Source of the DNA: an uncultured Eubacterium sp.
GTDB taxonomy: Bacteria > Bacillota > Clostridia > Oscillospirales > Acutalibacteraceae
Assembly: GCF_945980375.1 (NCBI RefSeq)
Contig: NZ_CAMFQO010000017.1
Coordinates: 1 to 39,699, forward strand
Direction: 5' to 3'
Length of the DNA stretch: 39,699 nucleotides
Shown piece after piece: positions 1 through 39,699 of the stretch. Made by a program: the position numbers and the translations under genes. Below the pieces are notes generated by a model. That model worked only from the letters and a program-made list of their open reading frames with translations, had not been told where the DNA came from and did no database searches. Numbering within the stretch: position 1 is the first letter of the stretch; the number at the start of each line of letters is the position of its first letter.

Positions 1-256
1 GACATTTCATATCGAAATTCCAAATGAGTATAGATAACTACAAATTCCAATTTGTCGAACAGATTGGGTGTTAATCTTGGTGTGAGTTTGGTGCTAATTT
101 GGTGCAACATCTTATGCGACAGCACGAAAAATATCAAACGATATGCGACTACACCCCCACAATATCCCACGATATGAGCGTTATACACGATATAAAACGC
201 TGTGAAACGCTAATGCAAAAACTCAAAGAGATAATTACATTTATCAAACAAACAAA
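1..256. other. Left edge, no supported gene; short phased repeats
   Basis: I see no credible coding region here. A possible 80-codon reading frame from about 99 runs through the terminator hairpin at 257-284 and has no ribosome-binding site, so I do not call it. The stretch holds three TTGGTG motifs exactly 11 bases apart (77-82, 88-93, 99-104), preceded by TTGGGTG at 64. It also has three ACGATAT motifs (138, 169, 187). Short phased repeats like these can be protein-binding sites, for example integrase arm sites at the end of an integrated element lying to the left. That reading is only a guess. Confidence 0.4.
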
Positions 257-296
257 GCACAATTCGAGGAAAAACGAATTGTGCTTTTATTTTTTT
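257..296. terminator. Hairpin terminator, probably for the sialidase-like gene
   Basis: A perfect 10-bp stem (GCACAATTCG, 257-266, with CGAATTGTGC, 275-284) encloses an 8-base loop. On the plus strand it is followed by a T-rich run (285-296). On the minus strand it is followed by TTTGTTTGTTTG, so it can stop transcription from either side. It lies just past the stop codon of the minus-strand gene that ends at 295. Confidence 0.75.
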
Positions 297-1629
297 ACTT
301 ATTCATTTTTTCAACGAGCTCATCTGTGTCGTTTAGGTTAATTCGTTTTGAGCAAATTGATGTTTTGTATGTTTTGAGGTTAATTTTATCCTTTGGGTTG
401 AATTTGCCGTAGGTTGAGGTTACGATTGTTCCGTCGTCAAGCACTACATTTCCGCAGTAGCCTGTGTCTGCCTCGGCACTGTATGCAGGCTTTCTTTGAC
501 CGTCCTTGAATATATGAGCAAGCTTGATTCTGTATTGTCCCTCGTTGCCCTGCTCCAAATCCTCAAAGGTTCCTACCCAAGCAATCCAGCCTTCGCTTAT
601 CCATCCGCCCGTTACCTTTCGCGAGGCGTTTTCTTCTGCCTTTTTGCCTCTTTCGATAGAACGGAAGGTGATGAACAATCTGCCGTCCGGCGTATATTCC
701 GCCTTGTGACGCTCACCGTTAAGTGCAGCGGGAGCTTCAACAGGCTCGCTCCAGCTTTTACCCTCGTCATCAGAGAATGAAATTAAAGAATTCATTTGCT
801 TTGAGTTGCTTCGCGAGATAAGGCAAAGCCTGTCGCCCTGTCCCTGCTCACTGCGAATAACCTCTACCTCGCACATATTTGATTTTTGCTCAATCTCTCT
901 GTACTGTGCAAAGTATTTTTCAGGTGCGCTCCATTGCGGATTTCCGTCCTTGTCAAAGGTGAGGATGGTTTTGTAATTGTAAAAATCAGCGTCGTGGAAA
1001 AGTCCCATCCACTTGTCAACAAATTTGCCGTTTTCCTTGAGCTGTGTCAGGCTTGACATTGCAACGATAGGAATAACGGGTGTGTCGCTGTTTACATCAT
1101 AAAAGGTTTCAAACTCTGTCCAGGTTTCACCCTCATCGGCAGAAACGGAGCAGTTAAAGCCACCGTCCGTCGGCTCGTCGCCCCACTTTGGGTTTGCCGA
1201 AATCATAATCAGCTTGTCATCGGTTACACCGTCGGTGAATTGCAAACGATATACTGTTGGGGTTTCACGAGAATTTTCCCAGCTTGACGGTGGATTTTTA
1301 ACACCGTCACCCCAAGTGAGACCGCCGTCTGTGCTGATTTTTGTCTGAACTGCACCCTTTCCGTGACCTTCAGGGTACATAGTGAGTATGTTGCCGTTTT
1401 TCAAAAGTACGGAATCGGGATGCGCCACGTAGTCCTTTGAGTTGTCAACAACCGAAAGCTCATACAAGTACTCATATTTGCTGTTCTTGTATTCCTCCGG
1501 TATAACACTCAAATCCAATTCGGGAATAGTGTAGTCCCCGCCTGTAAATGCAAGCCTTTCAGCCGAGCATCCGGCAAGTAATGTAAAAATTAAAATTACG
1601 CTTAACAATGTGCAAAATATTTTTTTCAT
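295..1629 (-). CDS. Sialidase-like (BNR/Asp-box) lipoprotein
   Basis: This 444-residue protein looks like a secreted, lipid-anchored beta-propeller of the sialidase superfamily. The N-terminus is a lipoprotein signal peptide with lipobox LLAGC, Cys at about residue 21. Three Asp-box motifs (S/T-x-D-x-G-x-x-W) are visible: STDGGLTW near residue 103, SADEGETW near 163 and SDDEGKSW near 287. Asp boxes mark propeller blades of exo-alpha-sialidases and related glycosidases. I could not place the full catalytic Arg triad and Tyr/Glu pair, so sialidase activity is not certain; another propeller glycosidase or a binding protein is possible. The ATG at 1629 has GGAG seven bases upstream. The hairpin at 257-284 ends the transcript. 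A role in host or dietary glycan scavenging is inferred. Confidence 0.72.
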   Translation of the reverse strand: MKKIFCTLLSVILIFTLLAGCSAERLAFTGGDYTIPELDLSVIPEEYKNSKYEYLYELSVVDNSKDYVAHPDSVLLKNGNILTMYPEGHGKGAVQTKISTDGGLTWGDGVKNPPSSWENSRETPTVYRLQFTDGVTDDKLIMISANPKWGDEPTDGGFNCSVSADEGETWTEFETFYDVNSDTPVIPIVAMSSLTQLKENGKFVDKWMGLFHDADFYNYKTILTFDKDGNPQWSAPEKYFAQYREIEQKSNMCEVEVIRSEQGQGDRLCLISRSNSKQMNSLISFSDDEGKSWSEPVEAPAALNGERHKAEYTPDGRLFITFRSIERGKKAEENASRKVTGGWISEGWIAWVGTFEDLEQGNEGQYRIKLAHIFKDGQRKPAYSAEADTGYCGNVVLDDGTIVTSTYGKFNPKDKINLKTYKTSICSKRINLNDTDELVEKMNK

Positions 1630-1670
1630 AATGTTTCTCCGTTTATATTATGTGTTTTGGATTTTCAATA

Positions 1671-2036
1671 TTACTTAAAGGCAAGCTGCGGCAGCATAAC
1701 GGCAAGCACACCTATCAATATACTTAGTATAACATATATAACTGCAGTCACAACCGAACCGCTTTTTATCAGCTCCGCCGTTTCAAGCGAAAATGTGGAA
1801 AAGGTGGTGAACCCTCCGCAAATACCAACCTTCAAAAACAGCAAAGCCCTTGCGTCAATATTCTCATTTTTTGACGCAGCAACAACTATGCACCCGATAG
1901 CAAACGCACCTGCGATATTTATTATAAAGGTGTTAATCGGAAACGTACCGGGATTTTTTATCGGTATTAAGCTGATAAGGTAGCGCAAAACCGCACCTAC
2001 AAACCCACCTAAGCCAACCGCCAAGCAATTCAACAT
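1671..2036 (-). CDS. crcB: Fluoride ion channel CrcB/Fluc
   Basis: This 121-residue membrane protein of four hydrophobic segments matches the CrcB/Fluc family of dual-topology fluoride channels, which export toxic F- from the cytoplasm. Family signatures are GGFVGAVLRY near the N-terminus, an N-rich second segment (NTFIINIAGAF) and GICGGFTTFSTFSLE in the third segment, with the Phe residues that line the fluoride path. I choose the ATG at 2036 because GGGGGA lies seven bases upstream. An upstream ATG at 2060 lacks a ribosome-binding site and would add eight residues. I looked upstream for a fluoride riboswitch and saw none. It lies 41 bases upstream of the sialidase-like gene and could be co-transcribed with it. 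Confidence 0.93.
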   Translation of the reverse strand: MLNCLAVGLGGFVGAVLRYLISLIPIKNPGTFPINTFIINIAGAFAIGCIVVAASKNENIDARALLFLKVGICGGFTTFSTFSLETAELIKSGSVVTAVIYVILSILIGVLAVMLPQLAFK

Positions 2037-2110
2037 AACATCATCCCCCCCAACTAACATTCTACAATAGGATTATATCACATCTAATCACGATAATAAA
2101 GAACAAAATG

Positions 2111-2140
2111 AAAAAACCGCCCGAGATTGCCCGAGCGGTT
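2111..2140 (-). terminator. Terminator of the GGGtGRT operon
   Basis: On the minus strand, AACCGC (2140-2135) pairs with GCGGTT (2120-2115) around a GC-rich inner loop. A run of six T (2116-2111) follows. It sits 30 bases past the stop codon of the gene at 2170-3165. Confidence 0.75.
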
Positions 2141-2169
2141 CAACTGTTGTTTATGATTATTTGTTCTGA

Positions 2170-3165
2170 TTAAAGTGCCTCTGCAACTGCAACTGCGCAA
2201 GCAACTGTTGCACCTACCATAGGATTGTTACCCATACCGATAAGTCCCATCATTTCTACGTGAGCAGGAACTGATGATGAGCCTGCGAACTGTGCGTCCG
2301 AGTGCATTCTGCCCATTGTATCTGTCATACCGTATGAAGCAGGACCGGCAGCCATATTATCAGGGTGGAGTGTTCTGCCTGTACCGCCGCCTGATGCTAC
2401 TGAAAAGTATTTCTTGCCCTTTTCAACACATTCCTTCTTGTATGTGCCTGCAACAGGATGCTGGAATCTTGTTGGATTTGTTGAGTTACCTGTGATAGAA
2501 ACGTCAACGCCCTCCTTCCACATAATTGCAACACCTTCTGTTACATCGTTAGCACCGTAGCAGTTAACCTTTGAACGAAGACCGTCTGAGTAAGCCTTGC
2601 GGAATACTTCCTTAACCTCGCCTGTGTAGTAATCCATTTCTGTTTCAACATAGGTGAAGCCGTTGATTCTTGCGATAATCTGTGCAGCGTCCTTACCCAA
2701 GCCGTTAAGGATAACTCTAAGAGGCTGCTTTCTTACCTTGTTTGCCTTTTCTGCAATACCGATAGCGCCCTCTGCAGCAGCGAATGATTCGTGACCTGCA
2801 AGGAAAGCGAAGCATTCTGTTTCTTCCTCAAGAAGCATCTTGCCGAGGTTACCGTGGCCAAGGCCAACCTTACGCTGATCTGCAACAGAGCCCGGGATAC
2901 AGAATGACTGCAAGCCTTCACCGATAGCAGCAGCAGCCTCGGCAGCTGACGAAACACCCTTCTTAAGAGCGATTGCGCAGCCTACTGTGTAAGCCCACTT
3001 TGCATTTTCAAAGCAGATAGGCTGAATGCCTTCTACAATCTTGTATGGGTCAAAGCCCTTAGCCTGACAGATTTCTCTGCATTCTTCGATTGATTTAATA
3101 TCGTACTTTTCAAGAACAGCAAGGATTTGCTTTTCTCTTCTTTCATATGATTCAAATAAAGCCAT
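2170..3165 (-). CDS. GGGtGRT family protein
   Basis: This 331-residue cytoplasmic protein belongs to the conserved GGGtGRT family, named for the motif visible here as SGGGTGRTLHPDN around residue 260. The family is common in Clostridia and other anaerobes and has no established biochemical role that I know of. Other visible features are Gly/Ala-rich stretches (LGHGNLGK, GNNPMVGATVACAVAVAEAL at the C-terminus) and clustered Cys/His residues. No membrane segment or signal peptide is seen. AGGAGG lies eight bases before the ATG. It is the second gene of a two-gene operon: its start lies 18 bases after the stop of the NifU-like gene. This neighbour pair is a known conserved arrangement, which suggests a shared metal- or Fe-S-related role. 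That function is inferred from context only. Confidence 0.9.
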   Translation of the reverse strand: MALFESYERREKQILAVLEKYDIKSIEECREICQAKGFDPYKIVEGIQPICFENAKWAYTVGCAIALKKGVSSAAEAAAAIGEGLQSFCIPGSVADQRKVGLGHGNLGKMLLEEETECFAFLAGHESFAAAEGAIGIAEKANKVRKQPLRVILNGLGKDAAQIIARINGFTYVETEMDYYTGEVKEVFRKAYSDGLRSKVNCYGANDVTEGVAIMWKEGVDVSITGNSTNPTRFQHPVAGTYKKECVEKGKKYFSVASGGGTGRTLHPDNMAAGPASYGMTDTMGRMHSDAQFAGSSSVPAHVEMMGLIGMGNNPMVGATVACAVAVAEAL

Positions 3166-3183
3166 TGTAATATCCTCCTACTC

Positions 3184-3876
3184 TTATTCTTTTCTTGGGT
3201 CGATAACCTTTACGGCATCGTTTACACGGCCGTATTGGCCCTGTGCCTTTTCAAATGCTGTGTTTGCATCGTCGCCTGCCTTGATGAAATCCATCATCTT
3301 GCCGAAGTTTACAAACTTGTAGCCGATAATTTCGTTGTCTGCATCAAGAGCGATGCCTGTAACATAGCCGTCTGTCATTTCAAGATAACGAGGACCTGCC
3401 TTGCGTGTACCGTACATTGTACCAACCTGTGAGCGAAGACCTTTACCAAGGTCCTCCAAGCCTGCACCGATAACCAAACCGTCATCGGAGAAAGCACTTT
3501 GAGTACGGCCGTATACGATTTGAAGGAAGAGTTCTCTCATTGCTGTATTGATAGCGTCACAAACAAGGTCTGTGTTAAGAGCCTCAAGAATTGTTCTGCC
3601 CGGCAAAATTTCCGATGCCATAGCTGCAGAGTGGGTCATACCCGAGCAACCGATTGTTTCTACAAGAGCCTCTTCGATTACGCCGTTTTTAACGTTAAGA
3701 GTAAGCTTGCATGTACCCTGCTGTGGAGCACACCATCCTACACCGTGTGTAAAGCCGGAAATATCTGTGATTTCCTTTGCCTTAACCCATTTTGCTTCTT
3801 CCGGGATAGGAGCAGCACCGTGAGCAACGCCCTGTGCTACAGGACACATTGTTTCAACTTCATGTGAATAAACCAT
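3184..3876 (-). CDS. NifU-like iron-sulfur scaffold family protein, GGGtGRT partner
   Basis: This 230-residue protein resembles the N-terminal scaffold fold of NifU/IscU and is usually annotated as an iron-sulfur cluster assembly scaffold protein. Candidate ligand cysteines occur in GWCAPQQGTC (about residues 47-57) and ETIGCSGMTHSAAM (about 74-87); the latter resembles the GCxAS loop of IscU-type scaffolds. It is longer than IscU (about 130 residues), with a C-terminal part (FVNFGKMMDFIKAGDDAN) of unknown role. GGAG lies upstream of the ATG at 3876. A strong promoter lies at 3933-3961. It is first in the operon with the GGGtGRT gene. No SufBCD or cysteine desulfurase gene is nearby in the window, so a general Fe-S assembly role is unproven. 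Confidence 0.85.
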   Translation of the reverse strand: MVYSHEVETMCPVAQGVAHGAAPIPEEAKWVKAKEITDISGFTHGVGWCAPQQGTCKLTLNVKNGVIEEALVETIGCSGMTHSAAMASEILPGRTILEALNTDLVCDAINTAMRELFLQIVYGRTQSAFSDDGLVIGAGLEDLGKGLRSQVGTMYGTRKAGPRYLEMTDGYVTGIALDADNEIIGYKFVNFGKMMDFIKAGDDANTAFEKAQGQYGRVNDAVKVIDPRKE

Positions 3877-3932
3877 TTTCTAAACTCCTTACTTTATAAT
3901 TTAGAATAAATTTTTATAAATTTACCGTAACT

Positions 3933-3961
3933 ATTATACCCAAAAACAGTGATATGTTCAA
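3933..3961 (-). promoter_or_regulatory. Sigma-A type promoter of the NifU-like/GGGtGRT operon
   Basis: On the minus strand TTGAAC (3961-3956) and TATAAT (3938-3933) are separated by exactly 17 bases, close to consensus. The -10 lies 56 bases before the start codon at 3876. The rest of the 267-base divergent interval (3877-4143) is AT-rich. It has a TTGACA at 3988 on the plus strand without a good -10, so the plus-strand promoter is not placed. Confidence 0.8.
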
Positions 3962-4143
3962 GTAGTAATATAAATAAAAACTAATTTTTGACAAATTATA
4001 CACAAAATAACCTCATATATACTTTTTAATTATTGATAATTTGGTATATTGATGTTGAAAATAAGATGCTACTGTGTTATCATTATTGTGTATTTTGATG
4101 CTTTGGAATAAAGCATAAGTCTTTATTGTGGGAGAATGATATT

Positions 4144-6921
4144 ATGCAGCAGGAACATAAATATTTGTTTTCGGTAATTATGCCTATATATAACGTAGAG
4201 GATTACGTTGAGGAGGCAATTCTTTCTCTTGTTAATCAAACCATCGGCTTTGATAAAATTCAGCTGATAATGATTAACGACGGCTCGCCCGACAACAGCG
4301 AGGCCATTTGCCTTAAGTATAAGGAAATGTATCCCGATAACATTGTGTATCAAAAGATACCTAACGGGGGCGTCAGCAACGCACGCAACACTGCGTTTCA
4401 ATATGTTGACGCAAAGTATCTTACTTTTCTTGACCCCGATGATAAGTGGGAGGAGAGCTCGTTTGAAAATGCGTACAGGTTCTTTGAGGAGCATTATGAC
4501 GAGATAGATGTTCTTGCGGCAAGGATACAGTTTTTTGAGGCGAATGAGAATTTTCATTCACTTGATTATAAATTTGAAAAAGGCACAAGGGTTGCAAATC
4601 TTGATGATAAAGAGGAGTGGTATTCCGTTCAGTCAACCGCTGCTACAACCTTTATTAGAAGCGACGCGGTAGGCGACATCAGATTTGACAGCAGATTAAA
4701 GTACGGCGAGGATTCTACCTTTATAAATAAGATTATGCTGAAAAAGAAAAAGATCGGTCTTATCTGCGAGGCTCTTTATCTTTACAGAAGACGTAGTTCC
4801 GGAAACTCTGCGGTAAACAATCAGGTTAACGACAAGTCGTTTTATATCAATTCGCTTGTGTATTATCATATGGAGCTTATGCGTTATTGCGAAGAGCTTT
4901 ACGGTGAGGTTATTCCGTATGTTCAGTCTATGATAGCATATGATTTGTATTGGAGAATCGGATATAATAATTATCTTGATGTGCTTGATGAGCAGGAGCA
5001 AAAGGAATACCTTGAGCGTTTAAGGCTCTTGCTTGAAAAGATTGACGATTACATTTTGCTCAACAATCCAAAGCACAAAAAGATGTTCAAAAGGAACGAG
5101 GCGTTCAAAATTAAATACGGCAAATCTCTGTACGAAATGATAGATTACGACAAGGAAAATGCAACCCTCAGGTACAAGGATGCGTGGTCGCTTGACCTGC
5201 CCAACCAAAAGGGTAAGGTGTGCAAGATTGCCGCTATTGATGTAAAGGACGACAAGTTGTTTGTTGATGTGTTTATTGCACAATGGTTGTTTGAATGTAA
5301 TAAGGACGGAGAGGTTAAGCTTAAGCTTCAGCTTGGCAATCAGGTTGTTGAGCCTGTGCTTGAGGCATATGACCCTCACAACGTAGTCGAAAAGCTTCGT
5401 CACGAAAGCTATTATTATCTCGCCAAGTGCGAATTTAGCCTAAAGGACGTTGCTGAAAAGGAGGTCATCTTTAAGCCTATTTTGTGCATAGGCGAAAATG
5501 AAACCCCTGTTTCCATGGTGTTCAGCAAGTTCATTTCCAACAAGAATATGTTCGAAACGTCATATACGGTTTTCGGCGAATATGTCGTAAGGTGTATGCG
5601 TAGATCCATAAGGGTTTCAAAGCCAAAAGATTTGCCTGCCTATGTTGAAAAGGCAGAAAAGAAATGCATAAAATATCTTAAGAAAATCGGCAGAAAAGAC
5701 CTTGCAAAAATCAGAGCAAAATATCCTAAGTTTAAGAAAAAGCAAGAGGGCAAGGGAAGCATTTGGCTGTTTTCTGACAGAATTGACAATGCAGGCGACA
5801 GCGGCGAGGTTTTGTTCAAGTATATTTGTGAGAATACTCCAAATGGCGTAAGACCTATTTTCACCATCGGCAGAGATGCAAGTGATGAGGTTAAGGCTCG
5901 TCTTGAGGCAATAGGCGAGGTTCTGTATTTTGAGGACGAGGAGTTTAAGCTCTATTTTCTTCTTGCAGATAAGATTATTTCATCAAGCGCAGGCGAGTTT
6001 ACCATCAATGCCTTTGAGGATGACCGTAAGTATTTTGTTGATTTGTACCACTTTGATTTCTATTTTATGAATCACGGTGTAAACTGCGGTGACTGCTCCG
6101 GCTGGCTTAATAAGTACAACAAGGACATTAAGATTTTCTTTAACACCGGTGTCAAGGAGCGTCAGGCTATCATTGACGGCAGGTACAATATGACCGAGGA
6201 GCAGTGCGTAATTACCGGCCTGCCAAGATTTGATGCCCTGTATGACGACAGAAAAAAGCAGCTTCTTGTTCTTCCGTCGTGGCGCAAGAGCATTAAGGGC
6301 GCCTATGATGACAAAACATCAAGTGTGTATTTTGACGGCTTTGTTAATACGGATTACTACAAGTTCTATAACGGCCTTATCAATGACGAAAGATTGCTTG
6401 CAAAAATGCGTGAAAAGGGCTATACGGGCTTGTTCTGCCTGCATCCTATTTTCAGAAAGCAGGCTGTGGACTTTAAGCAAAACGATGTTTTTGCAATCAA
6501 CGAGGGCTTTATAGATTACAACAAGGTGTTTGCGGAATCCTCGGTAATGGTAACCGACTACTCAACAATCGCATTTGACTTTGCATACCTTAAAAAGCCT
6601 ATTGTTTACACGCAATTTGATAAGGAGGAGTTTTACGAAACTCAAACCTATGACAAGGGCTTCTTCGAATATGAGGACGACGGCTTCGGCCCTGTTTGCT
6701 ACGATTTGGACAGTGCCGTTGATGCACTCATTAAAATCATTGACAACGATTGCAAAAATGATTATATTGACAGGGTAGAGAATTTCTTTGTTAATATTGA
6801 CAAAAATAATTCAAAGAGGGTTATTGATGCCGTGCTTGCAGATTCTGCACCTATCCCTGCGACCTCGGCAACTTCAAATGTGTCCTTCTTCAAAAAGCTT
6901 ATTCAAAAAATTAAAGGATAA
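4144..6921 (+). CDS. GT2 glycosyltransferase fused to CDP-glycerol glycerophosphotransferase (TagF-like)
   Basis: This 925-residue cytoplasmic fusion has an N-terminal GT2 (GT-A fold) domain, about residues 1-320. It has SVIMPIYNVEDYVEEAI, MINDGSPDNS and the metal-binding D97-P-D99 in TFLDPDDKW. A middle linker is rich in Lys and aromatic residues. The C-terminal domain, about 540-900, is of the CDP-glycerol:polyglycerophosphate transferase family: WLFSDRIDNAGDSGE, NHGVNCGD with candidate catalytic His644, CLHPIF with candidate catalytic His767, and TDYSTIAFDFAYLKKP. Such enzymes use CDP-glycerol or CDP-ribitol to add polyol-phosphate units to teichoic acids or capsules. The ATG at 4144 has GGGAG nine bases upstream; a TTG at 4126 lies before that site and is rejected. 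Only three bases separate it from the next gene, which likely makes its CDP substrate. The exact polyol is unknown. Confidence 0.9.
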   Translation: MQQEHKYLFSVIMPIYNVEDYVEEAILSLVNQTIGFDKIQLIMINDGSPDNSEAICLKYKEMYPDNIVYQKIPNGGVSNARNTAFQYVDAKYLTFLDPDDKWEESSFENAYRFFEEHYDEIDVLAARIQFFEANENFHSLDYKFEKGTRVANLDDKEEWYSVQSTAATTFIRSDAVGDIRFDSRLKYGEDSTFINKIMLKKKKIGLICEALYLYRRRSSGNSAVNNQVNDKSFYINSLVYYHMELMRYCEELYGEVIPYVQSMIAYDLYWRIGYNNYLDVLDEQEQKEYLERLRLLLEKIDDYILLNNPKHKKMFKRNEAFKIKYGKSLYEMIDYDKENATLRYKDAWSLDLPNQKGKVCKIAAIDVKDDKLFVDVFIAQWLFECNKDGEVKLKLQLGNQVVEPVLEAYDPHNVVEKLRHESYYYLAKCEFSLKDVAEKEVIFKPILCIGENETPVSMVFSKFISNKNMFETSYTVFGEYVVRCMRRSIRVSKPKDLPAYVEKAEKKCIKYLKKIGRKDLAKIRAKYPKFKKKQEGKGSIWLFSDRIDNAGDSGEVLFKYICENTPNGVRPIFTIGRDASDEVKARLEAIGEVLYFEDEEFKLYFLLADKIISSSAGEFTINAFEDDRKYFVDLYHFDFYFMNHGVNCGDCSGWLNKYNKDIKIFFNTGVKERQAIIDGRYNMTEEQCVITGLPRFDALYDDRKKQLLVLPSWRKSIKGAYDDKTSSVYFDGFVNTDYYKFYNGLINDERLLAKMREKGYTGLFCLHPIFRKQAVDFKQNDVFAINEGFIDYNKVFAESSVMVTDYSTIAFDFAYLKKPIVYTQFDKEEFYETQTYDKGFFEYEDDGFGPVCYDLDSAVDALIKIIDNDCKNDYIDRVENFFVNIDKNNSKRVIDAVLADSAPIPATSATSNVSFFKKLIQKIKG

Positions 6922-6924
6922 ATT

Positions 6925-8481
6925 ATGAACATTGTTACAATTCTTGCAAGCGGTGTCGGCGCTCGCTTCGGCTCCAATGTGCCAAAGCAATTCCATAAAA
7001 TTAAAGGCAAAATGGTAATTGAATATGTTGTTGACGCAATTTTGCAGGCAAAAAAGGTTGATAAGATTTTGATTGTTACAAACGTTGAGGCAAACAAAAG
7101 CTATCTTACCGTGTTTGCAGGTAACGACAAGGTTGATTTTGCCGAGGGCGGTGACACCCGCAATCGTTCGCTTGCCAACGCACTTAAGTATATCAAGAGT
7201 AATTACAACTGCGACAAAATGATTGTTTGTGATGCGGTAAGGCCTATGATTACGGGTGAGCTGATTGATAAGTATTTTGACCTGCTTGACGATAGTGCCG
7301 CTGTTGTTACCGCACAGTCAATTACCGACTCGCTTGGCTGCTATGACATTCAAAGGGTTTACCGCGACAGATATTATCTTATGCAGTCACCGGAGGGCTT
7401 TGATTTTAATTTGCTGTATGAAAGCTTTGACCCCGAAAGTGATTTGACGGAGGTTACTCAACAGCTTCCCGAAAACAGTAAAATAGAGCTTTGCTTTGAT
7501 TTTCAAAACAACTTTAAGCTTACCTATCCTGCCGACCTTAAATACCTTGAGGCACTTATAAACGCAAGGGATAACGAGGTAAGCTACAAGAATATTTTTG
7601 ACAGCGTACGAAGGCTCAACAGGTATCTGTACGAAAACTATCCCGGCCAAACAAAAAGCTGGATGCGCAGGCTTGAAAGCGAAATACCCAATATGCTCAA
7701 AAAATGGACTATAACCGATTACCGAGTTGTAAAAACCTCTCACTTCGGTATCATCTTTTTGGCAGACAGTGTCAATTACGGACCCTGCGTATTAAAGATG
7801 ATTCCGCCGTTCATTAACAGATATGAGCCCGAGAGGTCTTGCTATCAAAGTCTGCCTGCAACCTTTATGTGCGAGCTTTATGATTATGATGATGCCTGCA
7901 GTGCAATTCTTATGCAGCAGATGGATGATGACCTTGATGCCTTTGATGTGAACGACGGCACCGTGCGTGATTTCTTTGCAGGCGTGATTGCAAGCTATAA
8001 CGATTCTGTTTTGACCGAAAACGAGGAGCATAGCTTCCACGATTATTCCGCAATCCTTCATTCAAAGCTTAACGAAAACGGCTTTGATTACAGAAACGAA
8101 GAGATTATGGCTCTTGTTTCAAGGGCGGTAAAGGTTTTTGACGATGTGTTCGGCAACGAGCAGTACAGGCTTGTTCACGGTGATATGCACCGCTATAACA
8201 TTATGAAAAAGGACAACCTGATTACCGCTATCGACCCAATCGGTTATGTAGCCCCTGTCGAGCTTGACATTGCAAGGTTTATCGGCACAGAGCTTACAGA
8301 CGATGTTGCCAATGCAAAAAATAAAAAAGCCGAGCTTGTCGAATACTTTGCTCCGCTTTCTTCAAAGGATAGGATTGAGGCAATTCTGTTTGTTGATATG
8401 GTGTTCAGGCTTCACAACAGCCTGTTTGAAAACGACACCTTTGAGCTGACAGACAAATGGCTCGAAATCCTAAATATTTAA
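6925..8481 (+). CDS. IspD/TarI-like cytidylyltransferase fused to an APH/choline-kinase-like domain
   Basis: This 518-residue protein joins two enzymes. Residues 1-225 are an IspD/TarI-type CTP transferase with a signature nucleotide loop (LASGVGARFGSNVPKQF), VCDAVRPM and a DxQxP-like tail. Residues about 245-518 form a phosphotransferase of the aminoglycoside/choline kinase superfamily: H418-G-D420 (VHGDMHRYNIM, the catalytic Asp motif with Asn) and D437 (AIDP, the metal-binding Asp). Together they could phosphorylate an alcohol and then activate it with CTP to give a CDP-alcohol. The adjacent TagF-like protein would transfer it. The IspD-like fold points to a ribitol- or methylerythritol-like substrate rather than glycerol (TagD type), but this is inference. 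AAAGGA precedes the ATG. A terminator follows at 8491. Confidence 0.85.
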   Translation: MNIVTILASGVGARFGSNVPKQFHKIKGKMVIEYVVDAILQAKKVDKILIVTNVEANKSYLTVFAGNDKVDFAEGGDTRNRSLANALKYIKSNYNCDKMIVCDAVRPMITGELIDKYFDLLDDSAAVVTAQSITDSLGCYDIQRVYRDRYYLMQSPEGFDFNLLYESFDPESDLTEVTQQLPENSKIELCFDFQNNFKLTYPADLKYLEALINARDNEVSYKNIFDSVRRLNRYLYENYPGQTKSWMRRLESEIPNMLKKWTITDYRVVKTSHFGIIFLADSVNYGPCVLKMIPPFINRYEPERSCYQSLPATFMCELYDYDDACSAILMQQMDDDLDAFDVNDGTVRDFFAGVIASYNDSVLTENEEHSFHDYSAILHSKLNENGFDYRNEEIMALVSRAVKVFDDVFGNEQYRLVHGDMHRYNIMKKDNLITAIDPIGYVAPVELDIARFIGTELTDDVANAKNKKAELVEYFAPLSSKDRIEAILFVDMVFRLHNSLFENDTFELTDKWLEILNI

Positions 8482-8490
8482 CTGATTCCT

Positions 8491-8530
8491 GCCTCCCTTT
8501 ACACAAGGGAGGCAATTCTGTTTGTTTAAT
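8491..8530 (+). terminator. Terminator of the CDP-polyol module
   Basis: GCCTCCCTT (8491-8499) pairs perfectly with AAGGGAGGC (8505-8513) around a 5-base loop. T-rich sequence follows. It lies 9 bases past the stop of the plus-strand operon, between convergent genes. Confidence 0.75.
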
Positions 8531-8555
8531 TTTATTTGGCGTGGTTCAGACCATT

Positions 8556-9398
8556 TTATCTTCCCCAACGGCTTATAGTGGTTTCGATTTTGTCCGGGTA
8601 GTGGGTTGTGATGTTGTCAGGTGAGTTGATTAACGCACGCTTGATTTGATACTTTTTGTCCACTGTCCAAATTGACAGCTTGTAGCCGTTGTTGTGCAGC
8701 AGGGCAGAAAGTGTGCGTGATGCATATTTGTAGTTGCAGTTTATGCCCACGGCTCCCGTTTTTTCAAGCATTTCAATCAGCTTTTTTTGATATTCCTCGG
8801 TAAAGATGTTTATCCTGCTTGGCATATAGTTGATGTAGTAAACAACGCCCGGACAGTTTTCCTTAACCTTGTCTGCCTGAAAAACCTCGATGCCTGTAAG
8901 CTCAACTCTGTCTGCAAGGCTGTATTTGATAATAAGCTCGTGCAGTGACTTTAGCACACGCGTTTCCTTAATGTCAAGGTTCAGCCTCATATCCGTTTGC
9001 TTAACTCTTTCAAACACCTTTTCAATTTCAACACCGTCGTTGTTGGTGTTGATGATGTCGTGGCTCATAACTATTGTGCCGTTAGGCCTTTGCCTGATGT
9101 CAATTTCAAAAACATCTGCGTTGTTTGCTATTGCTGTTTCCAACGATTCCATAGTGTTGTCAGGAGTGTCATATGCACCTGTATGTGCAGTTATTGTAAA
9201 TCCGTGCACAAATTTCAGCTCTCTTTCATCATAGGTTTTGTTAAAGGCATAGGCAACCACGCCTACAACCATAGAAACACTTATCAAAAATGCCACAACC
9301 TGATAGCTGAAGCGCTTTGCCCAGGTAGGTGTCATATTTCTTTTCAAAAATCGCTTAAATTGTTCTTTACGCTTTTTGCGTTTTTCGCTTTTTGTCAT
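8556..9398 (-). CDS. Membrane-anchored glycerophosphodiester phosphodiesterase-like protein
   Basis: This 280-residue protein has a strongly basic N-terminus (SEKRKKRKEQFKRFLKR), one membrane segment at about residues 36-56 and an extracellular GDPD TIM barrel. Visible GDPD motifs are AHTGAYDTPDNTMES, FEIDIRQ and TIVMSHD, giving the general acid/base His pair and the metal-binding E-x-D. Two canonical positions differ. The family's HRG is HTG, losing the phosphate-binding Arg, and the PENT motif is PDNT, a conservative Glu-to-Asp change. Activity on classic glycerophosphodiesters is therefore uncertain. I chose the ATG at 9398 (GGGTG upstream); a TTG at 9425 lacks a ribosome-binding site. It is convergent with the CDP-polyol module and could act on polyol-phosphate polymers at the cell surface, which is inference. 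Confidence 0.82.
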   Translation of the reverse strand: MTKSEKRKKRKEQFKRFLKRNMTPTWAKRFSYQVVAFLISVSMVVGVVAYAFNKTYDERELKFVHGFTITAHTGAYDTPDNTMESLETAIANNADVFEIDIRQRPNGTIVMSHDIINTNNDGVEIEKVFERVKQTDMRLNLDIKETRVLKSLHELIIKYSLADRVELTGIEVFQADKVKENCPGVVYYINYMPSRINIFTEEYQKKLIEMLEKTGAVGINCNYKYASRTLSALLHNNGYKLSIWTVDKKYQIKRALINSPDNITTHYPDKIETTISRWGR

Positions 9399-9423
9399 AT
9401 ATTCACCCGATAAGATAAATGCC

Positions 9424-9454
9424 AAACCGCCTGCAAAGGTATTGCGGGCGGTTT
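9424..9454 (-). terminator. Possible weak terminator of guaB
   Basis: AAACCGCC (9424-9431) pairs perfectly with GGCGGTTT (9447-9454). On the minus strand the stem is followed only by a weak T-rich stretch (GGCATTTATCTT). It lies between the guaB stop codon and the GDPD-like gene, so it may attenuate read-through instead of ending all transcription. Confidence 0.4.
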
Positions 9455-9480
9455 ATTGTTATGCAAATAGTGTACTCGGT

Positions 9481-10983
<1,503 letters not shown>

Positions 10984-10999
10984 TTAAAATATTTTTACT

Positions 11000-11028
11000 A
11001 TCATACCACTTTGCATTTAACAAATCAA
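11000..11028 (-). promoter_or_regulatory. guaB promoter overlapping the 3' end of aroK
   Basis: On the minus strand TTGATT (11028-11023) and TATGAT (11005-11000) are 17 bases apart. The -35 overlaps the aroK stop codon (11027-11025). The -10 lies 46 bases before the guaB start codon. Confidence 0.7.
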
Positions 11029-11543
11029 GATTTTTTTTCGCAGTCGCTGCTTGCCTTAACAATTTTTTCAACCGTTTGCTCAACGGTGTTGTTGTCGCAA
11101 TTTATTACAACGTCTGCCCATTTTTGATACATCGGCAGACGCTCGTTGTACATATCCTCAAGCGAGTCGCCCTCCTTAACAACAACACCGCGGGTTGTGA
11201 TGTTTTTTATGCGGTCAACCATAGTATCGTAGCTAAGGTGCAGATAGATAACCTTTCCGCTTTTTTTGAGGTGCTCCATGGATTTGTCGCTGTAAACAAC
11301 CGAGCCTCCCGTTGCAACAACCGTTGCGTTTATGTCGAGCGAAAGGATTGCCCTTTCCTCTGCGCTCAAAAAATATTCTATTCCGTCATCGTCAATTATG
11401 TCCTGCAGTCTTTTTTCCTCAAGCCCCTGAAACAGCAGGTCTGTGTCAAAAAAGTTTTTCAGCAATGCCTTTGCGGCAAGCACTCCGCAGGTGCTTTTTC
11501 CGCTGCCGGGCATACCTATCAAGATGATGTTTTCCTTGTTCAT
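11025..11543 (-). CDS. aroK: Shikimate kinase
   Basis: This 172-residue kinase phosphorylates the 3-OH of shikimate with ATP in the chorismate/aromatic amino acid pathway. It has Walker A GMPGSGKST near the N-terminus, the shikimate-binding DTD (NFFDTDLLFQ), the Walker-B-like VVATGGSVV and the lid region with conserved Arg (DRIKNITTRGV). Length is typical. Its ATG overlaps the nth stop codon by four bases, showing translational coupling. No other aro gene is nearby, so its position in a DNA-repair operon looks incidental. Confidence 0.93.
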   Translation of the reverse strand: MNKENIILIGMPGSGKSTCGVLAAKALLKNFFDTDLLFQGLEEKRLQDIIDDDGIEYFLSAEERAILSLDINATVVATGGSVVYSDKSMEHLKKSGKVIYLHLSYDTMVDRIKNITTRGVVVKEGDSLEDMYNERLPMYQKWADVVINCDNNTVEQTVEKIVKASSDCEKKS

Positions 11544-12175
11544 TTGTTAATTCCAACCTTTTTGCAGTTAAATTCCATAGGGCAGATGTCGCATTTCGGC
11601 TTGCGTGCCGAGCAAATATCTCTGCCGAAAAGCACAATCCTGTGGCAAAAATCAGAGCCCTCGTTTGCAGGTACAATTTTCTTTAACGCAAATTCAATTT
11701 TCTTTGGGTCCTTTTCCGTCACCAAGCCTATTCGGTTTGCAATGCGAATCATATGCGTGTCAACCACAATGGATTCCTTGCCGTACACATCGCCTACAAT
11801 GAGATTTGCGGTTTTTCTGCCTACTCCGTTTAGGGTAGTTAAATCCTCTATGTTATCGGGTACGGTACCGCCGAATCGGTCGCGTACGCCCTTTGCCATA
11901 TCAATTATCGATTCCGCCTTGCTTTTGTAAAACCCACAGGAGTGTATGATTTTTTCAATATCCTTAACATCTGCGTTGCAGTAATCGTCAAGGGTTTTGT
12001 ATTTTTCAAAAAGCGTAGGGGTAACAATATTAACCCTTGCATCCGTGCATTGTGCAGACAGCCTAACGGCAACCAAAAGCTCAAACGGATTTGATGCATT
12101 CAATGAGCATATTGCCTCGGGATATTCTTTTTTCAAAACCTCAATGGCATTTAATGCCCTTTCTTTTTTTGTCAT
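11540..12175 (-). CDS. nth: Endonuclease III (DNA glycosylase/AP lyase)
   Basis: This 211-residue base-excision repair enzyme removes oxidised pyrimidines and nicks abasic sites. It shows the helix-hairpin-helix NGVGRKTANLIVG with the catalytic Lys, the catalytic Asp in VVDTHMIRIANRIG, and the C-terminal [4Fe-4S] ligand set C-x6-C-x2-C-x5-C (CSARKPKCDICPMEFNC). Length matches the family. It overlaps rarA and aroK by four bases on each side, so rarA-nth-aroK are translationally coupled. AAAGGA lies upstream of the ATG. Confidence 0.97.
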   Translation of the reverse strand: MTKKERALNAIEVLKKEYPEAICSLNASNPFELLVAVRLSAQCTDARVNIVTPTLFEKYKTLDDYCNADVKDIEKIIHSCGFYKSKAESIIDMAKGVRDRFGGTVPDNIEDLTTLNGVGRKTANLIVGDVYGKESIVVDTHMIRIANRIGLVTEKDPKKIEFALKKIVPANEGSDFCHRIVLFGRDICSARKPKCDICPMEFNCKKVGINK

Positions 12176-13443
12176 TTGTTGCTTCCTTTTATCTTGCTCC
12201 AGTATTCCCTGTGCGCCTGCTCATTTTTGTTGTTACCGTATTCGTAGTAATGAGCGTTTTTTAATGAGTCGGGTAGGTATTGCTGTTCCACCCAGGCGTT
12301 AGGGTACGAGTGCGGATATTTGTAGTTTTGTCCTTTAACCTCTGCATCCTCGCCGTCGTAATGCTTGTTTTGAAGCTGTCGCGGAATAGGCCCTGCCTTG
12401 CCTGCCTTTACATCTGCAAGGGCAGCATCAATGGCAGCCTCACCGCTGTTTGATTTTGGTGAGCTTGCAACAAGTATAACTGCGTCTGCAAGCGGAATTC
12501 TTGCCTCCGGCAAGCCAAGCATCATTGCGGCATCAACTGCAGATTTTACTATCGGAATAATCTGCGGATAAGCAAGCCCGACATCCTCGCAGGCACAAAC
12601 CATAAGTCGCCTGCATGCAGACGGCAAATCTCCTGCCTCAAGCAGTCTTGCAAGGTAGTGCAGTGACGCATCAACATCCGAGCCACGCATACTTTTTTGG
12701 TAGGCAGAAACAATATCGTAGTGCTCCTCGCCGTCTTTGTCATATCGCATTGCGGATTTTTGAGTTAACTCGCCTGCCGTTTGGATAGTGATGTCCTTTA
12801 TCCCGTCAACCGTAGGAGTTGCAAGATAGCAGTTTTCCACACTGTTCAATGCCTTGCGTACATCTCCGCCGCAGCCCTGCGCAATTTTCTTTACCACATC
12901 ATCGGTATAGCGGATTTGCAGGTTGTTTTCTTTTTCCAAAAATCTAAAGCCTCGTTCAACGGCAGGAACGATGTCGTCGCAATTGAGCGCCTTAAATTCA
13001 AACACGGTGGAACGTGAAAGTATCGCAGAATACACGTAAAAGTACGGGTTTTCCGTTGTTGATGCTATCAGAGTTATTTTTCCGTTTTCTATGTATTCAA
13101 GCAGAGATTGCTGTTGGCGCTTGTTAAAATACTGAATTTCGTCAAGGTACAGCAATATACCGTTTGGCGCAGAAAAGGTGTCAAGCTCGGCAACAATGTC
13201 CTTTATATCCTTTGTGGAGGCAGAGGTGCCGTTGAGCTTTCGTAGCGCGCGCTTTGTTTTGTTTGCAATTATAGATGCGACAGTCGTTTTGCCAACGCCT
13301 GACGGTCCGTAGAATATCAGGTTTGGTATGTCGCCGTTTTGTATCATATTGTACAGTGCCTTGTCAGGCGACAGCAAATGTCTTTGGCCTACAACATCGC
13401 TCAACTCGGTAGGCCTTATTCTGTCTGCCAGCGGTTTATTCAT
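12172..13443 (-). CDS. rarA: Replication-associated recombination protein A (AAA+ ATPase)
   Basis: This 423-residue AAA+ ATPase of the RarA/MgsA/WRNIP1 family acts at stalled replication forks. Domains in order: AAA+ core with Walker A FYGPSGVGKTT (about residues 44-54), Walker B LLYLDEIQYFNKRQQQ and sensor 1 STTENPYF; then the lid; then the MgsA C-terminal tetramerisation domain (RGSDVDASLHYLARLLEAGD, CACEDVGLAYPQ, ARIPLADAVILVASSPKSN). CAAAGGAG lies upstream of the ATG. It overlaps queH upstream by eight bases and nth downstream by four. Confidence 0.97.
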   Translation of the reverse strand: MNKPLADRIRPTELSDVVGQRHLLSPDKALYNMIQNGDIPNLIFYGPSGVGKTTVASIIANKTKRALRKLNGTSASTKDIKDIVAELDTFSAPNGILLYLDEIQYFNKRQQQSLLEYIENGKITLIASTTENPYFYVYSAILSRSTVFEFKALNCDDIVPAVERGFRFLEKENNLQIRYTDDVVKKIAQGCGGDVRKALNSVENCYLATPTVDGIKDITIQTAGELTQKSAMRYDKDGEEHYDIVSAYQKSMRGSDVDASLHYLARLLEAGDLPSACRRLMVCACEDVGLAYPQIIPIVKSAVDAAMMLGLPEARIPLADAVILVASSPKSNSGEAAIDAALADVKAGKAGPIPRQLQNKHYDGEDAEVKGQNYKYPHSYPNAWVEQQYLPDSLKNAHYYEYGNNKNEQAHREYWSKIKGSNK

Positions 13444-14053
13444 TGTTGTTCTCCTTTGAAAATATACAGCCGCAAAAGCTTTGTCTGTACAGGTTATATT
13501 CTTTGCTTAATTCTATTGAACGCTTGTAGCCTTCTCTTTTTTTGAAATCGGACGGCAACCATTTTATGCCGTATTTTTGTGCAACCTCATAGCCTATTTG
13601 ATTGATTTTTTGGCTGTTCTTGAGCGGACTGATTGACAGCGTTGTGCAAAAATAATCAAAGCCCTGTTCCTTTGCGATCCTTGCGGTGCTTTCAAGGCGC
13701 ATACGGTAGCACCTAAAGCATCTTTCTCCGCCCTCTGCAACATTTTCGTAGCCCCTTGCAATTTGCAAAAAATCATCGTAATTGTATTCGCCGAGTACAA
13801 GCTTAATAGGATTTTTTGCAGGCAGACTGTCAATAAGTCTTTTTTGCTCTGCAAATCTTTTGTCAAACTCCTCCTTGGGCGAAATGTTGGGGTTAAAGTA
13901 GTACACCGTAATGTCAAAGTAGTTGCTCAAATATTCAAGAGTGTAGCTTGAGCACGGCGCACAACAGGAATGTAAAAACAGCCTTGGCGGATTGCCTGCG
14001 TCTATGCTGCCCGTAATTTTGTCAAGTTCCTTTTGATAATTTATCTTGTTCAT
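13436..14053 (-). CDS. queH: Epoxyqueuosine reductase QueH
   Basis: This 205-residue enzyme carries out the last step of queuosine tRNA modification, reducing epoxyqueuosine to queuosine; it is the non-cobalamin alternative to QueG. The diagnostic cysteines are visible: C30-C31-x2-C34 (LHSCCAPCSSY), CFRCYRMRLE in the middle and SFCGCIF near the C-terminus. These bind a [4Fe-4S] cluster and a further metal. YYFNPNISPKEEFDKR is a typical family stretch. The start codon lies one base past the stop of the upstream M23 gene, with only a weak ribosome-binding site, so it probably depends on coupling. No other queuosine gene is in the window. Confidence 0.95.
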   Translation of the reverse strand: MNKINYQKELDKITGSIDAGNPPRLFLHSCCAPCSSYTLEYLSNYFDITVYYFNPNISPKEEFDKRFAEQKRLIDSLPAKNPIKLVLGEYNYDDFLQIARGYENVAEGGERCFRCYRMRLESTARIAKEQGFDYFCTTLSISPLKNSQKINQIGYEVAQKYGIKWLPSDFKKREGYKRSIELSKEYNLYRQSFCGCIFSKENNNE

Positions 14054-14054
14054 A

Positions 14055-15536
14055 TTATTTGCTCAAATACGGAATTGCGTTAACCTTGGTGCCGTCTATT
14101 ATCAGCTCAAAGTGACAGTGCGGACCTGTGGAATTTCCTGTTGAACCGCCCTTTGCAATCTGTTGTCCTTTTTTAACTGTCTGTCCCGTGCTTACAAGAA
14201 GCCTTGAATTGTGGGCATAAAGGGTAACGATCTTTCTGCCGAGATTGTCTGTGCCGTGGTAAATCATAATATATTTACCGTATGAATAATTCAGCTCTCT
14301 TGTTTTGATAACAATACCCTTTTGTGCGGCAACTACCTTTGTGCCGGTAGGGTAAGGAAAATCTGTTCCGCTATGAGGCTTGCCCGAGCTGTAATGACCG
14401 AACGGCGCAGAGATTGAATAATGCCCCGGAGCAGGATATGTCATATTAAGCACTGCCGCCGAGTTGTAATAAAGCGGTGATGAGTTGCTTTGGGCAGATG
14501 TTGTGTTGCCCTTGTTAGAGGTGTTGTTCCTTACAGCCGTGGTTGCTTCCTCAGGTGATTTCAGCCCCTGCAGAACGCTGTTTATTTCTTCATCAACCTG
14601 CTTCAAAAGCTCCTCGTCCTCGTATTTGTACTCGCTGTACATCTGGGTTTTTGATGCGTACTCGGCAAGCAGAGAATCGCTTTCTGCTCTGTCCTGTGCA
14701 AGTATAATCTTTTTCTGTGCAATTTCGGACTGCTTGCTTTCTATTCCGTCACGTTCCTTTTCGATGATTGCGCTTTTTTCGTCAAGCACCGCTCTGCTGT
14801 TTTCAAGCAACGCCTTCTGCTCGGAAATAAGCTTATTTTTTTCGTTTATTTTCTGCATTTTTTTCTTTGCTTCTTTAAGCAGAGCGGCATCCGATTTGGA
14901 TACTGCCTTTATCATTTCGTATCTGCTGAGAAGCTGGCTGATGTCCTTGCTTGTAAGCAAAGCAACCAAAATACTGTCCGAGCCTGATATGTACATTGCT
15001 CTCATACGCACACAGTATGCCTTGTATGTGTGCTCAAAGGATTTGTTCAGCTTGTTAATTTCCTCTTGAGCCTTATCGTATTGCTCTTGTACGGCATTGA
15101 TTTCGTTTTTAAGCTGCTTTGTTTCCTTTTTCAGCCCTCTGATTTTGTCGCGTGCGTTGTTTATCTGTGTGTCAAGTACACCAAGCTCCTGATTCAAATA
15201 TCCTATTTTTTCATCAAGGCTGTTGATGTATTCCTCGGTTGCCTTTTGGCTTGATTGGTATTTTGCAAGCTTTTTTTCACTTTCCTTAAGCTTTGCCTCA
15301 AGGTCTGCTTTTTGCTGACTTAATGCCGCCTCGGGCGATAGAGTAACCGGCTCGCCGTTTGCGTTGGTAACTGCTTTTCCGTTGGCATCGGTCACGGCAA
15401 CACCGCTTGTCTGCTTGGCAGATGCCTGCGTTGTGTTTCCTGACGGTGCATCGTCTGCAAATGCCGTTACACCCGTTGCGGTCAGCATTGATATTGATAA
15501 AATGATTGCTAATGCTTTTTTTGTTATAGGTTTCAA
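14055..15536 (-). CDS. Coiled-coil M23 (LytM) peptidoglycan endopeptidase, paralogue 1
   Basis: This secreted protein of 493 residues has a Sec signal peptide, a long alpha-helical coiled coil (about residues 55-330, rich in Glu/Lys/Gln), a short Ser/Asn/Thr linker and a C-terminal M23 domain. The zinc ligands are intact: HSGTD (H-x3-D) and HCHFE (HxH). It is therefore probably an active cell-wall endopeptidase, unlike EnvC, whose LytM site is degenerate. I chose the TTG at 15536 because AAGGAG lies nine bases upstream and it leads straight into the signal peptide (MKPITKKALAIILS). An upstream TTG at 15566 has no ribosome-binding site. It lies directly after paralogue 2 and is likely co-transcribed with it and with queH. 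The same architecture recurs at 15582 and 18952. Confidence 0.9.
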   Translation of the reverse strand: MKPITKKALAIILSISMLTATGVTAFADDAPSGNTTQASAKQTSGVAVTDANGKAVTNANGEPVTLSPEAALSQQKADLEAKLKESEKKLAKYQSSQKATEEYINSLDEKIGYLNQELGVLDTQINNARDKIRGLKKETKQLKNEINAVQEQYDKAQEEINKLNKSFEHTYKAYCVRMRAMYISGSDSILVALLTSKDISQLLSRYEMIKAVSKSDAALLKEAKKKMQKINEKNKLISEQKALLENSRAVLDEKSAIIEKERDGIESKQSEIAQKKIILAQDRAESDSLLAEYASKTQMYSEYKYEDEELLKQVDEEINSVLQGLKSPEEATTAVRNNTSNKGNTTSAQSNSSPLYYNSAAVLNMTYPAPGHYSISAPFGHYSSGKPHSGTDFPYPTGTKVVAAQKGIVIKTRELNYSYGKYIMIYHGTDNLGRKIVTLYAHNSRLLVSTGQTVKKGQQIAKGGSTGNSTGPHCHFELIIDGTKVNAIPYLSK

Positions 15537-15581
15537 GGTGAAACGCTCCTTGGTTGATTTTTTCAAATTATGATTAGATGA

Positions 15582-17066
15582 TTAGGGCAGGTAGCTTGCG
15601 GGATTAACTGCATCGTTGTATGAACCGTTGCCCAGCCTTACCTCAAAATGCAGGTGCGGACCTGTGGAATTTCCTGTTGAGCCGCTAAGTGCAATTTGCT
15701 GTCCCTTGTTTACGTGTTGACCCGCGGACACACTGCGTGAGCTGTTGTGTGCATATAGGGTGTAAACCGTTTCGCCGTTTTTGTTTGGCTTGTCGTGCAT
15801 AATAACGATGTATCGTCCGTAGCTGCAATATCCCGAGCCGTGGTAGCTTTTTTTGCAGGTGCTTCGGTCGCATTTTATGTCCTTTGAAATAATAACCATA
15901 CCGCTGTCAACTGCAACAATCTTGTGGCCTGTTGTACCGCCCGTTGAAAAATCACAGCCCTTGTGTCCGGGGTAGGCACCGTAAGCACAGGTGATTCTTG
16001 TATACGACGGGCAGGGATATGTCATATTGATGTATTTTGACACAGCCGGCGCCTGAGTGGTGGTTTCTGTTTTCTTTTCTGTGGTTTTATCGTTGCCTGA
16101 CGGCTTTGTTGTGGTAGGCTTTTTGGTTGTGGTAGGCTTTTTCGTTGTGGTAGGCTTTTTCGTTGTTGTCAGCGAATCCTTGTACTTTTTGATAGCCTCC
16201 TCAATTTCACGGTCAATCTGGTTTATTTCCTCCTGAGTCATATCGTGAAGCTCGGAGTATTCCTTTGTCTCGTCGTTAATCTGCTGAAGAACGGCATTTG
16301 CCTCCTTCTGCTGATTTTCCATGGCAGTTTTCTTTTCCTTCATTTCGTCCTCTTTAACAGAAAGGGTAGCCTGCTGAATTTTTAGGCTCTCTGTGTCGGA
16401 CTGAAGAATTTTCTGCGTTTTGTTAAGCTCCTCCTGCTTGTTGCCAAGGTCGGTACGCATTTGCTGAATTTGGCCGATTTTGTCTGTAATTTCCTTCATC
16501 AGCCTGCTGTCACGGCGTGATATAGCCGACACCATCTCAAGCCTTGTCAAAAAGCTTGATATACCGTTTGACGACAGTAAAAACGAAAGCACGCTTTCAG
16601 TTTCTCCGCTGATGTATATCGCCCTCATTCGCTGATAATATCTGTCTTGAATTTGCCTGTAATCGCTTTCAAGCTTAACTGCCTGTGCCTCCATTTTTGT
16701 AAGGTCTGTTTCAATGTTGGCAAGGGTAACAGTGTTTGTTTTTATGCTTTGTTCGGTTTTGTTCACCCTGCTTTGAGTTTGCTCCACCTCGTTTTGCGTT
16801 ATGCTGTATTGTTGCTTGAGTGTGTCAAGCTTTGTATCAATAACATCAAGGTACTCCTGCGCGTCCTTTTTTTCCTTACCGAGCTCCTTGAGCTTTTTGT
16901 CGGTCTCGGCAAGCTGTTTTTCAAGCTCCTCCTTGCGTTGCTCCTGCGATACCTGTGTGGAGCTTGACTTTGCTACTGACGCTATCGGATTGCATAAGGG
17001 TGCACCGGTTGCAATAAGGCATACGCTCATAACTATGCAAACAAGCTTTTTTGTATTATTTTTCAT
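15582..17066 (-). CDS. Coiled-coil M23 (LytM) peptidoglycan endopeptidase, paralogue 2
   Basis: This secreted 494-residue protein has a signal peptide, a coiled coil (about 35-290), a Thr/Lys/Pro linker made of repeated TTTKKP units and a C-terminal M23 domain with intact zinc ligands (HKGCD and HLHFE). Unlike its two paralogues, the M23 domain carries several cysteines (TYPCPSYTRITC, KCDRSTCKKS, GYCSYG), including a short insertion. Extracellular disulfides are possible. The ATG at 17066 has GGAGG ten bases upstream; a GTG at 17078 abuts the ribosome-binding site and is rejected. A plausible promoter lies at 17101-17129. Thr-rich linkers of this kind are common in surface proteins of ruminococci. 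Confidence 0.9.
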   Translation of the reverse strand: MKNNTKKLVCIVMSVCLIATGAPLCNPIASVAKSSSTQVSQEQRKEELEKQLAETDKKLKELGKEKKDAQEYLDVIDTKLDTLKQQYSITQNEVEQTQSRVNKTEQSIKTNTVTLANIETDLTKMEAQAVKLESDYRQIQDRYYQRMRAIYISGETESVLSFLLSSNGISSFLTRLEMVSAISRRDSRLMKEITDKIGQIQQMRTDLGNKQEELNKTQKILQSDTESLKIQQATLSVKEDEMKEKKTAMENQQKEANAVLQQINDETKEYSELHDMTQEEINQIDREIEEAIKKYKDSLTTTKKPTTTKKPTTTKKPTTTKPSGNDKTTEKKTETTTQAPAVSKYINMTYPCPSYTRITCAYGAYPGHKGCDFSTGGTTGHKIVAVDSGMVIISKDIKCDRSTCKKSYHGSGYCSYGRYIVIMHDKPNKNGETVYTLYAHNSSRSVSAGQHVNKGQQIALSGSTGNSTGPHLHFEVRLGNGSYNDAVNPASYLP

Positions 17067-17100
17067 AATGCACCGCACCTCCGTTTTTTTACTAATAATA

Positions 17101-17129
17101 ATTTTACCACATTTATTATTATAAGTAAA
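17101..17129 (-). promoter_or_regulatory. Candidate promoter for the M23 paralogue 2 transcript
   Basis: On the minus strand an extended -10 (TGG-TAAAAT, hexamer 17106-17101) is preceded 17 bases upstream by a weak -35 (TTTACT, 17129-17124). AT-richness makes chance matches likely, so confidence is moderate. Confidence 0.45.
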
Positions 17130-17304
17130 AGGTAAATTATGTATTTTATTATTTTTTTACATAATATTAAAAATTTGCCTAATCTTTACTATTGTTTTAG
17201 CATATCTTTATTTTGTCTTTTCCGTTTTCTTTCTTTAGCTTGTTAATATTACTTACGAAAGGTGACAGAATTGTTATGAACATTGTCACGGCAGATTATA
17301 ATAT

Positions 17305-17358
17305 CAAGTGCAACACTAAAAAAGAATAGATTTCATACCAACCAAAGTGTTGCACTTG
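17305..17358 (+). promoter_or_regulatory. Paired palindromic operator-like sites upstream of the GT8 gene
   Basis: A 13-bp arm CAAGTGCAACACT (17305-17317) recurs as its exact reverse complement at 17346-17358. Each arm contains a palindrome of its own, AGTG-N3-CACT (17307-17317 and 17346-17356), with centres 39 bases apart. The second copy ends two bases before the -35 of the GT8 promoter. This looks like two binding sites for a dimeric regulator, though a long hairpin is the alternative. The rest of 17130-17300 is AT-rich with nothing I recognise. Confidence 0.55.
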
Positions 17359-17360
17359 GC

Positions 17361-17389
17361 TTGACAATCTAAGCACCCAATAGTAATAT
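17361..17389 (+). promoter_or_regulatory. Promoter of the GT8-TVP38 operon
   Basis: TTGACA (17361-17366) and TAATAT (17384-17389) are separated by 17 bases. They lie 40 bases before the GT8 start codon and directly downstream of the paired palindromes. Confidence 0.78.
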
Positions 17390-17428
17390 AACCGATATAA
17401 AGTATATATTTGAAGGAGAATATGACAT

Positions 17429-18244
17429 ATGAATTTATTAGTAACACTTGATTCCAATTATGTACATCAGCTGTTGGTTATGCTTAAATCAATAGAGGTA
17501 TCTAATCCTTACGAAAGCCTGACCGTATACATACTCCATACACGGCTTACGGAATTTGATTTGGCATTAATCAAAAGAAGCTTTCCAAGGTATAAGTTTG
17601 TACCTATTGTTCCCGATGACAGCCTGTTTGACGGTGCACATTTTACAAAACGAATTACAAAGGAGACCTTTTACAGATTACTCCTTTGCGATTACCTGCC
17701 CGATGATGTTGACAGAATACTTTATCTCGATCCTGATACAGTAGTGCTCAAAGGATTAACTCCGCTTTACAATCACGATTTCGGTAAAAAGTGTTTTGTC
17801 GGAGCCGGACACACAGGAGGAGTTGTTGAATGGTTTAATAAAAAGCGACTTAATATGAGCAGCGACTCCACCTACATAAATGCCGGGGTTATGATGATTA
17901 ATGTAAATAACTGCCGAAAAATAATCCGTAAAGGTGACATTCGAAGGCTTATTGATAAAAAAGGAGCACTTTTGTTTCAGGCTGACCAAGACATTTTTAA
18001 CGCCTTGTATTACAGATACACCGATTATGTGTGTGCAGACGTTTATAACCTTGATGAGCATACATACAGAAAGCACAGGTTAAACAGGGAATACATAACC
18101 GACAACACGGTAATAATTCATTATGACGGTAAAAACAAGCCGTGGAATGAGGATTACAACGGCTCTATGGGAGAGTATTATGACTATTATGAAAGGATGT
18201 TGAGATATGATAAAGGCTCGTTTTCGTTCCCTGTCGCCAATTAA
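17429..18244 (+). CDS. Family 8 glycosyltransferase
   Basis: This 271-residue GT8 enzyme transfers a sugar from a nucleotide donor, as in LPS-type galactosyl/glucosyltransferases. The GT-A fold motifs are visible: N-terminal LLVTLDSNYVHQLLVMLKS, the metal-binding DxD in LYLDPDTVVLKGL (about residues 93-104), YINAGVMMINV, FQADQDIFNAL and the C-terminal VIIHYDGKNKPW, which resembles the HxxG-x2-KPW metal/acceptor motif. GGAG lies ten bases upstream of the ATG. No signal peptide or membrane segment is seen, so it acts in the cytoplasm, possibly on a cell-envelope lipid or protein. Its end overlaps the next gene by 38 bases. A regulated promoter lies directly upstream. Confidence 0.9.
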   Translation: MNLLVTLDSNYVHQLLVMLKSIEVSNPYESLTVYILHTRLTEFDLALIKRSFPRYKFVPIVPDDSLFDGAHFTKRITKETFYRLLLCDYLPDDVDRILYLDPDTVVLKGLTPLYNHDFGKKCFVGAGHTGGVVEWFNKKRLNMSSDSTYINAGVMMINVNNCRKIIRKGDIRRLIDKKGALLFQADQDIFNALYYRYTDYVCADVYNLDEHTYRKHRLNREYITDNTVIIHYDGKNKPWNEDYNGSMGEYYDYYERMLRYDKGSFSFPVAN

Positions 18245-18902
18245 AAAATGTCTGCTACTTGGTGTGCCGATACTATATGTAACAGTCTTTATTATTCTGT
18301 ATCTTACACTCGGCAGAGAGCTTGCCACAATTATTTCGGACAAGGAGACGTTCAAGGCTTGGATAGCGTCATTCGGTATATATGACGAGGTTATCTTTGT
18401 TGCCGTCAGAGCTATTCAAACCGTTGTAAAAATTGTTCCCGCCGAGCCTCTTGAAATCGGTGCAGGGTATGTTTGGGGAACATATAAGGGCCTTGCACTC
18501 TGTATGCTCGGCACTGAAATCGGCTCTGCCGTTATACTGATTTTAACTTATTTGTTTGGCACAAGGCTTTTGAATTTTATGTTTGACCTCGATCAAATCA
18601 ATAAATGGAGCTTTATCAACAATTCAAAAAAGAAATATCTGCTGCTTACCATTATTTATTTAATTCCGGGAACACCAAAGGATTTTATTACATATTTTGT
18701 TGGTGTAACAAAGACAAAGGTTTTGCCGTTTTTGCTGGTAACGGGCATTGCCCGAATACCGTCTATAATATCATCAACATGGTGCGGTCAGTTGCTTGAT
18801 ACAAGAAGTGTAAAAATTTTTGTGTTGGCGTTTTCGCTAATCACCGCAGTGTCGATGATAGCCGGATATTTTGTACAAAAAAGGCTTAAAGTGCTTGAAT
18901 AA
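18207..18902 (+). CDS. TVP38/TMEM64 family (VTT/DedA-like) membrane protein
   Basis: This 231-residue integral membrane protein has about five hydrophobic segments. It shows VTT/SNARE-associated domain signatures: VPAEPLEIGAGYVWG, the re-entrant-loop-like IPGTPKDFITYFVG and TGIARIPSIISSTWCG. Related bacterial DedA/TVP38 proteins take part in lipid flipping (for example undecaprenyl phosphate or phosphatidylethanolamine recycling). The substrate here is unknown. The start codon lies within the GT8 gene, with AAGGA upstream, so the two are translationally coupled. A link between a glycosyltransferase and a lipid-carrier transporter is plausible but inferred. Confidence 0.88.
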   Translation: MIKARFRSLSPIKKCLLLGVPILYVTVFIILYLTLGRELATIISDKETFKAWIASFGIYDEVIFVAVRAIQTVVKIVPAEPLEIGAGYVWGTYKGLALCMLGTEIGSAVILILTYLFGTRLLNFMFDLDQINKWSFINNSKKKYLLLTIIYLIPGTPKDFITYFVGVTKTKVLPFLLVTGIARIPSIISSTWCGQLLDTRSVKIFVLAFSLITAVSMIAGYFVQKRLKVLE

Positions 18903-18906
18903 ACCA

Positions 18907-18938
18907 AAGGGACTGCCTCACATGCGAGACAGTCCCTT
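18907..18938. terminator. Bidirectional terminator between TVP38 and M23 paralogue 3
   Basis: AAGGGACTG-C-CTC (18907-18919) pairs with GAG-A-CAGTCCCTT (18926-18938) around a 6-base loop, with one internal mismatch. It is followed by TGCTTTG on the plus strand and TGGTTTATT on the minus strand. It lies between two convergent genes. Confidence 0.72.
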
Positions 18939-18951
18939 GCTTTGTTATGAG

Positions 18952-20181
18952 TTATAAGTAACTAAACGGATTTACTCTTTTGCCGTTTACACGTACCTCA
19001 AAGTGACAGTGCGGACCGGTTGAGTTGCCCGTTGAACCGCTTCGAGCGATAACCTGACCTTTGTTTACATGGGCGCCTACACCTACAAGAAGCTTTGAAT
19101 TGTGGGCATAAAGGGTTGACAGTCCGTTACCGTGGTCAACAACCAGATAGTGACCGTAGCTGTAATTTAGCCTCTTTGCGATAATTACGGTGCCCGATGC
19201 AGATGCATATATCGGTGAGCCTTTCGGAACAGGGAAATCGACACCGCCGTGATAACGACCGCTTGAATAGTTTGGATAACCGGCAGATACTCTGCGTGAG
19301 TTCGTTGGGTATCTTAACGAACCGCTGTGAGCACCGCTGCCTGTTGAGCCTGCCATAGAGCCTGAATTTGCCGCCTGTGCTCTGCGGATTTCTGCCTCAA
19401 TTTCTGCAAGCTCGTCCTCGTTGTCCTCGATGGTTTCCATATATTCTGCAGTTTGGTCATTCAGCTTGCGCATAAGTGCGTTTGCTTCGCTTATCTGTGC
19501 ATCAAGCTCCGATTTGGATGCGTTAACCGTTGCAATGTTGCTGTCAAGCTCCTTCTTCTGCGATTGAAGCTTGTCCTTATCTTCGTTCAGCTCAATTCGC
19601 TTTTTCTCAAGGCTTGCCTTTTCCTTTTCAATCTCGTTCATTTTTTCCATAAGGCCGTTGAGTGTGTCGCTGTCACGCTTAGATACGGACTTAATCATTT
19701 CCGAACGGGTGAGGATAGAGCTGATGTCCGAGCTTGTCAGCAAAACCTCAAGGTTGCTTGCATGACCCGATACATACATTGCACGCAGTCTTTGGCAGTA
19801 TTCGTCAAAGGTTTCGTCAAACTCTGCCTGCTTTGCATCTATGTCAGCCTGAATATCGTCAATTTGATTTTCTGTTTTTTCTATTTTGCCCTTAACCTTG
19901 TCTATGCTTCCCTGAAGCTCGTTGGCCTCTGCCTTTAGGGTGCTGATCTTGTCCTTTAACGCCTGAATTTTTACATCAAGGGCGGAAATATATTCCTTGG
20001 TTTCCTTTTTTTGAGAGGCGAGCGCATCAATCTCTGACTGTGCCTCGTCAATCTTATCCTGAATCTTGTCCTTTTTATCGTTGAGGGATGCTGTGCTTGC
20101 ATACGATGTGGACGTACTGCCTATTAAACTGAACACAAAGGCAACGGATAGGATTACAGATATAATCTTTTTATACTGCAC
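18952..20181 (-). CDS. Coiled-coil M23 (LytM) peptidase, FtsEX-linked paralogue 3
   Basis: This secreted 409-residue protein has a signal peptide (MQYKKIISVILSVAFVFSL), a coiled coil (about residues 30-270), a short Gly/Ser linker and an M23 domain with intact zinc ligands (HGGVD and HCHFE). It starts with GTG at 20181 inside ftsX (11-base overlap), so ftsE-ftsX-M23 form one operon. In known systems FtsEX is a transmembrane regulator that activates a coiled-coil-bearing wall hydrolase or activator (EnvC in Gram-negatives, PcsB in pneumococcus, CwlO in Bacillus). This protein is the obvious partner here, and its active site suggests it cuts peptidoglycan itself. It is shorter than paralogues 1 and 2. 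Confidence 0.92.
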   Translation of the reverse strand: MQYKKIISVILSVAFVFSLIGSTSTSYASTASLNDKKDKIQDKIDEAQSEIDALASQKKETKEYISALDVKIQALKDKISTLKAEANELQGSIDKVKGKIEKTENQIDDIQADIDAKQAEFDETFDEYCQRLRAMYVSGHASNLEVLLTSSDISSILTRSEMIKSVSKRDSDTLNGLMEKMNEIEKEKASLEKKRIELNEDKDKLQSQKKELDSNIATVNASKSELDAQISEANALMRKLNDQTAEYMETIEDNEDELAEIEAEIRRAQAANSGSMAGSTGSGAHSGSLRYPTNSRRVSAGYPNYSSGRYHGGVDFPVPKGSPIYASASGTVIIAKRLNYSYGHYLVVDHGNGLSTLYAHNSKLLVGVGAHVNKGQVIARSGSTGNSTGPHCHFEVRVNGKRVNPFSYL

Positions 20182-21091
20182 TTATCTCACTACCTTCCTT
20201 TGTAAGATACTTCCTCATTGTTATTAGCGATCCTCCTACACCGCTGATAATACCGATAGCGATAAATATGCCTAAAATAGGCAGAGCGTAGTCGGTAAAT
20301 GTAAGAGCTGTTAATCCAATGGAGCGGAACACGTCTGCAAAGCTCTTAACTGCAACCTCATATATTCCCCAAACTGCAAACAACGAAAGCACGCCGGCAA
20401 CAACGCCGAGGATGATGCCCTCAACTACGAACGGAAGCTGAACAAAGCTGTTTGTTGCACCTACCGATTTCATAATGCTGATTTCAAGCCTGCGAGAGTA
20501 AACGGTCAGCTTGATTGTGTTGGAGATAATGAAAAGCGAAATTGCAAACAAAACGGAAATAATTACTATTGCAATGATTGTAATTCCGTGCGACAGGGTG
20601 GCCAGCTTCTTTGCAAGGTCGGTGTTCTGCCTTACGGTATAGATATGGTCAAGTGCTTTTATTTCCTTTACTGTTGAGGTAAATTGATTAAGGTCCTTAA
20701 CGGTAACCTTGTATGCATCGGGCAAAGGAATTTCATCTGTCGTTTCGGTGAAGAATTCTGCCTGTGCCTCGTCCATAGTGGCGATTTGCTCTGCCCAAGC
20801 GTCCTCCTTTGCAACAAACTCAATCTTCTCAACATTGGAAATGTCGTTAAGCTTTATGCCCATTTCGTCAATATCCGCGTCGGTAGCCTCGTCATCAATG
20901 TAAACCATAATAACGTTTTCATCCTCAATTTTTTGAACGAGTGAGTTGATGTTCAAAAATATCATCGAGGCTGAGCCGATAAGTACCAGACAGCTGAGCA
21001 AAACGCAGATTGAAGCTATTGACATCATACGGTTTGTCCAAGTGTTTCTGAAGCCCTCTTTTACAAGGTATCTAAAGCTTGCTCCTGACAT
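20171..21091 (-). CDS. ftsX: Cell division ABC permease FtsX
   Basis: This 306-residue membrane subunit of the FtsEX complex has the expected layout: a cytoplasmic N-terminus (SFRYLVKEGFRNTWTNRMMS), TM1 at about 22-47, a large extracellular domain (about 50-165, with MVYIDDEATDADIDEMGIKL) that contacts the wall hydrolase, then TM2-TM4 from about 170 on (TIIAIVIISVLFAISLFIIS; SVGATNSFVQLPFVVEGIIL). The Gram-positive-type extracellular domain fits a hydrolase partner. Its ATG overlaps the ftsE stop (TAATG), giving tight coupling. Confidence 0.95.
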   Translation of the reverse strand: MSGASFRYLVKEGFRNTWTNRMMSIASICVLLSCLVLIGSASMIFLNINSLVQKIEDENVIMVYIDDEATDADIDEMGIKLNDISNVEKIEFVAKEDAWAEQIATMDEAQAEFFTETTDEIPLPDAYKVTVKDLNQFTSTVKEIKALDHIYTVRQNTDLAKKLATLSHGITIIAIVIISVLFAISLFIISNTIKLTVYSRRLEISIMKSVGATNSFVQLPFVVEGIILGVVAGVLSLFAVWGIYEVAVKSFADVFRSIGLTALTFTDYALPILGIFIAIGIISGVGGSLITMRKYLTKEGSEISAV

Positions 21092-21954
21092 TATTGCTCA
21101 CCTCCCTGTGCCAATTCGTTGAGGTCTACCGTGCTGTCGGTGCTTTCCTCAGGCTGAGTGTTCTCTTGTGTGTTATCCTGCAAATCCTCAAAAACCTCTG
21201 TAAGATTTTCGTTCTTGACATCCTGCTCAAAGTAGAACATATCGTGCTCCTTCTTTGTTTCCTTTGTCTTGAACTTTGCATAGGTCGGGTCAGGGGTGTC
21301 GGATACAACCTTGCCCTTTTGGATAACAATAACTCGACGCTGGAAGGTACGCACAAGGTCGTGCTCGTGGGTAACCATAACAACTGTTGTGCCGTTGTTG
21401 TTGATTTTGGTAAGCAGCTCAACAATCTCGTGGCTCATTTCAGGGTCTACGTTACCGGTAGGCTCGTCCGCGATGATAAGGTCGGGATTGTTTACAAGCG
21501 CTCTTGCAAGCGAAACTCTTTGCTGCTCACCGCCTGAAAGCTCGTTTGGCATAGAACGCGCCTTTTGGCTGAGGCCTACAAGCTGAAGAATATAAGGAAC
21601 TCTTTTTCTGATTTCCTTTTCCTTTGTGCCGATAACTCTCATGGCAAATGCAACATTATCGTACACGCTCATTTTCGGAATAATTCTAAAATCCTGAAAA
21701 ACGATGCCCATGGTTCTTCTGTAATAAGGCACCTGCTTTTTCTTCATCTTTGTTGAAGCATAGCCGTTAACTATTACCTCGCCCGATGTTGGCTTTTCCT
21801 CGTGCATAATAAGCTTCAGGAATGTGCTTTTACCTGCACCCGAGGAGCCTACGATAAATACAAATTCACCGTCCTCGATTTTTATGTTTACGTTTTCGAG
21901 GGCGTGTGTGTCGTTGCTGTCGTAGATTTTTGTTACATCTCTGAATTCTATCAC
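21091..21954 (-). CDS. ftsE: Cell division ATP-binding protein FtsE with C-terminal extension
   Basis: This 287-residue ABC ATPase powers FtsX. Motifs: Walker A GSSGAGKST, Q-loop VFQDFRIIPKMSV, signature LSGGEQQRVSLARALVN, Walker B LIIADEPTGNVD and the switch His in VMVTHEHD. FtsE is usually about 225-230 residues. This one has about 60 extra C-terminal residues that are acidic and rich in Gln/Thr/Pro (ENLTEVFEDLQDNTQENTQ), probably disordered. I chose GTG at 21954, eight bases after AGGAG, which gives the usual MIEFRDVTKIY start. A GTG at 21963 touches the ribosome-binding site and is rejected. A strong promoter lies at 22043-22071. Confidence 0.95.
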   Translation of the reverse strand: MIEFRDVTKIYDSNDTHALENVNIKIEDGEFVFIVGSSGAGKSTFLKLIMHEEKPTSGEVIVNGYASTKMKKKQVPYYRRTMGIVFQDFRIIPKMSVYDNVAFAMRVIGTKEKEIRKRVPYILQLVGLSQKARSMPNELSGGEQQRVSLARALVNNPDLIIADEPTGNVDPEMSHEIVELLTKINNNGTTVVMVTHEHDLVRTFQRRVIVIQKGKVVSDTPDPTYAKFKTKETKKEHDMFYFEQDVKNENLTEVFEDLQDNTQENTQPEESTDSTVDLNELAQGGEQ

Positions 21955-22042
21955 GACGTTCACTCCTATCTGTTGAATATGTTGAATGTTAAATCAAGTA
22001 AATTGTCGTTATAATGTGCGTTTTTACCCAATAATTATATAT

Positions 22043-22071
22043 ATAATATAACAATCCAACAAAAATATCAA
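22043..22071 (-). promoter_or_regulatory. ftsEX-M23 operon promoter
   Basis: On the minus strand TTGATA (22071-22066) and TATTAT (22048-22043) are 17 bases apart. They lie 89 bases before the ftsE start. The AT-rich interval between carries no clear structure. Confidence 0.68.
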
Positions 22072-22148
22072 GTGTTTTATGTTGCCATTTTGTAAATATT
22101 GTAACAGATTTGTAAAAGCTTTCCATTACGAAGGCTAAAATAATGCAG

Positions 22149-22177
22149 AAAAAAGCGGTCTAAAATATAGACCGCTT
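22149..22177 (-). terminator. Terminator of the orphan/GPH transporter transcript
   Basis: A perfect 10-bp stem AAGCGGTCTA (22153-22162) with TAGACCGCTT (22168-22177) encloses a 5-base loop. On the minus strand it is followed by six T (22154-22149). It lies just past the stop codon at 22203. Confidence 0.85.
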
Positions 22178-22202
22178 TGTTAAATATTTAGTTCTTTATG
22201 CC

Positions 22203-23189
22203 TTATGCCTGCGCAATGTAAAGCGGAGCTGTGCTTGTGTTTGAATTGTCCACATACCAGCTGTTGCCGATTCTGACAACATAAACCTTTGTGTTTGCAA
22301 CGACATCGCCGTTTTGATTTGTGACCTCAACGGTACATTCGTCAACTGCCTCAATGCTGTCTGCAATGTCAAGATTTGCAAATGCCTGCTCCATTGCTTC
22401 CTTTTTATCTTCGTTCGCAAGTGCAGCAGCCTTGCTCTTGCCGTTTTCAATCAAAGGCTGAATTCTGTTTGTGTATTCATCAGCGTACGCCTTAACCTCG
22501 TCGGCAGACAATTCCTTTGTGTTTGTAACAGTCGTTGTCAGCTTGTAGTCCTTGCCGTACATTTCCTGATAAATACCTGTTGTTTCCTTCTGAAGAACGG
22601 TTTTTTTGTCGGCTGCAAGCTTTTTCTTGGTACCGGTCAGCTTGTTTGAGTATGTCTGCACGTTTGATTCGAACACGCTGAACATAAATTCGGTGTCCAT
22701 ATAGTCGTCACCGAGCACCGCTACTCTGACCTGCTTGAGCATATCAAAGTATCTGCTGTAAAATTCGTCGTAGTTTTCAAGTCCTACGGTTGCCATAAGC
22801 TCTTCGTAGTAAACGTACATTGTGTTGTATATTTGGTCAAGAAGCTCGGTTTCCTCCTTGCTTCCCGTGCCGATAGCTTTGTTTTGCTCTACCTTTGGCT
22901 CGCCCTTTTTCTTACCGCTGTTGTCGTTAACGTAAGGAGCCATGTATGCATTGATAACAAAGTTGCCGAACTTTTGGTTTTTAGATACCAACGAAACCTT
23001 GAGCGCATTGTATCCGTCGCCTGTTTGAACAATGGTATCGGCATAGGATTGAGCAACCTTTTCCGGAGAGAATGCATTGTATCTTGTAGTGAAAGCAAAG
23101 ACGGTCATACCTACGAGAATTGCGGCAACAAGGATACCGGATACTACGCCGTAAAGTCCTGCTCTAAAGCCTTTTTTAGTTTTTGCCAT
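22203..23189 (-). CDS. Membrane-anchored extracytoplasmic protein of unknown function
   Basis: I do not recognise this 328-residue protein. It has a basic N-terminus (AKTKKGFRAGLYG), one membrane segment at about residues 15-36 and a long soluble part outside the membrane. The soluble part is rich in Tyr, Asn, Lys and Asp, with no cysteines I can see. The C-terminal part (about 240-328; EAVDECTVEVTNQNGDVVANTK, YVVRIGNSWYVDN) resembles the small beta-sheet domains that end many extracytoplasmic lipoproteins (DUF4878/NTF2-like style), but this is only a resemblance. The ATG at 23189 has GGAGGG seven bases upstream. It starts 12 bases after the stop of the GPH transporter gene, so it is probably co-transcribed and might assist it. 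Confidence 0.75.
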   Translation of the reverse strand: MAKTKKGFRAGLYGVVSGILVAAILVGMTVFAFTTRYNAFSPEKVAQSYADTIVQTGDGYNALKVSLVSKNQKFGNFVINAYMAPYVNDNSGKKKGEPKVEQNKAIGTGSKEETELLDQIYNTMYVYYEELMATVGLENYDEFYSRYFDMLKQVRVAVLGDDYMDTEFMFSVFESNVQTYSNKLTGTKKKLAADKKTVLQKETTGIYQEMYGKDYKLTTTVTNTKELSADEVKAYADEYTNRIQPLIENGKSKAAALANEDKKEAMEQAFANLDIADSIEAVDECTVEVTNQNGDVVANTKVYVVRIGNSWYVDNSNTSTAPLYIAQA

Positions 23190-23201
23190 AGTCAATCCCT
23201 C

Positions 23202-24731
23202 CTATTCTGCAGCGTCAATCACGGCATCATCCGATGCGTCATCCTGCTCTGCTTCCTCCTGAGCTCTCTTTTCAAGCAATGCAGCGGTAATCCTCTTTTT
23301 CTTTTCGCCTACCATATCGTAGAACAAAACGGGAACAAACTGAAGAATTACAAAGATTGCAGGGATAACGGTGTAAATTGCAAGGAATTTAACAAGAACG
23401 TCATTGTTTTGTGCTGCGTATGCAACGTTTTGGCTTGTGGAGAACTGATAGCCTGACCATTGGTAAACAAGCACCGGTGCAAGCCATTTTGTACCTGCTG
23501 ACGCAATCTTTGAGAAAAGGCCGTAGCCTGCATATGCAAGTCCCTCCTGACGCTTGCCGGTTTTGTATTCCATTTCGTCGATACAGTCGGCAATCATAAT
23601 GTTAGGAGTTACGTTTGTGTTACCGTGCTGAATTCCGCAGAAGAAATTGAGAATCAAGAACGGAATAATGAGATTGCTGTTGAAGCCGATGCCCTTTGAA
23701 ACAAGGAACAAAATTGCCATTGCAGATGCACCGTAAACACAGAACAAAATGTATGTCTGTTTTGTAGAGAACTTTTTGAGCACAAAGTTTACAAGCAATG
23801 TACCCACTGCCGTACCGATACCCATAGGAAGCATAAGCGCAAGCTTTAGTCCCTTTGAGCCAAGTAGGTAAACAGCTATGTAAAGTGATACTGTGCCGTA
23901 AACACCTCTGCCGAAGCCAAACAGCTTTGTAAGTGAAACCATAAGCAGATTCTTGTTTGTGAAAACAAGCTTGATTGATTCTGCAAGAGAAACCTTTTCA
24001 CTTGTGTAAGGTACGCGCTCCTTGTTGTTGCCGAAGAAAATCATAACAAAGATTATCATACCGAGTGCACAAACCGCAGTGGAAATGATGAGGTCAAGAC
24101 CCTGTCCCTCTGCGTTCTTGTACTGCTGTTGGCCCATAAGCGCCTTCATAATAAGCGGAACAACGATGATTACAACCTGACCGCCCGATTGACCTACCGA
24201 ACGCAAAAACGATGCAATGGATATTGCACTTGAACGTTCGCTTGGGTTTGGCGAGCAAAGCGCACCAAAGCAGTTGGACGGTGATTCAACCGCACAGGAA
24301 ACGGCGGTGTAAAGGGAATAAATCACAAACATCCAAATTGTTGCTACGGTAAACGATGATGTATTTGGTGCAACAAAAACAAGCATAGAGATTATTGCAA
24401 GAGGAATTGCACCAAAGCCAACCCAAGGCTTAACCTTGCCGAGCGGGGTACGCGTTCTGTCAACCAAAACTCCTATGACAAGCTCGCACACGGCACCAAC
24501 GATGCCTGCAAATCCAAATACAAGAGGTACAATATCTGCAAGCTGTTGGGAGTCAAAGCCCTTACCCTTGAATGCGAAGTCAGCAAAGAATGTCATCGTG
24601 TAGTCCGGCATCCAGCCTGTCAGCAGGGCAACGCCGAACAGTCCTATACCAAAGGTGACAATCTCTGATGGCTTCATGTACTTTTTTTCGGCTGTTGCAG
24701 TATTTGCCACAGCACCCTTTGTTTTAGCCAT
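23202..24731 (-). CDS. GPH-family (melibiose-type) sugar:cation symporter, MFS superfamily
   Basis: This 509-residue, roughly 12-TM transporter belongs to the glycoside-pentoside-hexuronide:cation symporter family. The signature loop DRTRTPLGKVKPWVGFGA (about residues 90-107) and the following AIPLAIISMLVFVAP are typical. The second half has the GTAVGTLLVNFVLKKF and GIQHGNTNVTPNIMIADCIDEMEYKTGKRQEG segment seen in GPH proteins. It probably imports a glycoside or uronide with Na+ or H+; the substrate cannot be read from sequence. AAGGAG lies just before the ATG at 24731; an upstream ATG at 24758 would add nine residues but lies too close to the promoter. The C-terminal tail is acidic (EEAEQDDASDDAVIDAAE). 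Confidence 0.9.
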   Translation of the reverse strand: MAKTKGAVANTATAEKKYMKPSEIVTFGIGLFGVALLTGWMPDYTMTFFADFAFKGKGFDSQQLADIVPLVFGFAGIVGAVCELVIGVLVDRTRTPLGKVKPWVGFGAIPLAIISMLVFVAPNTSSFTVATIWMFVIYSLYTAVSCAVESPSNCFGALCSPNPSERSSAISIASFLRSVGQSGGQVVIIVVPLIMKALMGQQQYKNAEGQGLDLIISTAVCALGMIIFVMIFFGNNKERVPYTSEKVSLAESIKLVFTNKNLLMVSLTKLFGFGRGVYGTVSLYIAVYLLGSKGLKLALMLPMGIGTAVGTLLVNFVLKKFSTKQTYILFCVYGASAMAILFLVSKGIGFNSNLIIPFLILNFFCGIQHGNTNVTPNIMIADCIDEMEYKTGKRQEGLAYAGYGLFSKIASAGTKWLAPVLVYQWSGYQFSTSQNVAYAAQNNDVLVKFLAIYTVIPAIFVILQFVPVLFYDMVGEKKKRITAALLEKRAQEEAEQDDASDDAVIDAAE

Positions 24732-24762
24732 AAGAAATCTCCTTCTTAATTTTTTCATTTTT

Positions 24763-24791
24763 ATTATAGCACCGTGCTTTTTACTTTACAA
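24763..24791 (-). promoter_or_regulatory. Promoter of the GPH symporter operon
   Basis: On the minus strand TTGTAA (24791-24786) and TATAAT (24768-24763) are 17 bases apart. The -10 ends 31 bases before the ATG at 24731 and only four bases before the rejected ATG at 24758. This supports the downstream start. Confidence 0.78.
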
Positions 24792-24803
24792 GAATTTTAC
24801 ATA

Positions 24804-24847
24804 ACAAAATAAAAGCAATCCTTAAATTATAATCAAGAACTGCTTTT
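24804..24847 (-). terminator. Terminator of the 603-aa membrane protein gene
   Basis: On the minus strand AAAAGCA (24847-24841) pairs with TGCTTTT (24817-24811), extended by GTTCTT with AAGGAT. A T-rich tail (ATTTTG) follows. It lies just past the stop codon at 24855 and upstream of the next promoter. Confidence 0.65.
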
Positions 24848-24854
24848 ATTAGAA

Positions 24855-26666
24855 CTATTTTTTTGATTTGAGTGTTTTTATCGTTGAGTCGGTTTTGTCA
24901 TATTGTGTTTTAACATTAACCTCCCATTTAGGCTCTCCCTGCATAAAGCATACCTGCCATTTGGTATTGTCGTATTCCTCTTCGCCATCGAACAGAGGAA
25001 TCGAAAATCCGCCGTTTTCAGTGAACGCGTTTTTGTAGGTTTTTTCGTCATCAATGTAGTAACGGGTGTAGCCGTATTCGGTTTCGTAGCTTGCCTTAAA
25101 CTCGGTTTCAAACCTGCCGTCGCCAAGCCTCATCATCCTTGAGGTTGCCGTAACGCTTCTGCCGTAGTCGGAGGATTTGAACTTGTTTGTGCAGTAGAAA
25201 ACACGGTCGCCGTCTTTTTTGAGAATGTAGTATGCAGAGCCTTCATCGTTCAAAAGATTGCCTATGCCCTCATCCTGATATACCTGAATTGCGTTTTTGC
25301 CGTTCCACGTGTAGATGTCGCAAAAATATTTTTCGCTTTCAACAGTGATGTAGTTGCCCTCACTGTCCTCGTCACGCTGGCTTACGGTTTTTTTGTAAAC
25401 AAGCATAAGCTCGTCGGTGCCGTCGCCGTTAAAGTCTACAAGGTTAACTCCTGCAACGCCGTTGATGTGCGGCATTTTTGTGTTTGTAACAAGCTGCGGC
25501 TCGCCGTACCTTTTGATGTATTCCTGCACAAGCTCGTAGTATGCCGTGCTTGCGGTAGCCTTTTTTGCAGGATTGCCTTCTTCGGCTTTTTCGGTGTGCA
25601 TATCCATAGAGTTTAGCGTGCGCTCCACAATGACAGAGGCCTTAGATTCTCGCAAAACGGAAAATTTAATCCGCTCAAAGCTGTCGGTTGCGTCCTGCGA
25701 TTTTACCTTAAAGGTGAAATCCTGCGGATTGAATTCTGCCGTACCCTTTTTCTTGAATTCGTGGCCTGCAAGCTTAAGTATTGTTACATTAGATATATTT
25801 GCAGGGTCGTGCTTTGCAATGTAAAAGAGGTCGTGGCTCGAGTAAATCGACATCCAAACGTCGTCGTTTTTGTTGTTGCTTTGCGGAATTTTGTCACGGT
25901 ACAGCTGTTCAAAATTGTTGCCCTTGTAGCCCCATACCTCTGTGTAATATTCGTCGTTGTCGTTGTAGGCAAGCAAAAGCTCCGATTTGCCGTTGCCGTC
26001 AAAATCCACCTCTCGCACAATGCAAAGGCCTGTGAGCATATATCCCTTAACATTGTATTCGCTCATATATTTGTAGTTTGCTATGCCGTATTTTTCGGCA
26101 TATTCGGTGCAGATTTTTGTTGCATCCTTTTCAAACTCGCTGTGCCTGCTGTTTACCTTGTTTGCAGAATTCATAACAGCGGTGACGATTATGATAACAA
26201 TAAGCAGGATTGTAACTGCAAAGACGATGATTGCTCTCAACCAAGGACCTATGCTTCTGTGCCCAACGTCGTCGACGTGTTCATCTGTCTCTTGCCAATC
26301 AATATGTTCAGGTGTACCGTTATCGGCATCGGTAGGCTCGTCGACCTCGTCTGCCGTCGGCAAAAGTCCGTCAAATTCGCTGACGGTCTGTCTGTTGTCA
26401 TATTCCTCTGCCTCAACTGCGGTGTCCTCTATATCCTTTTTGATGGCTTTGTAAAGCTTTGCAAAAAGCATAAGCACACCGATAATTATTGATTTTACAA
26501 CACCTGCAATTCTATTTGCAACGCTTTTGTGCTTGGGGATGTGCCTTGCAACGCTTTGCTCTTTGCTTGCAGCACTGCTGTTTTCTGCCTCGTTATGAGT
26601 ATCCTCGTCATATAGGAATTCTTCAATAGGCTCATCGTCAAAGTAGTTGTACCTCTTTTTGCTCAT
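24855..26666 (-). CDS. Large single-span membrane protein with two FG-GAP/calcium-loop-like motifs
   Basis: I do not recognise the family of this 603-residue protein. The N-terminal cytoplasmic part (about 1-140) is highly acidic with a central basic/hydrophobic stretch near 50-75. A strong membrane segment lies at about 143-167 (AIIVFAVTILLIVIIIVTAVM). The large outer domain holds two related units beginning VDFDGNGKSELLLAY (about 225) and VDFNGDGTDELMLVY (about 410). Both fit the D-x-D/N-G-x-G calcium loop of FG-GAP/VCBS-like repeats, followed by ExVWGYKGNNFEQLY-like and DIYTWNGKNAIQVYQ stretches. So the outer part is probably a duplicated beta-propeller-like sensor or binding domain. GGAGG lies before the ATG. 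Function unknown. Confidence 0.75.
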   Translation of the reverse strand: MSKKRYNYFDDEPIEEFLYDEDTHNEAENSSAASKEQSVARHIPKHKSVANRIAGVVKSIIIGVLMLFAKLYKAIKKDIEDTAVEAEEYDNRQTVSEFDGLLPTADEVDEPTDADNGTPEHIDWQETDEHVDDVGHRSIGPWLRAIIVFAVTILLIVIIIVTAVMNSANKVNSRHSEFEKDATKICTEYAEKYGIANYKYMSEYNVKGYMLTGLCIVREVDFDGNGKSELLLAYNDNDEYYTEVWGYKGNNFEQLYRDKIPQSNNKNDDVWMSIYSSHDLFYIAKHDPANISNVTILKLAGHEFKKKGTAEFNPQDFTFKVKSQDATDSFERIKFSVLRESKASVIVERTLNSMDMHTEKAEEGNPAKKATASTAYYELVQEYIKRYGEPQLVTNTKMPHINGVAGVNLVDFNGDGTDELMLVYKKTVSQRDEDSEGNYITVESEKYFCDIYTWNGKNAIQVYQDEGIGNLLNDEGSAYYILKKDGDRVFYCTNKFKSSDYGRSVTATSRMMRLGDGRFETEFKASYETEYGYTRYYIDDEKTYKNAFTENGGFSIPLFDGEEEYDNTKWQVCFMQGEPKWEVNVKTQYDKTDSTIKTLKSKK

Positions 26667-26708
26667 AATCTCACCTCCCTTGTCACAACGTATACAAATC
26701 TATTATAC

Positions 26709-26737
26709 ATATTATCATATATTGTCGTGATTTGCAA
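26709..26737 (-). promoter_or_regulatory. Candidate promoter for the 603-aa protein gene
   Basis: On the minus strand TTGCAA (26737-26732) and TAATAT (26714-26709) are 17 bases apart, 42 bases before the start codon. Other -10-like hexamers overlap it (TATAAT at 26707-26702), so the exact position is uncertain. Confidence 0.5.
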
Positions 26738-26776
26738 CAAGTATTGTCGAGGAGGTTTGGATTACTCTGCATTGCC

Positions 26777-27685
26777 TTATTCAAATTTCGTTGTCACCTG
26801 TTTAATTGCGCCCTCAGGTGAGTATTGCCAATTCGTAATCTTACCGTCTGAAATGTAATACTTCAGCTCCTGTACATCTGCATAATCCTCAAATGCATCA
26901 ACAACAACCAGCTTTACCTTCATTTTTTCGGGTAAAATCGATTTTATAAATACCGACACCCTTTGTCCCGGCTCAAGCTTTTTGTATGGCTCTGCAAGCC
27001 CTGCAAGATTTGGCTCAAGCTCAACAAACACACCATAGTCCTCTATGCTGCGGACAATTCCCGGTACGGTTTCGCCTACGTGGTATTTGCTGACATTTTC
27101 TTTCCATGTGCCGAGCAGCTCCTTGAGCGAAAAGGTAAGCTTGTTTTCCTCCCTCTTTCTTAATACAGTTTGTATAACCTGACCGATTTTCAACCTTTCG
27201 TTAGGGTGATTAATTCGCGATACCGAGAGCATATCGATGGGTATAAGCGAGTTTATGCCGGCACCGATGTCAATAAAGGCTCCGAATTTTTCCAAGTGGG
27301 TTACCCTTGCCGTTATTATGTCACCGCTTGATAATAGGGATATGTAGTCACGCATACATTCAAGCTGAACTATTCTGCGTGACAGCAGGGCATAGTCGTT
27401 GCCGTATTCGTCCTGCTTGATTGCTATAATTTTGAAGCATACAGGCTTGTTAACCTTGCTTATCAGGGCAATGTCACGCACCCTGCCGTCCTCAATTCCA
27501 AGGGCTCCCTCGCACCTCGGAATAACTCCGCTCATCACCCCCAAATCCACGTGCAGATTGTGCTGCGTGTCGCACAGCAGGACTCTGCCTTCCACAATCT
27601 CGCCGTCGGCAATTGCCCTTAAAATTTCATCTCTGCTTGTGAATTTTCTGTCTGAAAAATTTATACCCTCCGGATAATAATTCAT
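26777..27685 (-). CDS. Three-S1-domain RNA-binding protein (RpsA-like)
   Basis: This 302-residue protein is built of three S1 (OB-fold) RNA-binding domains. They lie at about residues 30-100 (EGRVLLCDTQHNLHVDLG), 122-187 (GDIITARVTHLEKFGAFIDIG) and 205-262 (GETVPGIVRSIEDYGVFVEL). The second and third are the most canonical. Similar short S1 proteins occur in Clostridia in place of full-length ribosomal protein S1 and probably bind mRNA at the ribosome or in regulation. It is not long enough to be an E. coli-type S1 (six domains). AAGGAAGG lies before the ATG. It is divergent from the DUF951-prfA operon across a 129-base interval. Confidence 0.88.
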   Translation of the reverse strand: MNYYPEGINFSDRKFTSRDEILRAIADGEIVEGRVLLCDTQHNLHVDLGVMSGVIPRCEGALGIEDGRVRDIALISKVNKPVCFKIIAIKQDEYGNDYALLSRRIVQLECMRDYISLLSSGDIITARVTHLEKFGAFIDIGAGINSLIPIDMLSVSRINHPNERLKIGQVIQTVLRKREENKLTFSLKELLGTWKENVSKYHVGETVPGIVRSIEDYGVFVELEPNLAGLAEPYKKLEPGQRVSVFIKSILPEKMKVKLVVVDAFEDYADVQELKYYISDGKITNWQYSPEGAIKQVTTKFE

Positions 27686-27742
27686 TGTAATCCTTCCTTT
27701 GCTTTAGTATTCAATTCTATGTTGCACCTCTTCAAAATATGT

Positions 27743-27783
27743 TAGGGTACCCTATTGATATGACAGCATAATGGTGTTATAAT
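27743..27783 (+). promoter_or_regulatory. Promoter of the DUF951-prfA operon with adjoining palindrome
   Basis: TTGATA (27755-27760) and TATAAT (27778-27783) are 17 bases apart. A perfect 12-bp palindrome, TAGGGTACCCTA (27743-27754), directly abuts the -35. It looks like a binding site for a dimeric regulator and could also affect the divergent S1-protein gene. The transcription start would fall near 27790, leaving a leader of about 25 bases. Confidence 0.72.
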
Positions 27784-27814
27784 AAAGAATAATTTGATTA
27801 ATTATGGTGATTTC

Positions 27815-28000
27815 GTGAATATTCAGGTTGGAGATGTAATAACGGTAAAAAAGCCACATCCCTGTGGCAGTAAGAATTTTGAGGTTTTGCGTATAGGTGC
27901 TGATTTCAAAATCAAGTGCCTTGGATGCGGTCATGTTGTAACCGTTGCAAGAAGTAAAATAGAAAAAAACATTCGTGTTGTTACACCCGCAGAGCAATAA
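27815..28000 (+). CDS. DUF951 family small protein
   Basis: This 61-residue protein matches the DUF951 family, common in Firmicutes and of unknown function. Diagnostic features are VGDVITVKKPHPCGSKNF, RIGADFKIKCLGCGH and RSKIEKNI. The three cysteines in HPCG and CLGCGH could bind a metal. I choose GTG at 27815 (MNIQVGDV), with GGTGA just upstream and a length typical for the family. A TTG at 27794 would lie too near the transcription start. It is the first gene of the operon, 37 bases before prfA. A translation-related role is suggested only by position. Confidence 0.9.
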   Translation: MNIQVGDVITVKKPHPCGSKNFEVLRIGADFKIKCLGCGHVVTVARSKIEKNIRVVTPAEQ

Positions 28001-28037
28001 TTTGAGTAATTGTAAGCAAGGTAAGTGAGGAATTTTT

Positions 28038-29114
28038 ATGTTTGATAAGCTTGAAGAGGTTGAAAAGAGATATGAGGAGGTAAACGAGCTTGTTTGTCAA
28101 AGCGAGGTTGTTGCGGATATGGAGCGCTACACTGCTTTGATGAAGGAGCTTAAAAATCTTACCCCTATTGTTGAAAAGTTTAGGGAATACAAGCAGGCAA
28201 AGGACACCAACGAGGAAAGCCGAGAAATGCTTGGTGACAGCTCGCTTGATGAAGATTTTGCCGCAATGGTAAAGGAAGAGTTTGAGCAAAGCAGGGAAGA
28301 TATGGAAAGGCTCAGCGAGGAGCTGAAAATTCTTCTTTTGCCTCGCGACCCTAACGATGATAAAAATGTAATCGTAGAAATTCGCGGCGGTGCAGGCGGT
28401 GAGGAAAGTGCACTTTTTGCAGGGGTGCTTTACCGTATGTATTCTATGTATGCCGAGTCAAAGGGCTTTAAGACCGAGGTGCTGTCTGCAAGCGAAACAG
28501 GACTTGGCGGATACAAGGAAATAAGCTTTAGCATCACGGGTGACGGTGCTTATTCAAGGTTTAAGTTTGAGTCGGGAGTTCACCGTGTTCAGCGAGTACC
28601 TGAAACGGAAAGCCAGGGCAGAATTCACACCTCAACAACCACCGTTGCCGTTTTGCCGGAGGCTGAAGAGGTTGATTTTGAGATACTCGATAAGGATTTG
28701 CAGATAGATACCTTCCGTGCATCCGGTGCAGGAGGTCAGCATATTAACAAAACATCATCTGCAATCAGGGTAACGCATATACCTACCGGCACTGTTGTTG
28801 AATGTCAGGACCAACGTTCACAGCACCAAAACAAAGAAAAGGCGCTTCTTGTTCTGCGTGCAAGACTTCTTGATGCAGAAAGAGAAAAGCAAAATGCTCA
28901 AATCGCAGGTGAGCGTAAGGCGCAGGTCGGCACAGGCGACAGAAGTGAAAGAATAAGAACATATAACTATCCGCAGGGCAGAGTTTCCGACCATAGAATT
29001 AACCTTACCCTTTACAAGCTTGAGGCAATTCTTAACGGTGATATGGATGAGCTTATCGATGCACTTATCACCGCAGACACGGCAGAAAAGCTCAAGGCAC
29101 AGGGAGAAGAATAA
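28038..29114 (+). CDS. prfA: Peptide chain release factor 1
   Basis: This 358-residue class I release factor ends translation at UAA and UAG. Domain order is standard: N-terminal helical domain (1-100), then the core with the GGQ motif ([15 protein letters not shown], about residues 230-245) that triggers peptidyl-tRNA hydrolysis. The region of the anticodon-like recognition loop is [13 protein letters not shown], which lacks a plain PxT as written but fits the RF1 alignment around it. GAGG lies upstream of the ATG. It lies three bases before the Sua5-CoaE gene, so the two are translationally linked. Confidence 0.97.
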
Positions 29115-29117
29115 GCA

Positions 29118-30686
29118 ATGCAAACAAAACTGCTTGGCACAACTGAATATGATATTGCCGAGGCAGGCAGGATTATAGCAGACGGAGGCCTGGTTGCTTT
29201 TCCTACCGAAACGGTGTACGGCCTCGGAGCCAATGCATTTGATGATGATGCCGTTCGCCGCATTTATTGTGCAAAGGGCAGACCGTCGGATAATCCTCTG
29301 ATTGTACATATTGCTCAAAAGGAGGATATTGCCGAGCTTGTTCGGGAGGTAACTCCAAAGGCGCAGGCACTTATCGACGCATTCTTTCCCGCTCCGTTAA
29401 CTATCATACTGAAAAAGTCGGATAAGATAGGCAGTACTGTCAGCGGAGGACTTGACACCGTTGCTGTTCGTATGCCTCAAAACGAGGTTGCACGTGCAAT
29501 AATCAAGGCAAGCGGTTGTCCTGTTGCGGCGCCGAGTGCAAATACGTCGGGACTGCCGTCGCCTACAAGGGCAAAGTATGTTATTGATGATATGATGGGC
29601 AAGATTGACGCTATCGTTGACGGCGGAGATTGTGAATACGGTGTGGAAAGCACGGTTATCACTCTTGCCGAACCGACTCCCGTTCTTCTTCGTCCCGGTG
29701 CCGTAACAAAGGAAATGATAGAGGCTGTCATCGGCGAAATAAAGATTGCACCTGCCGTTATTGAGGGAATGAAAAATGATGAGGTTGCCGCCTCACCCGG
29801 TATGAAATATAAGCATTATTCCCCAAAGGCAAGGGTTGTAATTGTTAATGCCGACAGGGAGCATTATGAGCAATTTGTCAATTCGCGTAAGGATTGCTTT
29901 GCCTTGTGCTTTGATGATGATAATGTTACCGTTCCAAAGGTGACTTTTGGCAGGGAAAATGACGATTTAAGTCAGGCAAGGGAGCTTTTTGACGCCCTTC
30001 GAATGCTTGACGAAATGGGCGCAAAAAAGGTTTATGCGCGTATTCCCGGCAAGGACGGTGTAGGTATGGCGGTGTATAATCGTCTTATCCGTGCCGCCGC
30101 CTTTGAGATAATAGATTTAACAAAGCCGTTCACCGTTGGCTTAACAGGTCAAACGGGTGCAGGCAAGGGCTATGTTTGTAATGAGCTGAAAAAGCACGGC
30201 TTCAAAATTATTGATTGCGATGCCGTTGCACGCAGTATAACAAAAAAAGGCTCGCCGGTTTTGGACGAGCTTGCAAATGCGTTCGGTAACGATATTCTTG
30301 TTGACGGTGAGCTTGACAGAGGACTGCTTGCGTCGAGGTGCTTTGATACAAAGGAGCATACCGACCTGCTAAACAGCATTACTCATCCGCGTATTGCACA
30401 GCTTTGCAGACAGCAGGCAGACGGCATTTGCGTTCTTGACGCACCTCAGCTTTTCGAGGCAGGTCTTGAAAAGGATTGCTACAAGGTTATTTGCGTTGTT
30501 GCCGATGAGCCTACACGAATAAAGCGCATTATGGCAAGGGATAATATAACAGAGCAGCAGGCAAGAGCGAGAATGTCTGCACAGTATGACGAGGATTTTT
30601 ATATTTCCCACAGTGATTATACAGTCTATAACAACGGCGAGAATATTGCCACACAGATAGAAAATATATTGGAGGTTATCTTATGA
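29118..30686 (+). CDS. Fusion of L-threonylcarbamoyladenylate synthase (Sua5) and dephospho-CoA kinase (CoaE)
   Basis: This 522-residue protein carries two unrelated essential activities. Residues 1-205 are a YrdC/TsaC domain (AFPTETVYGLGANAF, AKGRPSDNPLIVHI, APSANTSGLPSPT) that makes threonylcarbamoyl-AMP for t6A37 tRNA modification. Residues 230-335 are the Sua5 C-terminal domain after the linker SPGMKYKHYSPKA. Residues about 338-522 are CoaE, the last step of coenzyme A synthesis: P-loop G341-LTGQTGAGKG, IIDCDAVAR, and the lid RIKRIMARDNITEQQARARM. The P-loop ends GKG (Gly351) where CoaE normally has GKS/T, removing the Mg2+-binding hydroxyl. The reading frame is continuous. It overlaps the M18 gene by four bases. 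Confidence 0.93.
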   Translation: MQTKLLGTTEYDIAEAGRIIADGGLVAFPTETVYGLGANAFDDDAVRRIYCAKGRPSDNPLIVHIAQKEDIAELVREVTPKAQALIDAFFPAPLTIILKKSDKIGSTVSGGLDTVAVRMPQNEVARAIIKASGCPVAAPSANTSGLPSPTRAKYVIDDMMGKIDAIVDGGDCEYGVESTVITLAEPTPVLLRPGAVTKEMIEAVIGEIKIAPAVIEGMKNDEVAASPGMKYKHYSPKARVVIVNADREHYEQFVNSRKDCFALCFDDDNVTVPKVTFGRENDDLSQARELFDALRMLDEMGAKKVYARIPGKDGVGMAVYNRLIRAAAFEIIDLTKPFTVGLTGQTGAGKGYVCNELKKHGFKIIDCDAVARSITKKGSPVLDELANAFGNDILVDGELDRGLLASRCFDTKEHTDLLNSITHPRIAQLCRQQADGICVLDAPQLFEAGLEKDCYKVICVVADEPTRIKRIMARDNITEQQARARMSAQYDEDFYISHSDYTVYNNGENIATQIENILEVIL

Positions 30687-32083
30687 GTGAAAAAACAAAG
30701 CAGTTAAAGGATATGCTGTTTAACAAAAAGGAAAACGGCATAGATTTTATGACCGAGGATGAGCTCAACGAATGTGATGATTTTTGCGAGGGCTACAAGG
30801 AGTTTCTTGCAGAGTGTAAAACCGAAAGAGAGGTTGCCGCATGGGTAGAGGATATTGCACAGGCAAACGGCTTTCAGCGATTTGACGAGTTTGGAGGAGA
30901 GCTTGAGCCGGGTGCAAAGGTTTACTATATGAACCGAGGCAAATCAATTATTCTTTGTGTAAAGGGTAAAAGAAGCATCAAGGACGGCGTAAGAATTTCT
31001 GCGGCACATATTGATTCTCCGAGAATTGACCTAAAGCAGTGTCCTGTTTATGAGCTTGACGGTCTCGGATACTTCAAAACGCATTACTACGGCGGTATAA
31101 AGAAATATCAGTGGACAGCAATTCCGCTTTCGCTCCACGGCAGAATTTGCAAGAATGACGGCTCCTTTGTTGATGTTCGTATCGGCGAGGAGGCAGGCGA
31201 GCCAAAGTTCTGCATTACCGATATTCTTCCTCATCTTGGTGCAGACCAAATGTCACGCAAGGCAAACGAGCTTGTTAAGGGCGAGGAGCTCAATGTTGTT
31301 ATCGGCTCCCGTCCGTTTAAGGATGATGAGGAAAGCGAAAGAATCAAGCTTAACCTTTTGTCGCTTCTTTATGAAAAGTACGGTATCGTTGAGCGTGATT
31401 TTCTGTCAGCCGAATTAGAGCTTGTGCCTGCCTTTACGGTAGACGATATTGGCTTTGACAGGAGCCTTATCGGTGGCTACGGTCACGATGACAGAGTTTG
31501 CTCATATCCTGCATTGCAGGCTATTCTCAATATCGATGACGCTCCCGAATATACAGCAATTACCGTTCTAACCGATAAAGAGGAAACAGGCTCCGACGGC
31601 AACACAGGCCTTAATTCTTCCTATCTCAAATATTTTATTGAGGACCTTGCAAGGCTTGAGGGCTACGAGGGCAGAGACGTTCTTCGTAATTCAAAGTGCT
31701 TGAGCGCTGATGTTAATGCTGCTTACGACCCAACCTGGTCATCACCGTTTGAAAAAAATAACACAAGCTTTATAAATAATGGAGTTTGCGTAACCAAGTT
31801 TACGGGCTCAAGAGGCAAGAGCGGAACATCCGACGCAAGCGCAGAATATGTCAGCTGGGTAAAATCTCTGCTTGAGGAAAATCATGTTTTGTGGCAGTCG
31901 GGCGAGCTTGGAAAGGTAGATGCAGGCGGCGGAGGAACAGTCGCTATGTATATTGCAAATATGGATGTTGATACCATTGATGTCGGTGTTCCCGTTTTGT
32001 CTATGCATTCACCGTACGAGATTGTGTCAAAGATTGATGTTTATATGGCATACAAGGCATTTTTGACCTTCTTTACAAAATAA
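30683..32083 (+). CDS. M18 family aminopeptidase
   Basis: This 466-residue cytoplasmic metallopeptidase of clan MH removes N-terminal residues from peptides. Dinuclear zinc site motifs are visible: AAHIDSPRIDL (first His/Asp), GGYGHDDRV, the catalytic/ligand Glu pair in TDKEETGSDGN, CLSADVNAAYDPTW and the C-terminal SMHSPYEIVSKID with the last His. HYYGGIKKYQW is a further family marker. Length is typical of the larger M18 enzymes. The ATG overlaps the Sua5-CoaE stop by four bases. It is followed 17 bases later by luxS, in one operon. Confidence 0.95.
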   Translation: MSEKTKQLKDMLFNKKENGIDFMTEDELNECDDFCEGYKEFLAECKTEREVAAWVEDIAQANGFQRFDEFGGELEPGAKVYYMNRGKSIILCVKGKRSIKDGVRISAAHIDSPRIDLKQCPVYELDGLGYFKTHYYGGIKKYQWTAIPLSLHGRICKNDGSFVDVRIGEEAGEPKFCITDILPHLGADQMSRKANELVKGEELNVVIGSRPFKDDEESERIKLNLLSLLYEKYGIVERDFLSAELELVPAFTVDDIGFDRSLIGGYGHDDRVCSYPALQAILNIDDAPEYTAITVLTDKEETGSDGNTGLNSSYLKYFIEDLARLEGYEGRDVLRNSKCLSADVNAAYDPTWSSPFEKNNTSFINNGVCVTKFTGSRGKSGTSDASAEYVSWVKSLLEENHVLWQSGELGKVDAGGGGTVAMYIANMDVDTIDVGVPVLSMHSPYEIVSKIDVYMAYKAFLTFFTK

Positions 32084-32100
32084 GAAACAGGAGATTTATT

Positions 32101-32616
32101 ATGGACTTAATTCCAAGCTTTCAGGTTGATCATAACCGTATTGTGCCGGGTATTTATGAATCAAGGCTCGACACCCTCGGTGAAGAATTTGCCACAACCT
32201 TTGATATTAGGATGAAAAGGCCGAATGCAGAGCCCGCCGTTCATCCAAATGCAATGCACACCATCGAGCATATCATTGCAACCTTTTTGCGTAATGACGA
32301 TGAGTGGAAGGATAGGATAATTTATTGGGGACCAATGGGCTGTCTTACCGGATGCTACCTTATTGTTAAGGGACATCCTACACCGCAGGAGATTTTGCCT
32401 CTTATGATCAGAGCGTATGAATACTGTGCGGATTATGAGGGCGAGGTTCCCGGTGCAAATCCAAAGAACTGCGGCAACTACATTCTTCACGATTTGAATA
32501 TGGCAAGGTACGAGGCAAGGCTTTTTGCAGATATTCTAAAGGCAAATCCGGGCTTTGAGTATCCCGTTGAACAGCGTATCCAAACCGAAAAGGGACAGAT
32601 TTTTTACGATTCATAA
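32101..32616 (+). CDS. luxS: S-ribosylhomocysteine lyase
   Basis: This 171-residue enzyme cleaves S-ribosylhomocysteine to homocysteine and DPD, the precursor of autoinducer-2, in the activated methyl cycle. The metal ligands are H53 and H57 in HTIEH and C124 in NPKNCGNY. The catalytic Cys is C81 in GCLTGCY and the general base is E56. Other signatures: SFQVDHNRIVPGIY and DIRMKRPN. CAGGAG lies upstream of the ATG. No Pfs nucleosidase gene is in the window. An IS200-type element begins about 18 bases after its stop codon. Confidence 0.97.
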   Translation: MDLIPSFQVDHNRIVPGIYESRLDTLGEEFATTFDIRMKRPNAEPAVHPNAMHTIEHIIATFLRNDDEWKDRIIYWGPMGCLTGCYLIVKGHPTPQEILPLMIRAYEYCADYEGEVPGANPKNCGNYILHDLNMARYEARLFADILKANPGFEYPVEQRIQTEKGQIFYDS

Positions 32617-32659
32617 TTCAATATAAGTCAAGACCTCCGGCTAAGCCGGAGGCTTGAGT

Positions 32660-32680
32660 AAGCCCTAGAAGGGCTTTTTA
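32660..32680 (+). terminator. Terminator after luxS, at the IS edge
   Basis: AAGCCCT (32660-32666) pairs with AGGGCTT (32670-32676) around a 3-base loop, followed by TTTTA. It probably ends the DUF951-to-luxS transcript. It lies inside the element's end, so the IS supplies it. Confidence 0.6.
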
Positions 32681-32740
32681 CGGACACAACCCCTAAAGGG
32701 GCACTGAAAAGTTTGCCGACCGCATTGTTTTTTCAGGCTA

Positions 32741-32762
32741 CCCCTAAAGGGGTTATTTTTTT
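32741..32762 (+). terminator. Terminator guarding the IS200 transposase gene
   Basis: CCCCTAAAGGGG (32741-32752) forms a short stem, followed by TTA and a run of T. A second CCCCTAAAGGGG lies at 32690-32701 without a T run. It faces plus-strand transcription coming from luxS. Confidence 0.6.
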
Positions 32763-32764
32763 AC

Positions 32765-33235
32765 CTACTTGTTCACGCTACCCGTAAACGGGTCTACAAA
32801 CTCTTTCAATTCTATTTGGTCTGCTATTTTATCTTCTGTCAATTGATTTCGTATGTACTCTTGTATTTGCTTTTTGTTGCGCCCCACTGTATCTACGAAA
32901 TATCCTCTTGCCCAAAAATGTCGATTCCCATACTTGTATTTTAAATTTGCGTGTCGGTCGAATATCATCAGGCTACTTTTTCCTTTTAGATATCCCATTA
33001 TTTGAGATACACTATATTTCGGCGGTATACTTATTAGCATATGTATATGGTCTTGACACAATTCGGCTTCTATTATCTCTATACCTTTTTGTTTGCATAA
33101 TTGTCTCAATATTTTTCCTATATCTACCTTGATTTCTCCGTAGATTGCCATTCTTCTGTACTTTGGTGCAAACACCACATGGTATTGACATCTCCACCTT
33201 GTATGGTCTAAACTATTTATGTCTTTCTCTTTCAC
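32765..33235 (-). CDS. tnpA: IS200/IS605 family transposase TnpA
   Basis: This 156-residue single-strand DNA transposase of the Y1 HUH superfamily has the histidine pair DHIHMLISIP (metal ligands), the N-terminal YHVVFAPKYRR typical of IS200 and the catalytic tyrosine, probably in GYFVDTVGRNKKQIQEYI near the C-terminus. It appears full length and unbroken. It starts with GTG at 33235, preceded by AAGGAGG. That site is partly buried in a leader hairpin (33248-33296). It is transcribed toward luxS. Confidence 0.96.
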   Translation of the reverse strand: MKEKDINSLDHTRWRCQYHVVFAPKYRRMAIYGEIKVDIGKILRQLCKQKGIEIIEAELCQDHIHMLISIPPKYSVSQIMGYLKGKSSLMIFDRHANLKYKYGNRHFWARGYFVDTVGRNKKQIQEYIRNQLTEDKIADQIELKEFVDPFTGSVNK

Positions 33236-33247
33236 GATTAAGACCTC

Positions 33248-33296
33248 CTTGATATTTTAGTTTTGGTCGGCAAACCTACTTCTAATATATCAAGGT
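33248..33296 (-). promoter_or_regulatory. tnpA leader hairpin that covers part of the ribosome-binding site
   Basis: CCTTGATATTTTAG (33248-33261) pairs with CTAATATATCAAGG (33283-33296), 13 of 14 positions. In the tnpA mRNA the 3' arm ends in AAGG, the first half of the AAGGAGG ribosome-binding site. IS200 elements are known to hold down transposase synthesis with such a leader hairpin. An 11-base sequence within its loop (33266-33276) is complementary to 32711-32721 beyond the gene. Confidence 0.65.
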
Positions 33297-33381
33297 GTTT
33301 TTATTTTGTCACTTCTCTCCTCGCTAAAGCTTTTCCTTTTCCACCTGCATAGCAGGTGGTTGCCTTTGTTACAAACAAAAC

Positions 33382-33418
33382 AAAGGCAGCCTTAATGATT
33401 TGTGTTAAGACTGCCTTT
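33382..33418 (-). terminator. Terminator of radC
   Basis: On the minus strand AAAGGCAG-T-CTTAA (33418 down) pairs with TTAAG-G-CTGCCTTT, ending at 33382, followed by GTTTTGTTTG. It begins in the stop codon of the radC-like gene. Confidence 0.75.
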
Positions 33419-34112
33419 ATTGGTTAAATATGAATGAAAAATCAGTGTTGCTCGCCATGGAAATTGCATCATCCTTGTTCACTATGATGTGATCCGTCAG
33501 CTCTCCTCCCAGCCTGCCGATAAGCTTGCGGGTGTTTATGGTAAAGCTTACATCCGAGTGCGACGGCTCAAGCGATTCACAAATATGATTGTGTGCCATA
33601 ATTACGTATTTCGGTTTGTATATCGTCATTATTTGCGTAATTAAGCTCGGCGAAACACTTGCGTGACTTTCCTCGCCCTTGGCTATGTATTGCGCATTGA
33701 CAACTCGTTTTCGTTCGTCCAAGCATATCATTGCAACTCGCTCAATCTCCTGCAACGAAAGCATGTTTTTTGCATATTCAAGTGTCCTGTCGGTGGTTGT
33801 TAAAAAACGGATTTTCCTGTTTTTTCCAAGCATAATTCTTTGCGGAACTCTTTGCAGCAGGGATATGTATATTGCGGCTGTGGGGTGAATTCCGTCAACC
33901 TTTATCATCTGCAATGCCGGAATCTTTTTTGTGTTTTCAACGGAAACGTATTTTTCGCTCAGGGTGTCGGTGATAGCCTTCGCATCACATCTCGGCAGTG
34001 ATGCACAAAGTGCATTTTCAAGTGCCTGCCAGTAGCTTAATCCGTCAAAGCCGTTGGCAACAAAATCAGCCTTTAGCTTCTTGCGAAGCTCGGATTTTTC
34101 AATGTCTGCCAC
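33417..34112 (-). CDS. radC: RadC family JAB/MPN-domain protein
   Basis: This 231-residue protein has a short helical N-terminal part (about 1-100, with FDGLSYWQALENALC) and a C-terminal RadC/JAB domain carrying the metal-binding motif H-x-H-x9-S-x2-D, seen as AHNHICESLEPSHSDVSFT. The domain resembles MPN+ metalloproteases; the function of RadC proteins is unsettled despite the name. I choose GTG at 34112, eight bases after GGGAGG. An ideal promoter at 34144-34172 starts transcription just upstream, so a longer reading from 34253 would begin before the transcript. It is transcribed away from the tRNA-Gln gene. Confidence 0.85.
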   Translation of the reverse strand: MADIEKSELRKKLKADFVANGFDGLSYWQALENALCASLPRCDAKAITDTLSEKYVSVENTKKIPALQMIKVDGIHPTAAIYISLLQRVPQRIMLGKNRKIRFLTTTDRTLEYAKNMLSLQEIERVAMICLDERKRVVNAQYIAKGEESHASVSPSLITQIMTIYKPKYVIMAHNHICESLEPSHSDVSFTINTRKLIGRLGGELTDHIIVNKDDAISMASNTDFSFIFNQ

Positions 34113-34143
34113 TTCAACCACCTCCCAATTTGCTTCCTGTATA

Positions 34144-34172
34144 ATTTTACCATTTATTCCTCCCTTGTTCAA
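34144..34172 (-). promoter_or_regulatory. Promoter of radC
   Basis: On the minus strand TTGAAC (34172-34167) and an extended -10 TGG-TAAAAT (hexamer 34149-34144) are 17 bases apart. The predicted start of transcription lies about 25 bases before GTG 34112, which fixes the start choice. Confidence 0.75.
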
Positions 34173-34291
34173 GTCCTTGTTTAAGTGAACAAAGCAATTA
34201 TTAAAAGAATTTGCAATAACAAACTTTTTTGCAAAAAACACTTGCATTTTCAAAAATCTGTGTTATAATAATTTAGCAAAAGCGAATACAT

Positions 34292-34365
34292 AGAGGTATA
34301 GTGTAACGGTAACACTCCGGACTCTGACTCCGTCATTTAAGGTTCGAATCCTTATACCTCTGCCA
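34292..34365 (+). tRNA. tRNA-Gln (anticodon CUG)
   Basis: A complete 74-nt tRNA ending in an encoded CCA. Acceptor stem AGAGGTA (34292-34298) pairs with TACCTCT (34355-34361), with G as discriminator base. The D arm is GTGT/ACAC. The anticodon loop CTCTGAC has CTG at its centre, reading CAG (Gln). The T arm is TAAGG-TTCGAAT-CCTTA. The first anticodon-stem pair is a C-U mismatch (CCGGA with TCCGT). Its 3' part and following DNA are repeated at 39198, so it is the likely attachment site of the island to its right. A terminator hairpin follows. Confidence 0.95.
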
Positions 34366-34425
34366 AGAGTAAAACAGGTACCATTAGGTGCCTGTTTTCT
34401 TCTTCTGCGAAGAAGTAAGGATTCG
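34322..34425 (+). repeat. Left 104-bp direct repeat (tRNA-Gln 3' part plus hairpins), attL-like
   Basis: From the anticodon loop of tRNA-Gln through the 3' end, the terminator hairpin and a CTTCTTC-TGC-GAAGAAG hairpin. It matches 39198-39301 at 102 of 104 positions by eye. The two differences fall in the spacer after the tRNA and in the terminator stem. Such duplications of a tRNA 3' end are the classic trace of site-specific integration. Confidence 0.85.
34371..34398 (+). terminator. tRNA-Gln terminator
   Basis: AAAACAGGTACC (34371-34382) pairs with GGTGCCTGTTTT (34387-34398), with one U-G pair and a 4-base loop. It is followed by a pyrimidine-rich CTTCTT. It lies six bases after the CCA end. 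Confidence 0.75.
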
Positions 34426-34504
34426 AAGAATCGTTATTACGAGCAAGGCGAGTAACAAGGTTCTCGGGTACCTGTTCAAAATCTTTGATTTTGGTAACGG
34501 GTGA

Positions 34505-34523
34505 GGTTCTTATACCTCTGCCA
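34505..34523 (+). repeat. Second remnant of the tRNA-Gln 3' end
   Basis: GGTTCTTATACCTCTGCCA is the T loop-to-CCA part of tRNA-Gln with six bases of the T arm (GAATCC) missing. An identical 19-base copy occurs at 39362-39380, at the same place relative to the right-hand repeat. It lies directly before a strong terminator hairpin. Confidence 0.7.
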
Positions 34524-34559
34524 AAAAGAGCAAATCCGAACGGATTTGCTCTTTTTTTG
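34523..34559 (+). terminator. Strong terminator at the end of the tRNA-Gln region
   Basis: AGAGCAAATCCG (34527-34538) pairs perfectly with CGGATTTGCTCT (34541-34552), followed by seven T. It is the strongest terminator in the tRNA region and could catch read-through from the tRNA promoter. Confidence 0.85.
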
Positions 34560-34631
34560 TCCCAAAATTACCTAAAACAGCCCAAAATAGCCATATTTTT
34601 CGGCTTGTGAAAATATGATAAAATCTTTAGA

Positions 34632-34646
34632 GAGACACTTGAGAGA
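34632..34646 (+). repeat. 15-base motif, copy 1 (possible integrase arm site)
   Basis: GAGACACTTGAGAGA. One base differs from the two other copies at 34724 and 39128. All three lie on the plus strand beside the repeated tRNA ends. Confidence 0.6.
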
Positions 34647-34723
34647 TACCAAAAATTAGGCATAAATCTATTGATTTTGAAAATCGAAATGGTTATTTTT
34701 GGCAATTTACGGCAATAATCACA

Positions 34724-34738
34724 GAGACATTTGAGAGA
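34724..34738 (+). repeat. 15-base motif, copy 2 (possible integrase arm site)
   Basis: GAGACATTTGAGAGA, identical to copy 3 at 39128-39142. The match extends to 20 bases, TCACAGAGACATTTGAGAGA (34719-34738 and 39123-39142). Confidence 0.65.
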
Positions 34739-34771
34739 CAATCCTCTAATGTTCAAGTCAATTTAATACCC

Positions 34772-34841
34772 AGTGGTATAGTGTCGCGCTATCACACTGG
34801 ACTCTGTTTGTATGTGTTATAGTCCTTGCTTCGCTTCCACT
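34772..34841 (+). pseudogene. Degenerate tRNA-Gln-like sequence
   Basis: AGTGGTATAGTGT (34772 on) resembles the 5' part of the intact tRNA-Gln (AGAGGTATAGTGT). A D-arm-like GTGT/ACAC and GGACTCTG also match. The ends AGTGG and CCACT (34837-34841) can pair as an acceptor stem. The anticodon stem and T arm are not recognisable (no TTCRA T loop and no CCA), so it is probably a decayed or recombined second tRNA-Gln copy. Confidence 0.5.
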
Positions 34842-34870
34842 AAAAAAGAGCTGATTTTCAGCTCTTTTTT
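34842..34870 (+). terminator. Terminator within the left 130-bp repeat
   Basis: AAAAAAGAGCTGA (34842-34854) pairs with TCAGCTCTTTTTT (34858-34870) around a 3-base loop, with T-rich sequence after it. The right-hand repeat has the same hairpin with one change (39387-39411). Confidence 0.8.
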
Positions 34871-34974
34871 ATTTGTCTATAACGCAAAAGTCGGGTAGGA
34901 ATCATTCCGATTTTTACCCATAAAAATCTTTTTTGAAAATGGTATTAGGAATTTTGAGATTTATTCTTATTTTT
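34846..34974 (+). repeat. Left copy of a 130-bp direct repeat
   Basis: From the terminator hairpin on, the sequence (terminator, TCTATAACGCAAAAGTCGGG, GAAAATGGTATTAGGAATTT, TTTATTCTTATTTT) recurs at 39386-39514 with scattered substitutions and small indels. It is less well conserved than the 104-bp repeat, so the duplication is probably older. Confidence 0.8.
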
Positions 34975-35120
34975 CAGAAAAATCAGCCTTTCTTATTGTT
35001 ATAGTATAAATGATTAGACTAGGGGTAGCCTATTTTTTGAAAAAGATTTCTATTGTTTGCGTGGAATCTAATTCTCCCTATCGGCACATCAAATGCACCC
35101 TAAACTTTTACGAAACTGCC

Positions 35121-35166
35121 AAAAATAAAGACTCCTTTGCAGTATCATACAATACCACAAAGGAGT
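35121..35166 (-). terminator. Terminator of the 158-aa membrane protein gene
   Basis: On the minus strand ACTCCTTTG-TG-GTAT pairs with ATAC-TG-CAAAGGAGT (35166-35131), followed by CTTTATTTTT. It lies 36 bases past the stop codon at 35202. Confidence 0.8.
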
Positions 35167-35201
35167 TTTAATATCCAGACCTAATATTTTATTTCAATGC
35201 T

Positions 35202-35678
35202 TTACATATCAATGTTTTTATAAGTTTGAATCATTCCTTTTATACTCTTAATCGCTGCTTTATAGGCATCTCCGCTTCTTTTATCGTAAGTATCCTTGCT
35301 TATCTGTTCATAGGTCTTCTCGCCCTTAGGCTGATTGATATAATAGAAAACATTATATGAGCCGTCCTCCCAATCATCGTTGGCAGCATTGTATTGCTTA
35401 TAGCTTATCTCAACAGCAATTCCGTAAAAATTATATTTCTTTGAATCACCCTTGAATACACATTCAACATTCTTCTTCGCATTTTTATATGTTTCTCCAG
35501 AATAGCTGCCGTCAATCAGCATTTGTGCATCATTGCTGTACATTTTAACAAGGTCCTTGCTAATATCCGGACCTGAAGATTTTGCAGATGCAATGGAAAT
35601 GATTGCAATAATCCCTACTACAACTGCAAGAATTATTTTTGCCTTTTTGTTTTCCTTTAGTAAGTTTATGATTTTCAT
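35202..35678 (-). CDS. Small membrane-anchored protein of unknown function
   Basis: I do not recognise this 158-residue protein. It has a basic N-terminus (KIINLLKENKKAK), one membrane segment at about residues 16-33 (IILAVVVGIIAIISIA) and a soluble outer domain rich in Tyr, Lys, Asn and Asp (YGIAVEISYKQYNAANDDW). The ATG at 35678 has GGAGG six bases upstream; an earlier start at 35699 lies before that site. It is divergent from the truncated HTH regulator across 147 bases, as is common for a regulator and its target. Confidence 0.72.
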   Translation of the reverse strand: MKIINLLKENKKAKIILAVVVGIIAIISIASAKSSGPDISKDLVKMYSNDAQMLIDGSYSGETYKNAKKNVECVFKGDSKKYNFYGIAVEISYKQYNAANDDWEDGSYNVFYYINQPKGEKTYEQISKDTYDKRSGDAYKAAIKSIKGMIQTYKNIDM

Positions 35679-35795
35679 AATGTACCTCCAAAAATTCATT
35701 TAGGATTTTATCCTGATTTCATTATAGAGGCTTACTTGGACAGGAAATGTCTATCATAAAAATTTTTTAGAGGTACAGATTTTGTCCATCTTTTA

Positions 35796-35804
35796 TGCTA
35801 TAAT
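35796..35804 (+). promoter_or_regulatory. Extended -10 promoter of the truncated HTH regulator gene
   Basis: TG-C-TATAAT (35796-35804), 21 bases before the ATG at 35826. No good -35 hexamer at 17-base spacing is visible; TTGTCC at 35782 is too close. A minus-strand TATAAT (35726-35721) in the same interval may serve the 158-aa protein gene. Confidence 0.5.
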
Positions 35805-35825
35805 GAGGTTGAGGTGATAAATAAA

Positions 35826-36062
35826 ATGAACAATTATTTTGATTTTGGTACAAACAAAGGCTTTAGGCTTTTGAACATATATGAAAGGCTGAATAAGGGT
35901 GAGGAGGTTGTTAAGGAGAGTCTTGCAAACGAATTCGGCGTTTCAAACAAAACTATTCAGCGTGACATTGATGACCTGCGAGCATACATAGCCGAAACTC
36001 ATATTGATGAGCTTGATACATCAATCAGATATATCTTTTTTTCATATTATCAATCTCATTGA
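35826..36062 (+). pseudogene. Truncated HTH (DeoR/WYL-type) transcriptional regulator
   Basis: The first 60 or so residues form a DeoR-like winged helix-turn-helix of the kind that begins WYL-domain regulators (LLNIYERLNKGEEV, SLANEFGVSNKTIQRDIDDL). Such proteins are normally about 300 residues. Here the sequence breaks off near 36022, where it runs into the end of a minus-strand gene, leaving 78 codons with an unrelated tail (YIFFSYYQSH). GAGGTG lies upstream of the ATG. The DNA-binding part might still be made, but the sensor part is gone. Confidence 0.78.
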
Positions 36063-36261
36063 AATATTCATCAACATTAAATAATTGTGAACTTTTATTA
36101 ATCATTTTTCCCAAATTTATTTCTTTATCATTAAGATCAACATGTTCTGTAAAGCATATCGATTTTAATTTTTTTTGTTTTGCTATTTCGCAATGCTCAT
36201 TCATACTTGATTTTCCATCTGAAGAAAAAGTAGAATGAACATGCATATCAGAAAACCTCAT
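36025..36261 (-). pseudogene. Truncated PHP-domain (histidinol-phosphatase-like) protein
   Basis: This 78-residue fragment begins like a PHP metal-dependent phosphoesterase: MRFSDMHVHSTFSSDGKSSM with the H-x-H motif, then ICFTEHVDLN. The family is normally about 250-280 residues. The frame ends at 36025, exactly where the HTH fragment from the other strand begins, so the rest is lost. AAAGGA lies upstream of the ATG at 36261. It begins 43 bases after the radical SAM gene and would share its transcript. Confidence 0.75.
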
Positions 36262-36304
36262 AACACATTCCTTTCGGCATCTTTCAGATTTAACTTGATT
36301 TTTA

Positions 36305-37312
36305 TCACTCATTTCTATCAGACATAGAACGTTTCTTGTTATGATAACTAACAAGTTGCCCACAAGCTGCATTTATTTTGTTTCCACGCGATTCTCTAAT
36401 AGTAACATCCAACCCTTTTTCTTGTAATTTGTTTTTGAAAACAGTCAATTGTTGTTTGTTTGGACGTTGGATTCTACTACACTCAGTATCATTGTACTGC
36501 AATAGATTAATCATGACATTTTTATTTCTAAACCATTTAGCAAGTTGTCTAACATCATTCGGTTTATCATTTACTCCTGGAATTAACAGATACGCAATAG
36601 TGATTTTTCTATTATGTCTTTCCGAATAAGACAATGCTGCTTCAACAACCTCGTTAATGTCATTATTCTTCATATGAGGAATGATTTTGTCTCGAGTATT
36701 TTGGTTTGTAGCATGTAGTGATAAAGTGAATTGGATCTTTATGTGTTCTTCTCTAAGCTTTTTTAATTGAGCTAAGGGACCTACTGTGGAAATGGTGATA
36801 CCATCAGTTGGAAAGTTATATCCATTTCGATCCCTTAATATATGAATAGATTTTATTAGGTTATCATAATTCAACAATGGTTCTCCCATCCCCATAAAAA
36901 CTATTCTATTAACTCGTTCTTTTACTAATAGCACCTGTTGAACTATTTCAGATGCTGTTAAATTTCTCACAAATCCATTGCTACCTGATTCGCAAAAATA
37001 ACAACCCACAGGGCATCCCACCATAGTACTTACACATATAGTTGTTCCTGTCTTTCTTTTTATACATACAGTTTCAATACAATATCCATCATTTAATTTA
37101 AATGCATATTTTCTAGTGTCTCCACCGTTGAAAATATCAACTATTTTAATGGTTTTATAAGGTTTGAAATTTCTTGCACGATAAATCGATTTGTAAAACG
37201 AATTTGCCTTTTTTTCTCCAAGAATTGGTGAAATATCTTTTAATGTGTAGTTAAAAGGATCCTTGTAAATCATTTCCTCTGTTATTGGGTTTTCCTTTTT
37301 GAATTTTGGCAT
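36305..37312 (-). CDS. RlmN/Cfr-family radical SAM 23S rRNA methyltransferase
   Basis: This 335-residue enzyme is a divergent member of the RlmN/Cfr family, which methylates adenosine 2503 of 23S rRNA (C2 for RlmN, C8 for Cfr; the latter blocks several peptidyl-transferase antibiotics). The radical SAM cluster is C100-x3-C104-x2-C107 (GCPVGCYFCESG). Both mechanistic cysteines are present: C93 (TTICVST) and C317 (INAACGQL). FMGMGEPLLNY, ISTVGPLAQL and IPGVNDKPND are further family stretches. Whether it is RlmN- or Cfr-like cannot be decided by eye. Its AT-rich, plasmid-like setting beside an ABC-F gene favours a resistance role. Codon use is AT-rich, unlike the flanking chromosome. The ribosome-binding site is weak. 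Confidence 0.88.
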   Translation of the reverse strand: MPKFKKENPITEEMIYKDPFNYTLKDISPILGEKKANSFYKSIYRARNFKPYKTIKIVDIFNGGDTRKYAFKLNDGYCIETVCIKRKTGTTICVSTMVGCPVGCYFCESGSNGFVRNLTASEIVQQVLLVKERVNRIVFMGMGEPLLNYDNLIKSIHILRDRNGYNFPTDGITISTVGPLAQLKKLREEHIKIQFTLSLHATNQNTRDKIIPHMKNNDINEVVEAALSYSERHNRKITIAYLLIPGVNDKPNDVRQLAKWFRNKNVMINLLQYNDTECSRIQRPNKQQLTVFKNKLQEKGLDVTIRESRGNKINAACGQLVSYHNKKRSMSDRNE

Positions 37313-37350
37313 AATTATTTTCTCAACTCTCTTATTATACTAATATATTT

Positions 37351-37379
37351 ATAATAATGTAAGAATACATTGTTGTCAA
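37351..37379 (-). promoter_or_regulatory. Promoter of the radical SAM methyltransferase gene
   Basis: On the minus strand TTGACA (37379-37374) and TATTAT (37356-37351) are 17 bases apart, 38 bases before the start codon. Further AT-rich -10-like hexamers follow, for example TATAAT near 37337. Confidence 0.75.
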
Positions 37380-37409
37380 TAAATTCTTTTGAAATAAATT
37401 TTGATTTAC

Positions 37410-37438
37410 TTGATTATCTATTAGAAAAATGTTATGAT
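37410..37438 (+). promoter_or_regulatory. Promoter of the ABC-F gene
   Basis: TTGATT (37410-37415) and TATGAT (37433-37438) are 17 bases apart. The -10 overlaps an upstream in-frame ATG at 37434. The true start must therefore be the later ATG at 37476, leaving a leader of only about 30 bases, too short for an attenuator. Confidence 0.7.
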
Positions 37439-37475
37439 TACACAAAAGCACGAATTGTACGGAGTTGAAAAACAT

Positions 37476-38939
37476 ATGTCTGCTATTATTGTTGAAAATT
37501 TAACTTTCTCTTACCCTGGAAGTTACGATAATATTTTTGAAAACACAAGTTTTCAGTTGGATACCTCATGGAAATTGGGTTTAGTTGGGAGAAATGGAAG
37601 AGGCAAGACTACTCTTTGTAAATTACTTATGAATCAATACGAATATACAGGTAAAATTATTTGCAACGAGAAATTTGTTTATTTTCCGTGTAAAATCGAA
37701 AACAAAGAAAGGATGACCATCGAAATTCTACAAGAAGTTTGTCCAAGTGCAGAAGATTGGGAATTTATGAAAGAGATGTCATCTGTAGATTTGGATATAG
37801 AAATACTATATAAACCATTTGATATCTTATCAAATGGAGAGCAAACTAAAATACTTTTAGTGGCATTATTCATGAACGATCACCAATTTCTGTTAATAGA
37901 TGAACCTACCAATCATCTTGATGTTGAATCAAGAGAATTAGTTTCAAAATATCTTAAAAGCAAGAAGGGATATATTTTAATCTCTCATGATAGAATGTTT
38001 TTAGACGAATGTATAGATCACATTTTAACAATAAACAAATCGAGCATTGAAGTTTATTATTGCGATTTTTCAACATGGCTTGAAAATTTTGAAAACCAGC
38101 AAAAATCAGAGATGCTTCAAAATATTCGCATCAATAAGGATATAAAAAAACTTCAGGAAGCAGCAAGAAAGAATGCAGAGTGGTCAAACAAATCAGAAAA
38201 GGCAAAAAAAGGAGCAAAAGATAAAGGATTTGTAAGCCATAAGGCCACCAAATTAATGCAGAAATCAAAGAATCTTGAAACTCGACAAAATAGATCTATA
38301 GAAGAAAAGTCAAAACTTTTAAAAAACTATGAGTACGATCAAGATTTGAAGATATACCCTTTGGAATATCACTCAGAATTATTGGTTGAATATAAGGATG
38401 TATCTATGATTTATGATGATAATTTGATAAATTCACCGGTTTCATTCTCACTAAAAAAGGGGGATAGAGTTGTATTAAATGGAAAAAATGGAAGTGGGAA
38501 AAGCAGTTTAATTAAAGCACTTGTAAATGGAAATATACAACATCGTGGCGACATTTTTATTGCTTCAAATTTGATTATTTCCTATATACCACAAGATACA
38601 TCGTTTTTAACTGGGAGCTTAACAGATTATGCAGTTTCAAAAAAAATAGACGAATCTTTATTTAAAGCAATTTTACAGAAGATGGGCTTTACTAAAATTC
38701 ATTTCGAACGAAACATTGAAGAATATTCAGAAGGACAAAAGAAAAAGGTACTTGTTGCTGGGAGCTTATGTGAAAAGGCGCACATATACGTATGGGACGA
38801 ACCATTAAATTATATCGATATGTTTTCTCGAATACAGATAGAAAGATTAATTAATACATATCAACCTACGATGATTTTTATTGAACATGATAGATTATTT
38901 CAAAACACAGTTTCTACAAAAACGATAAATGTCGTTTGA
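37476..38939 (+). CDS. ABC-F ribosomal protection protein, Lsa-like
   Basis: This 487-residue protein has two ABC ATPase domains and no membrane segment, the ABC-F layout. Domain 1: Walker A GRNGRGKTT, signature LSNGEQTK, Walker B LLIDEPTNHLD. Domain 2: Walker A GKNGSGKSS, signature YSEGQKKK, Walker B VWDEPLNYID. The roughly 80-residue charged inter-domain linker is the part that reaches into the ribosome. LDTSWKLGLVGRNGRGKTT resembles the Lsa/Vga-like resistance group, which displaces lincosamides, streptogramin A and pleuromutilins. The drug spectrum here is inferred. GGAG lies 11 bases before the ATG. It is divergent from the radical SAM gene. Confidence 0.92.
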   Translation: MSAIIVENLTFSYPGSYDNIFENTSFQLDTSWKLGLVGRNGRGKTTLCKLLMNQYEYTGKIICNEKFVYFPCKIENKERMTIEILQEVCPSAEDWEFMKEMSSVDLDIEILYKPFDILSNGEQTKILLVALFMNDHQFLLIDEPTNHLDVESRELVSKYLKSKKGYILISHDRMFLDECIDHILTINKSSIEVYYCDFSTWLENFENQQKSEMLQNIRINKDIKKLQEAARKNAEWSNKSEKAKKGAKDKGFVSHKATKLMQKSKNLETRQNRSIEEKSKLLKNYEYDQDLKIYPLEYHSELLVEYKDVSMIYDDNLINSPVSFSLKKGDRVVLNGKNGSGKSSLIKALVNGNIQHRGDIFIASNLIISYIPQDTSFLTGSLTDYAVSKKIDESLFKAILQKMGFTKIHFERNIEEYSEGQKKKVLVAGSLCEKAHIYVWDEPLNYIDMFSRIQIERLINTYQPTMIFIEHDRLFQNTVSTKTINVV

Positions 38940-38953
38940 AGAGGTATATATTT

Positions 38954-39073
38954 ATGAAAAATTATTATAATTTTAATCTCACTAATGAACAAAAACAATA
39001 TGCTAAAGAGACCGATGATTTTTTATATGAATTAGATATATGCAAGTTAAGACATATACGATTTGCACTGTAA
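38954..39073 (+). CDS. Short frame after the ABC-F gene, probably a gene remnant
   Basis: A 39-codon frame with GAGG upstream begins 14 bases after the ABC-F stop codon. It reads MKNYYNFNLTNEQKQYAKET at the start. I do not recognise it. The good ribosome-binding site and the sudden end just before the repeat region suggest the 5' end of a longer gene cut off by recombination. Confidence 0.4.
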   Translation: MKNYYNFNLTNEQKQYAKETDDFLYELDICKLRHIRFAL

Positions 39074-39127
39074 TTCGTAGTATTAAAATCGAATATTTAG
39101 AGGCAAAAGATTCGAAAAAAATTCACA

Positions 39128-39142
39128 GAGACATTTGAGAGA
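39128..39142 (+). repeat. 15-base motif, copy 3 (possible integrase arm site)
   Basis: GAGACATTTGAGAGA, identical to copy 2 at 34724-34738. It lies 56 bases before the right-hand tRNA fragment. Confidence 0.65.
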
Positions 39143-39197
39143 TACGAGAGCCTTGAAACGTGCTTGAAATGGGCATTTTGTATGAAGCATTGTGTGG

Positions 39198-39301
39198 CTC
39201 TGACTCCGTCATTTAAGGTTCGAATCCTTATACCTCTGCCAAGAGGAAAACAGGCACCATTAGGTGCCTGTTTTCTTCTTCTGCGAAGAAGTAAGGATTC
39301 G
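39198..39301 (+). repeat. Right 104-bp direct repeat (tRNA-Gln 3' part plus hairpins), attR-like
   Basis: Matches 34322-34425 at 102 of 104 positions. The tRNA portion (39198-39241) runs from the anticodon loop to CCA and lacks the 5' half, so it is a non-functional tRNA fragment. The similarity to the left copy begins sharply at the anticodon loop (CTCTGACTCC). Confidence 0.85.
39247..39274 (+). terminator. Terminator hairpin in the right repeat
   Basis: AAAACAGGCACC (39247-39258) pairs perfectly with GGTGCCTGTTTT (39263-39274). It corresponds to the tRNA-Gln terminator at 34371, with the U-G pair replaced by C-G. Confidence 0.75.
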
Positions 39302-39361
39302 CAGAATCCTATTAGCCGAGGGTGTTAAGTGCCCGAACGCCAAGGTTCTGCACAAAGTGCA

Positions 39362-39380
39362 GGTTCTTATACCTCTGCCA
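39362..39380 (+). repeat. Right copy of the shortened tRNA-Gln 3' remnant
   Basis: GGTTCTTATACCTCTGCCA, identical to 34505-34523. It is preceded here by a CTGCAC-AAA-GTGCAG hairpin that the left copy lacks. Confidence 0.7.
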
Positions 39381-39385
39381 TAAAA

Positions 39386-39514
39386 TAAGAGTTGATTTTC
39401 AGCTCTTTTTTGTTTGTCTATAACGCAAAAGTCGGGTAGGAATTATTCCGATTTTTACCAAAAAATCCTTTTGAAAATGGTATTAGGAATTTTGAATTAG
39501 ATTTATTCTTATTT
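39386..39514 (+). repeat. Right copy of the 130-bp direct repeat
   Basis: Counterpart of 34846-34974. It includes a terminator hairpin (AAGAGTTGA, 39387-39395, with TCAGCTCTT, 39399-39407, then T run to 39411). In this copy the repeat follows the tRNA-3' remnant directly. In the left copy it follows the degenerate tRNA. Confidence 0.8.
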
Positions 39515-39555
39515 TGCACACTATTATCTCCTTTTCCTATATGGCAACGGAATTG

Positions 39556-39584
39556 TTGACACATGCCATAAATTATTTTATACT
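39556..39584 (+). promoter_or_regulatory. Promoter of the Crp/Fnr-family gene
   Basis: TTGACA (39556-39561) and TATACT (39579-39584) are 17 bases apart, 24 bases before the start codon. ATGGCA (39541-39546) and TGCCAT (39564-39569) form an inverted repeat around the -35 that could be an operator, but it is short. Confidence 0.82.
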
Positions 39585-39608
39585 ATATGTATTCAAGGAG
39601 GTGTACCC

Positions 39609-39699
39609 ATGGATTTTTCATCCTATTTTCCAATTTGGAACAAACTGACACCGACCCAGCAGCAGATTTTGGAGCAAAATGCAGTTTTGCGAAAAGTGG
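39609..39699 (+). CDS. Crp/Fnr family transcriptional regulator (N-terminal part, cut by window end)
   Basis: Only the first 30 residues are present. They read like the start of a Crp/Fnr-type regulator: MDFSSYFPIWNKLTPTQQQ followed by ILEQNAVLRKV, the usual lead-in to the cyclic-nucleotide-binding-like domain. AAGGAGG lies seven bases before the ATG and a near-consensus promoter lies upstream. The effector and the DNA-binding domain are outside the window. Confidence 0.75.
   Translation, partial: MDFSSYFPIWNKLTPTQQQILEQNAVLRKV

What the first reader, a model, noticed from the sequence alone, without database searches (positions are those of the whole stretch)
34292..39514. 4.9-kb island bounded by repeated tRNA-Gln 3' ends, without its own integrase
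The 3' part of tRNA-Gln plus its terminator recurs as a 104-bp direct repeat (102/104 identical by eye). A second direct repeat of about 130 bp lies outside it. The interval is AT-rich and carries ribosome-directed genes and truncated genes. This is the mark of tRNA-targeted integration. The target segment extends from the anticodon loop far past the gene, and no recombinase is present. It may be a trans-mobilised cassette of a type not well described.
Basis: partly seen in the sequence, partly recalled or inferred. Interest (0 to 1): 0.7.

Follow-up and report, generated by a model that had tools for sequence, protein, structure and literature searches.

The report
Integrase-less island at a tRNA-Gln gene
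A 4.9-kb stretch of foreign DNA, carrying two genes that look ribosome-directed, sits in a glutamine tRNA gene of a bacterium with the landing marks of a phage-type integrase but no integrase of its own; passenger islands of this sort are already known.

Summary
A 111-bp direct repeat (108/111; 44/44 over its tRNA part) bounds the island, and it behaves as an attL/attR pair: matching arm-type motifs lie just inside both ends (34631, 34723; 39127), the right one 71 bp before the core. In fetched loci, mostly of same-genus genomes, 26 of 27 displaced tRNA-Gln 3' fragments have that motif at -72 to -69, against 0 of 21 cores with the tRNA 5' half. Joined flanks align without the island to a relative's tRNA-Gln locus. 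No recombinase or integrase remnant was found in the island, and its genome has no close relative of the integrases seen beside this site in relatives. Cargo: an Lsa-like ABC-F and an extra RlmN-family gene. The RlmN segment matches another species at 1,205/1,206 bp, while a housekeeping gene is 77% identical. Best reading: a CIME-like element (att sites kept, integration genes absent) in a genus-wide tRNA-Gln hotspot, where 9 of 15 core-to-core intervals lack an integrase. Mobilisation in trans is possible, not shown; the cognate integrase is unidentified. New member of a known kind.

The parts
34292..34365 (+). tRNA-Gln(CTG), intact; its 3' part from 34322 is the attL core (44 bp)
   Evidence: ARAGORN; repeat
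34366..34523 (+). post-tRNA leader with terminator hairpin (34366-34405) and a hairpin module ending in a tRNA 3'-end remnant (34504-34523)
   Evidence: sequence; fold -20.1 kcal/mol, z -7.0; same kind of module
34524..34560 (+). second terminator-like hairpin, at the element's own left end
   Evidence: fold -18.9 kcal/mol, z -6.4
34631..34646 (+). left arm-type motif 1 (1 mismatch)
34723..34738 (+). left arm-type motif 2 (exact), 92 bp after the first
   Evidence: spacing kept in six aligned left ends
34772..34841 (+). decayed second tRNA-Gln; intact in G073 and in one G028 copy
   Evidence: alignment; ARAGORN calls in relatives; not called in the window
34834..34976 (+). repeat B, inner copy, with terminator-like hairpin 34842-34870
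35202..35699 (-). 165-aa protein of unknown function (sub-threshold DUF5406 match)
   Evidence: 18.8 bits against cut-off 25
35814..36062 (+). truncated HTH regulator
   Evidence: HTH_11
36025..36372 (-). truncated PHP-domain gene
   Evidence: PHP, first 54 of 164 profile positions
36305..37312 (-). accessory RlmN-family radical SAM methylase; segment 36196-37401 matches G028 at 1,205/1,206 bp
37434..38939 (+). Lsa-like ABC-F ribosomal protection-type gene
39127..39142 (+). right (attR) arm-type motif, exact, 71 bp before the core
39198..39308 (+). attR: displaced native tRNA-Gln 3' part (39198-39241) plus native leader/terminator
39361..39380 (+). tRNA 3'-end remnant closing the native hairpin module
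   Evidence: family D3
39375..39518 (+). repeat B, outer copy

Best explanation
The island is an integrated element that keeps both attachment sites but has no integrase of its own: CIME-like. A tyrosine-type integrase joined the element's attP to the anticodon-loop part of tRNA-Gln(CUG). The element supplied a replacement 3' end, so the tRNA stayed intact, and the displaced native 3' end now lies at 39198. Arm motifs inside both ends are where that integrase would bind. In this genome the element is probably stationary, since no close relative of the integrases that sit beside this site in related genomes was found. It could move if a compatible element arrives, by integrating next to it so that both leave together or by acting on its ends in trans. 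Its cargo is an Lsa-like ABC-F and an extra RlmN-family methylase, presumably protecting or modifying ribosomes. Shown: core and arm layout, absence of a detectable integrase, recent sharing of parts between species. Inferred: integrase type and binding, route of movement, drug phenotype.
For: 111-bp repeat with 44/44 core. Arm motif at -72..-69 before 26 of 27 partial cores (one is the window's own, from which the motif was taken), 0 of 21 cores with the tRNA 5' half, 16 of 40,000 random positions. Joined flanks align to the G005 tRNA-Gln locus at 238/282. About 380-aa tyrosine integrases near the same site in G025, G047, G054, G057, G078 (Pfam on one). No recombinase ORF or remnant in the island; own-genome integrases only 23-39% identical over parts. 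Recent transfer: 1,205/1,206 bp with G028 and 571/577 bp with G068 against 77% and 80% for a housekeeping gene. Low G+C.
Against: The cognate integrase is not identified: the window's family has two left arms 92 bp apart, unlike the integrase-bearing elements seen (mostly one detected left arm at +210 to +254, none detected in three), so those integrases may not act on it. One partial core (L050) lacks the arm. No same-species empty site was available. No ICE/IME gene remains in the island, so descent from one is unproven. The right flank may itself be a further element (contig ends at 39699).
Confidence: 0.78

Rival explanations
1. A never-autonomous family: elements with this left end (paired arms, own tRNA-Gln) have no integrase as a rule and spread with integrases supplied in trans by other elements.
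For: The left end occurs in 4 of 80 genus genomes. The three closed intervals of this family (window, two in G028) have no integrase ORF, nor remnants by tblastn (a weak 26-bit integrase piece lies at G028:C13:8204 in the open third interval). Left ends and cargo crossed species recently. Integrase-less intervals also stand in genomes that do hold integrases of this site, e.g. G054, G057, G078.
Against: Interior unknown in G068 and G073 (contigs end inside). No integrase with matching ends was found in the four carriers' tested genomes (G000, G028, G068 tested, G073 not), so no helper is in hand. Decay from a common integrase-less ancestor fits as well.
Confidence: 0.22
2. The att scars are old and the cargo came in separately, by homologous recombination or insertion sequences, into a dead remnant.
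For: The near-identical RlmN segment ends inside a truncated PHP gene and has different neighbours in G028, where an IS3-like transposase lies beside it. Truncated genes abut in the window.
Against: The left end itself is 571/577 identical to G068, so the end moved recently too; in all three genomes it lies at tRNA-Gln.
Confidence: 0.15
3. An ancient tandem tRNA-Gln array without site-specific integration.
For: Some relatives have two tRNA-Gln close together (G025, G033 by repeat search and G073).
Against: The right copy starts at the anticodon loop, lacks the 5' half and has the arm motif at -71, as 26 of 27 such fragments do.
Confidence: 0.03

Closest known systems
CIMEs (cis-mobilizable elements) of streptococci, e.g. 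at tRNA-Lys of S. agalactiae and at fda
   Same: attL/attR kept, recombination and conjugation genes absent, tandem accretion at one target gene; an Lsa-type gene, Lsa(F), was found on CIME45 and moved by cis mobilisation (passages of PMC5704250, PMC7563491, PMC13339394)
   Different: Other host group and target (tRNA-Gln); descent from an ICE/IME not shown; paired attL arms and an element-borne tRNA-Gln; no integrase-bearing partner seen in this genome
Islander-type tRNA genomic islands with anticodon-centred attP
   Same: tRNA rebuilt by the island, displaced 3' fragment at the far end (abstract and passages of PMC4383910)
   Different: Those carry an integrase by the search's rule; this one has none
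CALINs (integron cassette arrays without integrase)
   Same: Works like: cassette-type arrays that depend on an integrase from elsewhere (passages of PMC11389934)
   Different: No attC sites or integron; tRNA core and arm motifs instead
tRNA-dependent lysogeny of mycobacteriophages
   Different: Here the host tRNA is rebuilt by the 44-bp core, and the carried tRNA-Gln has decayed in the window

Membership tests
CIME | retained attL and attR | tested here: met
   44/44 core and arm motifs on both sides; recombination itself not tested
CIME | no recombination (integration) genes | tested here: met
   no tyrosine or serine recombinase ORF, no remnant
CIME | no conjugation/mobilisation genes | tested here: met
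   five island ORFs of 82 aa or more scanned, none matched a transfer family; smaller ORFs not scanned
CIME | derived by deletion from an ICE or IME | tested here: inconclusive
   no ICE/IME gene left in the island
CIME | moves by accretion with an incoming element | not testable with these tools
   tandem arrays exist in relatives, movement not observable
tyrosine-integrase tRNA island | displaced tRNA fragment plus rebuilt tRNA | tested here: met
tyrosine-integrase tRNA island | own integrase gene | tested here: not met
Lsa ABC-F | score above the curated Lsa cut-off | tested here: not met
   690.1 bits against 750; the broader ribosomal-protection ABC-F model is met, 457.4 against 380
RlmN (A2503 C2 methylase) | score above the curated RlmN cut-off | tested here: not met
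   287.7 bits against 290, a near miss
Cfr (A2503 C8 methylase) | score above a curated Cfr cut-off | tested here: not met
   183 to 189 bits against 468 to 550

The most novel reading that the evidence does not exclude
tRNA-Gln of this genus works as a cassette dock: elements made of an attL with arm sites, passenger genes and an attR, with no recombinase, accumulate in tandem and pass between species on integrases supplied in trans by other residents, much as integrase-less cassette arrays depend on an integron elsewhere. The window's family, with paired attL arms and its own tRNA-Gln, would be a lineage spread only in this way.
Probability: 0.22. Interest if true: 0.62.

Novelty: new member of a known kind. 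Interest (0 to 1): 0.4.

Why it matters
It maps an attachment system (core, arms, spacing) for a tRNA-Gln hotspot in the genus of Eubacterium coprostanoligenes and shows that att-flanked islands without an integrase are frequent there (9 of 15 closed intervals). The window's copy carries presumed ribosome-protection genes, one of them shared almost unchanged between species, so surveys that judge mobility by the presence of an integrase would miss it.

Tried and rejected
Cognate integrase in the own genome: 8 PF00589 matches; none closer than 23-39% over parts to the integrases seen at this site; no arm motif (<=2 mismatches) in the fetched stretches around 7 of the 8 (the one on C41 was not fetched). 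The only other arm seen in fetched own-genome stretches is at C51:820, beside what by eye looks like the end of an Abi-like gene; no recombinase by eye on C51.

Phage or plasmid source: the attR pattern gave 0 stretches in viral contigs; the integrase L046:3438-4580 has two relatives at 24% in viral contigs and only matches under 60% (best row about 28%) in plasmids. The phages collection was not searched.

Same-species empty site: none at hand (one genome per species); the G005 locus was used instead.

Continuation of the right flank: contig ends at 39699; the G028 Crp-type protein had no match in G000, so whether the right flank is chromosome or a further element is open. I first took repeat B as native flank; B-like sequence inside G068 and G028 left ends makes that uncertain.

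Ancient tandem tRNA array: disfavoured. Unusual target type: rejected.

Literature; no listed title was about tRNA-Gln integration in E. coprostanoligenes or its genus (in one search, 20 of 25 papers were listed). The library holds open-licence papers only. Opened: passages of PMC5704250, PMC7563491, PMC13339394, PMC11389934, PMC4383910; abstract and outline of PMC10865867. All other papers seen as listings only.

Rows left out of counts: L022 and L054 (repeats of the window and L031), cores less than 90 nt from a locus start, identical 130-nt contexts, and loci L136-L158 fetched by the arm pattern itself; L062-L121 and L132-L170 were not scanned either. One search had included L136-L158 (34 of 35). 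In one search, 17 intervals were given; 2 are open at one end and were not counted (one with a 20.6-bit integrase piece, one with none). The profile was built from 16 integrases, ORFs of 50 aa or more; serine recombinases were sought with one query. The counts mix elements and, in G029 (38 kb) and G005 (21 kb), perhaps chromosome.
Full report
Observation. The tRNA-Gln(CTG) gene at 34292-34365 is intact. Its 3' part from the anticodon loop, with the terminator behind it, recurs at 39198-39308: 111 nt, 3 mismatches, none in the 44 nt that belong to the tRNA. A second repeat (34834-34976 and 39375-39518) has one copy inside and one outside. The interval has G+C 0.314 against 0.432 before it and holds an unknown 165-aa gene, truncated HTH and PHP genes, an RlmN-family methylase and an Lsa-like ABC-F.

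The genus. The window is a whole contig (G000:C17) of a 1.77-Mb assembly. G005, of the same genus, has a contig of the same length (183,304) as NZ_FUWW01000001.1, Eubacterium coprostanoligenes ATCC 51222; I infer that it is this strain. In 60 genus genomes, 53 matched some part of a 1,016-bp query over the gene and its upstream side; several had a second match limited to about 45 bp, from the anticodon loop to the 3' end, kilobases downstream. In 80 genus genomes, 50 matched the core at E <= 1e-14, some at several places.

Attachment sites. Three copies of a motif near AGAGACATTTGAGAGA lie inside the island, 309 and 401 bp after the left core start and 71 bp before the right core. In fetched loci, 26 of 27 distinct partial cores have it (<=4 mismatches of 16) at -72 to -69; the exception is L050. 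None of 21 cores with the tRNA 5' half has it there; random positions give 16 of 40,000. Downstream copies are common too: where detected at integrase-bearing elements, mostly one at +210 to +254 (none in three such: L031 2053, L034, L049), and in the window's family a pair 92 bp apart. That these are integrase-binding arms is inferred.

Empty site. The sequence left of the island joined to that right of the displaced core aligns across the join to the G005 tRNA-Gln locus, 238/282. The post-tRNA leader is thus native there; it is also in the element's left end in the window and G028 but absent from the left end in G068, which explains why the repeat runs past the gene.

Integrases. About 380-aa tyrosine integrases lie near the site in G025, G047, G054, G057 and G078 (Pfam on one). 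Of 15 closed core-to-core intervals, 6 hold an integrase ORF and 9 do not, the window included; two of the nine, G029 (38 kb) and G005 (21 kb), may include ordinary chromosome. The island has no integrase remnant (best E 0.57; controls E 0). Integrases of the own genome match those of the site at only 23-39% over parts. A large serine recombinase lies beside a copy of repeat B in G073 and about 4 kb from tRNA-Gln in G013.

Recent movement. Window 36196-37401 matches G028:C13 at 1,205 of 1,206 bp, also beside tRNA-Gln. Window 34562-35138 matches G068 at 571 of 577 bp, at its tRNA-Gln. A housekeeping gene (IMP dehydrogenase by eye) is 77% identical in G028 and 80% in G068. G028 has two closed tandem elements of this family without integrase, and a fused right-end/left-end arm at about 25.46 kb. 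The left end was found in 4 of 80 genus genomes and in 0 of 397 other family genomes drawn (the other three carriers give no match there, so they were presumably not drawn). G068 and G073 are 85% and 78% complete assemblies and their contigs end inside the element.

Element-borne tRNA. Between the left arms and repeat B lies a second tRNA-Gln: intact in G073 and one G028 copy, decayed in the window, G068 and a second G028 copy, and partly deleted in a third. Its role is unknown; compare tRNA-dependent lysogeny (abstract and outline of PMC10865867).

Cargo. The ABC-F is 57.7% identical to plasmid Lsa(B) over 95%; best solved chain Lsa(A), 7nhk. It is under the curated Lsa cut-off and over the general one. 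The methylase is just under the RlmN cut-off and far under Cfr, nearer RlmN than Cfr among solved chains (185.8 against 159.2 bits); the genome has a second family member at 41%. Relatives at 60-66% sit on a Paraclostridium plasmid beside hflX and tetracycline-resistance genes, and near relaxase and large serine recombinase genes in two other records, one by annotation, one by eye. A drug phenotype is inferred only.

Class. An element with attL and attR but without recombination and conjugation genes is a CIME, moved by accretion (passages of PMC5704250 and PMC7563491). Att sites and missing genes were tested and met; descent from an ICE/IME was inconclusive; movement could not be tested. An Lsa-type gene on a CIME is on record (passages of PMC13339394). 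I file the island as CIME-like, a new member of a known kind, and keep the trans-mobilised family open at 0.22.

Noticed in passing
window 34405-34523 and 39281-39380; L025, L028, L033, L034, L036, L060, L130, L136 and others: A hairpin-rich module (AATCC/G...CGAG...CAAGGTTCT...AGGTTCTTATACC) follows tRNA-Gln in several species and in some copies sits inside the tRNA T-arm; 13 distinct regex hits in the fetched loci.
   Followed up: partly
L171:11607-11680; L023:2793-2866; window 34772-34841: Elements of the window's family carry a second tRNA-Gln near their left end, intact in two copies and decayed in the window.
   Followed up: partly
L179, L180, L181: Relatives (60-66%) of the accessory RlmN-like protein lie on plasmid records beside ribosome-directed resistance genes or mobilisation genes.
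   Followed up: partly
L025, L036, L038, L039, L040 downstream of tRNA-Gln: Neighbourhoods of tRNA-Gln in relatives hold defence-type genes: 8 of 10 proteins chosen by eye matched PADLOC models, among them Mrr-like, type II restriction-modification and Fic-like.
   Followed up: partly
L023:17380-17490 (G028:C13 about 25.4 kb): A right-end arm is fused to a left-end arm region, as if two neighbouring elements had recombined at the arm repeat.
   Followed up: partly
L172:10168-11397; L037:6233-7711: A large serine recombinase lies beside repeat B in G073 and near tRNA-Gln in G013, so a second kind of element may use this neighbourhood.
   Followed up: partly
window 32765-33235: A protein that by eye looks like an IS200/IS605-type transposase lies about 1 kb upstream of tRNA-Gln, next to a RadC-domain gene.
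   Followed up: no
G000:C51:809-888 (L170): A second piece of the element's left end (90% over 80 bp, with an exact arm motif) on another contig of the same genome, without a tRNA core beside it.
   Followed up: partly
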